In this document: in pieces, positions 1 through 56,853 of the stretch | Layout: each line of letters opens with the position of its first letter | Position numbering within the stretch: the first letter of the stretch is position 1 | Source of the DNA: a virus | Direction: 5' to 3' (one strand) | DNA: 56,853 nt | Virus record (IMG/VR): IMGVR_UViG_3300031251_000980 | Location: 1-56,853 of that record | Translations under genes and position numbers: made by a program | Notes under the pieces: model-generated | What the model saw: only the letters and a program-made list of their open reading frames with translations | What the model was told of the DNA's origin: nothing | Databases searched by the model: none

Positions 1-264
1 ATGGCTGGTTGGTCGTGGTTCACCGCCTGGCCGGTAGGCGACGGAGACAACTACCGCGGCTCCTCAATGCCGATGTGCTGCCCCGGCTGCGGCCTCGATT
101 GGTCGGCCGTCGGCTTCGGGCTTCCGATCCGCGGCAACGTCCAACGCGGCTGGGGATCACCACCAACAGGAGCCACCGCCGCGGTGTTCTACGAGTGCCT
201 CGACTGCGGCTGGTGCGCGTACGACGATCGGCGCGGCCAGTACCGGCGCCGACCGCGGGACTGA
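1..264 (+). CDS. small zinc-ribbon-like protein
   Basis: 87 codons open from the first base of the window, so the true start may lie upstream and no ribosome binding site can be judged. The product has two cysteine clusters, CCPGC near residue 28 and CLDCGWC near residue 68, separated by about 40 residues, a spacing that fits a zinc ribbon. There is no catalytic motif and no family I can name. It is rightward like the ATPase gene further right and convergent with the small leftward gene at 266-439. It could belong to the phage or to the host flank. Confidence 0.45.
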   Translation: MAGWSWFTAWPVGDGDNYRGSSMPMCCPGCGLDWSAVGFGLPIRGNVQRGWGSPPTGATAAVFYECLDCGWCAYDDRRGQYRRRPRD

Positions 265-265
265 C

Positions 266-439
266 TCAAGACAGCGGTTCGACAGCGCCGCCGTGCTCGA
301 GCGCGTAGGCCTCAGCGTCAACCCGCTCGGCGTCGGTGAACGTCTTCACGAGCGTCGGCTTCCCGGGCGGCCGGACGATCAGCGTCAGGTCCGCGAGCTT
401 GTGCTTGCTGGGCTTCTGCTGCCGATGCGGTTCCGTCAC
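266..439 (-). CDS. hypothetical 57-residue protein
   Basis: A leftward frame beginning at GTG 439 and ending at TGA 268-266, two bases past the stop of the convergent first gene. The translation starts VTEPHRQQKPSKHK and ends EHGGAVEPLS: a basic head followed by a short mixed segment with LTLIVRPPGKPTLVKTF. Amino-acid composition looks like real coding sequence, unlike the other frames here. No Shine-Dalgarno sequence is visible; TACAGT lies eight bases before the GTG, so a leaderless message is possible. Function unknown. Confidence 0.45.
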   Translation of the reverse strand: MTEPHRQQKPSKHKLADLTLIVRPPGKPTLVKTFTDAERVDAEAYALEHGGAVEPLS

Positions 440-458
440 GGGGTGTCACTGTAGAGGT

Positions 459-506
459 GATCGTCCCCAGCAGGGAGAGTCGGTGGAGCTTCAACTGGGG
501 ACGATC
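459..506. repeat. 12-bp perfect inverted repeat with 24-bp spacer
   Basis: GATCGTCCCCAG at 459-470 is the exact reverse complement of CTGGGGACGATC at 495-506. Arms this long separated by 24 bases suggest a bound dimer or a looped site rather than a compact terminator; there is no T-run on either side. It lies upstream of both the leftward 57-residue gene and the rightward ATPase gene. Confidence 0.6.
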
Positions 507-639
507 TACAGGTATAGACGGCCACGGTCGGCGTTCGGTTCCATCCAATCCAAAGGCCCGTCGGGCTGCCGACGAATTTACGTCCGACAAATTCCGGAAA
601 CATACCCCTAATTGTGAGATGTATGGGTTATATTAGGAG

Positions 640-667
640 TTGAGTTAGTTAAGTTACTAGTTATAGG
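640..667 (+). promoter_or_regulatory. promoter-like site for the ATPase gene
   Basis: TTGAGT (640-645) and TATAGG (662-667) are separated by 16 bases, in an AT-rich stretch. The ATG follows eight bases after the -10-like box, so the message would be nearly leaderless, although AGGCGG lies five bases before the ATG and could act as a Shine-Dalgarno sequence if transcription starts further upstream. Confidence 0.4.
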
Positions 668-675
668 CGGTATAC

Positions 676-1890
676 ATGGAGCAAAACGAAGTTTTCGACC
701 GGCTGAAGGCAGTCGGTCGAGCGTTCACACCCTCCTCTCCCATCAAAGAGCGCGACTTGTTCGCAGGCCGCGACGACCAACTCCGCACCCTGGTGATCAC
801 CGAAGGCCAGGTTGGTCAGCACGCAGTCATCTACGGTGTCCGAGGCGCCGGCAAAACATCTCTGGCGCGCGTGGCCCAGGTCATCATCGACCCCAACCTG
901 CAGCCCTACTACGTCTGCCACACGGGCGACACCTTCGCTTCCATCTGGCGCGGGCTGCTGAACACCATCGTCGTCACCCAGTCGATTCCGAGCCTCGGGT
1001 TCAACGCCGCCCCGAAGTCGGCACCCACCACCGCGGCGAATCTTCTGCTCTCGCAGGACAGCGAGATCAATCCGCAGACCATCGTGCAGGGGCTCAGCCT
1101 CCTCTCGCAGCACATGAGGCTGACCGTCGTCATCGACGAGTTCGACCGACCCACAGATTCCGATCTGCGAACCTCGATGGCCGACACCATCAAGATCCTC
1201 GCCGATCTCGCGCTGCCGGTGACCATCATCTTGGTCGGCGTGGCCGACTCCATCTCAGGTCTCCTTCGCGAACACGAATCGATCCAACGCTCACTCGTGC
1301 AAGTCGAGATGCCTCCGATGACGAACAATGAGCTGCGCGACATCATCGACCGCGGCATGAGCGCGGCAGGCTTGACGTTCGATGAGAATTTCGCCCGCGA
1401 GACCATCGCGCTATCGCTCGGGCTTCCGCACTACACCCACCTGATTTGTCTTCACGCGGGCACGTTCGCCGTGAGCGCCGACCGCACCAACGTGACGATG
1501 GAAGATCTGGAATCGGCCCTCCGTCAGGCGATCGAAGATGCCTCTCAAACCGTCCGCGAGCGGTATCACTCAGCCACGTACAGCAACCGTGAGACCCTCT
1601 ACAAGTCAGTCCTGCTGGCGTGTGCGATGAGTCCGCGCGATGAACTGAACTCCTTCGGAGCTCCAGATGTTCGGGACCAGCTCCGTCGGATTACCGGTCA
1701 GAGCTACGAAATCCCGGCGTTCGCAAATCACCTGACGGACTTCTCTGGCAACGGCGCTCGCGGTGGCATCCTCAAGAAGATCGGCACGACCCGACGATTC
1801 CGTTACCAGTTCCGCGATCCGCTGATGCCGACCTACGTGCTCATGCGGGGACGAGTCGACCGTTCTGGATCGAAGGCCGAGGACGAGTAA
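676..1890 (+). CDS. AAA+ (ORC/STAND-like) ATPase
   Basis: 404 residues. Walker A GVRGAGKTS lies at residues 54-62 and Walker B VVIDEFD at 151-157, followed by a sensor-like strand VTIILVGVAD near 183 and an arginine-containing ESIQRSL segment. The C-terminal third looks like a winged-helix or lid region. This fits the AAA_16/AAA_22-type ATPases (ORC1/Cdc6 and STAND relatives), which bind and hydrolyse ATP to change partner or DNA contacts. No nuclease, protease or TIR effector is fused. It stands alone, rightward, between the lysis module and the genome end, opposite to the late genes, with its own AT-rich promoter. This is the usual place for a gene expressed from a prophage, so a defence or exclusion role is possible but is only inference. 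Confidence 0.75.
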   Translation: MEQNEVFDRLKAVGRAFTPSSPIKERDLFAGRDDQLRTLVITEGQVGQHAVIYGVRGAGKTSLARVAQVIIDPNLQPYYVCHTGDTFASIWRGLLNTIVVTQSIPSLGFNAAPKSAPTTAANLLLSQDSEINPQTIVQGLSLLSQHMRLTVVIDEFDRPTDSDLRTSMADTIKILADLALPVTIILVGVADSISGLLREHESIQRSLVQVEMPPMTNNELRDIIDRGMSAAGLTFDENFARETIALSLGLPHYTHLICLHAGTFAVSADRTNVTMEDLESALRQAIEDASQTVRERYHSATYSNRETLYKSVLLACAMSPRDELNSFGAPDVRDQLRRITGQSYEIPAFANHLTDFSGNGARGGILKKIGTTRRFRYQFRDPLMPTYVLMRGRVDRSGSKAEDE

Positions 1891-1906
1891 GCGCCTATTC
1901 AGGCGC
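1891..1906 (+). terminator. short hairpin after the ATPase gene
   Basis: GCGCCT-ATTC-AGGCGC begins at the base after the ATPase stop. It is a compact 6-bp stem without a clear T-run, so it may end or protect the rightward message together with the larger hairpin beside it. Confidence 0.35.
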
Positions 1907-1915
1907 CGTACGACG

Positions 1916-1949
1916 AAAAGCCGCCCCCGACCCGAAGGTCGAGGGCGGC
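1916..1949 (-). terminator. rho-independent terminator at the end of the late operon
   Basis: Arms at 1920-1932 and 1937-1949 pair over 13 bases with one mismatch around a four-base loop. Read on the minus strand the stem is followed by TTTT at 1919-1916. It lies just beyond the last leftward lysis gene and is convergent with the ATPase, so it should stop late transcription and may work in both directions. Confidence 0.75.
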
Positions 1950-1989
1950 CCAGACGTTTCTTCCGGTCGGAGCGTATCTCCGCCTCAGG

Positions 1990-2244
1990 TCAGGTCAGCG
2001 GACCGACCTTCCGGGCAATCGCACCCATCACCGCGCCGAGCGGATCAATGACCGGTGGCAGCCGATTCAGCAGATGCAGCGCGACGGCGCCGACAACCAC
2101 GTAGGTCAGCGCAGGCCGCCGCTCGAGGTACCGGTCGACGGCCTGGGACAGCATCTCATCACCGCGGCCAGCCGCCAGGAAGTTGTGGCCCACCACGTAC
2201 ACGCCGAGCACCACCCAGCCTCGGTCCGCGCGCCGTCCGCTCAT
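1990..2244 (-). CDS. small membrane protein of the lysis module
   Basis: 84 residues. There is a hydrophobic stretch near residues 9-20 (WVVLGVYVVGHNFLA) and a second near 45-60 (LTYVVVGAVALHLL), so one or two membrane crossings are likely. It is the last gene of the late operon. The start ATG shares one base with the stop of the upstream gene (TGATG), which suggests translational coupling. Position suggests a role in lysis timing, but no holin family is recognised. Confidence 0.7.
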   Translation of the reverse strand: MSGRRADRGWVVLGVYVVGHNFLAAGRGDEMLSQAVDRYLERRPALTYVVVGAVALHLLNRLPPVIDPLGAVMGAIARKVGPLT

Positions 2245-2660
2245 CAGGGCCTCCGCTTCAGATCGCCGATCTCACGATCGAGACGGGCGACGTCTGTCCG
2301 ATGGGTCTCGCGATCGTCGACGGCCGCATCAGCCAGCCTGCCGACGTCTTTCTTCACCCCGCTGACGTCCGATTTCACACCGCGGACATCGGTGGCCATC
2401 TCCTGTTGACGACGCTCGATTCGGTCCAGCTGGATGCGGAGGTTCCGATCACCGTGGTCATTGACCACCTGCTCCTTGACCTCGTCCATCTTCGCGTCGA
2501 CGGCGGTCAGTTTCTCATCGCGCGCCACGGCCCGGTCCTTTCCGCGCCGCTGGCCGAGCACAGTGACTGCAATACCGGAGAGGTTCACCACGCTGAGCCC
2601 CAGAAAGGCCCAGAGGTTATCCATCTCGCCCCAGTTGACCGCGCTCGCGGTGTAGCTCAC
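2244..2660 (-). CDS. membrane-anchored coiled-coil protein (DUF2746-like)
   Basis: 138 residues starting at GTG 2660, which overlaps the upstream stop as GTGA. After a short head there is one hydrophobic segment (LWAFLGLSVVNLSGIAVTVL, about residues 16-35), then a long charged alpha-helical region with heptad-like repeats (VRGVKSDVSGVKKDVGRL) likely to form a coiled coil. Mycobacteriophages often carry proteins of this design near the lysis genes. It may be a holin-associated or spanin-like factor; this is inferred from position and topology only. Confidence 0.65.
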   Translation of the reverse strand: MSYTASAVNWGEMDNLWAFLGLSVVNLSGIAVTVLGQRRGKDRAVARDEKLTAVDAKMDEVKEQVVNDHGDRNLRIQLDRIERRQQEMATDVRGVKSDVSGVKKDVGRLADAAVDDRETHRTDVARLDREIGDLKRRP

Positions 2661-2878
2661 TGCTGCTGCTCACCGTCGCCGCCCCGACGGTCCTGGAGCA
2701 TCTTCGCCGTCGACAACGAGCTGGTAATCAGGCCGGCGCCGGTGACGAACCATGTGAGGCCGGTGCCGGGCTCGATCTGGTCGAGAGCGACGAGCACCAC
2801 GGCGCCGATGAAGATGGTGAGGAAACAGACGGCGTGGATGACGAGTCGTACGGTGTCGTTTTGAGGGATGGGCAGCAT
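2657..2878 (-). CDS. putative holin, two membrane segments
   Basis: 73 residues with two hydrophobic segments, about 11-31 (LVIHAVCFLTIFIGAVVLVA) and 40-57 (GLTWFVTGAGLITSSLS), and a charged tail DRRGGDGEQQQ. Size, two-segment topology and place directly after LysB match actinobacteriophage holins, which make membrane lesions that release or activate endolysin. Holins are poorly conserved, so the assignment rests on topology and context. Confidence 0.65.
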   Translation of the reverse strand: MLPIPQNDTVRLVIHAVCFLTIFIGAVVLVALDQIEPGTGLTWFVTGAGLITSSLSTAKMLQDRRGGDGEQQQ

Positions 2879-2963
2879 GGTTCGCCTTCCTGATCAGCGG
2901 TTTTCAAGGATCGGGCCCGAACCTTGAATTCGGTCGGTGCGAGTACAAGCAGGCCTGAATTGC

Positions 2964-3773
2964 TTACGCCGCGATGGCGCGCAACGACCAGTCGCGGAGG
3001 TGCTGGATCGCCAGGCCGAGGTACGTCTGGCCGGGCCACACCTCGGCGAATTCGTATGTGATGTGCGGCAGCGTCGGCGGATTGGTCGCGACGAACCCGC
3101 CGGCGATGCCGATCGCCTGGAACGCCGCGATCGGATCGGTCAGGGCTTCGGTGACCATGCCGGGAATCTGCTGTGCGATGGCCTGCGCAGTGCCGATCGG
3201 ATCGGTCAGCTCGAACCGGGTGACCATGTCGTACGCGCGCTGCATGATGTCGCCGGTGTGGTTGTCGGGCACCGAGGTGTACATGTCGCCCGGGTTGGCC
3301 AGCCAGCAGTGCCGCCAGTCGGTGACGTCGCCGTACCGCCACGAGCTGATCCCGCGCCCGGGCGCCGGAGCGCCTGCGTAGTACGCACCGCCCGCCGGCC
3401 GGGTCGGGTCGCCGAAGCTGAAGCTGCACAAGTAATTCCGTGGGTACTTCTGCTGGAGCCACTGCCGCACCCGGGCGGCGACCACGGCACCTGCGGAGTA
3501 CCCGCCGACGATCACCATGCGGTCTGGCTCGGCGGCCAGTGCCGCGTCGATCATCCGCGTCGCATCGTTGAACGCGATGTCGACGGAATGCTGCATCGAC
3601 TTGTCGCTGATACTCCCAGCGGCGCCGACCGGCAGTCCGCCCATCGTCGCGGGCCAACGCGGGTTGATTTCCTCCACCAGGTCGGCCGCGCCCTGGCAGA
3701 CACGGGACACGTAGTCCTCGCCCACGACCCCGCCGGTACCGCGGAACACCACGGCCAGGTGCCGACTGGTCAC
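2964..3773 (-). CDS. lysB: LysB, mycolyl-arabinogalactan esterase
   Basis: 269 residues of the cutinase-like alpha/beta hydrolase family. The nucleophile elbow GYSAG is at residues 91-95 with Ser93; Asp163 in GDMYTS and His237 in PHITYE are good candidates for the rest of the triad. In known mycobacteriophages LysB cuts the ester linking mycolic acids to arabinogalactan and so releases the outer membrane at lysis. Its ATG overlaps the LysA stop by four bases. Its presence strongly implies a host with a mycolic-acid envelope. Confidence 0.92.
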   Translation of the reverse strand: MTSRHLAVVFRGTGGVVGEDYVSRVCQGAADLVEEINPRWPATMGGLPVGAAGSISDKSMQHSVDIAFNDATRMIDAALAAEPDRMVIVGGYSAGAVVAARVRQWLQQKYPRNYLCSFSFGDPTRPAGGAYYAGAPAPGRGISSWRYGDVTDWRHCWLANPGDMYTSVPDNHTGDIMQRAYDMVTRFELTDPIGTAQAIAQQIPGMVTEALTDPIAAFQAIGIAGGFVATNPPTLPHITYEFAEVWPGQTYLGLAIQHLRDWSLRAIAA

Positions 3774-5320
3774 CGTGCAGCCTTGGCGGCCGCCTCGGCG
3801 TCCAGCCAGGCCTTGATCTGGCTCTGCGCGGCGGTGATGTCGGCAGGGGCGACCTTGAGGAGCATCTTGCCGGCCAGCTTCGAATCAGCTTCCCGGCCCG
3901 GCTCGTCGGTGTGGGCGACCGCGTACAGCAGCGCAATCGCCTGCGCGTCGCCGTAGTCGACGGCCAGCTTCTCGACCAGGACGACGTGGATGTTGCCGTC
4001 GCCGGACCAGGCGAACCCGGCGCACGTGTTGACGTCGCCCTCGTACGGCCAGCGCAACGGCGACAACGACTTTCGCCGGTACTTGGCGATCTGGCGGGTG
4101 TTGTCGAGCATTTCGCGCTGTTCATCGGCGGTCAGTGCGGACATGAAATCGTCTCCTTCGGTGAGCAATTGGAGAAGCTGGTCGCCCAGCGACAAGGCGT
4201 GGTTGTAGCGGTTAGTCCGGTCGGTGATGCCGTTCTGACCGCCGTTCACGTACTGGGTGGCGCGCACGATGTCGCGGGCATCGGCCGCGTCGTTCATCGC
4301 GCGTTGAGTGGTCCAGTACCAGGTGACGCCGATGAATCCGTATGTGTCGCTGGCCAACTGGTCGGGGTCGTCGACGAAGAACGTCGGCGACGGAACGAGG
4401 CCCTCGGTGAACGCCCATTGCGACAGCACCGTGTAGTTGTGCCGGCCGGTCACCTGGATCGGGCCGCGGCCACGGAAGCGGTACCCGTCGCCGGGCTGCG
4501 TGTTCCCCAGGTCGATGCGGCCTTCGTATCCGGCCTGATCAGTGGTCGGGCCCCACAGTTCAAACATGTACCGCAGGCCGACCGATTCGTGCCCGATCTG
4601 CGCACCGTGCATCGCGATTCGAGGCACCGTCGTACAGTCGCACTCGGCGAGGCACTGGCTGTACGCCGGCAGCAGCTCGGCCAGCCGATCAGTGGTCAGC
4701 GACGTCGGCGACATCAGCTGCGCGAACACCTGCACGGCCTGCGCCTCGGTGGTCGACGGCTGGACCCCGATCACGTCGGCGTAGCAGTAGCCCTTCGGCG
4801 GGATCAGGCTCACCGCCTGGTCGAAGCTGATCCAGTACCCGAACGGCGGGAACCCAGGATCCGCGATCCACACAGCCCGCGCGCCGTTGGTGTCGTCGTA
4901 ACCCATGCACGCCACGTAGTGGAAGACGGTGCCGCCGCGGTACGACGGCGAGGTCGACCCCTTGACTCCCACCGGGTAGTTCGACGGCGGCGCGACCCAG
5001 TTCATCACCACGCCGTAGCCAGCGTCGATGGACCGAACGATGTTGAGCCACAAGTCCTTGCGCTGGTCGTAGGTCGCCGGGTCGTTCTCGATGTACACCG
5101 ACGTGTACCTGGCGTCCGGGGTGATGTTGTCCAGCACCCGCTCGATCAGCCCGACGTAGTCGGTGCCGTTGACCGTGGTGCCGATCTGGCGGGCCAGCTC
5201 CTGCTCGGACATGTTGATGCCGCGGGAGTTCAGCACCACCTGTGTCGACGCGGGCCCGCACCAGTAGCCGGTCTCCTGCGCGACGATCGTGTGGTCGTAG
5301 GGCAGTACCTTCTCAGCCAT
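3770..5320 (-). CDS. lysA: LysA endolysin: C39-like peptidase plus GH19-like muramidase
   Basis: 516 residues. An N-terminal C39-type cysteine peptidase domain (about 1-165) shows QETGYWCGPAS with Cys21 and a FHYVACMGYDD histidine segment. A central GH19-like glycosidase domain (about 200-385) shows IGHES, where the glutamate is the likely catalytic acid, and RFRGRGPIQVTGRHNY, the family's GRGxxQxTGxxNY signature. The C-terminal 120 residues are probably the wall-binding domain. The enzyme should cut both peptide and glycan parts of peptidoglycan. LysB follows with a 4-bp overlap and holin-like genes come next, a standard mycobacteriophage lysis order. Confidence 0.9.
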   Translation of the reverse strand: MAEKVLPYDHTIVAQETGYWCGPASTQVVLNSRGINMSEQELARQIGTTVNGTDYVGLIERVLDNITPDARYTSVYIENDPATYDQRKDLWLNIVRSIDAGYGVVMNWVAPPSNYPVGVKGSTSPSYRGGTVFHYVACMGYDDTNGARAVWIADPGFPPFGYWISFDQAVSLIPPKGYCYADVIGVQPSTTEAQAVQVFAQLMSPTSLTTDRLAELLPAYSQCLAECDCTTVPRIAMHGAQIGHESVGLRYMFELWGPTTDQAGYEGRIDLGNTQPGDGYRFRGRGPIQVTGRHNYTVLSQWAFTEGLVPSPTFFVDDPDQLASDTYGFIGVTWYWTTQRAMNDAADARDIVRATQYVNGGQNGITDRTNRYNHALSLGDQLLQLLTEGDDFMSALTADEQREMLDNTRQIAKYRRKSLSPLRWPYEGDVNTCAGFAWSGDGNIHVVLVEKLAVDYGDAQAIALLYAVAHTDEPGREADSKLAGKMLLKVAPADITAAQSQIKAWLDAEAAAKAAR

Positions 5321-5581
5321 CTACGGCAGCTCGGGCAGGCCGTACGGGACGGTCGTCGAGTAGCCGGCTCCCGGCAGCGCGGCCAGGGCCTGCTCGATCA
5401 TGGCCGTGATCGCCGCCGGCCGGTCGACTGCGGTGACGTCGTCGACGCCATCGGCGTGCATAGTCCAGGTGCTGTCGGCGCGGGTCGCGGTGACGATGAC
5501 CGTGCCGTCCGCGCAGTTGAACAGCTGCATCAGCTCGGAGTCGAAGGCGACGATCTTGTGATCGGTGCGTACGTCGTACAT
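5321..5581 (-). CDS. hypothetical protein upstream of lysA
   Basis: 86 residues, ATG start; its stop immediately precedes the lysA start codon. The sequence is mixed alpha/beta with an acidic middle, no cysteine pair and no membrane segment. It lies between tail genes and lysis genes, so it may be a small tail accessory protein or a lysis regulator. No family recognised. Confidence 0.65.
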   Translation of the reverse strand: MYDVRTDHKIVAFDSELMQLFNCADGTVIVTATRADSTWTMHADGVDDVTAVDRPAAITAMIEQALAALPGAGYSTTVPYGLPELP

Positions 5582-5600
5582 GTTGTTGTCTCCCTTCCGG

Positions 5601-5945
5601 TTACGCGCTGATTCGCGGGGTCACGTCGATCGATGCGCCAGCGCCAGAGACGACGACGTTGCCCGCGTCGAACGGGGCCGATCCGACGAAGTTGCCTGCG
5701 GTGAGGGCCGAGAAGACGCCGCCTTCGGTGTAGGTACCCGCGGGCACGGAGATGTTCTGGGTGGAGCCGTTGACGATTCCGGTGGTACCGCTCGACCATG
5801 CGGTCTGCTTGCGGGCGTAGCTCCCGCCGGTGGCCTCGTTCGCGCCAGTGGTTCCGCCGCCAGCGCCGGTGAACACCGCGACGTATGCGCCGAGCGCCTT
5901 GATGCCGTCAGCGGCCGCTTGATGAGTTGCGTTGGGAAGACCCAT
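5601..5945 (-). CDS. small tail-fibre-type protein
   Basis: 114 residues, rich in Gly, Ala, Ser and Thr, with short beta-prone segments (GGVFSALTAGNFVGSAPF, VVVSGAGASIDVTPRI). It resembles the small minor tail or fibre-associated proteins found in the last part of actinobacteriophage tail operons. A good GAGGAG ribosome site precedes the ATG. A surface role is inferred from composition and position. Confidence 0.65.
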   Translation of the reverse strand: MGLPNATHQAAADGIKALGAYVAVFTGAGGGTTGANEATGGSYARKQTAWSSGTTGIVNGSTQNISVPAGTYTEGGVFSALTAGNFVGSAPFDAGNVVVSGAGASIDVTPRISA

Positions 5946-5995
5946 ATCTGTACTCCTCTACTTTTGTTGTGCACCAGCCGTTTTCGGCATGGCTA

Positions 5996-6010
5996 ACCCC
6001 GCTGCGGGGT
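5996..6010 (-). terminator. compact hairpin after the repeat-rich tail gene
   Basis: ACCCCGCTGCGGGGT forms a short GC-rich inverted repeat just past the stop of the 435-residue tail gene. There is no T-run, so partial termination or RNA protection is more likely than full termination. Confidence 0.35.
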
Positions 6011-6014
6011 GGGC

Positions 6015-7322
6015 TCAGATGTCTGCGGCGGTGAGCGCAGCCACGCCGCGCGACGGGTACTGGCCGAAGTTGTAGGCGCGCCGGAATCCAGCGGCCGGGT
6101 GCCGCCCGGGGAGGTCGACCACGTGACCGCTGTCGGTCCACGTGAGCGACGTCGGCACGCCGTTGAGCCAGATGGTCCACGTCACCACGCCCGCGGAAAC
6201 CGAAGGCACCAGCCGGATTAGGGCATCAGTGTTAGCCGCTTGACTGCCCAGGGACGCCTGCTGCGTCAGCGTTCCGCCCGCCCAGGAGTAGATAGTCGCG
6301 GTGTTGCTGGACGCCGGCCAGAGTGTCACCACGCCCTTGGTGCCGTCTGCGGAGAAGGCGCCCGCGCCGACGTTGCGGTCGCCGGCCGCGCCGCTGAGCG
6401 CGCCGACCTTCACTTCGACCCAGAACAGATCGGTCGCCATGCTGTCCGGCAGCACCGCCGCGGATCGGTAGGTCGCGTTCGACGCCGTGCAACTGCCTTC
6501 CTGCAACGTGTTCGACGACGCTTGCACTGCCCCAGCACCGGAGTTCAGAGCGACGTTCACGGTTCCCGACGGCACCGTGGGGAACGACGAATATGTCATC
6601 GTGGCCTTGGCCGCCATACCCAGCGACGGAGTGACCGACAAGCCGACCGCGCCGGGGTAACGCGCCGCGCCGTCGACACCGAGCACGGGTGTCACGGCGA
6701 GGCCGAACGCTGCGGGGTACCGCTCGGCGCCGCCCATCCCCATCGACGGCGTGACCGCTAGGCCGAAGTCTGCGGGGTTGCGGCTGCCACCATCCATCCC
6801 GAGCGCCGGTGTCACGGCCAGCCCGACAGAGGCCGGCATGGCGCCCGTGCCGATGGCCAGTTCGGGTGTCACTGCGAGGCCGAAGCCTGCGGGGTACCGC
6901 TCGGCACCCGCCATGCCCAGTGACGGCGACACCGACAAACCGAACGAGAACGGCGTGCCCGGGTCCACGGTCGCAATCTCCATGCCCAGCGACGGCGTCA
7001 CAGCCAGACCAACGGCCGCCGGTGTGCGGTTGCTCGCGCTGGCCGACAACTGCGGAGTGACGACGAGACCGAAGTCGGCGACGGACTTGCCGGCCGCCGA
7101 CATTCCCATGCCGATCGTGACGGCAATCCCGAATCCCGCTGTGCTCCGGCCGGAGCTGGCCATTCCGAGGGACGGCGTGACCGCCAGGCCGACCGCGCCA
7201 CCCGACGGACCGGCCCCTCCGCTGACGCCTAGTTGTGGCGTCACCGAGAGTCCAAATGCCGCCGACCGCTTCACCCAGGGCAGGGTGTTGCGCGTCCACC
7301 AGCCGGTGCGGACTGCAGCCAT
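6015..7322 (-). CDS. minor tail protein with eleven tandem repeats and lectin-like C-terminus
   Basis: 435 residues. Residues about 23-236 hold eleven copies of a roughly 20-residue unit with core GLAVTPSLGM, spaced by variable linkers such as DGGSRNPADF. Residues about 240-435 have no repeats and look like a beta-sandwich of the lectin/LamG or concanavalin type (TVPSGTVNVALNSG, VTWTIWLNGVPTSLTW). Such a design fits a fibre shaft plus receptor-binding tip. The start ATG shares a base with the upstream stop (TGATG). Near-identical repeat DNA makes copy-number change by recombination plausible. Confidence 0.75.
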   Translation of the reverse strand: MAAVRTGWWTRNTLPWVKRSAAFGLSVTPQLGVSGGAGPSGGAVGLAVTPSLGMASSGRSTAGFGIAVTIGMGMSAAGKSVADFGLVVTPQLSASASNRTPAAVGLAVTPSLGMEIATVDPGTPFSFGLSVSPSLGMAGAERYPAGFGLAVTPELAIGTGAMPASVGLAVTPALGMDGGSRNPADFGLAVTPSMGMGGAERYPAAFGLAVTPVLGVDGAARYPGAVGLSVTPSLGMAAKATMTYSSFPTVPSGTVNVALNSGAGAVQASSNTLQEGSCTASNATYRSAAVLPDSMATDLFWVEVKVGALSGAAGDRNVGAGAFSADGTKGVVTLWPASSNTATIYSWAGGTLTQQASLGSQAANTDALIRLVPSVSAGVVTWTIWLNGVPTSLTWTDSGHVVDLPGRHPAAGFRRAYNFGQYPSRGVAALTAADI

Positions 7323-7645
7323 CAGTTGGCGATTTCGAGTCCGGCGGCGACTAGCGCGTCTTCATGCGATGTTCCGGGTGGGCACGTGCACATCGGCGTC
7401 AGCTCCGGGGCGATCCCGTTCTCATCGCAGGCAACAATCGTGGTCTCGCACAACACAATCGTGTGCATTCCACTCTTGACCGCCGGCAGTCCGAGGTCGC
7501 CGAGCGCAAAATCCACCGCGCGCTGCTGGCCGGCTGACAGTCCCCCATCGGCGTGCACTGCATAGTGCTGGCCCGCCTCGTCGACATAGAGCCGCGTGTT
7601 CGGAGGCCATCTCCGCATTGGCTTATCAACCTGTGTCACAACCAC
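7322..7645 (-). CDS. hypothetical protein in tail operon
   Basis: 107 residues, GTG start. It has a strand-rich front (TRLYVDEAGQHYAVHADGG) and a C-terminal half with cysteines (VLCETTIVACDENG, CTCPPG). No known family. Encoded between two large minor tail genes, it is probably a tail accessory factor. Confidence 0.65.
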   Translation of the reverse strand: MVVTQVDKPMRRWPPNTRLYVDEAGQHYAVHADGGLSAGQQRAVDFALGDLGLPAVKSGMHTIVLCETTIVACDENGIAPELTPMCTCPPGTSHEDALVAAGLEIAN

Positions 7646-7647
7646 GT

Positions 7648-9510
7648 TCAGACCCCTCCTAGCTTGTAGAGAGCTGCTGCGAAACCGTTGGCCCCGAATC
7701 CGAATGCACCGCTACCAGGGCTTGATCCGCCCGCCGCTTGGCCGCCGCCACCACCGCCACCGCCGGGGTATCCGCCGTCGCCGCCGTCTCCGCCATGCGG
7801 CGACATAGTGGCCGAGGTCGAAGTGCATCCGCCGCCGCCGCCACCGCCGCCGCCGCCTGCGATCGGTACATCGCCCGTCTGTCCCGCGGCGCCGTCGCCA
7901 CCGTCTCCGGCCTTCGCTGAGCCGACGCCGCCGATCCCCTGAATCCGAGTACCGCCAACACCGCCAGCCGCCATCCCGGACGATGTGCCGGCGTCGCCTG
8001 GTGTCGCTGTGTACGGTGATGCGCCCAACGCTGTGCCGCCGGCGCCGCCGTGGCCCGCCGATGACGTGGTGGCCAGCAGGTCCATGTCGGACACCACACC
8101 GCCGACGCCGCCGAGCGCGCCGACGAGAACATTGCCCGCCGAGTCCTTGATCGTCGTCTGGCCGCCAGTGCCGCCCTGAACACCGCTCGCGGCACCGACC
8201 GCGAAGTTCAGGGTCGATACGCCCGGTGTCAGCCCCGTCAGGTCGATTCGTCGCCGCATGTAGCCGCCACCGGGGCCGCCCGCGTCGCCGCGAATGCCGT
8301 TACTGCCAGCGTCCAGGGTGATGCCGTGCAGCTCGGTAACACCTGCGGGAATGACCCACGCTGGATTGCTGGTCGGGAACGTCTCCATGATGAGTCCGCC
8401 CTGTACAGCAATCTTGATGGCCTCGACGGTCTGCTGCATCTGCGCAACCGAACCGGTGCCATCTGTGCGGTTGAACCAATGGTTGTACCAGGCTTTGAAG
8501 CCGTCCCTGAGGTCGTCGGCGATCTCCTGCACACCTTCGACCGCGGCCCGCGGAATGTTGGTCAGCGCGTGGATGACATCGGCATCACTATGCCCAGTTC
8601 CGCCGACGCCCAACGCATTACAGATCGCGTCACGGATGGACTGCCCCGCCGCCGCCAGGGCGCTTTCCAGCCCGTCGACGAGGTTCTTCGGCAGCTTGTC
8701 AGGCTTCTTTCCCGATGGGGCGCCGAACCACACAGTGCCTGCGGTCGCGCCGGCCATTGTCTTCAGAACGATCGACACCCGGTCCCATGGGTCGGATTCC
8801 AGCCGGGTGAGCGACCCGCTCAGCGTGGTCCAGTCCAGCGCCGCCCCCGACGGCTGGTGAACTGCGAAGTCACCGCCGGCCACCTCGTCGTCGCCGTTCC
8901 ACCCGATCCAGGACAGCCGGATCGGCGAACCGGTCGACGCAGTGACACCGGAGTACTTGATCTTGACCGAGGCGTCGACCTTGCGGCCGACGTCGAGCAG
9001 GATCCGTTCGGAGATCAGCTCGTGGATGGCGCCGTCGAACGTGATACGTGCCGACCCCACGGCGCCTGCCGGCTTGACCGTGCTGTCGAATACCCACGTC
9101 GTGTCACCGACGAGCGAGTCAGCAGTGATGAAGTCCGCCAACATGTTCGGCGTCGATGCGGTGATGGCGCCGATCGGAATGTTGTGCAGCCAGTTCAACG
9201 GAGCCAGGAACACGTCGGTGATCGTCTGCCAGACCTGTTCCGGTGTCGGCAGGTTGTGTGGGTCCAGTGCTCCGAGGATCGCCTTGAACACCGCGTTCAG
9301 CACGTTCTGGGCGACCTGCAGCGGCGTCCCCTGCCCCAGTGCCCAGATCGACGGCCCACCCGCCACGTACTGCTGCTTGAGCTTCTGCTCAATGAACTCC
9401 TGAGTGCGGCCCACCAGCGCAGCAGGAGTGTCACCGGTGAGCGGGTTCGGCGAGATGCCAAACCGCGCGGGCTGGTTGTCGAATCCGTCCTCGCCTGAAG
9501 GTGTGGTCAC
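7648..9510 (-). CDS. large minor tail protein with glycine-rich C-terminus
   Basis: 620 residues, GTG start. The first ~380 residues include helical and beta segments (a FVGAPSGKKP-type beta-sandwich region and a helix-rich linker). The last ~240 are strongly glycine-rich, with runs such as [18 protein letters not shown], typical of glycine-rich tail-fibre tips in actinobacteriophages. It probably forms part of the host-contact structure at the tail tip. Confidence 0.8.
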   Translation of the reverse strand: MTTPSGEDGFDNQPARFGISPNPLTGDTPAALVGRTQEFIEQKLKQQYVAGGPSIWALGQGTPLQVAQNVLNAVFKAILGALDPHNLPTPEQVWQTITDVFLAPLNWLHNIPIGAITASTPNMLADFITADSLVGDTTWVFDSTVKPAGAVGSARITFDGAIHELISERILLDVGRKVDASVKIKYSGVTASTGSPIRLSWIGWNGDDEVAGGDFAVHQPSGAALDWTTLSGSLTRLESDPWDRVSIVLKTMAGATAGTVWFGAPSGKKPDKLPKNLVDGLESALAAAGQSIRDAICNALGVGGTGHSDADVIHALTNIPRAAVEGVQEIADDLRDGFKAWYNHWFNRTDGTGSVAQMQQTVEAIKIAVQGGLIMETFPTSNPAWVIPAGVTELHGITLDAGSNGIRGDAGGPGGGYMRRRIDLTGLTPGVSTLNFAVGAASGVQGGTGGQTTIKDSAGNVLVGALGGVGGVVSDMDLLATTSSAGHGGAGGTALGASPYTATPGDAGTSSGMAAGGVGGTRIQGIGGVGSAKAGDGGDGAAGQTGDVPIAGGGGGGGGGGCTSTSATMSPHGGDGGDGGYPGGGGGGGGQAAGGSSPGSGAFGFGANGFAAALYKLGGV

Positions 9511-10470
9511 CTAGTTGTCCTTGATGGCCCAGCCGGACAGCTTGACGCCGGTGGAGAGCAGCCCGGATTTGAAGTGCAAGGCCGGGTACCGGTAGCCGTT
9601 GCCGTGCGGGACTTCGTGCGCTTCGTCTACCCACTCGACGATCGGGGTACTGAAGTCAGTTCCCTTGTACATCAGGTACTTATCGGCGAGCGGGTCGTAC
9701 ATGCAGGTGTAGCGGTCGTTGTTGTGAACCGTGTTGCCGTTCGATTCCATGACCACCGCGCTGTCCGGGCCGGTCCCCCGAATGATGTGCACGTATCGAT
9801 TGGCGGACAGTCCCGAGTACGCAAACTGGAACCCGACCCAAGAGGTCATCTGCTGGTTCGAGCAGACGATGACGGTGGACTTGCCGTCGCCTCCGAAGTC
9901 GCCGAGAACCGTTGATACCTCGACCTTTACAGCATCTTGGTTGGTCTGTGCCCGGTACCGCGCGGCCGCGACGTCGAAGAACGTGAAGTCCGCGGACATT
10001 CCGTTCGGCAGCGACGGGCCATTGCCGTAGATCTTCAGGCTGCCCTTGATCTTCACCCAGTTCGGATCAACCCCCGGACCGGACATGTCGTCGAAGAACG
10101 ACAGCGCGATGTTCGACGAGCGCGGCGCCGCCAGGGGCGACGGGTTGTCATCGCGCACAACCGAACCGCGTGACAGGTTGTCGTCGATCGCCGGCCGCGG
10201 CCCGATCGCCGGGTAGTGCGCTGTAACCCGGTAGTACGCGCCATGCGGGATCGCGTCGGATTCGTCCGTGCTGACGAAGAAATCGATTCGGGCCTCGCTG
10301 ATCGACGACGCGTTCCACGTCGCGAGCACGCCGCCGTCTGGGCCCGTGATGGTGCACTCGCACGTCGTCCCGTCCGGGAAGTTGGCGCCGGCCTGAGGGA
10401 AGAACACCGCCACCCAGGTCTGGCCCTCCGACAGGACCAGCGTGTCGAGGCGCGTCTTGGATCCGAGCAT
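9511..10470 (-). CDS. minor tail protein, beta-sandwich type
   Basis: 319 residues, ATG start. The N-terminal ~110 residues look like an immunoglobulin-like domain (FPDGTTCECTITGPDGGVLA), followed by a concanavalin-like region with alternating strands (WVGFQFAYSGLSANRYVHII). This two-domain plan is common among mycobacteriophage minor tail proteins encoded after the baseplate-like genes. Confidence 0.8.
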   Translation of the reverse strand: MLGSKTRLDTLVLSEGQTWVAVFFPQAGANFPDGTTCECTITGPDGGVLATWNASSISEARIDFFVSTDESDAIPHGAYYRVTAHYPAIGPRPAIDDNLSRGSVVRDDNPSPLAAPRSSNIALSFFDDMSGPGVDPNWVKIKGSLKIYGNGPSLPNGMSADFTFFDVAAARYRAQTNQDAVKVEVSTVLGDFGGDGKSTVIVCSNQQMTSWVGFQFAYSGLSANRYVHIIRGTGPDSAVVMESNGNTVHNNDRYTCMYDPLADKYLMYKGTDFSTPIVEWVDEAHEVPHGNGYRYPALHFKSGLLSTGVKLSGWAIKDN

Positions 10471-10980
10471 CTATTCCCCCCGTTCGGTCATGTCGTGCTG
10501 TTCCCGCAGGGCCGCAGCTTCGGCTTTTCCTTCGGCCCGGATCGCCGAAGCGGCAGCGTCCATGTCCATCGACTTGGCGAGGGTCGCCGCGACCTCGGGC
10601 TGCAACTGGGCGAGCAGCGCCGCTTTCTGCTCGGCGGTCTCGGCGGACCGGACCGCCGCCGCGAGTTCCGGGTTCCATTCCTCGAGTGCGGCTTCCATCG
10701 ATGCCCGGCTCTCGGGGTCGATGGTCTCCACGGACGGAATCGCATGGGACCCGAGCCAGGACTTCTCCGGCATGACGATCCGTTGTGTCGCGAGCGCCTC
10801 GATGTACCGGAAGCCCAGATCAGCGAGACCTTCGGCGGCAGCACGCCGCATCGGCGCCGGCAGTCCCATGGTCTCGTCGCGCCGGCCGGTCTTCACCGCC
10901 GACAGCGCATCCATGAGCTTCGTGATCGTGGTTTCCCGGTCGGATATCTGCACAACATCTTCAGACACGTTGACTCGCAA
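10471..10980 (-). CDS. small helical minor tail-region protein
   Basis: 169 residues, mostly alpha-helical, with alanine- and glutamate-rich segments (AETAEQKAALLAQLQ). The longest frame starts at TTG 10980; GTG 10968 is an alternative and neither has a strong ribosome site. Position between Gp37-like and beta-sandwich tail genes suggests a structural or chaperone role. No known family. Confidence 0.65.
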   Translation of the reverse strand: MRVNVSEDVVQISDRETTITKLMDALSAVKTGRRDETMGLPAPMRRAAAEGLADLGFRYIEALATQRIVMPEKSWLGSHAIPSVETIDPESRASMEAALEEWNPELAAAVRSAETAEQKAALLAQLQPEVAATLAKSMDMDAAASAIRAEGKAEAAALREQHDMTERGE

Positions 10981-10989
10981 TCTGTTTCG

Positions 10990-12711
10990 TCAGGAGATCA
11001 GGTGGACGCCGATGTTCTGGACTGTCGCGAGGACCTTCTTGAGGGTGCGGGCGCTACGCTCCCCCTGCGTCATGGCCGCCTTGTTCAGGCCGATGGTCAG
11101 GTCCCAGGTCAGCGGCTTGCCGGCGCTGTTGTCCTCGTCGAGGGTCATCTCTTCGAGCTGGTCGACGAACATCACCTCGATGCCGTTCTTCAGCAGCTCG
11201 GAATGCGTCGACGCCACGCGGTCACCGATCTGGCAGTGATAGCCCGGGATGATCCAGTGCGAGCCGTCCAGCTTGATGCGGTGCCCGGTCTGGGCTTTCG
11301 TCGCAGTGAACGCGCCACGAATCGCCGCTTCCGCAGACAGCGACCAAGCATTGTTCTCGGCACCGGACTGGTACATCTCCCACAGGTGCATCCATCCCAA
11401 TTGCCTTGCGCGGCCGATGTTCTTCCATTCGAGCCACGCGGCGATGGTGCCGACGAGGAAGGGCATGATGACGTCGGCGGCGATATCGCCCAGGCTGGAG
11501 AAGCCGCCGAGCAGGAAGTAGCCGAGCAGGTTGCCGACAGACTCGATGATCAGGCGCGCGATGGCGTCGGCCGTCGGGTTGTCGCCACCGACGACCACCG
11601 ACACCGGCCCCGCTGGGCCCCAGGACAGTTCGGAGTCGAAACTGTGCCACTGGTCGTCGTTGATGCATATCCACGGCATCACGGCGAAAGTGCCCGCCCA
11701 GCCCTTCTGGTAGTAGGCGTCCGGGGCCAAGGTCTCGTCGTCCGCGACGACGTTGAGGATGTCTTCGAAGTAGCCGTCCGCGTACGTGACCGCGGTGCGG
11801 AACATGCCGGCCGCGATGGTGCCGTCCAGGAACGTGCCGCCGAAGGCGTGGAACCCGGACCGGTCGACGACCTCGAACACCAGGGCGCCGTTGGCGACCG
11901 TGTTGACCATGAGGCCTTCGGGCCGTTCACCTTTCGCGGTGAGGATGCGCCGGTAGGTGATGACCATCTGCGCGTCGTCGAGCGCGTCAGCGAAGGTGAC
12001 GTCGGCGGCGTTCATCCGGCTGGCGATCGGGCCCCACAAGGTCGAGTCGTCGAGGAGCCACGGCGAGGCCTTGACGTGTGCCTGCCACTGAGTCCAGTCG
12101 ATCAGAGACGTCCACTGAGACGGGTTGAACGGGTCATCCGGCAGTGTCCACGGGTGCCCCTCAATCCGTATGAGCTGCAACAGGATTGTCATGCTGATCG
12201 CCCACTTCAGCGGGGCGTACAGGAAGAATTCGCGAGGGAACTGGAAGACGGGGATCGGCAACGCGGGGTTCGGAGGAACCAGCATGAACTGGAGGTACTG
12301 GAGGTCGTCATTGAAGTACATGACGAATGACAAAATCCCGTTGCGCCGCTGCAACTTCCAGTATCTGAGCAGCCCCGACCAGCGCCACTTCCCGTCATAC
12401 CGAGAGACGGTGATCAGGACGTTCTTGAGGGCTTTCTTGTTGTTCGGAAGCCCCATCACGTACCGCGCGATCACGTGATCGGTCGGGACCTCGACATAGC
12501 CCTGCGACGAGATGTTCTTGCGGGTCGGCCACGACTGCTTGACAACCGACTGACCAGCGATCCTGCCCAGGAACTCCGCGCCCGGCGAACCGTCCGGCGG
12601 GTTGATCCAAAGCTCAATGTCGTTCTGCTGCAACCGGAACATGGAATGCTTCGCGCGGACCTGATCGACGTTGTGTTCGATGCTGTCGAGCAGCGCGGTC
12701 CCATCGATCAC
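10990..12711 (-). CDS. minor tail protein, ReqiPepy6 Gp37-like baseplate component
   Basis: 573 residues if translation starts at GTG 12711, which forms a GTGA overlap with the upstream stop; an ATG 63 bases further upstream would overlap that gene by 67 bases and is less likely. The protein has an N-terminal tail-hub-like region (DIELWINPPDGSP), a central part with hydrophobic helices (IESVGNLLGYFLLGG) and a C-terminal beta-rich region. Size and order directly after the distal tail protein match the Gp37-like family. Confidence 0.75.
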   Translation of the reverse strand: MIDGTALLDSIEHNVDQVRAKHSMFRLQQNDIELWINPPDGSPGAEFLGRIAGQSVVKQSWPTRKNISSQGYVEVPTDHVIARYVMGLPNNKKALKNVLITVSRYDGKWRWSGLLRYWKLQRRNGILSFVMYFNDDLQYLQFMLVPPNPALPIPVFQFPREFFLYAPLKWAISMTILLQLIRIEGHPWTLPDDPFNPSQWTSLIDWTQWQAHVKASPWLLDDSTLWGPIASRMNAADVTFADALDDAQMVITYRRILTAKGERPEGLMVNTVANGALVFEVVDRSGFHAFGGTFLDGTIAAGMFRTAVTYADGYFEDILNVVADDETLAPDAYYQKGWAGTFAVMPWICINDDQWHSFDSELSWGPAGPVSVVVGGDNPTADAIARLIIESVGNLLGYFLLGGFSSLGDIAADVIMPFLVGTIAAWLEWKNIGRARQLGWMHLWEMYQSGAENNAWSLSAEAAIRGAFTATKAQTGHRIKLDGSHWIIPGYHCQIGDRVASTHSELLKNGIEVMFVDQLEEMTLDEDNSAGKPLTWDLTIGLNKAAMTQGERSARTLKKVLATVQNIGVHLIS

Positions 12712-13628
12712 CTGGCAGCCACCTTCGGTCGAGAGAATGGCCGCGAGTACCACTGCGGGATCGTCAAACGACAATGCGCGCCATCAGGATTCACGTTGTT
12801 GGTGAATCGCACCGTCGCCTGGTCCCGCAGACCGGCGATCAACGGGTAGCGCAGGTCCTGACCCTTCCAGCGGCCCTGCACGAGGGTGTCGTTCTCGGAC
12901 ACCGCGGTCATCTGGCGCGGGTCGGAGTCGTATACCTGGCCGCCGTCGCGGATATCGGCCGCCGGGATCGGCACGGTGCGGCCGGAATCCTCGATCGCGC
13001 GACCCAGCATCCCCGAACCCCAAGAGCAGTCCGGCACTTCCCAATCCGCGTCATAGGTGAGCGTCCAGCGCGGCCACACCGGCACGTCGCCCTCGTTGAT
13101 GAAGTCGAACGGGAACCACGCGTACGCCGCCTCCGTATGGAACTCCTGGGTCTGCGGCTTGCCGACGTAGAACGGCAGCTCCGCCGACAGCACGAACTGC
13201 TCCGACGACTGACCCCTCAGGAACGGCTCACGCGACTCCCACTGCATCGCCGAGAACGCCGTCGACTGGTTTTCCTTGCGCACGAACAGGTCTCGGACGC
13301 CGTCCGGGCCGGTGAAGCGCAGTCGGGTTTCGCCGTCATATTCGAACGCCCAACCCAACCGAGTCGCGATATCCGCCCAGGTGTACTTGTCGACGTGATA
13401 TGCAAGGAACGTCAGCGGGAAGGTACGTTTCTTGAAGCGGTAATCCTGGTAGCGCTGCCCGAATGCGTTTGTAACCCAACGTGTTTCAACCGGAAGGTCC
13501 CAGAGGCCGGCGCACTTCGGGGACAGGATCACGCCCTGCTGTCCTTGGCCTGGGCCCATCACGCGGAAGAACTGTTCAGGGTTCGCCGGATCGCCCTGGA
13601 TCACGTCCAGGGTTAGGTACTGGCTCAT
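12708..13628 (-). CDS. distal tail protein (Dit-like minor tail protein)
   Basis: 306 residues, ATG start. It lies immediately after the tape measure gene, where actinobacteriophages encode the first minor tail protein. The sequence is rich in aromatic and beta-strand segments (YRFKKRTFPLTFLAYHV, FPFDFINEGDVPVWPRWTLT), typical of distal tail proteins that build the ring joining tail tube and tip. Confidence 0.8.
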   Translation of the reverse strand: MSQYLTLDVIQGDPANPEQFFRVMGPGQGQQGVILSPKCAGLWDLPVETRWVTNAFGQRYQDYRFKKRTFPLTFLAYHVDKYTWADIATRLGWAFEYDGETRLRFTGPDGVRDLFVRKENQSTAFSAMQWESREPFLRGQSSEQFVLSAELPFYVGKPQTQEFHTEAAYAWFPFDFINEGDVPVWPRWTLTYDADWEVPDCSWGSGMLGRAIEDSGRTVPIPAADIRDGGQVYDSDPRQMTAVSENDTLVQGRWKGQDLRYPLIAGLRDQATVRFTNNVNPDGAHCRLTIPQWYSRPFSRPKVAAR

Positions 13629-18392
<4,764 letters not shown>

Positions 18393-19288
18393 TCAGTTGA
18401 TTCCCAAGCGCTCCGCGTTCGCGTGGCCTTCATCGATGAGTGCGTCCAGTTCGCCGCGGACGAGGTCGGTCTGGCGTTCATTGACGATGTCGCCGACCAT
18501 CAGCGGCCGCGGCATGAACGTGACGTCGCGTGCCTGCATGCGGCCGAGTTGCGCACGGAGGCTGATCATTTGGTCGGCGACGTTGCGAAGTTCCCGCACG
18601 ACCGGCGTGTAGCCGCGGTGCGGTTCTTCGTGCTCGACCTTGAGTTCGGCGATCTGCTCGGCGGTCAATGACCGCATCCGCTCGAGCATGTGCGGGTCAG
18701 TTTGGGCTTTCGCCCACAGCTCGGTGCCCTGCCGCTCAGACAGATCGTCGAAGAACTCAAGGAACTGGTCCCAGGTTCGACCCGGTACATCCAAGAAGTA
18801 CTCCAATGCGTTGACGCGGAGTACTTCTTGGAAGTCGAGTTGTATTGCGCGCCAGTGGGCGTTGACTACTGCGACGACTCGGGCGTCGCGTTGCCGTTTC
18901 CCTCCGCATCCTTGCTTTCGGCGGCGGATTCGAGGGCGGTGCCGTCGACCTTGTTGAAGTCGCGCAGCTCGTTGAGGAACAGGTCCCAGGCGCGAGCGTC
19001 GTCGGCGAACAGCGCCTTGCATTCGTCGTACTGGTCGCCCAGCAGTGCACGTTCGATCTGCTCGTGGTAATCCACGTAATCGGGCACCACGCCGCGGTCG
19101 ACGCTGATCGCGTCACGGATGTTGGCGGTCAGCGAGTCGTAGCTGGCCTTGCGCCACGCGTTGCGGCGGACGATATCCATCGGCTTGATGCTGATGTCCT
19201 CAGTCAGCTCATAGGGCTTGTCACCGAGCTGCTTGCGGATCTCGTAGAAGCGGCCGGCCTTGGGCTTGGCGGTCTTGGATTCGGGCAT
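18393..19288 (-). CDS. tail assembly chaperone G-T fusion made by -1 frameshift
   Basis: The extended chaperone is read from ATG 19288 to the slippery heptamer at 18896-18902, then in the -1 frame to the stop at 18393. This predicts about 298 residues: 131 shared with the short form, then 167 from the second frame (RQRDARVVAVV to NAERLGIN). The downstream frame has no good start of its own and contains coherent helical sequence, as expected for a G-T type tail chaperone needed to load the tape measure into the growing tail. Confidence 0.85.
18866..19288 (-). CDS. tail assembly chaperone, short (G) form
   Basis: 140 residues, ATG start, ending TPESSQ at the normal stop. It lies between the major tail gene and the tape measure, the conserved site of tail chaperones. 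Mostly helical and acidic. It overlaps the second frame near its 3' end, where the GGGAAAC heptamer lies; ribosomes that do not slip make this form. Confidence 0.88.
   Translation of the reverse strand: MPESKTAKPKAGRFYEIRKQLGDKPYELTEDISIKPMDIVRRNAWRKASYDSLTANIRDAISVDRGVVPDYVDYHEQIERALLGDQYDECKALFADDARAWDLFLNELRDFNKVDGTALESAAESKDAEGNGNATPESSQ
18896..18902 (-). promoter_or_regulatory. -1 programmed frameshift heptamer GGGAAAC
   Basis: On the minus strand the zero-frame codons are GAG GGA AAC; slipping back one base lets the same tRNAs pair with GGG and AAA. This is a canonical X XXY YYZ site. The zero frame stops 30 bases later, and the -1 frame stays open for 167 codons. Confidence 0.85.
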
Positions 19289-19341
19289 GGCAAAGAGACC
19301 TTTCGATGCTGGAAGTGGCTGGTGTTGGCTGGATTTGGTGG

Positions 19342-19381
19342 CTGGTGGGTGCGTGGCGCCAGCCCGTCACGCACCCACCAG
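19342..19381 (-). terminator. 14-bp hairpin between major tail and chaperone genes
   Basis: CTGGTGGGTGCGTG at 19342-19355 pairs perfectly with CACGCACCCACCAG at 19368-19381 around a 12-base loop. No T-run follows on the minus strand. In a highly expressed operon it may lower downstream expression or stabilise the major tail mRNA 3' end. Confidence 0.6.
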
Positions 19382-19394
19382 GTCTGAGGTCCGA

Positions 19395-20318
19395 CTACGC
19401 GGCCACCGTGACGGTGATCGTGTTGGACTTGCCGCCGTAGGTGGCGGTGATGTCGGTCGTGCCGGTCGCAAGCGGCGTGACCTTGCCCGTCGCGCTGACG
19501 GTGGCCTTGGCCGGTGTCGCGGACACGTAGGTGGCGGTCGCGGTGCGGTCCGCACCGATGTTGTCCTCCACCTTCAGCTGCAGCGTGCCTCCGGCGGCCA
19601 GCGAGATGGTCGGATCCTGCGGCAGGATGGCGATCCAGTCAGTGGTCGGCGGGGTGAAGCCCGTGTCGTTCTCGGCCGAGCACAGCTCGAATCCGGGCCC
19701 GAAGATGAAGAATTCACCCAGGTTGTCCGGGTCGTCGTCATCGGCGACGGTGGTCAGCGTCGGGTGCCACAGCAGGGTGTTGTTCTGCGCCCACTTCTGG
19801 TTGTCGACGCCGGACACCTGGGTCCGGTTCAGGACATAGCCGAAGAAGATCGGCAGGGTCTTGTAGGAGTCCTTGCCGAGCAGCACCGTGCGGTAGTCGA
19901 AGTTGTCCGGCACGGTCGCGATCGGCGCGTGGATGCCGCCGTGCGCCGACGGCGTCAGCGAGCCGTAGTCGCCGGAGAACTGGAGCTCCAGTGCCTGGCG
20001 GCCGGTCTGGCGCATCTCGAAATCGACTGCGATGGACTGCTTGTCGATGATGATGCGGGTCGGCAGGCCTTCACCTGCGGACTCGATGTTGTTCGAGCTG
20101 ATGTCGAACTTCAGGCCGATGGCCGAGTCCTTGGTGATGTAGCCGACACCCTTGATGCCGGCCGGGATCACCACCTCGCCGTTGGGGCCCTCGATGTTGC
20201 GGGTGAACGCGGCCACCCGGTCCGCACGGCCGACGCACACGGCCATGTCCAGCGGTGCGATCTGCAGGGCCTTGCGAGACCCCTTGAACGCCTTGATCGA
20301 ATTCGGAATCGGAGGCAT
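19395..20318 (-). CDS. major tail tube protein with Ig-like (Big_2) C-terminal domain
   Basis: 307 residues, ATG start. The first ~225 residues form a tail-tube-type protein (FDISSNNIESAGEGLPTRI, FEMRQTGRQALELQFSG). The last ~75 are a bacterial Ig-like domain of the Big_2 type, with TISLAAGGTLQLKV and VSATPAKATVSATGKV followed by TDITATYGG. Such domains decorate the outer tube and may touch the host surface. The gene is bracketed by a strong terminator upstream and a 14-bp hairpin downstream, consistent with separate high-level control. Confidence 0.9.
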   Translation of the reverse strand: MPPIPNSIKAFKGSRKALQIAPLDMAVCVGRADRVAAFTRNIEGPNGEVVIPAGIKGVGYITKDSAIGLKFDISSNNIESAGEGLPTRIIIDKQSIAVDFEMRQTGRQALELQFSGDYGSLTPSAHGGIHAPIATVPDNFDYRTVLLGKDSYKTLPIFFGYVLNRTQVSGVDNQKWAQNNTLLWHPTLTTVADDDDPDNLGEFFIFGPGFELCSAENDTGFTPPTTDWIAILPQDPTISLAAGGTLQLKVEDNIGADRTATATYVSATPAKATVSATGKVTPLATGTTDITATYGGKSNTITVTVAA

Positions 20319-20352
20319 CTCGAACTTCCTTTCGTGTCTGCCCGGCGGGCAT

Positions 20353-20382
20353 AAAAAAGGCCCCGGCCGGGTCGGACGGGGC
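20353..20382 (-). terminator. rho-independent terminator upstream of the major tail gene
   Basis: On the minus strand GCCCC at 20382-20378 pairs with GGGGC ending near 20360, followed directly by TTTTTT at 20358-20353. It lies in the 80-base gap between tail terminator and major tail gene, so some late transcripts should end here. Confidence 0.7.
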
Positions 20383-20398
20383 TTGGAACTCTGTCGGC

Positions 20399-20887
20399 TT
20401 AGACGCCGAGGTGATCGCTGTAATCCGGTGTGGCCAGCGGGTTGTCGAACGTGAACAGGTACGTCGACGGGATGATGCGTTCGTCGTATTCCTGGCCTGG
20501 AATCTCTTCTGGGCCACTGATTTCCTCGACGCCGACAATGGTGACGATGCGGCCATCGCTGGACAGCTCGACTTCGACGTTCTCTTCGAGTGGCACAAGG
20601 ACGTCGCGGACGAACCCGGACAGCACGAGCGAGTCACTGCGGCTCGTGGTGATCGCGGCGATCTGCACCGGCGCCTGGTCACGACGGACGTTGGCCGCGC
20701 CACCGGACCGGGCGATGTACAGCATCCGGCCGAACCAGCCCGTGTCGAGCACGCCGTCGGGGAGCTCGTTGATCACCTCGACGGCGCCTGGGACGCCGGT
20801 CGGGAACAGCGGCTGGAAGAGCGATTTCACCGCGTCCTCGGCCGACGCAAGGCCAGGTTGGTACCAGGCCGGAAGCCACGGAATCAT
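20399..20887 (-). CDS. tail terminator protein
   Basis: 162 residues, ATG start. It lies directly before the major tail gene, the conserved slot for the tail terminator that caps the tail tube and joins it to the head. The fold looks alpha/beta with strand pairs (VEVELSSDGRIVTIVGVEEI) and resembles Gp17/lambda gpU-type proteins in size. Assigned mainly from gene order and length. Confidence 0.75.
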   Translation of the reverse strand: MIPWLPAWYQPGLASAEDAVKSLFQPLFPTGVPGAVEVINELPDGVLDTGWFGRMLYIARSGGAANVRRDQAPVQIAAITTSRSDSLVLSGFVRDVLVPLEENVEVELSSDGRIVTIVGVEEISGPEEIPGQEYDERIIPSTYLFTFDNPLATPDYSDHLGV

Positions 20888-20890
20888 CTA

Positions 20891-21277
20891 TCAGTCCCTC
20901 AATGACCGGAGGACCTTCTTGAGGTCCTTCGCGCCTTGGTGTTTGGTGGTTTTCAGGCCCTTTCGGCGCGGTCCAGACCGCGACACGAACGCCCCGGTCT
21001 GGGTGTTGCGGCGTGACTTGTGGCCGAACTCGTGCGCCAGCCCGTGGGCCGTGCCCTCACCGATCGTCAGCGTTCCGACCCAGCGGTCGTTCTGGTATCC
21101 ACCGATGCTCAGCCGAACCCGAGCTGACGCCGCGAGCTTGCCGGACCGCTTCGCCACAATCGCCTGGTACTTGGTCCGTGCGAGCTCGGTGACGCTGCGC
21201 ACCACGTTTTGCATCCGACCGGACAGCAGTATCTGCGCGAGCGCGGGGTTCGGCTTCGGGATGTGGATGTCATCCAC
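20891..21277 (-). CDS. HK97 gp10-like head-tail connector
   Basis: 128 residues if started at GTG 21277, which overlaps the upstream gene by eight bases; the open frame continues upstream but there its translation is a shadow of the neighbouring gene. Features: GKLAASARVRLSI and GTAHGLAHEFGHKSRRN, both typical of HK97 gp10-like neck proteins, and a basic C-terminus (RRKGLKTTKHQGAKDLKKVL). It should help join head and tail. Confidence 0.75.
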   Translation of the reverse strand: MDDIHIPKPNPALAQILLSGRMQNVVRSVTELARTKYQAIVAKRSGKLAASARVRLSIGGYQNDRWVGTLTIGEGTAHGLAHEFGHKSRRNTQTGAFVSRSGPRRKGLKTTKHQGAKDLKKVLRSLRD

Positions 21278-21623
21278 GAGGTGTGTTGACTCTCCGGAGC
21301 TGGAACCACATGACGCCCATGTCGTCACCGGTGAGCGGGTGATCGTTGTCTGCGAACGGGCCGTCGACGACTGAGTAGACCTCGCCGTTGCCGCGGGTGA
21401 TGCGGTCTCCGCCTTGAACATCCGAGCCGCGGTAGCAGAACCATTTGCGCTCGATGGCCGTGCGGCGGCCGCCCATGCCTTCTACTTCGACGACGTGTGC
21501 TTGGCCGAACGCGGTGTCGTCAACATCGTCCAAGTCGACCGAAGTATCCGTCCCGCCGGCGCGCGTAACGCGCTTCACGCCAACGGTTTCGCCGTCGATG
21601 ATCTCGATCACGGGACCATCCAC
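21270..21623 (-). CDS. head-tail stopper (head closure)
   Basis: 117 residues, GTG start, overlapping the upstream adaptor gene by 16 bases. It is beta-rich and acidic (VDLDDVDDTAFGQAHVVEVEG) and ends in FQLRRVNTPRG. Its place as second connector gene and its size fit head-closure proteins of the SPP1 gp16 / lambda gpFII type. Confidence 0.7.
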   Translation of the reverse strand: MDGPVIEIIDGETVGVKRVTRAGGTDTSVDLDDVDDTAFGQAHVVEVEGMGGRRTAIERKWFCYRGSDVQGGDRITRGNGEVYSVVDGPFADNDHPLTGDDMGVMWFQLRRVNTPRG

Positions 21624-22042
21624 GGCTTGGCGCCGTACGTGCCGAGCTTCGGCCGGCGCGGCTTCGGCACCCGCACGCGGTTCAGCTCCTCCTCGGTGAA
21701 GCTGATGCCCGGCGCCGTGCCAGGGCGATAGCTGCGGGACGCGATGATCCCGTCCATCTCCTGGGTCTTCGACGTCGCGCCGTCCGGGTTGTTGTACAGG
21801 TCGAGCACTTTGTCGATGACCAGCGTGCGGACCCGGCCAATGCGAATCTGCACCTTCGGGTCAGTCGAGTTGATGTCGATGGTCTGTAGCGATGGAACAT
21901 CGCCCATCAGTTCGTTCTCGACGTCGAGGATGCGCCATTTGATCGTGGTGAGCCGACTCGGGGAGGGTGTCTTCCCGAGCCGGCCCACTACGGCATCGCT
22001 GTTGACGAACTTGCCGTCAGCAGGAGACGCGGGAGCGGTCAT
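21608..22042 (-). CDS. head-tail adaptor (connector complex)
   Basis: 144 residues, ATG start overlapping the upstream gene as ATGA. Helical in the middle (TLVIDKVLDLYNNPDGA) with a YRPG-type loop near residue 106, as seen in the gp6/gp15-type adaptors that sit under the portal. Named from order, size and this pattern. Confidence 0.7.
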   Translation of the reverse strand: MTAPASPADGKFVNSDAVVGRLGKTPSPSRLTTIKWRILDVENELMGDVPSLQTIDINSTDPKVQIRIGRVRTLVIDKVLDLYNNPDGATSKTQEMDGIIASRSYRPGTAPGISFTEEELNRVRVPKPRRPKLGTYGAKPWMVP

Positions 22043-22515
22043 TCGACCGGGATGCTCGCGTTCCGCAGCTTGGCGACGATGTCGTCACGCTTGTCATCCT
22101 CGACGACCTCGACCTTGTCGGGGAACTGCGCGGCGTACGCAGCCCACAGGTCGCGGCCGGAACCGGGTCCGGCCAGCGGAGGCGGCGGTTCGACGCTGCC
22201 ATTGCCCTGGTCGTCACCAGCACCCGCGTCTTCGTCGCCGGTGTTCTCGTCGCTCTCGTCCTCGTCGCCGGCGCCGTCGTCGGGTGCTGGCGAGTCCGCG
22301 GCCCCCTGCAGGCGAGCGATTTCGGCCTTCAGCTGCTCGATCTCGGCGTCCTTCTCGCTGTCGTCGGGCTGGTCGACGGCCGGCGAATCACCGCCCCACG
22401 CCTTCGGATTGGTGATCTTCTTGGCCGCCCACGGGGGCGGCACATCACCAGGACCGAAGGAGTGGAGCATGCCCTTCTTGTCGAACAGCGCCACGTGGGC
22501 CTGGAGCGCCGCCAT
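22039..22515 (-). CDS. acidic head-region protein
   Basis: 158 residues; ATG 22515 shares a base with the major capsid stop (TGATG). The front resembles a small folded module (VALFDKKGMLHSFGPGDVPP), then an extended acidic linker rich in Asp, Glu, Gly and Pro, then a C-terminal helix (GRDLWAAYAAQFPDKVEVV) with a VAKLRNASIPVE tail. The C-terminal segment looks like a short helix-extension-helix binding motif. It may help capsid-connector assembly. Confidence 0.7.
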   Translation of the reverse strand: MAALQAHVALFDKKGMLHSFGPGDVPPPWAAKKITNPKAWGGDSPAVDQPDDSEKDAEIEQLKAEIARLQGAADSPAPDDGAGDEDESDENTGDEDAGAGDDQGNGSVEPPPPLAGPGSGRDLWAAYAAQFPDKVEVVEDDKRDDIVAKLRNASIPVE

Positions 22516-23552
22516 CAGGCCGCGTCCAGGACCGACAGGAGGCCGGCATTGACCAGGATGGGCATGCCGGTCGCATCGACGTAGGTGAACTCGCGGTAGG
22601 GCGGGCCGACCTTCTCGACGACGCCGACGATGCCCGAGGCGTCGCCGAAGGACATCTCCGACTGGTTGGACTTCGCCAGCTCCAGCGCGGTGGCCGTCAG
22701 GCCGAACGCGAAGAAGCCGAGGTCGCCCAGGTTCTCGGGCAGCAGGATGGTGCGGTCCTGGGGCAGCACGCGGGTGTTGACCTTCTCGACGTTCAGCGAG
22801 GTGTCGTAGGTCGGCAGCACCACAGGCAACTGCTCGGAGTCCAGCAGCGTGTTCAGCTCGGCCAGCGTGACGCTGGTCCGGCCGGCAGCCGCACCGTGCA
22901 CCGCGTTGATAACCTCCGCGTTGCGGCGCAGGTGACCGAGCAGGGTGCGACTCATCAGCTGCTTGGCCGCACGGCCGTAGCCGTTGGCGATGCGGACTTC
23001 CTGCTGGGCATCCAGATCGGTCAACGGCGTCGACGTCGCGTGGTTGGACCACAGCGTGCCGACGGTCGCGATCTGGTTGGCCGGCACGCCGTAGTCGGCC
23101 TCGCCCTGGTATCCACCCTCGTTGATGGTGACCTTGCCGTCGATCAGCACGTCACCCCACGCGAGTTCCTGGCGGTTACGCATGGTGCCGACGAGCCGCT
23201 CAGCGTCGTTGTAGGCCGCGCGGACCTGGGCCGCCTTGTTGGTGCCGCCCAGCAGTGCGATCTGCTCAGCGATGCGCTCGTACTCGCCCTTGTTCAGCGA
23301 GTCCGAGAACGGGGGCAGCTCGACGTACTTCCCGCTGCCGGCGTCGCGCGCCGATACGTGGATGGCGCCGTCGAAGGTGCGGTACGCGGCGGTCCGGTTG
23401 GTCTTGACGAACTCGGCCCAGTCGACCCGGTTGGTATCCAGGTAGCGGGTCGGGAACATGTTGACCAGGGCCAGATTCGACTCGACCGGCACGTTGCGGA
23501 TGAACGTGGTGAGAGCGTCCGGGGAAATCGGACCATCGAAAACGATTGCCAT
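22515..23552 (-). CDS. major capsid protein (lambda gpE-like family)
   Basis: 345 residues, ATG start. The sequence fits the phage major capsid protein E family: a front with FIRNVPVESNLALVNMFP, a central AQVRAAYNDAERL / RQELAWGDVLIDGKVTI section and a C-terminal PPYREFTYVDATGMPILVN. Unlike HK97-type proteins these need a decoration protein and a separate scaffold, and both are encoded just upstream. No capsid protease gene was recognised. Confidence 0.92.
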   Translation of the reverse strand: MAIVFDGPISPDALTTFIRNVPVESNLALVNMFPTRYLDTNRVDWAEFVKTNRTAAYRTFDGAIHVSARDAGSGKYVELPPFSDSLNKGEYERIAEQIALLGGTNKAAQVRAAYNDAERLVGTMRNRQELAWGDVLIDGKVTINEGGYQGEADYGVPANQIATVGTLWSNHATSTPLTDLDAQQEVRIANGYGRAAKQLMSRTLLGHLRRNAEVINAVHGAAAGRTSVTLAELNTLLDSEQLPVVLPTYDTSLNVEKVNTRVLPQDRTILLPENLGDLGFFAFGLTATALELAKSNQSEMSFGDASGIVGVVEKVGPPYREFTYVDATGMPILVNAGLLSVLDAA

Positions 23553-23569
23553 GATTCAGTCCTCCTTTC

Positions 23570-23980
23570 TCAGAGCCAGATGATCAGTGGCAGGTCGGCC
23601 TTGGCAGCGGCGTCCAGGCCCGAGTTGGCCGGGAGGTTCGCCGTGTTGACCGCGCCGTGGATGAACCGGGCGCCGCCGACCTTGGCCAGCGCGTTGCCGG
23701 TGTTGGTGTCGATCGCGCGCACGGAGCTGAACAGCACACCGGCGGCGACCTCGCGGCCGTCGTTGGCGGTGTTGTCGTACGGGCCGTACAGTCCGCCGAC
23801 GGTCACCTTGCCGACGAGCGTGCCCGACGGGATGTACCCGTTGGCGTAGTGCAGCGCCTTGGTGAACTTCGCGATGTCCAGCGTGATACCAGGAGTGAGG
23901 TCGACGCCGTGCTGCCCAACGAGCCACGACCGGTCCTCGACCTGGTAATTGCTGGAGTGAACAGAAATGTCAGTCGACAT
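23570..23980 (-). CDS. head decoration protein (lambda gpD-like)
   Basis: 136 residues, ATG start. Glycine- and threonine-rich beta protein with GYIPSGTLVGKVTVGGLYGPY and AAGVLFSSVRAID, typical of gpD-type trimers that stabilise expanded capsids. It lies immediately upstream of the gpE-like capsid gene, the classic D-E order. Confidence 0.88.
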   Translation of the reverse strand: MSTDISVHSSNYQVEDRSWLVGQHGVDLTPGITLDIAKFTKALHYANGYIPSGTLVGKVTVGGLYGPYDNTANDGREVAAGVLFSSVRAIDTNTGNALAKVGGARFIHGAVNTANLPANSGLDAAAKADLPLIIWL

Positions 23981-23990
23981 CAGCTACTCC

Positions 23991-24632
23991 TTAGTCCTTG
24001 ATGTAGCCGCGGCGTTTTGCCTCGGCCAGCCCTTCATCGCGGCCGGACTGGGCCGGCGGCGTTGCTCCTGATTGGCCCCACTGTCTGGGTGGTTGGGTCT
24101 CGGTGCCGATGCCACCGCCGAAGGCGGTCGCCAGGCCTTTGAGATGGGTGACGAGGGCGTCCCTGTCGAACTTGCCGTCCTTCACGAACGCCATCGGATT
24201 GATCCCCGCCATGACGGCTGGTCTCGCTTCTTCGTCGGTCACGAAGTGACTGACGATGGACTCCGCAAGCTGCGGCGCCCACTGTGCAGCGGCCGCCGAC
24301 GCAGCAGAAGCAGCCGCCTCGTCCCGCGCGGCGGCCAACGCCTGATCGGCGGCGGACATCTGCGCACGTTCCAGCTCGGCATTGCGTGCCTGGAGCTGCT
24401 GCGCCTGCTCTGGAGTGATTCCGCCGTACGCCCTGAGCGTGTCGCTCTTACGGCGGTCGTGGAACTTCCAGTACGCAGCCTGTTGCTCCGCGTTCATCTC
24501 CGCGATCGGCGTGTTCTCCGGGAAGCCCCTGTCGGGCGGCGGAGTCGGCGCTGGCGGATCAGTCGGCGTAGGAACGGGTGGCGGGGTGGCCGGCGAATCG
24601 GGGGTTGGCTGGCCAGTGGCTGGAAATGTCAC
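23991..24632 (-). CDS. capsid scaffold protein
   Basis: 213 residues if started at GTG 24632, which has AGGGAG six bases upstream; the open frame extends to an ATG at 24701, but that part crosses an inverted repeat next to the terminator. A Pro-rich head (TPPPVPTPTDPPAPTPPP) is followed by a helical, Ala/Gln/Glu-rich region (QAQQLQARNAELERAQ) and a C-terminal basic end (GLAEAKRRGYIKD), the usual scaffold layout in which the basic tail binds capsid subunits. Confidence 0.8.
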   Translation of the reverse strand: MTFPATGQPTPDSPATPPPVPTPTDPPAPTPPPDRGFPENTPIAEMNAEQQAAYWKFHDRRKSDTLRAYGGITPEQAQQLQARNAELERAQMSAADQALAAARDEAAASAASAAAAQWAPQLAESIVSHFVTDEEARPAVMAGINPMAFVKDGKFDRDALVTHLKGLATAFGGGIGTETQPPRQWGQSGATPPAQSGRDEGLAEAKRRGYIKD

Positions 24633-24703
24633 TTCAAACTCCCTGTCGGGAAAGGGAACCCATGACGGGTCAACCGCCGAACGGCGGAAGAATGTGGGCA
24701 CGA

Positions 24704-24732
24704 AAAACCCCGCAGATCAGGCGATCTACGGG
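24704..24732 (-). terminator. strong rho-independent terminator after the 79-aa gene
   Basis: On the minus strand an 11-bp stem with one mismatch (CCCCGTAGATC pairing with GATCTGCGGGG) closes a four-base loop and is followed by TTTTT. It lies between the 79-residue gene and the scaffold gene, so that small gene has its own 3' end. Confidence 0.85.
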
Positions 24733-24750
24733 GCTTCTGTGCGGTTCTTG

Positions 24751-24990
24751 TTAGGCGTGCATACGGACGGTGGCGCCGCTGCTTTCGAGGATGGCGTAGG
24801 CATCCTCTTCGCTACATGGCTGCCAGTCGCCGGTGAAGGCAATCTTGGCCGTGAGGTCTGGTTTCTCGGCCCACACATGCTTCCGGAACTGGAAGGTCTC
24901 TGCCCGGGCGTTGAGGAACTTTTCACGCTCGCTGAGTCGGGCATCGGTGTGTACGCGAATGACGGTGTGCCCGTCTGTGAAGAATCGCAT
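24751..24990 (-). CDS. 79-aa protein, candidate immunity partner of the MuF-linked RelA/SpoT-like domain
   Basis: 79 residues, ATG start, preceded by AGGAG and AAGGGG motifs. Alpha/beta mix with a polar surface (LSEREKFLNARAETFQFRK) and no membrane segment. No family recognised. It follows the toxin-like gene by 50 bases, carries a promoter-like site in that gap and ends at a strong terminator, so it could be expressed in the lysogen independently of late genes. That arrangement is expected for an immunity or antitoxin protein, but this function is inferred only. Confidence 0.6.
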   Translation of the reverse strand: MRFFTDGHTVIRVHTDARLSEREKFLNARAETFQFRKHVWAEKPDLTAKIAFTGDWQPCSEEDAYAILESSGATVRMHA

Positions 24991-25018
24991 GACCTCTGCC
25001 CCTTTCTCCTATATCAAC

Positions 25019-25048
25019 GCTATAGGTATGTGGGAGGACTTCAGTCTA
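25019..25048 (-). promoter_or_regulatory. promoter-like site for the 79-aa gene
   Basis: On the minus strand TAGACT (25048-25043) and TATAGC (25024-25019) are 18 bases apart, overlapping the end of the MuF-like gene. A CTATA...TATAG dyad covers the -10 region. Transcription would begin about 20-25 bases before the ATG, leaving room for the AAGGGG ribosome site. Confidence 0.4.
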
Positions 25049-26984
25049 GCCACACGATGTCATCTGGGACGGGAACTGAGGCGAAGATCGCAAACTGCCG
25101 GGCGCTGAGCTGGGCTTTTCGTTCCGGCGGCGTAGTCGGGAGCCGCTCTTCTTCATACAGAACATGCGTAACTTCAGCGGCATTCAAGGACGCTGCCGTG
25201 TGGATTTGCAGCTCGAATTCCTGGCCTTCTGGCGTGATGAAGGTGTCGTTCCGGCCTCGATAGCCTTCTCGGTTCCATCCCCGAGTGATCTTGGCACGCT
25301 GATATCCGGCGTCTTCGAGCGCCTTGCCGATTCGATCACCAGACGCCCAGTAACCGTGTTCGTCGACGACCGCCGTGTAGCGGAGTGAGTCCCTGATCCA
25401 GGTGCTTGCTGTTTCGGCATCGACATCGTTGTCCGCGATGATGTCCTGAATCTTGCGGTACAACGACGCTTCGTCTTTGAGCCGGCTGTCGAAGCGCTCG
25501 AGCTGGCCGCCGGTGGCGGCGACCGCTGCTGACAGGGTCGCCGAGACTTCCGATTCGGCCGATGAGGCAGCTTCGCGCTTCGCGTGAGCAGCAGCCCGGG
25601 CCTCTGCGCGGTCTTCCGGCGAAAGTTCCGGGTGGTCCTTGAAATCGTCACCGCCAGGGTCCCCCACACCACCATTTTGCCGAGGCGGGACCGGCGGCTG
25701 GGGCGGTTTGGGCGGTTGCGCGCTGGGAGCGGTTTCGGGCGTCGACTTTGTCGTCTTCATACCCTGTATCGGCTGTGCTTCGCCGGATGACAGGGTGCCC
25801 CGCTCCGAAGGTGTTCCCTCGGCGGCGATCCGTTCCCGGTAGCGGGCGATCTGATCCCTATGATATTTGACCTGCGGCGATTGCTCACCAAGCCCGTCGG
25901 CACGGAGCTTGGCCAGGTTGGCTTCGAACAGCGGCAGTTGGCGGCGCGCGATCTCGGCCGGGGTCTCATCCAGCACTGATCCGGTACCAGGGCCACCCTC
26001 AGCGTTCTTGCCGCGCGGCTTGTACTTGCGCTCCGGCTTCAGCGTGGGCCCGAGCTCGCCGTGATCGTCCTGCTTGTAGCGGGTGCGCTTCAGGTGTGCA
26101 CGCGACGTCCCGCCTGCATCCCGGTACAACCGGCGCAGGTCCACCGCGTTGAGCTCGTCGGCCGGGTCGAACTCCTCGGTCACCGCGCACGATGTGCACT
26201 TGCACAGGCGGTGCATCGGCAACAGCTCGCGCACCGTGTACAGCCTGTCGGACGCCGCGATGCAGAGACCGCATGTGCCGGTCAGCGACAGCTCGGGGTG
26301 GATGATGCGCCGCATACCAACGACGGGACTGCCGTCCAGGTTGGCCGCGGCGTTGATGACCTCGGCCTCGGCCAGCCGCTGTGCCAGCATCATGTTGTCT
26401 TCGGCGATCGAGTCCAGCCTGGCCAGACCGGCTTCGAGCGCCTGTTCTCTCGTCGCACCCTGCGACTCGAGGTAGCGCATCTTCCGGAACGGCCGGTTCA
26501 GTACCTCGACGGTGGTCATGTCGGCGGCGGACAGCTCGACCGGCTCCTGCCCGACGTACCGCACCGATACCCCGACGCGGTCCAGATCGACCCCAGTGGC
26601 CGTGAATGTCACACCGGGGGCCCGAACATCGATCGGCGCCGATGGCTGCACTTTGACGTTCACGCCCATCGTGGACAGCAGCAGCTGCTGGCCGGCGACA
26701 GCAGCGGTCGCCGTCGCCTTCTGGGCTGCGCCCAGGTGCCGGTAACCGGCCTGAGCAAACTCAGCGATCTGGTCACCGTCGTACGGGTCGACTGGCTCGA
26801 AGAGTGACCGCAGAACCCGCTGCGCCTGGGCCACGGCGCGCTGCCGCGCCGCGACGATGCCCGACGAGACCCGCTCGGCCATGTCGACCGCGAGTTCGGA
26901 CGGATTCCGTCGAGCACGCTGCGACCGGGCGCGCTCCAGCGCTTGCGCCGGAGTAAGCCCGCTACGCGACGGCCGTTGCGGCAA
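25041..26984 (-). CDS. MuF-like head protein with C-terminal RelA/SpoT-like effector domain
   Basis: 647 residues, TTG start with AGGTGA six bases upstream, overlapping the portal gene by 23 bases. Residues about 1-260 are a MuF-type minor head protein, including the family's Cys/His cluster (CGLCIA then MHRLCKC). A Pro/Gln-rich linker covers about 330-450. The C-terminal ~150 residues have the full RelA/SpoT synthetase-like motif set: RLKDEASLYRK (R501, K503, S507, K511), RDSLRYT (D532), YRGRN (Y575) and FELQIHT (E591, Q593). Known RSH and toxSAS enzymes use these residues to transfer pyrophosphate from ATP to a nucleotide or tRNA. As a virion protein it could enter the new host with DNA, or act against competitors. 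Confidence 0.85.
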   Translation of the reverse strand: MPQRPSRSGLTPAQALERARSQRARRNPSELAVDMAERVSSGIVAARQRAVAQAQRVLRSLFEPVDPYDGDQIAEFAQAGYRHLGAAQKATATAAVAGQQLLLSTMGVNVKVQPSAPIDVRAPGVTFTATGVDLDRVGVSVRYVGQEPVELSAADMTTVEVLNRPFRKMRYLESQGATREQALEAGLARLDSIAEDNMMLAQRLAEAEVINAAANLDGSPVVGMRRIIHPELSLTGTCGLCIAASDRLYTVRELLPMHRLCKCTSCAVTEEFDPADELNAVDLRRLYRDAGGTSRAHLKRTRYKQDDHGELGPTLKPERKYKPRGKNAEGGPGTGSVLDETPAEIARRQLPLFEANLAKLRADGLGEQSPQVKYHRDQIARYRERIAAEGTPSERGTLSSGEAQPIQGMKTTKSTPETAPSAQPPKPPQPPVPPRQNGGVGDPGGDDFKDHPELSPEDRAEARAAAHAKREAASSAESEVSATLSAAVAATGGQLERFDSRLKDEASLYRKIQDIIADNDVDAETASTWIRDSLRYTAVVDEHGYWASGDRIGKALEDAGYQRAKITRGWNREGYRGRNDTFITPEGQEFELQIHTAASLNAAEVTHVLYEEERLPTTPPERKAQLSARQFAIFASVPVPDDIVWLD

Positions 26985-28437
26985 CCGGAGTCACCTGCGA
27001 TCTCTCAACGGGCGTCTCCGTACCCGCAGTGCCCTGATTCGGCGGTTGCTGGGTGCCGTCGAGGATCGACTGAGCGGCCAGCTCGATCTCGTTATCCTCG
27101 ATCTCGGCCGGGTCCATCTCCCACACCTTCTCGAGGACCTTCCGGCGCGACAGCACCGACGTAGCTTGCGCGCTGGCAGATCCCTTCTCCGCCAACGAAT
27201 TAAACTCGATGGGACCCCAGTGCAGCTTGATCTTCTTGCCACGGTCCGCGTCGCCGTCCATCGCGAACACGATGCGCCACAACAACTTCAGGCCTGGGCT
27301 GACTCGGGCCCGGCGGTCGCGCACCTTGCTCGTCAACGCCTCGCGCAACAGACCAGCACCCTGGGCCGAGCCGTTCGCGTCGTCCGGAGTGATCAGGTAC
27401 AGCGGCGTGTGGGTGACCGCGGCGAATTCCTTGACGTCGTCCCGCTTGGCCTGCAGCAGCGGGCCCATGTCGGCCTGGTTGCCCTCCCAGAACTGCCAGC
27501 CCGCCGGTACCTTCCACACCGCGCCCGGGCCGGCCTTGAAGACCTCACCCCAGTTCGTGACCTGCTTTGTCGGCTGGCCACCGTCGGCGATGACGGGTTC
27601 CTCGGTGTCGTACTCGTCCTCTTCGTCCTCGTCGCCGCTGACACCGCGCTGCTTGAACGCCTGGAACTTGGTCATGACCAGGCGTGTCAAGGTGTCGTCG
27701 ATGATCCGGTCGAGCACGTCGACGTGGGCCTCGTACTCGCCGAGTCCGTGCTTGTTCAGGAAGCGCACGACCGGGATGCCGCCGAGCTCGTCGAGGCCCT
27801 TGATCTCTTCAGGCTTGTCGGACAGGCGCTTCCATTCACTGCCGTCGCGCTGCAGGGTCCACTTCTCACCCGGCAGGAACAGGTGGGCGATTTCTTCGTC
27901 GGTCTCGACGTCGTACGACTTCACCAGCACCGCTCGCAATCGCGCTGGATTGTCGGGGTCCGCGATGCCGATGCAGCGCCGCGGGTCGATCGCATGGATG
28001 ATCGGACCGAACGCAGTCGGCACCACCATCGCGTAGGCCTCACCCATCGCGCAGTAGTAGTCGAGCAGGTCCTTGATCTGAGCGGCGAAGCCCGACTCTT
28101 CCATCAGCTCGGCCGCCCGGTCGTCGCCATCGGCGGAGTCGTCGATCCCGGTCGATACCGCGAGCAGGTCCATGCGATTGACCACCGCAGTCACACACAT
28201 CTCGGCGTAGTTGCAGCGCGCCTTCCGCAGCAGGTCCCGGAAGATCTCCTGGAACTCGTCCGCCACCTGCGGCAACGGAGCATCGCCCTTGAAGTACGAC
28301 CACAACAGGTCCAGCTGCTCATTGCGCGGCCGCGGGTCGCACGGGCGATCAGCCTTGTCCTGCCACCGTTCCGCAGTCGGAGCGGTGAACCGAGCCTGCA
28401 GTCGCTCGAACCACTGCACAGGCGCCAACGTAGCCAC
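26962..28437 (-). CDS. portal protein (SPP1 gp6-like)
   Basis: 491 residues, GTG start. Typical portal features: NRMDLLAVSTGI near residue 107, a PTAFGPIIHAIDPRRC strand region, FLNKHGLGEYEAH clip/stem transition, and HTPLYLITPDDANGSAQG, a hallmark of SPP1-type portals. The C-terminus is Pro/Gln-rich. Twelve copies would form the vertex ring for DNA passage. Large terminase lies just upstream and MuF just downstream, the standard order. Confidence 0.92.
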   Translation of the reverse strand: MATLAPVQWFERLQARFTAPTAERWQDKADRPCDPRPRNEQLDLLWSYFKGDAPLPQVADEFQEIFRDLLRKARCNYAEMCVTAVVNRMDLLAVSTGIDDSADGDDRAAELMEESGFAAQIKDLLDYYCAMGEAYAMVVPTAFGPIIHAIDPRRCIGIADPDNPARLRAVLVKSYDVETDEEIAHLFLPGEKWTLQRDGSEWKRLSDKPEEIKGLDELGGIPVVRFLNKHGLGEYEAHVDVLDRIIDDTLTRLVMTKFQAFKQRGVSGDEDEEDEYDTEEPVIADGGQPTKQVTNWGEVFKAGPGAVWKVPAGWQFWEGNQADMGPLLQAKRDDVKEFAAVTHTPLYLITPDDANGSAQGAGLLREALTSKVRDRRARVSPGLKLLWRIVFAMDGDADRGKKIKLHWGPIEFNSLAEKGSASAQATSVLSRRKVLEKVWEMDPAEIEDNEIELAAQSILDGTQQPPNQGTAGTETPVERSQVTPVAATAVA

Positions 28438-28440
28438 GGA

Positions 28441-30093
28441 TCACCTCACTCTCACCACTCGACCAGGCCGCTTCTTCGGCAGGTACTTCAACGCATCCAT
28501 CCGTGCCTGCCACGACAAGATGCCGGCCATGCACAGGTCGAACTTGCGGTCCTTGTGCAGCTTTCCGAGGATGTAAAGCCGCTTGCCGGTCTCCGGCTCA
28601 ACCATGTTGAGCAGCTTCTTTCCGGCGTTACCGACGTGCCGAACGAGGTCGCCGTCGTCATCTTCGTTGTGCGACAAAGCCCCTGACGCGATCGCATCGT
28701 CGTATGCCTGGATCGCCTTGATCATGCGGTCTTGCTTGTTCGTCCAAAACTCTTGAACGATAGGCCGTTTGGTGTACTTGCTGTCCCCGTATCGAGCTGA
28801 CCACTCGCCTACCGTTGAGTTCCAGTACGGCGGATCGCAATACGACAGCATCACCCGGTAATGCCGGTGCGCGAACCGGACCGCGTTGTCGACTTCCTTC
28901 TCGTCGACTTCCCAGTCCTCGGCAGCCTCCAGCGGGCGCTCCTCCAGGAACATCTTCTGCTGCATCCCCGACCGAACGTCTGTCATCACCAGGCCTGTCG
29001 AGTCCCGGAACCGGGCGCCGTCGAAGCCCAACGTGACGAAGGCTCCCCGCGGGATGATCTCGCCCGGCAGGCCCAATGCCTTGAATCGCCGGACGTTGAA
29101 TGCCTGCGCGCCCTGCGCGGTCCAGCGGTTCGTCCAGACCCGTTCCAGATATGTCTTGTCGGCCTTCGGCTGATCCCATTGCGATGCCAAGTCCTCGAGG
29201 TCCGTGCGCTCGGCCAGCTCCTCGCCGGAGGCTTCTCGGATCGCCTCGATACGGTCTTCGAACTTCTTCAGGTCCCAATCGTCTGAGGCCTGGCGGTGGA
29301 AGTAGAACATTCGGGGCCGGTCGATCTCGCCGCGCTTGATGGCCTCCGCCTCGAAGTGATCGTCCTCCGCCTGCGAGTTCTGGCCCGGCTCACCAGCAGT
29401 CGTCGTCGACAACGACCACGGGTCCTGAGCAACGCGCTTACCGAGGTTCGCTTCCATCGTCTGGATGGCGGCCTTATGGTTCGGCAGGTACAGGCGGTGC
29501 GTCTCGTCGTACCCCTGGAACGTCGTGCGCCCGCCGTCACGTGCGTTCGGTGCGTTGGCCAACGCGACCGCCCGGCCGTCCGCCTTGCCGTTGGCTCCGA
29601 TCCGGAGAATCCGGTCCAGTGCGGGGTCGAAAAGGTCTGCGTCGTCGCACTCTTCGCAGATGACCTTCAGCGCGCCGTACGCGAGTTCCTCGACCTGCTC
29701 CTTGGTCGCGGCCAGCAGCGGAATGTACGGGTCGACCACCGGACGGCCCGGCGCCAAACCGCATGGCGCATCCTCGTCGAACCCGTTGAACCGCACCGGC
29801 GACTCCGGGTGCAGCTCCAGGAATGCGACCAGGGCCATGAACTCGGTCTTTGCCGAGCCCTTCCGCCACGACACCGCGACGCGCTTGAATCGCCGCTTCC
29901 CAGCTCGCGGATGGCCTTCCGGCCACACCTCGTACGCGCGGTACAGCACATACCGCCAGTCATCACCGAGTGTGAGCGGCTGCCCTTTGAGGTCACCGGG
30001 ACCGTGGCACGCGCGCTCCTCGAGGAAGTCGCACAGCTGATCTCCCAGTGTGGGAAACAGCTCGCCCGTGTCCGGTGGGACTATCAGCTCCAC
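28441..30093 (-). CDS. terminase large subunit
   Basis: 550 residues, GTG start. ATPase motor with a Walker A-like SWRKGSAKTEF near residue 75-85 and Walker B with catalytic acid in TTFQGYDETHR near 190. The nuclease half has TLGFDGARFRDSTG, a likely metal-binding Asp region, and YCDPPYW and a C-terminal KFDLCMAGILSWQARMDAL. It cuts and packages phage DNA through the portal with the small subunit. Confidence 0.93.
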   Translation of the reverse strand: MELIVPPDTGELFPTLGDQLCDFLEERACHGPGDLKGQPLTLGDDWRYVLYRAYEVWPEGHPRAGKRRFKRVAVSWRKGSAKTEFMALVAFLELHPESPVRFNGFDEDAPCGLAPGRPVVDPYIPLLAATKEQVEELAYGALKVICEECDDADLFDPALDRILRIGANGKADGRAVALANAPNARDGGRTTFQGYDETHRLYLPNHKAAIQTMEANLGKRVAQDPWSLSTTTAGEPGQNSQAEDDHFEAEAIKRGEIDRPRMFYFHRQASDDWDLKKFEDRIEAIREASGEELAERTDLEDLASQWDQPKADKTYLERVWTNRWTAQGAQAFNVRRFKALGLPGEIIPRGAFVTLGFDGARFRDSTGLVMTDVRSGMQQKMFLEERPLEAAEDWEVDEKEVDNAVRFAHRHYRVMLSYCDPPYWNSTVGEWSARYGDSKYTKRPIVQEFWTNKQDRMIKAIQAYDDAIASGALSHNEDDDGDLVRHVGNAGKKLLNMVEPETGKRLYILGKLHKDRKFDLCMAGILSWQARMDALKYLPKKRPGRVVRVR

Positions 30094-30102
30094 CGAACCT
30101 CG

Positions 30103-30570
30103 CTACACAGCGTGCAAATTCGCTCGCGCGACGCGCGGGTCCGGCTTGGCTGGAGCCTTCTTCGCCGGCTCCGCCCGAGTGCGTCGCTTCTCGGTCGACT
30201 CGGCGGCGCTCTCGCCCCGCTCGATCTCCCACTGCAACGCACGCCGAGACATCGGCGTCAGGCCACACTGCGACAGCAACTGCCGAATCTCAGCAGCCAG
30301 TGCCTTCGCCTCGTTCGGCGTCGCGTCCGGAGACCACATCATGTGCATCAGCCGAGCCGCCATGTACAGCGCATCGATATCCGACTCGGTCCACTCCGGA
30401 ACCATCGGCGACGACCAGGCCCGCTTCCACCAGTCCCGCACCTGCTGATGCCACCGAGTGCCCTTCGGCAAAGGCGGAATCTTGGCGTTGGTCTGGGGCG
30501 TCAGGACAGCGCGGGTCGACTGCCGGTTCCGCCGAGCAAGCAGCGACGGGTCCTTCGGATTACGTGGCAT
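30103..30570 (-). CDS. terminase small subunit
   Basis: 155 residues, ATG start. Helical DNA-recognition protein with RWHQQVRDWWKRAWSSPM and a PNEAKALAAEIRQLLSQCGLT segment often seen in actinobacteriophage small terminases, and a basic Lys/Ala/Pro tail. It lies directly upstream of the large subunit. Confidence 0.85.
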   Translation of the reverse strand: MPRNPKDPSLLARRNRQSTRAVLTPQTNAKIPPLPKGTRWHQQVRDWWKRAWSSPMVPEWTESDIDALYMAARLMHMMWSPDATPNEAKALAAEIRQLLSQCGLTPMSRRALQWEIERGESAAESTEKRRTRAEPAKKAPAKPDPRVARANLHAV

Positions 30571-30774
30571 GGCGGGCTCCTATGTCAGGACAGATCAGCT
30601 CCCATGTCGGGAAAGATGTTGCGCGGCAGTATGTTTCGCTAGATCAGCGCACGTCTCGGCCCAGGCGCAAAAAATTCAGGATCCGTACAGATCGAAATTC
30701 ACAGTGCGTAGCGGTGTCCACCTGGGCCCCCGGGGGGAGGGTGGAGGGCCTGGGGGTCGCAGCGTTTCCGCAGG
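30571..30774. other. gap between HNH and small terminase, possible packaging site
   Basis: About 200 bases without a convincing gene. It contains a G-rich patch near 30720-30755 (CCCCCGGGGGGAGGG) and an A-run near 30668. In cos phages the packaging site often lies next to the small terminase, but no cohesive end can be identified from one integrated copy. Confidence 0.3.
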
Positions 30775-31137
30775 TCAGGGCGTTGCGCGACCGGCGGTGG
30801 ACTGCTTGACCGTCTCGACGTCGTGGCATGGCCGGCACGCGGCGACGAGCCGGCCGCGGTCAACGGCCTGAGCACGGGTGCGCCCGGTCGCCGCGACGCC
30901 GTCGAGGTGGTGCGCTTCGTTGGCCCGCCCGAGGCAGCCGGGATGGTTCAACTGACACAGGTACTTGGCCTTGGCGAGGCAGTCCTCGCGGGCCTTGCGG
31001 GCGGCTCGTGTTGAGCCTTGGCCGGTGGTTCGACCTTGCCATGGTTGGTCGTGGTCGTCGCAGTAGCGTTGGCTGCCGGTGATGAGGTTGTCGCAGCTGC
31101 CGCGGTCGCCTGGGCAGTGGCGCGGCGCTCGTGGCAT
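30775..31137 (-). CDS. HNH endonuclease
   Basis: 120 residues, ATG start sharing bases with the upstream stop (TAATG). The HNH core is CQLNHPGC, then ANEAHHLDGVAA, then RLVAACRPCHDVET, giving paired CxxC-type zinc ligands and the His-His metal/catalytic site. In many cos phages an HNH protein next to the terminase is needed for efficient packaging; the same job is likely here. Confidence 0.88.
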   Translation of the reverse strand: MPRAPRHCPGDRGSCDNLITGSQRYCDDHDQPWQGRTTGQGSTRAARKAREDCLAKAKYLCQLNHPGCLGRANEAHHLDGVAATGRTRAQAVDRGRLVAACRPCHDVETVKQSTAGRATP

Positions 31138-31412
31138 TAGAGGCCGGTGTGCTCGGCCAGGTATGCCTGTGCGGACTGCTCGGCGTGCATGTCGACGGCG
31201 GTGCCCACTACCTTCCCACTGACGATGACGTCGTCGACGCCGGCGTTCCCATCGCGGGTCTCGATCTGCACTGCGTGGTGCAGGGCTTCCAGGCGCAGGG
31301 GGTTCGTACCGAGTCGGGCGGCGCGCTCTTCGAGTCGGGCGAGGGCGTCCTCGAATGCGGCGGTGTCGCCTTCGACTTTGACCTTGACGGTGGGCTCTTC
31401 GATCGTGGCCAT
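31137..31412 (-). CDS. first late gene, hypothetical 91-aa protein
   Basis: 91 residues from ATG 31412, which has GGAGG close upstream; the frame is open further back but without a ribosome site. Helical front (FEDALARLEERAARLG) and strand-rich end. It is the first gene of the late operon and overlaps the HNH start. Function unknown. Confidence 0.7.
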   Translation of the reverse strand: MATIEEPTVKVKVEGDTAAFEDALARLEERAARLGTNPLRLEALHHAVQIETRDGNAGVDDVIVSGKVVGTAVDMHAEQSAQAYLAEHTGL

Positions 31413-31575
31413 GGTCGCCTCCGTTTGGGCTGGGTGTGAGGTTGGTCGACAGTGGCTGTCCCGACCTTGCGCGCGCATTTCGATCGTTGCGCCCCTGAGC
31501 GGGCTTGTGGACGGCTCGACGCTAGGCCCTGCTCAAGGGGCCGCGGTGCGCTTCCCGCTGCCTGCACCGGGAAAG

Positions 31576-31609
31576 AAAAACCGCCGCGTCCGGGTCGGGA
31601 CACAGCGGT
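31576..31609 (-). terminator. terminator of the leftward early operon
   Basis: On the minus strand ACCGC (31609-31605) pairs with GCGGT (31584-31580), with an inner GTCC/GGAC stem, and TTTTTCTTT follows. It lies just before the late operon, so it should stop early transcripts and separate the two phases. Confidence 0.6.
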
Positions 31610-31676
31610 AGCTGCCAAAACGATACGACATGTCGCGCGGGTTGGTCGACATCGACACAGTTCCGGATACACACAC

Positions 31677-31694
31677 CGTTAAGGACATTTAACG
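31677..31694. repeat. small dyad CGTTAA-GGACAT-TTAACG
   Basis: Six-base arms around a six-base centre, 32 bases upstream of the -35-like box of the rightward HTH gene. It fits a dimer binding site for a regulator but could be chance; the six-base core TTAACG is also related to the immunity region TAAC motif. Confidence 0.35.
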
Positions 31695-31725
31695 TTTGAT
31701 ACCTATTGAACTGGCATTTTGCTTA

Positions 31726-31753
31726 TTGACTTCGTCGGCGCCAGGCGTAGTGT
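31726..31753 (+). promoter_or_regulatory. promoter of the rightward HTH gene
   Basis: TTGACT (31726-31731) and TAGTGT (31748-31753) with a 16-base spacer, followed ten bases later by the ATG. There is no Shine-Dalgarno sequence, so the mRNA is probably leaderless or nearly so, which is common in mycobacteria. Confidence 0.55.
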
Positions 31754-31763
31754 CGGGGCCACT

Positions 31764-32042
31764 ATGAGTACCCAATATGACCCGGAGATGGTCGCCCTGA
31801 TCTCCACGCAACTGACCCGCACTCGCGCCACCTTGCAGCGGCAGCGCCTGACCAACAAGCGCACCCAGGAACACCAGAAGCACCTGATCCGCGACGGCCT
31901 GGAGTACGGCATGACGCCGAAGCAGATCGCGCGGCTGGCCGGCATGACGACTGCCCGCGTCTCTCAGATTCGCAACGAGGGTGGCCCGAAGGTCACGGCG
32001 TTCGATTTCGATGAGATGGAGTACGGCCCGATCGACGGCTGA
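31764..32042 (+). CDS. small HTH protein on the opposite strand
   Basis: 92 residues from ATG 31764 (the frame opens earlier, but the promoter-like boxes overlap that part). Helical front (LISTQLTRTRATLQRQRLT) and an HTH of the resolvase/sigma-like type: YGMTPKQIARLAGMTTARVSQIRNEG. It is the only rightward gene between the ATPase and the immunity region and its 3' end overlaps the leftward operon by 50 bases. It may regulate late or early transcription. Confidence 0.75.
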   Translation: MSTQYDPEMVALISTQLTRTRATLQRQRLTNKRTQEHQKHLIRDGLEYGMTPKQIARLAGMTTARVSQIRNEGGPKVTAFDFDEMEYGPIDG

Positions 32043-32394
32043 CATCGCGGTCTCGGAGGTCGCCGATGTTGTAGACCGGCGTCCCGTCGCGCAGGTGGTC
32101 GACTCGGATGTGTCCGCGCTCGGCCCATTTTCTGATGGTTCCTGGTTGGACGTCTGCGTAGTGGGCCGCGTCTCTGGCATTGACCCATTCGTCGGCGTCG
32201 TACGGGTCACGCGTGGGCACGGCCCAGTAGACGCCGAGTTGTTTGCAGCGTTCGTCGAGGATGTAGAGGTCGGCGGCGGGGTTGACGCAGCGGCCTTGGG
32301 CGACGCGCTCGAGGACCTCGCGGTACCAGCCCTGGACGCGTTTGGCTTTGTCTTCACGGGTGTCTTCCGGCCATGGCCAAGGCGTTTCGCTCAT
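31993..32394 (-). CDS. MerR/excisionase-like DNA-binding protein
   Basis: 133 residues, ATG overlapping the upstream stop as ATGA. The second half has a MerR/excisionase-type winged helix: WVNARDAAHYADVQPGTIRK then WAERGHIRVDHLRDGTPVYN. The first half is an acidic helical region. Last gene of the early operon, convergent and overlapping with the rightward HTH gene, so the two could influence each other by antisense or collision. Confidence 0.75.
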   Translation of the reverse strand: MSETPWPWPEDTREDKAKRVQGWYREVLERVAQGRCVNPAADLYILDERCKQLGVYWAVPTRDPYDADEWVNARDAAHYADVQPGTIRKWAERGHIRVDHLRDGTPVYNIGDLRDRDVSRRSGRTPSHRNRTP

Positions 32395-32690
32395 TCGTCG
32401 TCTGATCCTCTGTTGATCCGGTCGAGTGTTTCGCTGACGGTCATTTGGTGGAGCGCTTCGTGCAGTAGGCCTTTGGTGATGTATGCGGGTTGTGATCCGT
32501 CTTTGGGGAATGTGCCGGTTACGCCGTTTCGGTGTCCGCAGTCGCCGATGTACATGGCGCCTATGACGAGGACGTAATCGGTTGGTACCGCGGGTGGTTC
32601 CGGCTGGCGGCCTTCGGCGAGCCGGTGCAGTTCCATGACTGCAGAGTCGAGTTGTCGGTAGGCGGCCGCCCATTCTTCATCGCTGCTCAC
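32391..32690 (-). CDS. hypothetical early protein
   Basis: 99 residues from GTG 32690 in a GTGA overlap. Helical front (EEWAAAYRQLDSAVMELHRL), then a strand region with one CGHRNG motif, then a helical tail (LLHEALHQMTVSETLDRI). No known family. Confidence 0.65.
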   Translation of the reverse strand: MSSDEEWAAAYRQLDSAVMELHRLAEGRQPEPPAVPTDYVLVIGAMYIGDCGHRNGVTGTFPKDGSQPAYITKGLLHEALHQMTVSETLDRINRGSDDE

Positions 32691-32980
32691 GCTGACGGGC
32701 CTTTCGTGTTGCCGGGTTTTTGGGTTGGGCCGTCGTCGCCGTGGCCGATGAATTGGTATGTGACGGTGACGTTGGTGCCGTGGCTTTGCGTGCGGTCGAT
32801 GCGGTACCAGGAGCGCGCTTGGAGGGTGTGGCCGAGTCCGATTACGTCGGGAAATTCGTCGGGGGCGATTCTGGCGGCACATTCGGTTGCGCCGTCGTGG
32901 ATGCCGCCGCCTCGGAAGTGGCGGTGGCCCTTGCAGTTTGGGTTGCCTTTGGTGCATCCGTTGGGTGGCGTTTGTGGCAT
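32687..32980 (-). CDS. hypothetical early protein with Cys/His-rich front
   Basis: 97 residues, ATG start overlapping the upstream stop. The start has CTKGNPNCKGHRHFRGGGIH, a possible metal site, followed by a strand-rich half (TLQARSWYRIDRTQ, VTVTYQFIGHG). Function unknown. Confidence 0.65.
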   Translation of the reverse strand: MPQTPPNGCTKGNPNCKGHRHFRGGGIHDGATECAARIAPDEFPDVIGLGHTLQARSWYRIDRTQSHGTNVTVTYQFIGHGDDGPTQKPGNTKGPSA

Positions 32981-33789
32981 CAGCGCCGGCCTCGTCGGTC
33001 GAGGATCAGGTCCACGTATTCGTGGTCGCTGGTGACGTATGCACTGAAGTCGAAGCCTGGCGGCTCTGGGAGTGGGTTTTCGGGTGCGGTGAATTCGTGC
33101 CAGTGCTGGTCGATCAGCGGCTGCAGCGGGTTCGGCGGCGACTCAAGCCATCGCCATCCCCGCGGCAACTGTGGTGGATGTTCCTCACGGGTCCGCAATT
33201 CGTAGCCCCAGTTGTGTGGTCCTGGCGTCCAATCGATTTCCGGAAGTGGCCGTTCGACTGGGTTGATCGATTGGTGCCATTCGTCGTAGATGATCCCGCC
33301 GGTTTGGTGGTGCCCTCGCGGTCCGATGAACCATTGGCCCACGTCGAGTGAGATGTCCGGTATTTGCCATTGCGGCCATACGAGTATCGACCGGAGTTGC
33401 TCCATGTACTCGCGGTATCGCTGCAGCCTCCAGGACCGTCGGTGGTCGACGACGATGTGGAAATAGATTTCTGGGCGCGGCTCGGCTGTCTCCATCGCGC
33501 GGCGTAGTCGTTCGGCATCCGTCAGGCCGTGGGCGCGGACCGGGCCGATGAAGTCGGAACCATCGCACAGCACGGGGCTGGTGTCGTCGGCGTGGATATA
33601 TGCGGGTTCATATTGGCCGAGCCAGTACATGCGGGCGATGGCGGCGGTGATGGGTAGTCCGTGCCAGTGTCGGCCGCAGTGCGGGCATTTCGGGTATTGG
33701 GGGTCGCCGTAGTCGTAGCCGGTCATCGGTTCGCCGGCGGCGAGTTGTTCGTCGATGAGTTCGTCGATGCGGTCGATGATGTCGCTCAT
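32980..33789 (-). CDS. hypothetical early protein with zinc-ribbon-like front
   Basis: 269 residues from ATG 33789 in an ATGA overlap. Near residue 35 is KCPHCGRHWHGLP, a CxxC motif followed by HxH. The rest is rich in Trp, Pro and His (WPQWQIPDISLDVGQWFIGP) with no clear catalytic signature. Unknown role. Confidence 0.65.
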   Translation of the reverse strand: MSDIIDRIDELIDEQLAAGEPMTGYDYGDPQYPKCPHCGRHWHGLPITAAIARMYWLGQYEPAYIHADDTSPVLCDGSDFIGPVRAHGLTDAERLRRAMETAEPRPEIYFHIVVDHRRSWRLQRYREYMEQLRSILVWPQWQIPDISLDVGQWFIGPRGHHQTGGIIYDEWHQSINPVERPLPEIDWTPGPHNWGYELRTREEHPPQLPRGWRWLESPPNPLQPLIDQHWHEFTAPENPLPEPPGFDFSAYVTSDHEYVDLILDRRGRR

Positions 33790-34184
33790 GAGATGAGTTG
33801 CATTCCAATCTCGCGCATGGTCTCGAGCGCGCCGGTGATCATTTCGTCGAAGCGGAACTTTCGCGCGTCTTGCATCATGGATTCCCGTGTGGGGTACCAG
33901 CGTCGGCGTCCCGAGGGTGCGGTGAGGTCCCATCCACAGAAGAGGATCGTCTTGCCGTTGATGATCATTCGGGCGCGCCGGGCGAGCCATTTACGTCGGG
34001 CCGGCAGGTTCGGCGCCGACCTGTGGAAGGCCGGGCGGCTGTAAGTCATCGTCAGGTTGCCGTCGTACAGGCATGTGCGCAGCAGTCCTCGAAAATCTGC
34101 GTTGCGCCGGTTCCGGCAGCCTTGGCACATGCACAGCGCCGCGATGGTCCACGGCGAGTTGTCGAGTATCGGGTTGTTGCTCAT
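33786..34184 (-). CDS. hypothetical early protein, basic with CxxC motif
   Basis: 132 residues from ATG 34184 (ATGA overlap). CMCQGCRNRRNADFRGLL near residue 20 could bind metal. A very basic middle (LPARRKWLARRARMI) suggests contact with nucleic acid. Unknown family. Confidence 0.65.
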   Translation of the reverse strand: MSNNPILDNSPWTIAALCMCQGCRNRRNADFRGLLRTCLYDGNLTMTYSRPAFHRSAPNLPARRKWLARRARMIINGKTILFCGWDLTAPSGRRRWYPTRESMMQDARKFRFDEMITGALETMREIGMQLIS

Positions 34185-34372
34185 ACCCATTGTCTCCGTG
34201 CGGTATAGGGGTGGAGTGCGAGTCGCCAGGTGGTGCCGCAGCTGCAGACTTTGCGGTGCCGGTCGTATCCGGATTCCATGCCGCCGAGGCCGTAGGAGTA
34301 GTCCATGTAGGTCACCCATTCGCGGGTGTGTTTGATCTTGTGGCCGCGGATTCGGTGCCAGAGGAGTTTCAT
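34181..34372 (-). CDS. small hypothetical protein
   Basis: 63 residues from ATG 34372, which shares bases with the upstream stop. Contains HRKVCSCGTTW, a CxC pair, and several His and Arg residues. It could be a small nucleic-acid-binding protein. No family recognised. Confidence 0.6.
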   Translation of the reverse strand: MKLLWHRIRGHKIKHTREWVTYMDYSYGLGGMESGYDRHRKVCSCGTTWRLALHPYTARRQWV

Positions 34373-35766
34373 CAGCAGCTCCCGGCGTGGATGAGTTCGC
34401 ATTCGTCGCAGTATCTTTCGCCTCGACGCGGTGGTTCGGGTGTGATGGTGTCGGTGATGGTGGATCGGGATGAGGCTGTGATCTTGTCCTCAGGTTTGAT
34501 CTCTTCCGCCTTGCGCTGCTTGCGCTTTGGCTTTTCGTAGCGGGGTTCGCGTTTCCATGCCCAGCCGTCTTGGTCGTGCTGGCGGAGGACGGTGGTGTCC
34601 TTGTCGGTGGCGATCTTGCGGTGTTCGGCGTCGGCGTGGCCGTCCATGCGCTCGCGGAGCGCGGTCAGGATGATCGTGCCGGCGCCAGCCTGGTCGATGA
34701 CGGTATCGCCGGTGAGCGTTTCGACGAGCGCGGCCACGCCGTCGAGTCGTGCATAGGCCTCTGCGAGAAGCCATTTCGTGGTGAGTTTTTCGCGTTCTTC
34801 GTCGCCGACGAGTCCGGCGAGAAGTTGGTATTCGCGGTCGGTCCACGACGACGGGCCCTTGGCTGTGCACTGGTCGTTCTCGCAGGTGACGATGCTGGCT
34901 CCGTCGTCGCGGCCGACGAGGGCCCCACAGTTCGGGCACGGCATGGCGTAGCGGTGGCGGAGTTTGGTCTGACCGAGGTGCTGGCGGACGAGGCCGTGGG
35001 TACGGGACAGGCGGAGCAGGACGTCGAGGCCGGAGATGACGGCGTCTTGGCGGGCCTGGCCGCGCTGCGGGTCGGGGTCCCAGCCGCAGCAGTCGTCGCA
35101 TGCGCCGGCGGCGGCGTAGGCGGCTTGGAGTTGGTCGATGGCGTCGGTGATCTCGCGGGCGATGCCTGTTTCGTCGGCGAGGACGCGGATGCGTTTGGCT
35201 CTGGCGACCTGTTCGGCGTGGATGTCGCAGCGCTTGGGTTGGGCCCAGATTTGGATTTCCTGGGGCGGCTGCGCGGCGAGGAGGTCGATGTGTGGTTCGA
35301 CGATGGCGAGGTAGGCGGCGAGGCGCTGGTGTTCGGGTGCGTGGCTGTTTTCGTGCTGGCGTTCGGCGAGAGAGCCTGATTCTGGCGGGCTGAGCGCCCC
35401 GTCTAGCCGAATTTCGGGCAGTTTCCGGTCTCCGTCCGGCAGAGCGGTCCCCAGGGCCTCTGAGACGCAGTCAGCGGCGAACCGGGCCCACTCGACGATG
35501 TCGGCGATGAGTCGCTCGCTGGTGGAGTCGATGAGGATGACCGGGCTGGGTGTGGAGTGCACGGGTGCGCCGTCGGCGCGGCGGCGCTCGCCGAGGGTGG
35601 CGCGGAGCATCGCGTAGTCGCGCATGAGCCGGCCGATGACGCTGCGGTAGGAGTCGTGGCAGCCGTCGCAGAGCACGTCGGGGTGCTCGGTGAATGCCGG
35701 TCGCCGGGTGTTGTTTTCGACAACGCTGGCGCGGCAGGCGGTATTTGCGATGCAGGCGTGGGTCAT
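34372..35766 (-). CDS. large zinc-ribbon protein of the early operon
   Basis: 464 residues from ATG 35766 in an ATGA overlap; the open frame runs on upstream but there it shadows the next gene. Cysteine sites: CIANTACRA at the N-terminus with CDGCHDSY near 33, CDDCCGWD near 230, CPNCGALVG near 284 with CENDQC near 304, and CDECELIH near the end. A DREYQLLAGLVGDEERE helix follows the ribbon. This multi-ribbon design recalls DNA-binding proteins found next to phage initiators; a replication or transcription role is inferred. Confidence 0.7.
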   Translation of the reverse strand: MTHACIANTACRASVVENNTRRPAFTEHPDVLCDGCHDSYRSVIGRLMRDYAMLRATLGERRRADGAPVHSTPSPVILIDSTSERLIADIVEWARFAADCVSEALGTALPDGDRKLPEIRLDGALSPPESGSLAERQHENSHAPEHQRLAAYLAIVEPHIDLLAAQPPQEIQIWAQPKRCDIHAEQVARAKRIRVLADETGIAREITDAIDQLQAAYAAAGACDDCCGWDPDPQRGQARQDAVISGLDVLLRLSRTHGLVRQHLGQTKLRHRYAMPCPNCGALVGRDDGASIVTCENDQCTAKGPSSWTDREYQLLAGLVGDEEREKLTTKWLLAEAYARLDGVAALVETLTGDTVIDQAGAGTIILTALRERMDGHADAEHRKIATDKDTTVLRQHDQDGWAWKREPRYEKPKRKQRKAEEIKPEDKITASSRSTITDTITPEPPRRGERYCDECELIHAGSC

Positions 35767-36137
35767 CGAGTGGTGCCTTTCTCGGCGGCGATTTGGGCGA
35801 GGACTGCTCGGCATTTGGCGAGTCCGCGCTGGTTGGTTTCGGTGTGGTCGATGTGGTCGCACACGACGCCGTTGGGGGTATATCCGTCGGTGTCGCATAG
35901 CTGGCAGTTAGCGATGCGGATCTGGTTGCGGCGCTTCTCGGCCTGGGTGGTGACGGTGTGCCGGTGTGCGCGTACCGCGTCGGCCTGCTGGGAAGTGAGT
36001 CCGGCGTGCGCGGTGCGGGTTTCGCCGAGGCGTTCGCGTTGTTGCCGGGCGCGCTCGACCGCTTCGGCGGATTCGCGGGCTCGGCGGCGTGAGTCGAAGT
36101 CGCCGACCTGGTCTTCGTCGCCGTATCGGTCAGGCAT
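35763..36137 (-). CDS. protein with C-x2-C-x2-DGY-x-C-x-H zinc motif
   Basis: 124 residues, ATG start. A basic helical front (RRRARESAEAVERARQQRER) and a C-terminal motif CQLCDTDGYTPNGVVCDH followed by RGLAKCRAVLA. The next gene ends with a near-identical motif (CDECDDDGYRAGLVCAH), so the two share a metal-binding module. It likely works with the replication initiator. Confidence 0.7.
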   Translation of the reverse strand: MPDRYGDEDQVGDFDSRRRARESAEAVERARQQRERLGETRTAHAGLTSQQADAVRAHRHTVTTQAEKRRNQIRIANCQLCDTDGYTPNGVVCDHIDHTETNQRGLAKCRAVLAQIAAEKGTTR

Positions 36138-37191
36138 CGTCGGTTCCGGTCTTGGTGAGCGCGGCCCGGACGGCAGCCATGCCGCGGGTGATGGTGTCGG
36201 CCTGGCCGGGGTTGTGTGCGCAGACGAGGCCGGCGCGGTATCCGTCGTCGTCGCACTCGTCGCAGTTGACGATCGCGAGCGCTCTGGCGACGGCGTCGGC
36301 TTCGCGTTCGGCTGCCGCGTCGAGCGCGGCTTGGCGTTGGGCGTCGTCGGCTGCGCGTGAGGCGTTGGCCTGCCATCTGGTCCAGGCGCGGTTCTGGACG
36401 ATGCAGTCGGGGCACTTCTGGGGCCAGCCGTCGGGCATGTGTTTCGGGCAGAAGCGTGGTGGTGTGTCGTTCGGGTCGGGTTCGGCGGCTTGGTGACGTT
36501 CCCCTGTTACGTAACCACTTTGGAGAATGGAGCTGGAGGTAGGAGCAGGAGACGGAGTAGGCCCCGGGTTGGACGGGGGGTTAACCCCTACCCCCCTGCT
36601 AACCGTTACACCGGGGGCTAGCGGTGGGGTTACGACAGGGGTTAGAACAGGGGTTAGCGAGGGGGTAAATGGCGGCAACGACGCCGGGTCAATCGCCTTC
36701 TGCGCCAGCAGATTCTTGACCGCCTCGCGCTGCCAGCCCGTCGACACGACCACCTCCGGGTCGGTCTTCGCGTCGGCCTCGTTGCGGGCCTTGATCTTCT
36801 TTGCCTCGTGCACGATGACACCGCGCAGCGTCCGCGACGCCAGCGCGGCCCGAGCATTGGCCATCGACACGGCCATGTTCGGCTTCTTCCAGATGCCGTC
36901 GTGCTTGATCCACGACCGCAGCAGGAACTCCTCGGTAAGGGTGTCGACGATAAGGAACATCTCGGCCGACAGCTCGACGCCGGCCGTTTCCACTGCGGCC
37001 GGGGTCCAGCCGCGGGCCAGAGATGCGATGCGGCCCGGGTGCCAGGTTCCTGTGCCGCAGTAGGACAGCTGTGGGCTGGTCCAGAGCACGAAGTACAGGT
37101 GTTGCGCGGGCGGGGTGAGGTCGAGCCAGTCGTCGTCTCCCCAGATGTCGAGATTGATCTCGGCGTGGTCTTTACCGGTCGCTCTGGCCAT
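36130..37191 (-). CDS. replication initiator (HTH replisome-organiser type) with origin-like linker
   Basis: 353 residues, ATG start with GAGAGG upstream. N-terminal ~140 residues look like a winged-helix replisome organiser (INLDIWGDDDWLDLTPPAQ, RGWTPAAVETAGVELS, WIKHDGIWKKPNMAVSMANA). A Pro/Thr-rich linker of about 50 residues has four-residue periodicity (LTPVLTPVVTPPLAP) that comes from 12-bp DNA repeats. The C-terminus has CPKHMP / CPDC and the shared CDECDDDGY motif. As in lambda O, the initiator may bind repeats inside its own gene. Confidence 0.75.
   Translation of the reverse strand: MARATGKDHAEINLDIWGDDDWLDLTPPAQHLYFVLWTSPQLSYCGTGTWHPGRIASLARGWTPAAVETAGVELSAEMFLIVDTLTEEFLLRSWIKHDGIWKKPNMAVSMANARAALASRTLRGVIVHEAKKIKARNEADAKTDPEVVVSTGWQREAVKNLLAQKAIDPASLPPFTPSLTPVLTPVVTPPLAPGVTVSRGVGVNPPSNPGPTPSPAPTSSSILQSGYVTGERHQAAEPDPNDTPPRFCPKHMPDGWPQKCPDCIVQNRAWTRWQANASRAADDAQRQAALDAAAEREADAVARALAIVNCDECDDDGYRAGLVCAHNPGQADTITRGMAAVRAALTKTGTDDA
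36506..36515. repeat. perfect palindrome GTTACGTAAC
   Basis: A 10-bp palindrome inside the initiator gene, about 70 bases from the GGGGTTA palindrome and 120 from the iteron array, near a stretch less GC-rich than its surroundings. It could be an additional site for initiator or regulator. Confidence 0.4.
36577..36673. repeat. iteron-like repeats, candidate replication origin
   Basis: Four 12-bp units start at 36626, 36638, 36650 and 36662: GGGGTTACGACA, GGGGTTAGAACA, GGGGTTAGCGAG and the weaker GGGGTAAATGGC. The palindrome GGGGTTAACCCC lies at 36577-36588, with degenerate copies between. Tandem units with the same length as two-thirds of a helical repeat multiple, placed inside an initiator gene, match the iteron plan of lambda-type origins. 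A clear AT-rich unwinding element is not obvious. Confidence 0.55.
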
Positions 37192-37318
37192 CGGTGTCCT
37201 CTCTCGTGCAATCGGGGCTGTGCCCTTGGGTGTTCGGGTGCCAGCCGCACTCGGCGCAGCGGCCCATCTGGCGCAGCTGCTCGGGGGTGAAAAGGGCGGT
37301 CATCCGCGGGTCGCTCAC
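37172..37318 (-). CDS. small CxxC protein
   Basis: 48 residues from GTG 37318, in a GTGA overlap with the WhiB stop. Contains CAECGWHPNTQGHSPDC, a compact Cys/His site. Its 3' end overlaps the initiator start by 20 bases. Role unknown. Confidence 0.6.
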   Translation of the reverse strand: MSDPRMTALFTPEQLRQMGRCAECGWHPNTQGHSPDCTREDTDGQSDR

Positions 37319-37635
37319 GATGCCTTCGATGCGTTCAGGACCTTCAGCGCTTCGCGTTCGGCGTGCGTGTGGCCGCCCAGGATGCCCTGCTCGCCGGATT
37401 CCATTGCGTCGCGCAGGCATTCGAGGCGCACTGGGCAGCAGGCGCAGATGGCTTTGGCTTCCCTGGCGGCGACTTCGGCCTTGGCGATGGCCTCGCGTAC
37501 CGCTTTGCCGCGGCCGGCGGGCGGCGGTGCTGGGAAGAACAGCTCAGGGTCGGCGCCGCGGCAGGCGGCGTGGTCGCGCCATCTCTGGTCGCGGATGGCG
37601 GCGCGGCGGGTGAAGGTGACGCTGAGGCTGCTCAC
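37315..37635 (-). CDS. whiB: WhiB-family iron-sulfur regulator
   Basis: 106 residues from GTG 37635 in a GTGA overlap. Four conserved cysteines: HAAC near residue 25 and CACCPVRLEC near 65-74, which hold a [4Fe-4S] cluster; then GILGGHTHAERE, the WhiB turn (GxxGG). WhiB proteins bind the housekeeping sigma factor in actinobacteria. A phage WhiB can block host WhiB2 and cell division or tune phage transcription. It sits mid-operon among replication genes. Confidence 0.88.
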   Translation of the reverse strand: MSSLSVTFTRRAAIRDQRWRDHAACRGADPELFFPAPPPAGRGKAVREAIAKAEVAAREAKAICACCPVRLECLRDAMESGEQGILGGHTHAEREALKVLNASKAS

Positions 37636-38009
37636 TGGCCCACCGCCGCCCGCATCTTCTCGACCTCTTCGGGGTATTCGTCGCGCCACTGCTGCCAGCT
37701 CGGGTCGGCCAGCTTGTGGTTGATCCACTCGGGCACATCAGGTTTAGCGGTGAACGGCTCCTCCCCCGCAGCGCACTTCTCGCACTGCTGCGGGCCCGCG
37801 ATGCCGCCCAGCTCGTCGACCTTGAACGACAGATGACCAGAGCAGAAGAACAGGCCGCAACCGTGCTCACCGCCGTACGGTTCGTCACCACAGACGTACG
37901 CGAGGCCACGGTCGATCCGCTCGGGGCAGTCCGGGTGGTCGCACTTCGCGGGGACGCCGTATCCGATGTCCCGCTTCCAGTTCGGGTCGTAGCCGACAGC
38001 CCAGCCCAT
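37632..38009 (-). CDS. Cys/His-rich hypothetical protein
   Basis: 125 residues from ATG 38009, sharing a base with the upstream stop. CDHPDCPERIDRG, GCGLFFCSGHLSF and CEKCAAG make three Cys/His groups spaced like a RING- or ZZ-type double zinc site. No enzyme motif. It may be an adaptor protein. Confidence 0.65.
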   Translation of the reverse strand: MGWAVGYDPNWKRDIGYGVPAKCDHPDCPERIDRGLAYVCGDEPYGGEHGCGLFFCSGHLSFKVDELGGIAGPQQCEKCAAGEEPFTAKPDVPEWINHKLADPSWQQWRDEYPEEVEKMRAAVGQ

Positions 38010-38314
38010 CAGGCACCGCCCAGCAATTCCTTGGCCACGGCATGTCCGCACGGGCCGCCGAAGAATCCGTGTGCTTGGCAGTCGCCGTTGTGGTCGAAGT
38101 GGCAGTCGTCGGGGTCGACCAGGTCCGCGAGTGCGGCGCGTAGCTTCTCGATCTCCGCGACGAGCTCCGGCATGAGCTCGCGGGATGCGCGTATGAACGT
38201 GTTCTCGCGGGCGATCTGCCTGAGCGCTCCTTGCTCCGCGCTGCCGCCGTACATTGATGAATTGAGTGCTGTCAGCGCGGCCTTGGCGCGGGTGATCACG
38301 TCATCGGCGCTCAT
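38009..38314 (-). CDS. hypothetical early protein
   Basis: 101 residues, ATG start, overlapping the exonuclease stop by four bases. A helical first two-thirds (ELMPELVAEIEKLRAALADL) precedes CHFDHNGDCQAHGFFGGPCGH, a Cys/His-rich end. Possibly a small metal-binding coiled-coil protein. Confidence 0.6.
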   Translation of the reverse strand: MSADDVITRAKAALTALNSSMYGGSAEQGALRQIARENTFIRASRELMPELVAEIEKLRAALADLVDPDDCHFDHNGDCQAHGFFGGPCGHAVAKELLGGA

Positions 38315-39198
38315 CGGTTACCGCCGGCAGACTTGTTGGCGGCGAGCAGGATTGAGCCGACAGCGGCCAGGTCGTCAGCGTCGATGCCGAGCCGGTCGTT
38401 GATGACGATGTCGCCGTTGAACTCCTGCTCGATGTAGTGCGGCTCCCGCGACCAGATGCAGTTGTCAGTGCCGTTGATGCCCACGGGCTCCGGCAGGTGC
38501 ACCATGACGTAGTTGTCCAGATCCCCGTCGACTCCGATCGCGTCACCTACCGTCGTGAACGTCGTTCGTATCGCCGCTTCGATAGCGGCAGCGATCATGT
38601 CGACGTCAGCGACGGCGGCGGCTGGCAGCGATTCCAGCCGCGGCGCGGGCTGCATGATCTTGGCGTACTGGGCTTGCACCCATCGGCAGTCGCCCATGGC
38701 GGTGTGCCGCGCGAACTTGGCCGGGTCGACGCCGAGGGCGATCGAGAGTTGATCCGATGACCACGGCGGCGCGGGCAGTCGGCCGGCGGCGGCCAGCCAG
38801 CCCTTCGCCATCGAGCTGATGTCGTCGGGGTGGTAGTGCCAGGCGGGTTCGATTCCGTTCTCCCACAACAGGTCACTCAGTCGTCTGGAATCGAGGTCGA
38901 AGCCGGGATTGCAGCCGATGACCTGCGCGCCGTCGGTGATGGCGTGAATTTCCTTGGCGGCTTCCGCGGCGTGAAGGGCGTGCTCGGGCCGGTACCGGGA
39001 TTCGTAGTCCGCCGCCAGCGCAGCGCCCTTTGTCCCCTGTGCGGCCATCTCGTCGACCCACTGGTCTGGCAGGTGCTTGATCGTGAATTCTCTGGTCTCG
39101 ACCGGGAATCCAGGGCGGACGCGGATGGCGGCGAATTCCCATATCGGAGCCTGTGGGTCCAGGCCGAGGGTCTCGGTGTCAAGAAAGCAGATATCCAT
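38311..39198 (-). CDS. DnaQ-like 3'-5' exonuclease
   Basis: 295 residues, ATG start. DEDDh signature: FLDTETLGL (D7, E9), GCNPGFDLDSRRL in the middle, and HTAMGDCRWV with the closing His and Asp. The last ~90 residues add a segment not found in minimal DnaQ domains (VMVHLPEPVGINGTDNCIW). It should remove nucleotides from DNA 3' ends, perhaps as proofreading or recombination aid. Adjacent to a second DEDD nuclease. Confidence 0.85.
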   Translation of the reverse strand: MDICFLDTETLGLDPQAPIWEFAAIRVRPGFPVETREFTIKHLPDQWVDEMAAQGTKGAALAADYESRYRPEHALHAAEAAKEIHAITDGAQVIGCNPGFDLDSRRLSDLLWENGIEPAWHYHPDDISSMAKGWLAAAGRLPAPPWSSDQLSIALGVDPAKFARHTAMGDCRWVQAQYAKIMQPAPRLESLPAAAVADVDMIAAAIEAAIRTTFTTVGDAIGVDGDLDNYVMVHLPEPVGINGTDNCIWSREPHYIEQEFNGDIVINDRLGIDADDLAAVGSILLAANKSAGGNR

Positions 39199-39912
39199 TC
39201 AGGCGTTCCTCTCTAGGTGTTCTTCGACGGTGCGGATGAAGTGATCGGCCGCGACGGCACCGTGTTCGCGTCGCGCGAGTGCGGCCTGGTATTCGTTGTG
39301 CGCCTCGCGGATCGGCGCCAGACCGTCGACCTGCCCAGCCGCATATCGCTGGCCCGCGCACAGCACCGAGTAGTTCCAGCGGGCGTCGGCTAGGGCGTTG
39401 TGCTCGTCGACCGACTGGACGGGATTCTCGAATCCGGCCAGCGGCTCGATCAGCTGCATCAGGTCGTGCGTCCACATCGGGATGAACCGGGGGTGGTTGA
39501 TCATCGGGCCCCACAGCTGCATGAGGGCGATGTGGTCGTATGCGCCGTAGTAGGCCCACAGCTCGGGCAACATCGCCTCGGCGATCGCCTCGTCACTATC
39601 GGCGATGTCACCAACCATGAATTCGCGAACTTCGTTGGCGATCACCCATTTTGGCTTCACGGCGGCGGCGCGAAGGTCCAGGCGAGTATCCCCGAAGCGA
39701 CCGCGTATCGGGTCGTCCCAGTCCGTTTTCGTCGTCGGCAGATGCGGCACAACATTCGCCCACAGCCAGTCGTCGTTGCAGATCCGCGCGAAGTCGCAGT
39801 CGACGTTGACCGCGTAGTACTCGCGGCCGTCTTCGCAGACGATGCCGATCGAGATCAGGTCGATCGTCGAACCGTCCTCGAGGAATTCAGTGTCGTAGCA
39901 GTAGACCGTCAT
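39199..39912 (-). CDS. 3'-5' exoribonuclease, Rv2179c-like DEDD family
   Basis: 237 residues from ATG 39912 in an ATGA overlap. CYDTEFLEDGSTIDLISIG (catalytic D and E), AYYGAYDHIALMQLWGP and HNALADARWN give the DEDDh pattern of the Rv2179c-type RNase family. It may trim RNA or remove RNA from DNA ends. Directly before the DnaQ-like gene in the operon. Confidence 0.8.
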   Translation of the reverse strand: MTVYCYDTEFLEDGSTIDLISIGIVCEDGREYYAVNVDCDFARICNDDWLWANVVPHLPTTKTDWDDPIRGRFGDTRLDLRAAAVKPKWVIANEVREFMVGDIADSDEAIAEAMLPELWAYYGAYDHIALMQLWGPMINHPRFIPMWTHDLMQLIEPLAGFENPVQSVDEHNALADARWNYSVLCAGQRYAAGQVDGLAPIREAHNEYQAALARREHGAVAADHFIRTVEEHLERNA

Positions 39913-40259
39913 CGGTTTCCCTTTCTGCTGGCGTTGGCGTGGTCGGCTAGGGCTTGGAAGAAGTCGCGCAGTCGGTCCGTGGACTTGTTCATCTGGTCGG
40001 CGAGCTGGGCGAACGCGGCCATCACCTTTGTGAACGGGTTGGCGTCGTGGCGGTGCTCGACGCCGTTCTCGAAGGTGTAGGCGGTGATGGTCGGGTTGCT
40101 GTTGAGGCCGAAGACCGCCATGGCGCGGACGATCTCGATCGGCGGGTACGGCCGGCCGACGTTGCGCAGCCAGTACCGCGCGGCGTCGATCCGGGCACGC
40201 ATCGGCTTGTCGCGGAAGACAACCCACGGTGCGCGCGGATCGGTTCCCAAGTTGATCAT
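39909..40259 (-). CDS. hypothetical early protein
   Basis: 116 residues from ATG 40259 in an ATGA overlap. Helical, with MRARIDAARYWLRNVG and DRLRDFFQALADHANA. No metal site. It may support the nuclease downstream. Unknown. Confidence 0.62.
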   Translation of the reverse strand: MINLGTDPRAPWVVFRDKPMRARIDAARYWLRNVGRPYPPIEIVRAMAVFGLNSNPTITAYTFENGVEHRHDANPFTKVMAAFAQLADQMNKSTDRLRDFFQALADHANASRKGNR

Positions 40260-40534
40260 TCGGGCTCTCCTGCCGATGCTGCTGGGACGTAGACGGCGTT
40301 GGTACTCCGCGTCTCCCGGCCAGGTGTCCAGCCGTACAGGCCGCAGTCGGGGCATTTCTGACTGCTCCATCGGTTCGCGATGCGGGCGTTCGCGACGTCG
40401 TGCGCGTCGCCGTACCCGTCGGGAAGTGGCCAGTCGTGCAACGTGTTCGGACACTCCGAACGCTTCTGCAACAGCGAGTAGTTGCCGCCGCAGATGTAGC
40501 CCAGGTTGTGGCGATGCTTGCGCGCCTTAGCCAT
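40256..40534 (-). CDS. small zinc-ribbon protein
   Basis: 92 residues from ATG 40534. CGGNYSLLQKRSEC and later KCPDCGLYGW make a zinc-ribbon pattern; the front is basic (MAKARKHRHNLG). It overlaps the upstream gene by eight bases. Unknown role. Confidence 0.62.
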   Translation of the reverse strand: MAKARKHRHNLGYICGGNYSLLQKRSECPNTLHDWPLPDGYGDAHDVANARIANRWSSQKCPDCGLYGWTPGRETRSTNAVYVPAASAGEPE

Positions 40535-40781
40535 TGGCTCGCACCTGCTGTTGGTAGTCCCAGAACGACCACTCCGGATCCGGCTGGCCAGCGGCATCCA
40601 GCGCGGCGGCCGCACCCCGGAGTAGTGCGGCGACAGCGGCACGCATGTTGGAGCCGCCCACGTCGTAACCCCGGTCGAGCTTCTCGGCGGCCGTCCGAAA
40701 CGCCTTGGCATCCGTCGTGTCCCGGCCCTTGAATCCCACGGTCGGGACATGCACTGGGAGAACACGGTTGAACTCGGCCAT
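40527..40781 (-). CDS. hypothetical early protein
   Basis: 84 residues from ATG 40781, two bases after the stop of the tiny membrane gene. Contains VGFKGRDTTDAKAFRTAAEK and AAVAALLRGAAAALDAAG, mostly helical. No family recognised. Confidence 0.6.
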   Translation of the reverse strand: MAEFNRVLPVHVPTVGFKGRDTTDAKAFRTAAEKLDRGYDVGGSNMRAAVAALLRGAAAALDAAGQPDPEWSFWDYQQQVRANG

Positions 40782-40783
40782 CG

Positions 40784-40897
40784 TCAGCGCCACCGGATGA
40801 AGGCGACGATGACCGCGGTCACGGCCAGAATCACGACGATAAGCACCGTGGCCGCGGGCCAGCCGTGCAGACCGTCGAGCAGTCGGTTGAAATCCAT
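40784..40897 (-). CDS. 37-aa single-span membrane protein
   Basis: Reads MDFNRLLDGLHGW, then a long hydrophobic stretch (AATVLIVVILAVTAVIVAF) and ends IRWR. It exactly fills the gap between the stop at 40901 and the next ATG at 40781, and a stop codon comes after 37 codons. One transmembrane helix with a positive end. It could modify the host membrane or interact with a membrane target early in infection. Confidence 0.6.
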   Translation of the reverse strand: MDFNRLLDGLHGWPAATVLIVVILAVTAVIVAFIRWR

Positions 40898-40900
40898 TGG

Positions 40901-41263
40901 TCAGTCCTCTCGTGGTTGGTAGTCGGTGCAGGCGGGCCACCAGGCGCGGATGTCGGATGATTCGCAGCCGGTGTCCCGCGGGTAGGTCGTGCGCTCCCCG
41001 ATCTGCAGGGGCAGGTGGCATTTCGGGTAGGTCTTGTTGTGGTGCTCGAGCAGCTCCCGGAAGCGGCATCCGCCGCACCTGAGGCCCTGGCCCCCACGCT
41101 CACGCGCCGCGTCCGCGTGAATCCGGATCCGGCCCAGCGGATGCTCACCACGCGCGATGCGGGTGGCCACCAGACGGGCCCGCCGCTCACCACGAGACAG
41201 CACCTCTGGCGCCGGCGGAATCGTGTACGCGCTGTCCGGCACATCGAACAGGCCGTCGCTCAT
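40901..41263 (-). CDS. zinc-site hypothetical protein
   Basis: 120 residues from ATG 41263 in an ATGA overlap with the methyltransferase remnant. CGGCRFRELLEHH and KCHLPLQ then GCESSDIRAWWPACTDY form a Cys/His-rich half; the front is a flexible helix region. Unknown family. Confidence 0.65.
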   Translation of the reverse strand: MSDGLFDVPDSAYTIPPAPEVLSRGERRARLVATRIARGEHPLGRIRIHADAARERGGQGLRCGGCRFRELLEHHNKTYPKCHLPLQIGERTTYPRDTGCESSDIRAWWPACTDYQPRED

Positions 41264-42161
41264 GACGCTGACTCTCGGTGTTCGTCGAACAGCGACTGCT
41301 GCTGACTGATCGGCCGGTTCGACCAGATCACCTCGGTGCGTGCTTGGTTCGCGCCGTTCCCTTGGCCGGTCATGTGGGGAATCTCGATGCGGTGCCAGCC
41401 GGCCAGCGCGGTGTCGTACAGATCGGACGGGTAGCCGGACAGCACCACCGATGCGCGACAGGCCATCAGCGCCCAGAGCAGCTCGACGTGGTCGGCGTGG
41501 TCGGGCATGTCGATCCGGTATCCGTTGCCGCCGCCTCGCGTGCTGCGGGTGGCGCCGAGATATGGCGGGTCGACGTACAGGCAGCATTTCGGGTGTACGC
41601 CGTACTTCTCGATTCGACGTACAGGCAGCATTTCGGGTGTACGCCGTACTTCTCGATGATTTCGAGCGCAGGCAGCGACTCCAGGCTGACGTGGTGCAGC
41701 CGCTCGGCTGCTGCGGCCATGCGGTCGACGTAGGCAGTGAGGTAACCGGGCATTCCGGTCGAGTTGCCGCCTGGGTTGACGTAGGACCGCCAGCCGGTGC
41801 TCGATCGCATTGTGCCGCCGCGCGATTGCGTGATCTGGACCCATACGAGGCGAGCGATCTCGATGTCATCGAGACCGGCGAGGTCCGCACCGCGGGTGAG
41901 CGCGTGTTCAGCGCGAGCGTGCGGCGTGAGCGCGCAGACGCGGGCCAGCTGCTCTGGATGCTCGCGGAGTACTCGCCAGAAAGTCATCAGCAGGCCGTCG
42001 AGATCGTTGACGGTCTCCATCCGGCTCGGCCGCTTGGCCAGCAGAACGGAGAGGCCTCCCGCGAACGGCTCGATGTAGTGCTCGTGGGCCGGCAGCAGCG
42101 CGGCGAGCTTCGCGGCCAGCCGCGTCTTGCCGCCGTAATAGGCCATCGGCGGCGCGCTCAC
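41260..42161 (-). pseudogene. dam: Dam-type DNA adenine methyltransferase, broken by a 44-bp duplication
   Basis: The front is normal: AYYGGKTRLAAKLAAL (binding motif), HYIEPFAGGLSVLLAKRP (AdoMet site, FxGxG type). The C-terminal part continues in another frame with DPPYLGATRSTRGGGNGYRI and ends in HMTGQGNGANQARTEVIW. Between them the 44-bp repeat at 41570-41657 shifts the frame, because 44 is not divisible by three. Removing one copy joins CCLYV to DPPY with no gap and restores about 285 codons. As written the protein stops after 231 mostly wrong-frame residues. It may be a recent knockout, a phase switch or an assembly error. Confidence 0.85.
41570..41657. repeat. exact 44-bp tandem duplication inside the Dam-type gene
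   Basis: Copy one is 41570-41613 and copy two is 41614-41657, both beginning TCGACGTACAGG and ending TTCTCGAT, with no differences. Perfect identity means the copy is recent or not maintained by selection. Confidence 0.95.
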
Positions 42162-43699
42162 GCGACCACGCCCAGTGACTCAGCGACGATCCCGACCAGG
42201 TCCCGTGCCGCGGGCGGTGTGACGGCGTTGCCGGCCTGGCGGACCTGCTCGCGCCGGTTGCCGAGGATCCGGTAGTCGGTCGGGAAGTCCATCGCCGCGG
42301 CGATCTCGCGGGGCTCGAGCATCCGGAACAGGACGTCGTTCGGGTCGATGGTCGGCCGCTCGGCGGCCAGCAGCGACTGGTGCCCCTTGGTGGTGACGGT
42401 TCGCGTCGGTTCGGATGCGGGCGTGACCATCTCGGCGCCGTCGCCCTTGGAAGAGTTGTTCCGCATCAGCAGCGCGTGCTTCTCCACCGCGGTCACTGTC
42501 GGCAGCGCCGAGCTGGTCGGCTGGCTGCCGCCCTTGCCGTAGTACGTCGTCACCAGGCCGTGGTGATTCCCGTTGGCCACGACGGTGCACAGCGGGTCGG
42601 ACACCGGCCGGTGCTTCGACCCGCCGCCGCGCAGCTCCGCGATGAACGGCATGACTGCTACGCCGTCGTTCTCCCGTGTGGTGCGGGTCGGGCACGGGTC
42701 ATCGGTGTGAGTCGCGTCGGTGCGCCAGGTGCCGCCAGTCGGGACCAACAGCCCGGTCTCGCTGCGGGTGGTCATCGTCCGTGCGGGCTGATCGGTCGGC
42801 GCAGCGGCCTTCCCCTCGCGCCCTTCAACGGGCACCAGCAGCGGCGCCCAGTACCGATCGATGCCGGCCCGGATGCGGGCCATGGTCTTCTCGGCCAGCG
42901 GCTTGTCGCGGTCGCCGATCCGCGTGCCGAGCAGCGCCCAGTCGATGATGTCGGCGGCCGGCCGGAACGCGGGCTCCACAACCTGGTTGCGGCACTTCAC
43001 GTTCGGGCACCGGTACACATACTGCGACCGGTACCGGCCCCACGGCGCTCGGTCTGGGCGCTTCCACACCTGCATGGCCCGGACGGGCCCGCAGGTAGTG
43101 CATACGGCGTTCGGGCGCGTGACGCGGCGCAGGTCCGGCGCGGTGTTCCCTTTCCGCCAAAACACGATGTAGATGCGGTCACGCGACTGCGGTGCACCAG
43201 GGCCGAATACCTGGGCGTGCATCGAGTTCAGGTAGACGATCTGGTGCGCGTAGCCGATCGAGTCCATTGCGGCAAGCCATGATTGGAATGGCGGCCAGCG
43301 GTAGACATCGACGACGTTCTCGACGATCACTGCCTCGTAGCGGTGATGTTCGGAGAACCGAACAACGTCCCACATCGTTGCGCAGCTGCGTTCGGCCGCC
43401 GCGTCGGGCAGCGTTTCGCCGAACAGATCAGCCTGACCATCGATCAGCTTCTGCCCCCGGGCCACGGTGTGGTGCGTGCACGACGGCGAAAACCATCCGA
43501 GGACGGTGCGCGGGAAGTACCGCGGGTCGATCTGCGACAGGTCAGCGCAGCGGTGGTCGGCGTTGGGGTGGTTCTCCGCGTGTGTGTCGACGGCCAGCTG
43601 CCAGTGGTTCGCGGCGCACGCCACTTCGACGCCGGGAATCTGCGCGGCTCCGGTGCTGGATCCGCCAGCCCCGCAGAACAAATCGGTCAGGGTCAGCAT
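42158..43699 (-). CDS. DNA cytosine-C5 methyltransferase
   Basis: 513 residues from ATG 43699; its stop overlaps the Dam-type start. Motif I DLFCGAGGSSTGA, motif VI ENVVDVYRW, motif VIII QSRDRIYIVFWR and motif X AGNAVTPPAARDL are clear. Motif IV reads SPSCTHHTVARG rather than the usual PCQ, a known variant in phage enzymes, with the cysteine retained. A zinc-ribbon-like insert (CTTCGPVRAMQV, CPNVKC) lies in the target-recognition part. It should methylate cytosine to protect phage DNA from restriction. Confidence 0.9.
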   Translation of the reverse strand: MLTLTDLFCGAGGSSTGAAQIPGVEVACAANHWQLAVDTHAENHPNADHRCADLSQIDPRYFPRTVLGWFSPSCTHHTVARGQKLIDGQADLFGETLPDAAAERSCATMWDVVRFSEHHRYEAVIVENVVDVYRWPPFQSWLAAMDSIGYAHQIVYLNSMHAQVFGPGAPQSRDRIYIVFWRKGNTAPDLRRVTRPNAVCTTCGPVRAMQVWKRPDRAPWGRYRSQYVYRCPNVKCRNQVVEPAFRPAADIIDWALLGTRIGDRDKPLAEKTMARIRAGIDRYWAPLLVPVEGREGKAAAPTDQPARTMTTRSETGLLVPTGGTWRTDATHTDDPCPTRTTRENDGVAVMPFIAELRGGGSKHRPVSDPLCTVVANGNHHGLVTTYYGKGGSQPTSSALPTVTAVEKHALLMRNNSSKGDGAEMVTPASEPTRTVTTKGHQSLLAAERPTIDPNDVLFRMLEPREIAAAMDFPTDYRILGNRREQVRQAGNAVTPPAARDLVGIVAESLGVVA

Positions 43700-43863
43700 C
43701 ACGACTCCAGCTCTGGGCAGGCGCCCGGGGTGCATCCGAGCCGACGGGCCTTGTCAGCGCAGAGCAACGTGTCGAAGCACAAGCAGCGCACGAGGTTCGC
43801 CTGCTCTGGTGTGATCTCCGGAGCCTCGCCGAGCGGTTCGGTCTGGTCTTCGCAGGCATTCAT
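43699..43863 (-). CDS. 54-aa cysteine-rich protein
   Basis: ATG 43863 to TGA 43699, sharing one base with each neighbour (TGATG at both ends). Six cysteines: NACED, VRCLCFDTLLC, LGCTPGACPEL. The last part (CADKARRLGCTPGACPEL) suggests a small metal site. Too short for the usual length cut-offs but exactly coupled to both neighbours. Confidence 0.6.
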   Translation of the reverse strand: MNACEDQTEPLGEAPEITPEQANLVRCLCFDTLLCADKARRLGCTPGACPELES

Positions 43864-44378
43864 CAGCGCTCACCGCATCCGGCGTCGCCCCACTGCGTCC
43901 ACGGCACGAACCGGTCACCGACGACGCGCTGCAGGAATGGGCTCTGGCGCTTGCACCAGAAGCCCCAGGTGCGGGAACGGCGGCCGGTGACGATCAACGT
44001 CCAACACGGCAGTTGACGGCAGTTGCTGCGGCCGTCGTCTTCGTCGGTAATCCACAGAACGACGCGGTGACGCCACGTGGCCGGCCGGAACGCGATCGAA
44101 CCAGCGCGGCGGGTGCGGTTGCCCTTCTCCGCGATCTCGTTGTAGCCGCCTTTGAGGATCAGGCTGACGAACCACCACGGGTGGTCGTGCAGTGCCCGGT
44201 CGTCATCGCTGCGGAGGAACTGGTGGACGTAGACGTTCAGCACCGGGTTCCTGGGGATGACGTACCAGCGGCGCAGGTACGGATCAGCCGGACCGCCGAT
44301 GACCTGGTGTGGTTGGCCGGACAGGAGGCGCGGGAGCCACTGCCGGGCCGCTGTCGGCTGCTCGCTGGGTTCGCTCAT
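43863..44378 (-). CDS. cupin-like protein
   Basis: 171 residues, ATG start. ALHDHPWWFVSLILKGGYNE and SIAFRPATWRHRVVL fit the two conserved motifs of cupins (HxH...G and later H), with a strand-rich barrel. Metal-dependent sugar or small-molecule enzymes share this fold, and so do non-enzymatic proteins. A role in nucleotide or DNA modification next to methyltransferases is possible. Confidence 0.65.
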   Translation of the reverse strand: MSEPSEQPTAARQWLPRLLSGQPHQVIGGPADPYLRRWYVIPRNPVLNVYVHQFLRSDDDRALHDHPWWFVSLILKGGYNEIAEKGNRTRRAGSIAFRPATWRHRVVLWITDEDDGRSNCRQLPCWTLIVTGRRSRTWGFWCKRQSPFLQRVVGDRFVPWTQWGDAGCGER

Positions 44379-44683
44379 GCCGCGCTGCCGGTCTTCTGCG
44401 CTGCGGCCAGCCGGGCGGCGTACGCCAGGGCGCGGCGGAGCGCGGCCGAGTAGGTGTCCTTGCTGACGCCGAGTGCGGCCGCGATCTCAGCGAGCGATGA
44501 ATCCGGGTGTTGGTGTCGTGCCTTCAGCACGTGCCGGTAGCGGAACGCGGCGCGCGCGTCCCGCACGCTGGTGGGCTCGTGGGCGTCGATGATGTCGATG
44601 CCGGCGCAAGCCTGGGCGACGGTGCGTGCCGCGGCGACGATGGTGCGCCGGCCATTGGACTCATGGAGTTCGGGGTGGTTCAT
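44375..44683 (-). CDS. WhiA C-terminal-like HTH protein
   Basis: 102 residues, ATG start. The last half matches the WhiA-type HTH pattern (RHQHPDSSLAEIAAALGVSK followed by SAALRRALAYA), without the LAGLIDADG-like front of full WhiA. WhiA controls division and sporulation genes with WhiB; having both WhiB- and WhiA-like genes in one early operon suggests targeting of the host division or stress programme. Confidence 0.72.
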   Translation of the reverse strand: MNHPELHESNGRRTIVAAARTVAQACAGIDIIDAHEPTSVRDARAAFRYRHVLKARHQHPDSSLAEIAAALGVSKDTYSAALRRALAYAARLAAAQKTGSAA

Positions 44684-44928
44684 GACAGTGCCTTACGGGC
44701 GAAGAGTGGTCTGACAGTGGGGATTCGGGGCGGCCTGGGCCACCGCACGATCGGCAAGTTGCCGCGGTAGATGACGCGGCCGCAGTGGCAGAACGAGCCC
44801 GGCTCGCCGCCGAACCAGTACGGGTGCACCGCGCCGACGGGGTGCCGGTCGTCCTGGCACCGCGCCCGGGTCTCCAGATCGGGCCCGGACGCGGGTCGCA
44901 GGGGGCGCAGCTCGAGGATCGTGGTCAT
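44680..44928 (-). CDS. hypothetical early protein
   Basis: 82 residues from ATG 44928 in an ATGA overlap. FCHCGRVIYRGNLPIVRW in the middle has a CxC; ends in a basic, Pro-rich stretch (PRPPRIPTVRPLFARKA). Unknown. Confidence 0.62.
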   Translation of the reverse strand: MTTILELRPLRPASGPDLETRARCQDDRHPVGAVHPYWFGGEPGSFCHCGRVIYRGNLPIVRWPRPPRIPTVRPLFARKALS

Positions 44929-45341
44929 GCCTGCTGCACGACCGCGAAGGCGTACTCGGGGTGCTTGCCTGCCATATGGCGCGCGAGGTCTGCGAACGTC
45001 CGGTTGCAGCATGGGCACACGCCGTTGGCGACACGCTTCTTCGTCTTGGTCAGCTGTCCCTTCGCCGCGGCGCGGCGCCGTTCTGTGACCTTGTGTGCTG
45101 CGCGCTCGGCGCGCAGGTCTTCGTCCCGGTTCGCGAGTTGCCGTTGTAGACGCGCAACCTGGGCCTTGGCCTGCTCGGTCTCGATCTTCTCCGGGTAGTA
45201 GCGGGAGTGACCGTTCGGGCAATACCAGGTCTTGTGGTCATTGCGGCGTTCACGGATGAATTCGTCGTTGAGCGCGAACGGAACTCCGCACTCGCCGCAA
45301 TGGATCACGGTGTAGGTCTGGATAACTTGGATGGTGCTCAT
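44925..45341 (-). CDS. zinc-ribbon, coiled-coil and C2H2-like protein
   Basis: 138 residues, ATG start. Front zinc ribbon: CGECGVPFAL with CPNGHSRYY; central long basic coiled coil (AQVARLQRQLANRDEDLRAE); end C2H2-like finger: CPCCNRTFADLARHMAGKHP. This domain order is common in small actinobacteriophage early proteins. Likely binds nucleic acid. Confidence 0.75.
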   Translation of the reverse strand: MSTIQVIQTYTVIHCGECGVPFALNDEFIRERRNDHKTWYCPNGHSRYYPEKIETEQAKAQVARLQRQLANRDEDLRAERAAHKVTERRRAAAKGQLTKTKKRVANGVCPCCNRTFADLARHMAGKHPEYAFAVVQQA

Positions 45342-45487
45342 TCAGCGTCCTCCGCTGGTTCGGCGAGCGTGCTACCGATGACCTTCCCGGTCTCGTCTCG
45401 GCACGCCCGATAGCTCAGTCCGGGGATGAGGTGCCACCAGCCGCCCGGAAACTTCGCGACCGGCTGGTGGCAGTGCTTGCATTTCAC
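45338..45487 (-). CDS. 49-aa protein with CxxCH motif
   Basis: GTG 45487 in a GTGA overlap with the DUF2303 stop. Begins KCKHCHQPVAKFPGGWWH and continues to a polar acidic end. A small metal-binding fold is likely, function unknown. Confidence 0.6.
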   Translation of the reverse strand: MKCKHCHQPVAKFPGGWWHLIPGLSYRACRDETGKVIGSTLAEPAEDAE

Positions 45488-46326
45488 CGACCGGTGTTGG
45501 CCGCGTAGACCTTGGCGCCGATCTTCTCGGACACCTCGCCGACGACGACCTTCCACGCGTCGCGCACGAGGTGCTGGTACGGCTGCGGGAACAAGCCCAG
45601 CACGAGGTTCCCCTGGTTGATGTTCAGCCGCAGCCAGCAGGTCACCGAGATCAGTGGGTAGTCCTCGTACGGGCGCGCAGCGAAGACGATTTCCTTGGGA
45701 ACCTCAATGTCTTTGGTCGACGAGGTGGTCTTGCCTCGCACGGTGACCTCTTCGCTGTAGGTGAGGTTCTGGCTTCCGTTCGCGCGGTTGATCCGAGACT
45801 CGAATGATCCCTTCGAGCTGGCGCGGATGCTGTCGATGATCTCCATCAGTTCCGCCGCGGGGTGGCTCGTGATGAGGTGGCCGGCGGTCTCGATGAGGTC
45901 GCCGAATGCTTCCTGGCCGTGCCACTTGGCGTCAGCCGCGTTGAACAGGGTTGTCCAGTCGGGGTCAGCGACGAACCGCAGCGTCAACCGGTCATGCCGG
46001 CGCTCATACTCCTCCACCGCGTCAGGCGAGAGCTCGTCGTAGATGGCGGTGATCTCACCGCGCTGCCGATTGCCCCACACCGTCGACTTGCCTTCGACCA
46101 GCTTGCGGCGCTTGAGTTCGGCGGCGAACGAGTCCTGATCGGTCACCACGCGCTCGACGACCGTTCTGGGAGGGAACGCGTCCGGCGCCTCCTTGCGGAC
46201 GTCGATGACGCGCTGCTCGAGGCTGTGCGCCGCGTTCGCGGTCGCCAGGTACAGCGGACTGTCGGCGACGGGCTCGTCGATGAGTTCGACAGTGTGGTTC
46301 GGCAGTTCAATGGTGTTGTCGGACAT
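45484..46326 (-). CDS. DUF2303-family protein
   Basis: 280 residues, ATG start. TVVERVVTDQDSFAAELKRR and YEEVTVRGKTTSSTKDIEVP match the DUF2303 (YfdQ) pattern as I recall it; the rest is mixed alpha/beta. Prophages often keep this family in the same operon as RecT and exonuclease, which is the case here. Biochemical role is not known to me; association with recombination is inferred from position. Confidence 0.75.
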   Translation of the reverse strand: MSDNTIELPNHTVELIDEPVADSPLYLATANAAHSLEQRVIDVRKEAPDAFPPRTVVERVVTDQDSFAAELKRRKLVEGKSTVWGNRQRGEITAIYDELSPDAVEEYERRHDRLTLRFVADPDWTTLFNAADAKWHGQEAFGDLIETAGHLITSHPAAELMEIIDSIRASSKGSFESRINRANGSQNLTYSEEVTVRGKTTSSTKDIEVPKEIVFAARPYEDYPLISVTCWLRLNINQGNLVLGLFPQPYQHLVRDAWKVVVGEVSEKIGAKVYAANTGR

Positions 46327-46361
46327 GCGTTTTTATCCTTGTCTGGTTGGTGGTGTGGTGG

Positions 46362-46700
46362 TCAGTGGTTGCCGTAGAACATGCCGGCGTTGTCGCGCGA
46401 CAGGGTGCCCTCGCCGTCGGCGAAGAAGATGGTCCCGGCGGGGTCCTTCGCGGGGCTGCAGGAGACATCCGGGATCAGGGACACCGCGCCGGATTCGAGC
46501 GGCTCGACCTTGATCTTCAAGGTGACCGAGCCGCCCTTCTTCTCGGTCGCCAGCGCAGCCTCGACGACCTCGTGCAGCGCCTTCGTCGCCTCGACCTGGG
46601 TTCTGCCCTTGTTCAGCTGGGCGAGCACCACCAGGAAGTCGGTGACGTCACCGGGCTGCAGTTCTGTGCTGGCTTCCTGCTGGGATTCGGATTCGGACAT
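46362..46700 (-). CDS. hypothetical protein, DUF2303-RecT neighbour
   Basis: 112 residues, ATG start. Front polar and helical (EASTELQPGDVTDFLVVLAQ), end strand-rich (AGTIFFADGEGTLSRD). It lies between DUF2303 and RecT, where similar small proteins are usually found in phages with this set. No family recognised. Confidence 0.62.
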   Translation of the reverse strand: MSESESQQEASTELQPGDVTDFLVVLAQLNKGRTQVEATKALHEVVEAALATEKKGGSVTLKIKVEPLESGAVSLIPDVSCSPAKDPAGTIFFADGEGTLSRDNAGMFYGNH

Positions 46701-46730
46701 GTGTGTTGCCTTTCGTGTTGGGAAGGACGG

Positions 46731-47741
46731 TTATTCGGACTGCTGCTCGGCGTTGGCCGCCACGAGTGCTGCGGCGTTGAGGATTTCGCGGATCTGGTTT
46801 TCGGTCTCGCCCTTCTTGTGCCACTCGTCGAGCTTCTTGACCACGTTGACCAGGTCGACATCGGTCAGATCGGCGTCAGGGCAGCGGCCGAGAATCGCGG
46901 TCATGATGTCCGCCTGGTAGACGGGGCTCGCGACGTCGGCCTTTTCCCAGAGCTTGGCCAGGCTGTCGACCCACCGCTGCCGCGTGGCGGCTTCTGGATC
47001 AACGGCCGGTGCCGATTCCTGGCTCGTAGCCGACTTCGCGGCCGATGCCGCCTCGCGCAGCGCGGCGACACCGCGGGCCCGCTCCGAACGGACCTTGACC
47101 GGCTCGACCTCCCCGTCGATCACCTCGTGGAATTCCGCCGGCTCGTGGACGCCTGAGAAGTCCTGCGGGAAAGCAACTCTCCAGGCCGCGGCCTCGGCGC
47201 ACTTGCCGATCATGGTCGTGCCCTTTTCGCTCCACATCTGCGTGAGGCTCCCGTTGCGCGTCGTCTGCGCGTACTCGGCGAACTTCACGACGGCCTCGCC
47301 GACAACCTCGCCGGCGCAGGTGATCACGCACTTTGCGGCGACTGGTGGGCCGTCCTCGATGAGCACGTCGCGCCATACGCCGTCGCGGCCGCAGAACTGG
47401 CGGTGCACGACCGGGCGCGGAAGGCCTTCGCGGCGCGCCGCGCGGTAGCCGGTGACCCTGAATCCGTCGATGCCGACCTGGATCGTGTACTTGGTCTCCC
47501 ACCGTTCAGGCTCGCCGTTGTATCCGCCGACCTTCGTCTTGCGGCCGATCATGTAGATCTGCTTCTGGAACGGGTCCAGCCCAAGGCGTTTCGCGGTGTG
47601 GAAGAACACGTCCAGATCGCCGCGCGTGGCACTCTCGACGCCGAGCTGCTTGAGCCCGGCGACCTGCGCCTCGGTGAACTCGGCCTGGTTCTCCGCAATG
47701 GCGAGTGTTGTGGTTGTCGCCGTGTCGATTTCGGTGGTCAT
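46731..47741 (-). CDS. recT: RecT-family single-strand annealing protein
   Basis: 336 residues from ATG 47741 in an ATGA overlap. RecT/Bet-type front: FFHTAKRLGLDPFQKQIYMI and YTIQVGIDGFRVTGYRA, then VKFAEYAQTTRNGSL, KCAEAAAWRVAFP. The C-terminus is helical and acidic. It binds single-stranded DNA and anneals it during phage recombination. Encoded directly after the exonuclease gene. Confidence 0.9.
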   Translation of the reverse strand: MTTEIDTATTTTLAIAENQAEFTEAQVAGLKQLGVESATRGDLDVFFHTAKRLGLDPFQKQIYMIGRKTKVGGYNGEPERWETKYTIQVGIDGFRVTGYRAARREGLPRPVVHRQFCGRDGVWRDVLIEDGPPVAAKCVITCAGEVVGEAVVKFAEYAQTTRNGSLTQMWSEKGTTMIGKCAEAAAWRVAFPQDFSGVHEPAEFHEVIDGEVEPVKVRSERARGVAALREAASAAKSATSQESAPAVDPEAATRQRWVDSLAKLWEKADVASPVYQADIMTAILGRCPDADLTDVDLVNVVKKLDEWHKKGETENQIREILNAAALVAANAEQQSE

Positions 47742-48682
47742 GCGATCTCTTCCGTTGTCGTGGTCAGTTCGGGGTATGGGTGGCGCTCGAACAGCGCTTC
47801 GTAGTTCTTCTTGGCGATGACGAGGGACACCGAGCCCCGCGTGCCGGGCTGGCGGCCGGCGATCTTGATGCCGTCGCAGACGGCGGTTTTCGCGTTGCCC
47901 ATCAGTTCGAGCAGTTCTGTCTTGTGGCCGCGTAACCGCTTCTCGGCGCCCTCTGATTCGCGGTGCCAATCGAGCACGCCCCGCGCCAGCTCCGGCGGCA
48001 CCTCGACCTCGCTGCCGTCGATGTCCGGGTGCAGACGCCGGATAGCCTCGTAGCAGGAGACCGAATCATCCAGCGGCGGCGGTTCTTTCGCCGCCAGGGA
48101 CTCAGTCCACGCAACGCACTGCTCAACGATCCAGTCGGCAACGTCCTGGTCCCACTCGATGACGTAGATGCGCGGCATTCCGAATTGCGGCCACAGCACC
48201 AGGTCGGCCTGGCCGTGCCATCCGGTGATGAGCATCTGGGTCATGACCTGCGCGGCGTAGTCCTGCGGAACCACGCCGGTACCGTCGTCGCCCCACTCTT
48301 CAAGCGAGCGAGACTTTTTCACCTCGACGCATCGGCGCTTGCTGCCAATCGACGCCCGGAGGTCGACGGTCGCCAGGTTGCCGAACGGCAGGTCGGGATC
48401 GCTGTACTGCACCTCGCCGCGCGAGAGCCGCCAGCCCTTGCCGTCCTCCAGCCCGCGATTCGCTTTGTACAGCCAGTACTCGCGGGCGGCCAGTTCGACG
48501 GCGTGGCCATAGTCGAAATCGTCCTGCTTGGCCTCGGAGATCGGCGCGGGCTCGATGATGCCGGCCATTTCCAGCCACAGTTCACGCTGAGACTTCCACC
48601 GCGAAACACCAAGGATCGACGGCACTTTCGACGGTGTGATGATCTTGAGCCACTCGAGCGATCCGGGCTTGATGGCGGTCAC
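47738..48682 (-). CDS. YqaJ/lambda-exo-like 5'-3' exonuclease
   Basis: 314 residues from GTG 48682 in a GTGA overlap. PD-(D/E)XK type: PSILGVSRWKSQRELW front (YqaJ-like), FDYGHAVELAAREYW, FGNLATVDLRAS (metal Asp), KRRCVEVKKS (E-x-K) and DYAAQVMTQMLITG. It would degrade one DNA strand to make a substrate for RecT, as in lambda Exo-Beta and RecE-RecT pairs. Confidence 0.87.
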   Translation of the reverse strand: MTAIKPGSLEWLKIITPSKVPSILGVSRWKSQRELWLEMAGIIEPAPISEAKQDDFDYGHAVELAAREYWLYKANRGLEDGKGWRLSRGEVQYSDPDLPFGNLATVDLRASIGSKRRCVEVKKSRSLEEWGDDGTGVVPQDYAAQVMTQMLITGWHGQADLVLWPQFGMPRIYVIEWDQDVADWIVEQCVAWTESLAAKEPPPLDDSVSCYEAIRRLHPDIDGSEVEVPPELARGVLDWHRESEGAEKRLRGHKTELLELMGNAKTAVCDGIKIAGRQPGTRGSVSLVIAKKNYEALFERHPYPELTTTTEEIA

Positions 48683-49206
48683 GCTCCGACCTCCAGCAAC
48701 TCGGTCCAGTCGGGCCACAACTCACGCTGGGTGCGGTCCAGATCGATCGCGGCGAGCGCGTACATGGCGATGGCCTGGACCTCGTGCGCCGACAACCCAG
48801 TGAGGTAACGGTCGACATGCAACGGGTTCTCGTCCTGGATGCTCGCGGCGAGCAGCGCCACTTGCCTGCATCGACGGTCGTGGGTCTGTGGTGTGCCCTC
48901 CACGACCTGAAGCGGCATCAGACTGTTCGAGCACAGATCATCACCGGCCGGAATTGTCTTGTGCGCCTTGTACCTCAGTGTGGTTGCGCCGACGCGGCGA
49001 TTGCAGACTGGGCAGTATTCGCCAGTGGTGTTGATCCGGTAGTCACGACGCGGCGACTTCATGCCTGATGCTGTGCGGTGACGCTCGACCGTACGCTCGG
49101 AGATGTTCATCACCTCGGCGATCTCCTGGCTGGTCGCCCCTTCGGCCGCCATCTTTTGGATGCGTGCGCGGCGGTCTCGTATCGCTTCTGATGTCTGCTC
49201 GATCAC
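48679..49206 (-). CDS. HTH protein with zinc-ribbon
   Basis: 175 residues from GTG 49206 in a GTGA overlap. HTH: GATSQEIAEVMNISERTVER (helix pair, LuxR/sigma-4-like) at about 25-45; then YCPVCNRRVGATTLR, a zinc ribbon, and helical end with SAHEVQAIAMYALAAIDL. A DNA-binding regulator of this part of the operon is likely. Confidence 0.75.
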   Translation of the reverse strand: MIEQTSEAIRDRRARIQKMAAEGATSQEIAEVMNISERTVERHRTASGMKSPRRDYRINTTGEYCPVCNRRVGATTLRYKAHKTIPAGDDLCSNSLMPLQVVEGTPQTHDRRCRQVALLAASIQDENPLHVDRYLTGLSAHEVQAIAMYALAAIDLDRTQRELWPDWTELLEVGA

Positions 49207-49502
49207 GCCGCCTCCACCAGCTCGTAGTCCGACCAGATTTCCTCGTGCCACTTGGACAGCTGCCGGTCGACGTCGGCCCATATCTCTTCGCAGTCGGCGT
49301 CGAAATCGAGAAGCCGAACTTCCAGTCCGACAACGGCCGTGAGGAACTCGGCGTGGACCTCACCGCACTTAAAGGTGAAAGTGACGACGCTCGCGGGGTC
49401 AACCGACCTGTGGTCATGAGCCGCCACGATGGCGATTGCCGCGCCGACCGCCTGCGACAGCTCGTGGGCCGGACGCGCCATGGCCTTGGTCATCGCGCTC
49501 AC
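49203..49502 (-). CDS. hypothetical early protein
   Basis: 99 residues from GTG 49502 in a GTGA overlap (an ATG three codons further in is an alternative). Helical front (HELSQAVGAAIAIVAAH) and an acidic Trp-rich end (EEIWADVDRQLSKWHEEIW). Unknown. Confidence 0.62.
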   Translation of the reverse strand: MSAMTKAMARPAHELSQAVGAAIAIVAAHDHRSVDPASVVTFTFKCGEVHAEFLTAVVGLEVRLLDFDADCEEIWADVDRQLSKWHEEIWSDYELVEAA

Positions 49503-49882
49503 CAGACCACCACCGCCGCGTTGCTGCCGCCGACGCACAGCGCCGAGGTCACCACGGCGCCGTTGTTGAATGCGGCCCGGTATCCGGGCTGGCACCACAT
49601 GTCGTACACGGCATCGGTGACCGGGCTGTAGGCGATGACTTCACCGCTGCCCTGACTGAGATACCCGCGGCGGACGTTGTCGGCGAACGCGCAACTGGTG
49701 ACTGCCGTGGCGACGCCAGCGCGCCCGCTCGGGCACATCACGAACGGCGTATCGGCGTGTGCGGGGACCGGCACCAGGACGATGCCGATCGTCACGATGG
49801 AGAACGCGACGGTGAGCCACAGCGCGGCCCAGATGCGGTCCCGCCAGGTTGGCGGGTCGGGGGGTAAACTACGGTTTGACAT
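49499..49882 (-). CDS. secreted protein with two cysteine pairs
   Basis: 127 residues, ATG start. The first 45 have a signal-peptide or anchor pattern: basic head then IWAALWLTVAFSIVTIGIVL and VPVPAHADTP with a cleavage-like AHA. Mature part has Cys in FVMCPSGRAG and TSCAFADN and MWCQPGYRAA and ALCVGG, enough for two disulfides. Mycobacteriophages often encode such secreted proteins early; a surface or exclusion role is possible. Confidence 0.7.
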   Translation of the reverse strand: MSNRSLPPDPPTWRDRIWAALWLTVAFSIVTIGIVLVPVPAHADTPFVMCPSGRAGVATAVTSCAFADNVRRGYLSQGSGEVIAYSPVTDAVYDMWCQPGYRAAFNNGAVVTSALCVGGSNAAVVVW

Positions 49883-49936
49883 GGGGATCCCTTCTATGTC
49901 GTGGCCCGTGCCAGGTTGCAGCTGGCGCGGGCCGAT

Positions 49937-50311
49937 CTATCTCTGAAACCTGTTGGTGGCAGCGGTGAATCGGTCCAGCCGAACCCGCTTGCACGGCGGA
50001 ATGCCGTAGTCGTTGAGTGGTCCCGGGGCGGGAGCGGTGGGGGGTTCGGCGTCGACCGCCCCGGGACCAGGCCCTGACGCAACGCCAGGACCAGCATTGG
50101 AGATGAAGAAGTCGATCAGCTCGTTTTCCTCGCGGACCGCCTGCGCGTCAGCCGCCGCCGACATGCCCGCGCAGACCGAACGGTCAAGCGGCCAAACGGT
50201 ATTGATCCACCACGTGAGGAGCCCGTCGAGGAATCTCACAGCGGCCGCCGCGATCCGCCGGGCCGCACGTCGGCGTTGAGCACGTCGAGTACCGGGGTCA
50301 TCACCGACCAC
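49937..50311 (-). CDS. hypothetical protein, possible membrane-anchored
   Basis: 124 residues from GTG 50311. Basic front (RRAQRRRAARRI), a weakly hydrophobic Trp segment (FLDGLLTWWINTVWPLD), an acidic middle and a Pro/Gly-rich end. The start overlaps the tiny gene upstream by eleven bases, so another start is possible. Unknown. Confidence 0.55.
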   Translation of the reverse strand: MVGDDPGTRRAQRRRAARRIAAAAVRFLDGLLTWWINTVWPLDRSVCAGMSAAADAQAVREENELIDFFISNAGPGVASGPGPGAVDAEPPTAPAPGPLNDYGIPPCKRVRLDRFTAATNRFQR

Positions 50312-50390
50312 CGATCAGCACATGCCAACCCAGCCGCAGGACAATGCCCAGCAGCGCGCCCAGTTCGAAGACTCCGACCGCCCCGATCAT
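50301..50390 (-). CDS. 29-aa single-span hydrophobic peptide
   Basis: ATG 50390 overlaps the excisionase stop as ATGA, and it ends at TGA 50303-50301. The sequence reads MIGAVGVFELGALLGIVLRL and ends GWHVLIGGR: one short membrane helix. Coupled overlap and coherent composition support it despite the small size. Confidence 0.5.
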   Translation of the reverse strand: MIGAVGVFELGALLGIVLRLGWHVLIGGR

Positions 50391-50578
50391 GCGGACTTCG
50401 ACGGCTCGTAGCTCTTCGACATCAGCCATTCGTCGATGTCTTCAGCCCGAAGCCGATACGTTCGCCCCTCGCCCACCGCATATGCTGGCAGTTCACCGGC
50501 GATGACCGCGTTCTGGATCAGACGATCCGACACCTTGGCGTACTTCGCCGCTTCGGCCTTCGTGAGCCAAACGGTCAC
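50387..50578 (-). CDS. xis: excisionase (MerR-like HTH)
   Basis: 63 residues from GTG 50578 with AGGGGG six bases upstream. WLTKAEAAKYAKVSDRLIQN then ELPAYAVGEGRTYRLRAEDI and DEWL is the standard excisionase/HTH_17 winged-helix pattern. It should bend DNA near the attachment site and direct the integrase to excise the prophage. Named from fold and size; a plain regulator is the alternative. Confidence 0.75.
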   Translation of the reverse strand: MTVWLTKAEAAKYAKVSDRLIQNAVIAGELPAYAVGEGRTYRLRAEDIDEWLMSKSYEPSKSA

Positions 50579-50663
50579 TTCGATCCCCCTGTTTTCGATT
50601 GCCACACAGGCTTTTTCGACTTTGGAAAGTGCTGAACCTTGGGCCGCGGCGAGAAATGCTGAG

Positions 50664-50948
50664 TCACTTGCCGTTCTCCTGGTCGACCAGGTCAGCAAGA
50701 AACGGCAGACCGGCTGGGGTGATTCGAGTCCGGTCGATCTGCTCCAACCCAGCACAGGAGCCGTCATCTGCAGCTGTCGCGGCCCGATGGAGAACAGCCA
50801 GGTCCGTGAAGTCGAACGCGACGATGTACACCTGACCGTCGCGGCCGGCGATCGTTGCGTGGACGCCTTCACCTGGCACGGGGTCGTACGCGTAGATGGT
50901 CCCGTCGAGGACATTCGACTGCGCGGCAGTGTCTTTGAGCGATGACAT
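50664..50948 (-). CDS. hypothetical early protein
   Basis: 94 residues, start at ATG 50948 overlapping the antirepressor stop by one base. Strand-rich (GVHATIAGRDGQVYIVAFDF) with a helical acidic end. Unknown. Confidence 0.62.
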   Translation of the reverse strand: MSSLKDTAAQSNVLDGTIYAYDPVPGEGVHATIAGRDGQVYIVAFDFTDLAVLHRAATAADDGSCAGLEQIDRTRITPAGLPFLADLVDQENGK

Positions 50949-51772
50949 CAGGACACTCCGCCCCGAACTACGGTCAGCGCAGACTCAGCGACAGTGTTCG
51001 CGTAGTGCCGGGCCCACACGGAGTCGAAGAGCGGACGGTCAGCTTCGGTATAGGAGCACACCTGAACGACACGGCCGCCAGACAGCTCCTGCGGGTGCAT
51101 CTCGGGCGCCCGGTCGCGCTCAACGGTGTAGAGCGCCTTCAGCCGCTTGCCGAAACCAGAGGCCTTCGCCTCAATCAGGTCCCGCCTGAGCCCCTTCTCA
51201 CGTAGGTAGTCATGCACGTACAGCGGCAGGTCCTGCGGTTCGATCTCTGGCGCTTCGCCGAGCGCACGGGCCAGGACGATGCGCCCCTTCGCTTCGAGGT
51301 GCTTCGGGTCGACGATCCCGCGGAGCGCCTGCAGGACGCCAGCCTGAGCCTGAGCGCGCCGGGCCAAGTGGTCGAGCTGATCTTCGGTCGCGCGCGGGTT
51401 GATGGCGCCGCCCTCGTTGAAGTAGGCATCGAGCGCGTCGGCAGCCTCGGCTTGGAATGCCTCGATGACCGGACGCGCTTCGGACGACACGCGATTTGCG
51501 TCGATGGTGGCCAGCCACATCGTGAACGTGCGGCGGTCGATCATCGTCATTTGGTAGGACTTGCCGTCTGATCCAGTCGCGGTGATGAGCACCGCGACTG
51601 CCCATGACTTGCCGTCGAGCTTCTTGCGCTGGTTCTCGGTGTCGATTCCGATCGACTCGCAGGCGTGTCGCAGCGAGACCATCGGCTGGCCGTCGACGAG
51701 GGTGGCCATGATCAACCGGTCGGTGTGCGGTACCGCGATCGGGACCAGCTGGGTATTCTTCGTGTCTGACAC
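50948..51772 (-). CDS. phage antirepressor (P22 Ant N-terminal family)
   Basis: 274 residues, GTG start with GAAGGAAG upstream. Front domain: PIAVPHTDRLIMATLVDGQP, SLRHACESIGIDTENQRKKL and DRRTFTMWLATIDANRV, matching the P22_AR_N pattern. The C-terminal half is helical (PRATEDQLDHLARRAQAQ). Antirepressors bind and inactivate the immunity repressor to allow induction. Second gene of the leftward early operon. Confidence 0.85.
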   Translation of the reverse strand: MSDTKNTQLVPIAVPHTDRLIMATLVDGQPMVSLRHACESIGIDTENQRKKLDGKSWAVAVLITATGSDGKSYQMTMIDRRTFTMWLATIDANRVSSEARPVIEAFQAEAADALDAYFNEGGAINPRATEDQLDHLARRAQAQAGVLQALRGIVDPKHLEAKGRIVLARALGEAPEIEPQDLPLYVHDYLREKGLRRDLIEAKASGFGKRLKALYTVERDRAPEMHPQELSGGRVVQVCSYTEADRPLFDSVWARHYANTVAESALTVVRGGVS

Positions 51773-51796
51773 GGAGCTTCCTTCTCTGTTGTCGTT

Positions 51797-51824
51797 GCCC
51801 TCATCCGTTGCCCCGGGTGAGGGC
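51797..51824 (-). terminator. 7-bp hairpin between cro-like and antirepressor genes
   Basis: GCCCTCA (51797-51803) pairs with TGAGGGC (51818-51824) around a 14-base loop, no T-run. It could reduce expression of antirepressor relative to the Cro-like gene. Confidence 0.4.
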
Positions 51825-51832
51825 GCATTTCG

Positions 51833-52150
51833 TTAGGCGACTACGCCAGCGATGTGGCGCGACTTGCGTGGCTCGTACTGGGTGTCGATCACTTCGACCG
51901 GGATTCCGAGCGCGCTGGCGATGGCAGCGAGCATCTGAGTGCTTGCGCCGCGATGGCCGTTCTCGATGGCGCTGATGGTTCCGCGCTCGACCGGCTTCGA
52001 GAACGTGAACTCTTCGTTGATGTGGTCGCAAACGGCCTGCAGCGTCAGCCCCTTGGCCTTGCGTAGGACGCCGATCGAAACAACCGGAACATTGGCGCTT
52101 GGCCTTTGATTGCGATACCTCGCGGCCTTCGTTGCGGCTGACTTGCTCAC
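51833..52150 (-). CDS. Cro-like HTH regulator
   Basis: 105 residues from GTG 52150; the frame is open to ATG 52186 but that part overlaps the promoter. XRE-type HTH: IGVLRKAKGLTLQAVCDHIN and ERGTISAIENGHRGASTQML and IASALGIPVEVI. First gene of the leftward early operon, divergent from the repressor-like gene. Starts seven bases after a -10-like box, so the mRNA is likely leaderless. A Cro-type role is inferred from position. Confidence 0.78.
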   Translation of the reverse strand: MSKSAATKAARYRNQRPSANVPVVSIGVLRKAKGLTLQAVCDHINEEFTFSKPVERGTISAIENGHRGASTQMLAAIASALGIPVEVIDTQYEPRKSRHIAGVVA

Positions 52151-52157
52151 ATGGCCA

Positions 52158-52186
52158 ACGTTAAAGCAAACATAGGGCAAGGGCAA
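52158..52186 (-). promoter_or_regulatory. leftward early promoter
   Basis: On the minus strand TTGCCC (52186-52181) and TAACGT (52163-52158) with a 17-base spacer, then seven bases to GTG 52150. The -10 is overlapped by an operator-like GTTTGCTTTAAC (52171-52160). Confidence 0.55.
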
Positions 52187-52298
52187 CCGTTTTCCGTGGA
52201 AAACATTTGTCTACGTGCAGAACGACATCCATGTAAGCAACGTCGCTGGTCCGGCCCGAATCGAGATGTTTGCTTAACTGGGCTTTTGTTTGCCTAAC
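52160..52298. promoter_or_regulatory. operator-like repeats of the immunity region
   Basis: A motif related to GTTTGCTTAAC occurs four times: GTTTGCTTTAAC (minus, 52171-52160), GTTGCTTAC (minus, 52241-52233), GTTTGCTTAAC (plus, 52268-52278) and GTTTGCCTAAC (plus, 52288-52298). The last two are spaced 20 bases apart, about two helical turns. They surround the starts of both divergent genes, as lambda-type operators do. Confidence 0.6.
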
Positions 52299-52312
52299 TT
52301 TTTCGGCATTGT
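52284..52312 (+). promoter_or_regulatory. promoter-like site of the repressor gene
   Basis: TTTGTT (52285-52290) and CATTGT (52307-52312) are 16 bases apart, with the ATG seven bases after the second box. Both boxes are weak matches, and the operator-like site at 52288-52298 covers the -35/spacer, which fits autoregulation. Confidence 0.4.
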
Positions 52313-52319
52313 TGGCGGT

Positions 52320-53384
52320 ATGGACAACGAGCCCCGCTGGGAACAACTCGCAGTAGCCGTGAAGGCCGCGAGGGGTATGCGCAGTCAGAAGGCGATAGCC
52401 GACGCAGGCGGTCCGTCAGACACGACGATCAGCAAGATCGAAGCCAACGAATGGCGACCAACGCGAGCCGTCGAAGAGACGCTCAGGAAGCTCGATCAAG
52501 GACTGGCATGGGGGGCCGGGACCGCCGCGGGAATTCTGGCCGGCCACATTGCAATCAATCGGGACGCAAAACGGCAGAACTACACCCGCCAGCAGAGGGA
52601 GATCGCGTTCCTTGAGCGTCGGGCGTTCATCGAGGCCAAGCCAGAGAAGGACCGGACTCCAGAAGAGAAGGACTGGTTGGTACAGACGCTCGCCGCACGC
52701 AACAGCGTGGTTCACCGGGTTCGAGATACACCAGCAGCAGAGTCTCCACACATCGCAACGATGGTCGAGCTGTCATTCCTATCCGACGACGCTGAATCTG
52801 CCGCCTCGGGACTGATGGAACCTGACCTGTCGGATGAACAAGAAGTCGAGAACTACATCTGGGAGGTAGGCGAGCTAGTCAGTGCAGTGGAGTACCTGAC
52901 GCAGGCGGTGCATGACGCCGCGGTCGACGCGGCCGGTTCGGCAGAGCGCCTTCGTCGGATCAAACGGGAGATCCGGAGAGCCCGAACCGGGCCGGACATC
53001 TTCGACTTGCTGACCGATCTAGAACGGGAATCGAAACCATCGCGGGAAGCCGCTCAAGACCCGTCCCGTAATGAGCGTTTAGCGAACGACAGTCAGTCGC
53101 CGACCTCCGAATTGGAGATAAGCGACACAGGTGGACAGAACCGTCGGTTACCTAGCGAAACTAACTCTCAACGTGATCGTGATGCTGTCGATGCTGACGC
53201 GCGCGTCAGTGCCAGCGAAACTGACAGCAGCATCACAGAATTGGGGGAAGATATGCCGTCAGATAGCCGTGCAGCCAAGATGACTGACGCCGAACTTCAG
53301 CAGGCCGCGGCAGCGGATCCGCTGTGGGCCGACTACATCAAGACGAAGCGACCCGAACTTGTCGATGACGGCTGGGATTTCTGA
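52320..53384 (+). CDS. immunity repressor candidate, long HTH protein
   Basis: 354 residues from ATG 52320. N-terminal XRE-type HTH: AARGMRSQKAIADAGGPSDT then TISKIEANEWRPTRAVEETL then LAWGAGTAAGILAG. Central region is helical and acidic; C-terminal 130 residues are very polar (Ser, Asp, Arg, Gln) and end in ELQQAAAADPLWADYIKT. Rightward and divergent from the Cro-like gene. Most likely the lysogeny repressor; the extra ~280 residues are unusual and could serve a partner in the two genes downstream. Confidence 0.7.
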   Translation: MDNEPRWEQLAVAVKAARGMRSQKAIADAGGPSDTTISKIEANEWRPTRAVEETLRKLDQGLAWGAGTAAGILAGHIAINRDAKRQNYTRQQREIAFLERRAFIEAKPEKDRTPEEKDWLVQTLAARNSVVHRVRDTPAAESPHIATMVELSFLSDDAESAASGLMEPDLSDEQEVENYIWEVGELVSAVEYLTQAVHDAAVDAAGSAERLRRIKREIRRARTGPDIFDLLTDLERESKPSREAAQDPSRNERLANDSQSPTSELEISDTGGQNRRLPSETNSQRDRDAVDADARVSASETDSSITELGEDMPSDSRAAKMTDAELQQAAAADPLWADYIKTKRPELVDDGWDF

Positions 53385-53386
53385 CA

Positions 53387-53929
53387 TTGCTGCCAGCGTG
53401 CACTGATGACGAGTTCGGCATCCTTCCACCGTCAGACAAGCCGTACCGGGCCACTTTCGCCGAAGTACGAACACGATTCGTAGATGAGGCGCCCGAAGAT
53501 CAGCGGGAAAAGCGCCGGCTAATCGCCACCGTCCTTGAGGTGCACATCACGATGATCCGCAGCCTGTTCAAAGGCCACAGTCCGGTGATTTGGCTTGATG
53601 GCGGCTTCGTCACGCACAAACAGTGGAAAGCGCCTCGTGACGCTGATATCGCTGTCTTGATCCCTGCAAGCGCCTACGATCGAGCCAACATGGACAGGGC
53701 GCGACCGTTGTGGACTCTGTCCAACGTCACCGCTCAGCTCGGCGACGGCGGACCCTCGGTTGTCACCGATGCATTGCATACTGGTCTAGGACTCACTGAC
53801 GCGTACGTCGTCAACGCTGACGTGCCTGCCCAGGTCGAGAGGTGGAAGCGCACCTGGTCCAAGGTTCGTGGAGCAGACGGACACATCGTCGAAGGTATGC
53901 GTAAAGGGTTTGTGGAGGTGATCGAATGA
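53387..53929 (+). CDS. nucleotidyltransferase-like protein (DUF6932-type)
   Basis: 180 residues, TTG start two bases after the repressor stop. Front: GILPPSDKPYRATFAEVRTR, then VIWLDGGFVTHKQWKAPRDADIAVLI, which fits the G(S/G)FV...K..P.DiDv pattern of nucleotidyltransferase-fold proteins (DUF6932-like). The rest is helical. Such folds appear in toxin-antitoxin and abortive systems as well as housekeeping enzymes. Cotranscribed with repressor and the next gene. Confidence 0.65.
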   Translation: MLPACTDDEFGILPPSDKPYRATFAEVRTRFVDEAPEDQREKRRLIATVLEVHITMIRSLFKGHSPVIWLDGGFVTHKQWKAPRDADIAVLIPASAYDRANMDRARPLWTLSNVTAQLGDGGPSVVTDALHTGLGLTDAYVVNADVPAQVERWKRTWSKVRGADGHIVEGMRKGFVEVIE

Positions 53930-54915
53930 GCATCGACTACTCAGCAATGTCCGATGACGATCTCCTCAGTTCCGCGATCAAGGAAACTCGGAATGCCGCC
54001 CGCCAGCACGGGTGGGATGAGCAGACCACACAGTTCGCCCTCGGCCAGTTGTATGCAGGCACCGTCCAAGGCGACCCCAATGCGGAAAAGATCTGGAGCA
54101 AGGAAACAGCTCCGACTCAAGCGCGCCTTGACCTGCATCTGACTGAGGGGTCGGTCGAAGGCCATACCGCCCCAGCCTCCAATTTCGCGAAGCTGGTTGC
54201 CGGCGTCGCTGACGCCACCAAAGAGGTCGCCAAGAAGCGGCTTGGCCGTGACAGATACACCTCGTCGCTGCACGTCCGCGGAGTGGGGAACGGTTCAGTC
54301 CGTTTGGTCTTGGAAATTCCACCGCACGATGACGACGAGCGGCCCGATTCAATGGGTGAGCTCTCCACAATCGACAGCGAATCACTGCGTCACGTGGCGG
54401 CGATACTCGCGAATGCCGATGACATGACTGAGGATTCGCCTCTGGCCGCGCAGATCGGGCCGCTGTCAGGGAAAGCTCGCGACGCGCTGCGCCGGGCTGC
54501 GCGGCAGATCGCCAATCAGCACTGGCACGTCGGTGGTCGCATTGAACAGCGAGGGTTTCTTCCGGCTGACATCGCGATCACTCCGGCAGGCGCGGCGCGC
54601 CTCGTTGTTGAGCTCAAGCTCGCCAACCCGGAGCCGACTGCAGTCACACTGTTTGGTCGGGTCGACGGCACAATCGACATCGAGGGCATTGTGTGGTTCA
54701 AGCCCGAGTCTGGACGGCGTTTCAAGTCTGTAGCGATTGATCAAGACGTCGCCCAAGCCGCGCTGGATCTACAACCAGGACACCCTCGAACCAAGGCCGA
54801 ATTTGTTGTGTACGAGTCACTTTCAGACAGCGACGACGTGCTCAATCGAAGCTGGGAACTGCGATCGATTGTCGCAGCCCCGCGCGAGCACGGCGAACAA
54901 ATAGCAATGGAATGA
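53926..54915 (+). CDS. unknown partner of the nucleotidyltransferase-like protein
   Basis: 329 residues, ATG overlapping the upstream stop as ATGA. N-terminal helical region (LLSSAIKETRNAARQHGWDE), central strand region (SLHVRGVGNGSVRLVLEIPP), then a mixed C-terminal half with ITPAGAARLVVELKLANPEP and FGRVDGTIDIEGIVWFKP. No recognised family, no membrane segment. Strict coupling suggests both proteins act together, possibly as exclusion or antitoxin module. Confidence 0.62.
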   Translation: MSIDYSAMSDDDLLSSAIKETRNAARQHGWDEQTTQFALGQLYAGTVQGDPNAEKIWSKETAPTQARLDLHLTEGSVEGHTAPASNFAKLVAGVADATKEVAKKRLGRDRYTSSLHVRGVGNGSVRLVLEIPPHDDDERPDSMGELSTIDSESLRHVAAILANADDMTEDSPLAAQIGPLSGKARDALRRAARQIANQHWHVGGRIEQRGFLPADIAITPAGAARLVVELKLANPEPTAVTLFGRVDGTIDIEGIVWFKPESGRRFKSVAIDQDVAQAALDLQPGHPRTKAEFVVYESLSDSDDVLNRSWELRSIVAAPREHGEQIAME

Positions 54916-55004
54916 ACTGATCTAGAACCGACTGATCAGCTCGAACACTGCGCGAGCCATCCAGGTAATTCTTAGGATGAGGCATCCAGTCACCAGGGGG
55001 ACTT

Positions 55005-55577
55005 TTGCGCATCATCATCGCCGCGTTGGCGACCACTTCGGCTCTGCTCATCGCCCCGGCGATCGCTCGCGCGGATGACGTCGATTTCGGTACGAACCGT
55101 GCGGCTTGCCAAGCTGCGGAACAGCAGTTGCACGCCGGCGGCAACACGAGCGCGGACTGCTTCGAAACCGGGCCCGGACACTACAAGCTGACCTACGAGC
55201 GCAGGCAGGCCCCGAGCTACAACCAGCGACCGGTCTACGCGCCACCTGCATCGGCGCCCGCGGGTGGAGTCCTCAGGAATGACTACGTCGCGTTGGCCGT
55301 CTCGACGATGAACAACAGCACGAGCTGGTACGCAACTGCTCCCAGCCAGGACATGGCTGATCAGTTGGCAATGGCCACGTGCATCAACAGTGGCAACACC
55401 GGTTGCGTCGTGGCGGTCAGGGCGAACCGAGAATGCGCAGCCGTTGGCGTCGCCGAAAGCGGCCAATTCATCGGCGGATGGGGGCCAACAGCCGCGGCTG
55501 CGGCGAACGGCGCGATGAACGCGGCGGCCGGGGTCCGCGTTCTGGATGTTCAGTGCCCCAATTCTCCGGGCAACTAG
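55005..55577 (+). CDS. secreted protein with DUF4189-like domain
   Basis: 190 residues, TTG start with AGGGGG four to five bases upstream. Signal peptide: MRIIIAALATTSALLIAPAI then ARADDVDF with a likely cut after ARA. The mature part has cysteine pairs (NRAACQAAE, SADCFET) and a C-terminal region (YVALAVSTMNNSTSW, ATCINSGNTGCVVAV, RECAAVGV) fitting DUF4189 as found in mycobacterial secreted proteins. Rightward, just before the convergent integrase. Possibly a lysogenic-conversion gene. Confidence 0.75.
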   Translation: MRIIIAALATTSALLIAPAIARADDVDFGTNRAACQAAEQQLHAGGNTSADCFETGPGHYKLTYERRQAPSYNQRPVYAPPASAPAGGVLRNDYVALAVSTMNNSTSWYATAPSQDMADQLAMATCINSGNTGCVVAVRANRECAAVGVAESGQFIGGWGPTAAAAANGAMNAAAGVRVLDVQCPNSPGN

Positions 55578-55581
55578 GCGT

Positions 55582-56853
55582 TCAATCTTCGTTGTCTTCG
55601 TCGAGGTCTTGGGGGGCGAGTAGGTCGGCGAGTTTGGCCATGGCCGCCTTGTGGGCAGCGGCGTCGGCGTCGGCGTAGCCGCGTTGCGTGTCAGCAGTTG
55701 CGTGCCCGAACAGTTCCATCCGGGTCTGCTCATCGACCAGCGCGTGGCGCAGCAGCGTGATGGCAGTACGTCGCAGGGTGTGCTGTCGACGGTGAGGCAC
55801 TCCGGCCGCCTTGAGGAGCTTCTGCCAGGCTTTCTGGTCCTGCGACTGACTGATCGGGGATCCGTCGGGGTGGTGGAACACGAGGTCGTGAGGGTTCGGT
55901 CCCGGCAGCGCGCGTAGTTCCGTGAGCGTGTCGTGCAGCGGCTTAATGACGGGGAGTTGGACGCGTTCAGTGCTCGCCGTTTTCGGCCTGGTCCATACCA
56001 GGTTGCCTTCGCAGAACTCGTGCTCGAATCCCGCTCGGAAGTCCCAGTGCGCGTCGGGGCAGAAGCTCACGCGCTTCTTCCCACACGGGTAGCCGTCCTC
56101 ACCTTTCGGGCCGCAGCCGTGCGACTTGGTGAGTTCCTGCAGCTGCCATGAGATGTCGATCAGGTCGCTATCGAGATCGAGGCGTGGCCAGGTGATGCCC
56201 AGGACTTCGCATTCGCGTTTGCCGGTCATGAACCCGGTTCTCCAGCGGGCCGCCCACATCTGGTCGCAGACTTCGTCGGCAACGTTCATGATGTGCAGCG
56301 CCTCAGACACAGAAAATGCCGGGTGCTTCTTGGCGACGTGCTCGGGCATACCGACGAGCGCGGCGACGTTGCGCTGTAGACCGAGTTCGGCCATGGCGAT
56401 CTTGAGTGCCGCGCCGAGGGTCTGGTGCGCCTTCTGGGCGTTGCGAGTCGACCCCGGAGCTTCGGCCATGCCGGTCTGGAGCGCCTTGTGCATCTCCCGC
56501 ACGTGGTCGGTGGTGAGCCGGTCCATCCGCAGATGCCCGATCGTCGGCTTGAGATACAGGCGGACGACGGTGTCGTAGCTGCGGAAGGTCGTCGGGTCGA
56601 CCTTGGGCTTCTTGATGTTGTTGAGCCAGTGGTCGAGCCAGCGATCCATGCGGATGTTGGTGGCGCCGGGGACGACGCCGGCGTCGAGCTGCTTCTTGAG
56701 TTCTTTGCGTTTGGCGATCGCGCCGTTGCGGGTCTTGTGCGAGACGCGTTTCTTCATGGGGCGGCCGTCGATCACCACGGTGTAGCCGGCGACCCATAGT
56801 CCGTCGGATGCGCGTTTGAACAGAGTGCCGTCGCCGGGTGATCTGCGGACCAT
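55582..56853 (-). CDS. int: tyrosine recombinase integrase
   Basis: 423 residues, ATG at the very last base of the window, so more upstream sequence cannot be excluded. N-terminal SAM-like arm-binding and core-binding regions (WLDHWLNNIKKPKVDPTTFR), then the catalytic domain: TGFMTGKRECEVLGITW (first Arg), HTLRRTAITLLRH (HxLRR), and FGHATADTQRGYADAD (His and nucleophile Tyr). A cysteine pair region (HGCGPKGEDGYPCG) lies in between. It catalyses integration and, with excisionase, excision. The phage attachment site is expected just outside the right edge. Confidence 0.92.
   Translation of the reverse strand: MVRRSPGDGTLFKRASDGLWVAGYTVVIDGRPMKKRVSHKTRNGAIAKRKELKKQLDAGVVPGATNIRMDRWLDHWLNNIKKPKVDPTTFRSYDTVVRLYLKPTIGHLRMDRLTTDHVREMHKALQTGMAEAPGSTRNAQKAHQTLGAALKIAMAELGLQRNVAALVGMPEHVAKKHPAFSVSEALHIMNVADEVCDQMWAARWRTGFMTGKRECEVLGITWPRLDLDSDLIDISWQLQELTKSHGCGPKGEDGYPCGKKRVSFCPDAHWDFRAGFEHEFCEGNLVWTRPKTASTERVQLPVIKPLHDTLTELRALPGPNPHDLVFHHPDGSPISQSQDQKAWQKLLKAAGVPHRRQHTLRRTAITLLRHALVDEQTRMELFGHATADTQRGYADADAAAHKAAMAKLADLLAPQDLDEDNED

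Follow-up and report, generated by a model that had tools for sequence, protein, structure and literature searches.

The window analysed here, a 56,853-base virus record from IMG/VR that belongs to a phage of high-GC actinobacteria, contains a replication initiator gene with short repeats at a 12-bp pitch midway along its length. Are these repeats simply the code for a repetitive stretch of the initiator protein? Or, are they iterons, sites in the DNA at which replication is started by the very protein the gene encodes? If the latter is the case, does the array act alone, or is it one part of a longer origin?

The initiator gene and its repeats

The product of the gene matches PHROG 3171 over the full length of the profile (E 8.3e-117; residues 5-347, profile positions 1-329 of 331), and about 500 bp separate the start codon from the array downstream of it (Table 1). 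An initial annotation of this DNA had described GGGGTTA-based 12-bp units at 36626, 36638, 36650 and 36662. The first three are exact and the last is a variant, GGGGTAA. A palindrome reported at 36577 is there exactly, and the four-residue LTPx period that had been noted in the linker peptide is evident in the translation, TPSL-TPVL-TPVV-TPPL-APGV. TRF detects the 12-bp array independently (36614-36666 and 36626-36657). There are 7 copies of GGGGTTA in the window, 5 of them at the array locus, against 1.56 expected, a count reached in none of 100 shuffles.

Table 1. Features of the initiator locus, with positions in the window
Feature	Position	Strand	Basis or remark
Replication initiator gene, 353 aa	36130..37191	-	match to PHROG 3171 'replication initiation protein' profile
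N-terminal DNA-binding domain (residues 1-166), predicted winged helix	36694..37191	-	AlphaFold model
Iteron array, 12-bp pitch, inside the initiator gene	36601..36670	-	motif positions, TRF, synonymous randomisation, conservation in relatives
Variant iteron TTTACCCC (GGGGTAA on + strand)	36662-36669	-	degenerate flanking unit
Exact iterons TAACCCC (coding strand)	36650-36656, 36638-36644, 36626-36632	-	GGGGTTA on + strand
Variant iteron CTAGCCCC	36614-36621	-	degenerate unit
Variant iteron GTAACGGTT	36601-36609	-	degenerate unit
Palindrome GGGGTTAACCCC closing the array, two facing TAACCCC cores	36577..36588	.	exact
Pyrimidine tract CCTACTCCGTCTCCTGCTCCTACCTCC, candidate melting element	36535..36561	-	codon bias; 85% pyrimidine, 63% GC
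Distal element GGTTACGTAACAGGGGAACGTCACC, GTTAC-N13-GTCAC	36492..36516	-	contains palindrome TTACGTAA at 36507-36514
C-terminal domain, two Cys/His clusters (CPKH...CPDC, CDEC...CAHN)	36130..36471	-	sequence; same Cys/His pattern in relatives
Next gene, 124-aa protein	35763..36137	-	PHROG families in common with the initiator C-terminal domain: phrog_3171 positions 240-330, phrog_21540, phrog_26247

AlphaFold models the DNA-binding domain as a winged helix to which a helical bundle is added, with a mean pLDDT of 89.6. A Pfam scan of the window's initiator found no family at E up to 1, the RepA_N model PF06970 included, full proteins from five other relatives had no match in Pfam, and a PDB sequence search was likewise without a match. 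Foldseek with the domain model gave no confident match (best E 0.24), and RepA_N matches had E about 0.6. After structural realignment, 4pql_A, 4pta, 4pt7_B and 5kbj_C, which from their entry titles we take to be pSK41/RepA_N Rep structures, align weakly over about 90 residues (Z 7.9-8.3, rmsd 4.2-4.4). CRP-type winged helices tie with these in Z (about 8), aligning only about 66 residues. These comparisons suggest that generic winged helices and RepA_N initiators come nearest to the predicted fold, short of proof that it belongs to RepA_N. The C-terminal domains of the initiator family carry Cys/His clusters or are of other, unrelated types.

Selection on the DNA of the linker

One explanation is that the repeats merely encode a proline-rich, flexible linker of four-residue repeats, in DNA that has no role of its own. 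The linker is of low complexity and its peptide is regular in many relatives, both of which this explanation would predict. The codons, however, are far from expectation. When the protein was held fixed and codons were redrawn from window usage, 0.16 copies of TAACCCC were expected against the 4 seen, and none of 20,000 randomisations reached 4; when the gene's own codons were permuted, 3 of 20,000 reached the observed count. The leucine codon of LTP is CTA, which accounts for 3% of the leucine codons across the window's genes.

The reading frames also speak against the linker as the reason for the repeats. Among relatives, 34 genes carry TAACCCC in codon phase 2 and 16 carry it in phase 1; AACCCTTC is found in all three phases. 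The mycobacteriophage arrays parse as x-TA-ACC-CC (LTPx), those of Gordonia and Rhodococcus as T-AAC-CCC (NPxx), and the same DNA cores are translated, by frame, as LTPx, NPSx, KGxx or GTLREP. In two relatives with a pitch of 11-12 bp (L371 and L378), a single protein contains NPSG, TLRE and EPL in succession, all encoded by one DNA unit, and 11-bp-pitch arrays have no peptide repeat. Two others (L012 and L306) are 87% identical in the DNA-binding domain, yet their linkers are LTPx and NPW/NGG/KGG, unrelated peptides that are built on TAACCC, TAACGG and TAAGGG cores. The distal element of Table 1 is also kept in other reading frames, at 24 of 25 bases in L003 and 22 of 25 in L368. Since two or three frames are used to read the same cores, it is the DNA that sets the peptide. 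The repeats are genuine and under selection at the DNA level, and the explanation from linker coding is largely refuted, with very little probability left to it. Because the iterons lie within coding DNA, the linker peptide is dictated by them, and its four-residue period is a by-product of their 12-bp pitch. It is a clear case of DNA function setting protein sequence, in which one iteron becomes LTP, NP, KG or GTLREP according to frame. Identity of third bases at lag 12 was significant in some individual genes only, and was not so in the window's own gene (p 0.52), so the argument at the DNA level rests on motif counts and frames.

Might the selected feature be a nucleic-acid structure, a G-quadruplex or an RNA hairpin, rather than a set of protein-binding sites? 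On the non-coding strand, four G runs are separated by 8-nt loops, and a weak hairpin can fold. The folding energy is unremarkable (z -1.8 and -1.3), however, and the series of G runs is broken in many relatives because they mix AACCCT, AACGGT and AAGGGT on one strand of one array. A structural signal is disfavoured, with a negligible chance of being correct.

The array across the initiator family

Searching with tblastn, relatives of the initiator were found in at least 221 phage records, and in many of these actinobacteriophage records it is annotated only as a hypothetical or HTH protein. Profile and pattern searches added prophages and metagenomic phages. The resulting 155 open frames were reduced to 79 non-redundant initiators with dissimilar DNA-binding domains, from actinobacteriophages and prophages, a set that is biased to Mycobacterium, Gordonia and Rhodococcus phages and whose members are related, with counts that are not independent.

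Repetition was measured as self-match by lag in the 150 nt after the DNA-binding domain, with the domain itself as the control. For the 79 initiators the self-match has sharp peaks, of 0.473 at lag 12 (control 0.305) and 0.425 at lag 24 (control 0.312). Among lags 4-23, lag 12 is the strongest in 66 of 79, compared with 8 of 79 in the control region; in about one sixth of the relatives the top lag is other than 12 bp. The exact 12-mer palindrome is present in the linkers of 13 of the 79, and 12-bp repeats stand at the corresponding position even in a distant homologue from Bifidobacterium, with about 30% identity. The initial annotation had suggested aligning related phages to see whether the repeats are kept while the linker residues drift, and had named a lack of conservation as refuting its reading. 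The relatives do show such conservation and drift, with the array at the same position in the initiator and its core kept across reading frames.

Viral contigs were also scanned for TAACCCC-N5-TAACCCC. Among the matches listed, 7 examined loci strongly match the initiator profile, and among those listed for a reversed-pattern control no examined locus does. Plasmid homologues exist in Prescottella equi and Bifidobacterium longum. They lie among hypothetical genes, in P. equi also with integrase and phage-recombinase genes, and because of these surroundings give no independent support for a replicon function. On the sequence evidence, the arrangement is family-wide and not peculiar to the window's phage, which the initial annotation had not recognised. 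In one relative, Mycobacterium phage Cabrinians (L023, 1992-2953), a one-base difference in a C run within the array splits the initiator into two annotated frames, which is either a real frameshift or a sequencing error.

The array does not follow all parts of the initiator equally. Over 2,485 pairs its similarity has a partial Spearman correlation of 0.50 with identity of the DNA-binding domain and 0.17 with identity of the C-terminal domain. Individual phages provide natural domain swaps. Zapner and Yoshi are 97% identical in the C-terminal domain and 62% in the DNA-binding domain, and their arrays differ; Zapner and Drago are 92% identical in the DNA-binding domain and 40% in the C-terminal domain, and have an array type in common. 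As far as sequence comparison can tell, these cases show array and DNA-binding domain to be inherited as one unit. The winged-helix domain presumably recognises the iterons, and the swaps between Zapner, Yoshi and Drago are a ready-made test of such recognition.

This co-variation also bears on whether the array could be a parS-like partition signal, or a packaging signal, for another protein. Mycobacteriophages do use short direct repeats as parS (RedRock, PMC7157519). However, the arrays vary with the DNA-binding domain of their own gene and keep a fixed place throughout the family, the record has an integrase gene, and parAB was not found among the scanned subset of the window's proteins. 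A signal for partition or packaging is therefore very unlikely.

A candidate origin within the gene

The array belongs to a longer candidate origin, at about 36492-36670, whose other parts, a pyrimidine tract and a distal element, the initial annotation had missed. The tract comes after the array and consists of successive codons for Pro, Thr, Ala and Ser. Its third bases are T or A in 80% of 647 tract NCN codons, compared with 24% of 4,409 such codons in the genes' own DNA-binding domains. With its GC content in the window it does not qualify as AT-rich, and a classic AT-rich unwinding element adjoining the array is absent. Across relatives the tract is nearly always in one reading frame, so that its status as DNA rests on the codon bias and on two relatives in which it is a 7-bp tandem repeat running through all frames (ACTCCTA-type in L346 and CCTAATA-type in L389, a Bifidobacterium homologue). 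The distal element has the form GTYAC-N13-GTYAC, which is present in 18 of 79 relatives, in all three frames and with the N13 spacing nearly unique, and in 0 of 79 controls. For the valine within it, 23 of 23 genes use GTA, a codon whose background is 6%.

We conclude that 36492-36670 is very probably an in-gene iteron origin that is recognised by the initiator's own winged-helix domain. The initial annotation's interpretation of the repeats as an origin inside the initiator gene is supported, and we infer that binding, melting, recruitment and origin activity take place there. An alternative is that the initiator binds the array only as a set of operator or titration sites, which govern its own expression or copy number, and that replication starts elsewhere. 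Array, domain and recognition logic would look identical in sequence, and plasmid iterons can serve regulation (PMC5703833). Yet some 500 bp into the gene is an unusual place for an operator, the codon-biased tract and the distal element lie on the same side of the array, as expected of an origin, and repeat searches found no other iteron-like arrays near the gene. This alternative is unlikely.

How might such an origin work? In a mechanism modelled on RepA_N (PMC5703833) and lambda (PMC7466680), the N-terminal winged helix would bind its own 12-bp iterons, with their TAACCCC cores and end palindrome, as an ordered assembly. The assembly would strain the adjacent tract, which would open and may stay held single-stranded. 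The C-terminal domain would contact the host replisome and, possibly together with a protein at the distal GTYAC element, recruit the host helicase or primase. Searches for the DnaA box TTRTCCACA with up to 1 mismatch found none between 34.5 and 38.5 kb, and none closer to the array than 1 kb. The sign of the GC skew stays the same across the array site, but skew is uninformative because the genes run one way. The skew is strongly positive at 33000-36500 (up to 0.205) and has the same sign, at 0.074, in the 2-kb interval with the initiator gene; gene direction may be behind this drop.

In-gene origins are already known as a kind. In lambda, the O protein binds to iterons that lie midway along its own gene and adjoin a melting tract (PMC7466680). 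With its N-terminal domain, the pSK41 Rep protein of the RepA_N plasmids binds four boxes situated centrally in its gene; the ori encodes its linker, and its C-terminal domain contacts primase (PMC5703833). By analogy, the best reading is that the phage origin resembles lambda oriO, and the RepA_N plasmids even more. The likeness to lambda is one of layout, mid-gene iterons flanked by a melting tract, which in the window's phage is a candidate. Lambda, however, has four iterons and an AT-rich tract, whereas the window's phage has a 12-bp pitch, a GC-rich, triplet-biased tract and an additional distal element. The RepA_N replicons (pSK41 Rep, PF06970) resemble the phage, for which winged helix and origin are predicted, in a winged-helix N-terminus, central in-gene repeats, an ori-encoded linker and a separate C-terminal domain, which in pSK41 contacts the replisome. 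Unlike the RepA_N boxes, which include A+T-rich DNA, the phage iterons are GC-rich; the phage initiator also has no PF06970 match, and differs in its C-terminal domain of Cys/His clusters or other unrelated types.

In the cluster A mycobacteriophage RepA prophage replicons (Miko, Jeeves) an origin was suspected in or next to repA, and no repeated motifs were found (PMC7157519). Their initiators are RepA-like mycobacteriophage proteins. In the initiator family of the window, by contrast, repeats are evident and family-wide. The DnaA-trio of bacterial oriC has the consensus 3'-GAT-5' on one strand (PMC10201434, PMC10797057). It likewise is a period-3 tract beside duplex binding sites, and by our reading the G/A strand of the phage tract also runs 3' to 5' away from the iterons. 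In the phage, however, the site is without DnaA boxes, the period of 3 coincides with codons, and (N-C-T/A)n is not strict CTA. Because there is no DnaA box near the tract, the likeness is one of analogy only. In the open-access literature searched, no earlier description of an iteron origin in PHROG 3171 initiator genes was found. What is unusual here is the breadth across actinobacteriophages, the multi-frame iterons, a tract that is both GC-rich and codon-biased, and the conservation of a distal element.

A further possibility, which we put forward tentatively and consider doubtful, is that this is a distinct three-part origin that dispenses with an AT-rich unwinding element. It would consist of iterons, a tract of (N-C-T/A)n or 6-7-bp repeats captured single-stranded in GC-rich DNA by the initiator (or by host DnaA, in a trio-like manner), and a GTYAC-N13-GTYAC site for a second factor, all in coding DNA and free to slip frames. 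Part of an essential protein would then be written by origin constraints. The anatomy in any case suggests where hundreds of actinobacteriophages start copying their DNA, a precise and testable site, and the literature searched yielded no mapped origin for these phages. New plasmid vectors for laboratory strains of Mycobacterium, Gordonia and Rhodococcus could also be derived from such origins.

Further features were noted around the initiator gene and elsewhere in the window. A WhiB-like gene (Pfam PF02467) lies just upstream, at 37315-37728. The 124-aa protein encoded downstream is likely, from its PHROG families, to be a partial duplication of the initiator C-terminal domain. Recombination genes (RecT- and RecE-like) and methyltransferases are present in the same genome arm, which is in keeping with the proposed origin. 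One DNA (adenine-type) methyltransferase gene (41466-42161, minus strand) contains a perfect 44-bp tandem duplication, at 41570-41657. As 44 bp is not a whole number of codons, the gene carries on in a different frame (41260-41844), and the duplication marks either a gene that is broken or a length switch that can be reversed.

Follow-up and report, generated by a model that had tools for sequence, protein, structure and literature searches.

The virus record analyzed here (the window: the whole stretch of 56,853 bases, without any Ns) encodes an endolysin, a tape measure protein, a capsid protein, a terminase, the recombination proteins RecE and RecT, an anti-repressor and an integrase, the gene set of a temperate phage. 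The best-matching phages are those of Mycobacterium and Gordonia, and the record is read here as a temperate mycobacteriophage-like (mycobacterial-type) prophage. The minus strand carries an intact C5-cytosine methyltransferase gene (42158..43735) directly upstream of a D12-class adenine methyltransferase gene, and the stop codon of the former overlaps the start of the latter (GTGA, 42158-42161). The adenine methyltransferase ORF (41466..42161, minus strand) begins with a GTG codon at position 42161 and spans 231 codons, of which 182 are native and 49 are out of frame, before it stops at 41468-41466. The remainder of the gene, from the DPPY motif IV to the native stop, lies intact in another frame (41260..41571, minus strand), and this native stop overlaps the ATG of a downstream ORF that belongs to no Pfam family (40901..41263, minus strand; ATGA, 41260-41263). 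The adenine methyltransferase gene is thus translationally coupled by 4-base overlaps both to the C5 methyltransferase gene upstream and to the ORF downstream. An earlier note on this DNA had counted two methyltransferases, one of them lost, and the adjoining C5 gene is indeed the intact one.

The truncated ORF matches the MethyltransfD12 family (PF02086) with 40.4 bits, above the cut-off of 22, as well as PHROG 56 (DNA methyltransferase), while intact homologues reach 64.4 and 56.1 bits in the former family. The designation of this gene as Dam-type therefore stands at the level of the family. Among solved sequences the nearest are 7m6b and the DpnII methylase 2dpm, whose match to an intact homologue is weak. 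In this family the DPPY motif IV is catalytic, and the N-terminal part retained in the truncated ORF presumably comprises the SAM-binding part and the target recognition region. The reading frame is lost after codon 182, immediately ahead of DPPY, precisely at the CCLYV/DPPY boundary where the earlier note had placed the frameshift. Motif IV ([DNS]PP[YFW]) is consequently out of frame with the N-terminal motifs: DPPY lies in a frame shifted by +2 that is open throughout and ends at the TGA at 41262-41260. As far as the sequence tells, the gene is a broken, non-functional member of the D12 class, and its truncated product, which would keep the SAM-binding part, should be inactive because the catalytic motif IV is missing.

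The break is caused by two identical 44-mers (TCGACGTACAGGCAGCATTTCGGGTGTACGCCGTACTTCTCGAT) arranged head-to-tail at 41570-41613 and 41614-41657. In the sense of the gene, the first copy (41614..41657, minus strand) is read in frame (IEKYGVHPKCCLYV plus 2 nt) and the second (41570..41613, minus strand) in a frame shifted by 44 nt, since 44 leaves a remainder on division by 3 (44 mod 3 = 2). The run of period 44 covers exactly 88 bases (2 x 44), and the junction homology is 0 bases. Each copy also contains an imperfect inverted repeat (41571..41602) with the arms CGACGTACA and TGTACGCCG and a 14-nt loop. A fixed-offset repeat scan of the window (offsets 10-499) found no other exact tandem repeat of such size, the next-longest match at a fixed offset being 19 bases, and a chance origin of the 44-bp repeat is excluded. 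The exact duplication in two perfect copies is thus confirmed, and so is the prediction that removing one of them restores a full gene: the methyltransferase region of 902 nt becomes 858 nt, i.e., 286 codons with the stop, which is the length of the intact homologue of prophage prophiT49-1. A 26-bp stretch of the 44-bp unit was sought in other viral contigs and was found in none of them.

Homologues of the gene occur in mycobacterial and other actinobacterial genomes, and 129 distinct homologous sequences were counted among 163 loci. Most of them (119/129) are open and full length, and 116 of these 119 carry the [DNS]PP[YFW] motif in frame. A tandem duplication inside the methyltransferase gene was found in 0 of the 129 homologues, and none of those examined holds both copies in frame, an arrangement that the earlier note had named as contrary to inactivation. 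When the DNA was aligned with eleven other loci, a gap of exactly 44 columns appeared opposite one copy in all of them (11/11), meaning that they have a single copy. The closest relatives found, from Mycobacterium aquaticum RW6 (L082) and Mycobacterium sp. 852013-50091 (L083), share 85-86% protein and 80-81% DNA identity with this gene and, unlike it, are single-copy and intact. A near-identical relative of the locus was also sought, but the best DNA identity was 81%, and thus the parent allele is not directly visible. Close relatives in prophages of M. abscessus carry the annotation 'DNA adenine methylase', among them gp24 of prophiT49-1 (OQ417967.1), which together with its relatives in prophiT46-2, prophi_GD43-6 and prophiGD36-2 is 63-76% identical over the N-terminal part. 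The prophiT49-1 homologue shows 4-nt overlaps at both ends like the present gene, whereas in all four prophages the 44-bp segment is single and the frame is intact.

The remaining 10 of the 129 homologues are incomplete or broken in various ways, none of them by a tandem duplication. Two are frameshifted (L059 and L128, the latter from Williamsia sterculiae, at 5001-5787, in its N-terminal third), L124 has an in-frame stop, L130 is a rearranged copy, L140 and L147 are partial matches, L126 and L129 consist of N-terminal parts only, L077 matches at a contig end, and L247 is a C-terminal remnant, gp50 of Mycobacteriophage MichelleMyBell. These unrelated lesions suggest that loss of the gene recurs and that the gene is dispensable; by this comparison of sequences, it appears to have been lost repeatedly, the 44-bp lesion being unique in the homologue set. 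The MichelleMyBell gene (L247, 2321-2692), annotated as a 'hypothetical protein', contains 59 aa that match a D12 methyltransferase at its C-terminal end (66% identity to gp24 of prophiT49-1), has no catalytic motif, and lies beside RecE, RecT and RusA. This phage has likewise lost its copy, in its case by a large deletion or rearrangement rather than by a tandem duplication. The neighboring gp51 (2689-3120) is named 'DNA methyltransferase', but inspection of its 143-aa translation by eye reveals no obvious motif of a methyltransferase, and the name may have slipped over from the gp50 remnant.

Both halves of the broken gene are still open and show purifying selection. Against its closest three relatives (L002-L004), dN/dS is 0.10-0.12 for the N-terminal part and 0.15-0.25 for the C-terminal part, values within the range of intact relative pairs, so that no decay was detected and the rest of the gene is undamaged, as had been claimed. 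The two copies show 0 differences in 44 aligned positions. If they have changed neutrally and have not been homogenised, the duplication is no older than about 3/88 = 0.034 substitutions per site (95%), against roughly 0.27 (half of a dS of 0.53), about eight times as much, on the branch leading to the nearest relatives. Identical copies and continued selection on both halves thus indicate a young event, in line with the recent origin proposed earlier.

Taken together, we favor, with moderate confidence, the interpretation that an accessory (orphan-type) adenine methyltransferase of the D12 class, carried by a temperate mycobacteriophage-like prophage, has recently been inactivated by a blunt 44-bp duplication, and that the resulting loss-of-function allele is probably unstable and revertible. 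In this scheme, a 44-bp segment would have been duplicated in tandem with no microhomology at the junction, for example through a staggered break that was filled in and then end-joined, or through a switch of template at the small imperfect hairpin of the 44-bp unit. The 44 added bases throw the frame off immediately before DPPY. The zero microhomology argues against simple slippage and against microhomology-mediated duplication, whose mark, a direct repeat of several bases at the ends of the unit, is absent here (0 bases). By inspection, slippage between the flanking TCGA words would predict periods of 39 or 48, not 44. A contribution of the imperfect inverted repeat is possible; as a conserved hairpin it was discarded, since its arms are not kept in relatives and its DNA fold is unremarkable (z -1.36).

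Since slippage or strand annealing can reduce two identical neighboring copies to one, the two-copy allele is probably unstable and revertible, as expected from the general behavior of repeats. Reversion is made plausible by the RecE and RecT encoded by the phage and by the 57-bp promoter tandem repeats of M. tuberculosis, whose copy number changes at 10^-2 to 10^-3 per chromosome (PMC12817950). The lesion may also affect the neighboring gene, because the premature stop sits 203 nt ahead of the coupled downstream start and the stop-start overlap is lost, which may lower the translation of the downstream ORF. This possible polar effect and the lack of junction microhomology had been overlooked in the earlier reading, which otherwise mostly holds.

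The main rival of a true mutation is an artefact of the assembly or the library, i.e., overlapping contig ends concatenated without being merged or a library chimera, the true gene being intact with one copy. We regard it as clearly less probable, though a serious contender, since it fits the sequence evidence almost as well: the duplication is blunt and exact, showing neither microhomology nor divergence, purifying selection acts on the gene, which is undamaged elsewhere, and all relatives have the segment only once. There is also a precedent: of the structural differences between two assemblies of M. tuberculosis Erdman, half were put down to probable mistakes in the older assembly (PMC12817950). 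On the other hand, the window is free of Ns and of further exact tandem repeats of this kind, the scanned ORFs (endolysin, terminase, RecE and RecT among them) match their families over long stretches and give no hint of a broken frame, and genuine inactivation of this methyltransferase gene is known in other homologues. A phase-variable switch, in which selection would keep copy numbers 1 and 2 as on and off states of methylation, is very unlikely. In its favor are the identical tandem copies inside a methyltransferase gene, with a unit whose length is no multiple of 3, the annealing functions of RecE and RecT, and the variation in tandem repeat copy number known in mycobacteria (PMC12817950), but none of the 129 homologues has a tandem duplication at the site, the 11 aligned relatives do not differ in copy number, there is no longer array, and the one-copy form has no flanking microhomology from which the two-copy form could often be regenerated. 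Marginally less probable still is that the duplication is a working switch, forming and collapsing rapidly with the aid of RecE/RecT and leaving lysogen populations mixed for methylation.

Two further possibilities would rescue the activity of the enzyme. A split methyltransferase could arise if the ATG at 41631, inside the duplicated unit, started a 123-codon C-terminal ORF containing DPPY that complemented the N-terminal fragment. That ATG and its open frame do exist, and the C5 methyltransferases M.AquI and M.EcoHK31I are naturally split; but no Shine-Dalgarno-like sequence precedes the ATG (GTACGGCGTACACCCGAA), which would also lie under elongating ribosomes, the N-terminal fragment bears a foreign tail of 49 residues, and none of the relatives is split in such a manner, all of which makes this very improbable. 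We give even less credence to a programmed -1 ribosomal frameshift bypassing the break: both frames are open over about 400 nt (41468-41868), but this overlap holds no in-frame slippery heptamer, no A, T or C runs of 4 or more and no G runs of 5 or more, and the relatives need no shift.

Known duplications resemble this one only in part. The microhomology-mediated tandem duplications of ssp1 in S. pombe, reviewed in PMC13207564, are also short, two-copy, coding, frame-breaking and revertible, but they are eukaryotic and flanked by microhomology, of which the junction described here has none. The 57-bp repeat of the M. tuberculosis dop promoter (PMC12817950) is mycobacterial, has a similar unit length and readily changes its copy number; however, it consists of promoter elements repeated in several strains, whereas here a coding segment is duplicated that is single-copy in all relatives examined. 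The literature on phage methyltransferases, searched for a named precedent, yielded nothing specific. In 1.83 Mb of related loci there is one other exact two-copy duplication longer than 40 bp with a length not divisible by 3, and thus such duplications are rare. It lies in L185 (IMGVR_UViG_2660238040_000002, 1628-1818), has a 95-bp unit with a 1-base junction homology, and extends from the end of a gene into the beginning of the following one, apparently without breaking a gene. The same loci also contain, near methyltransferase genes, a short tandem repeat of the word GGAACAGGGGAACAG(G/A) (L005 4646, L179 9238, L187 8410, L207 6092), and a metagenomic viral contig that terminates in a run of 81 C (L173, 8786-8866), likely a sequencing artefact.

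The 44-bp duplication therefore looks like an ordinary, one-off loss-of-function allele of the pseudogene type, or an assembly error, and not like a new mechanism or system. If the duplication is real, it would be a clean case in which a phage has lost an accessory methyltransferase recently and perhaps reversibly, and a reminder that automatic pipelines will annotate the gene in this prophage either as two fragments or as a pseudogene. Seen beside the other broken homologues, it would indicate that some actinobacterial phages can do without this orphan-type enzyme.
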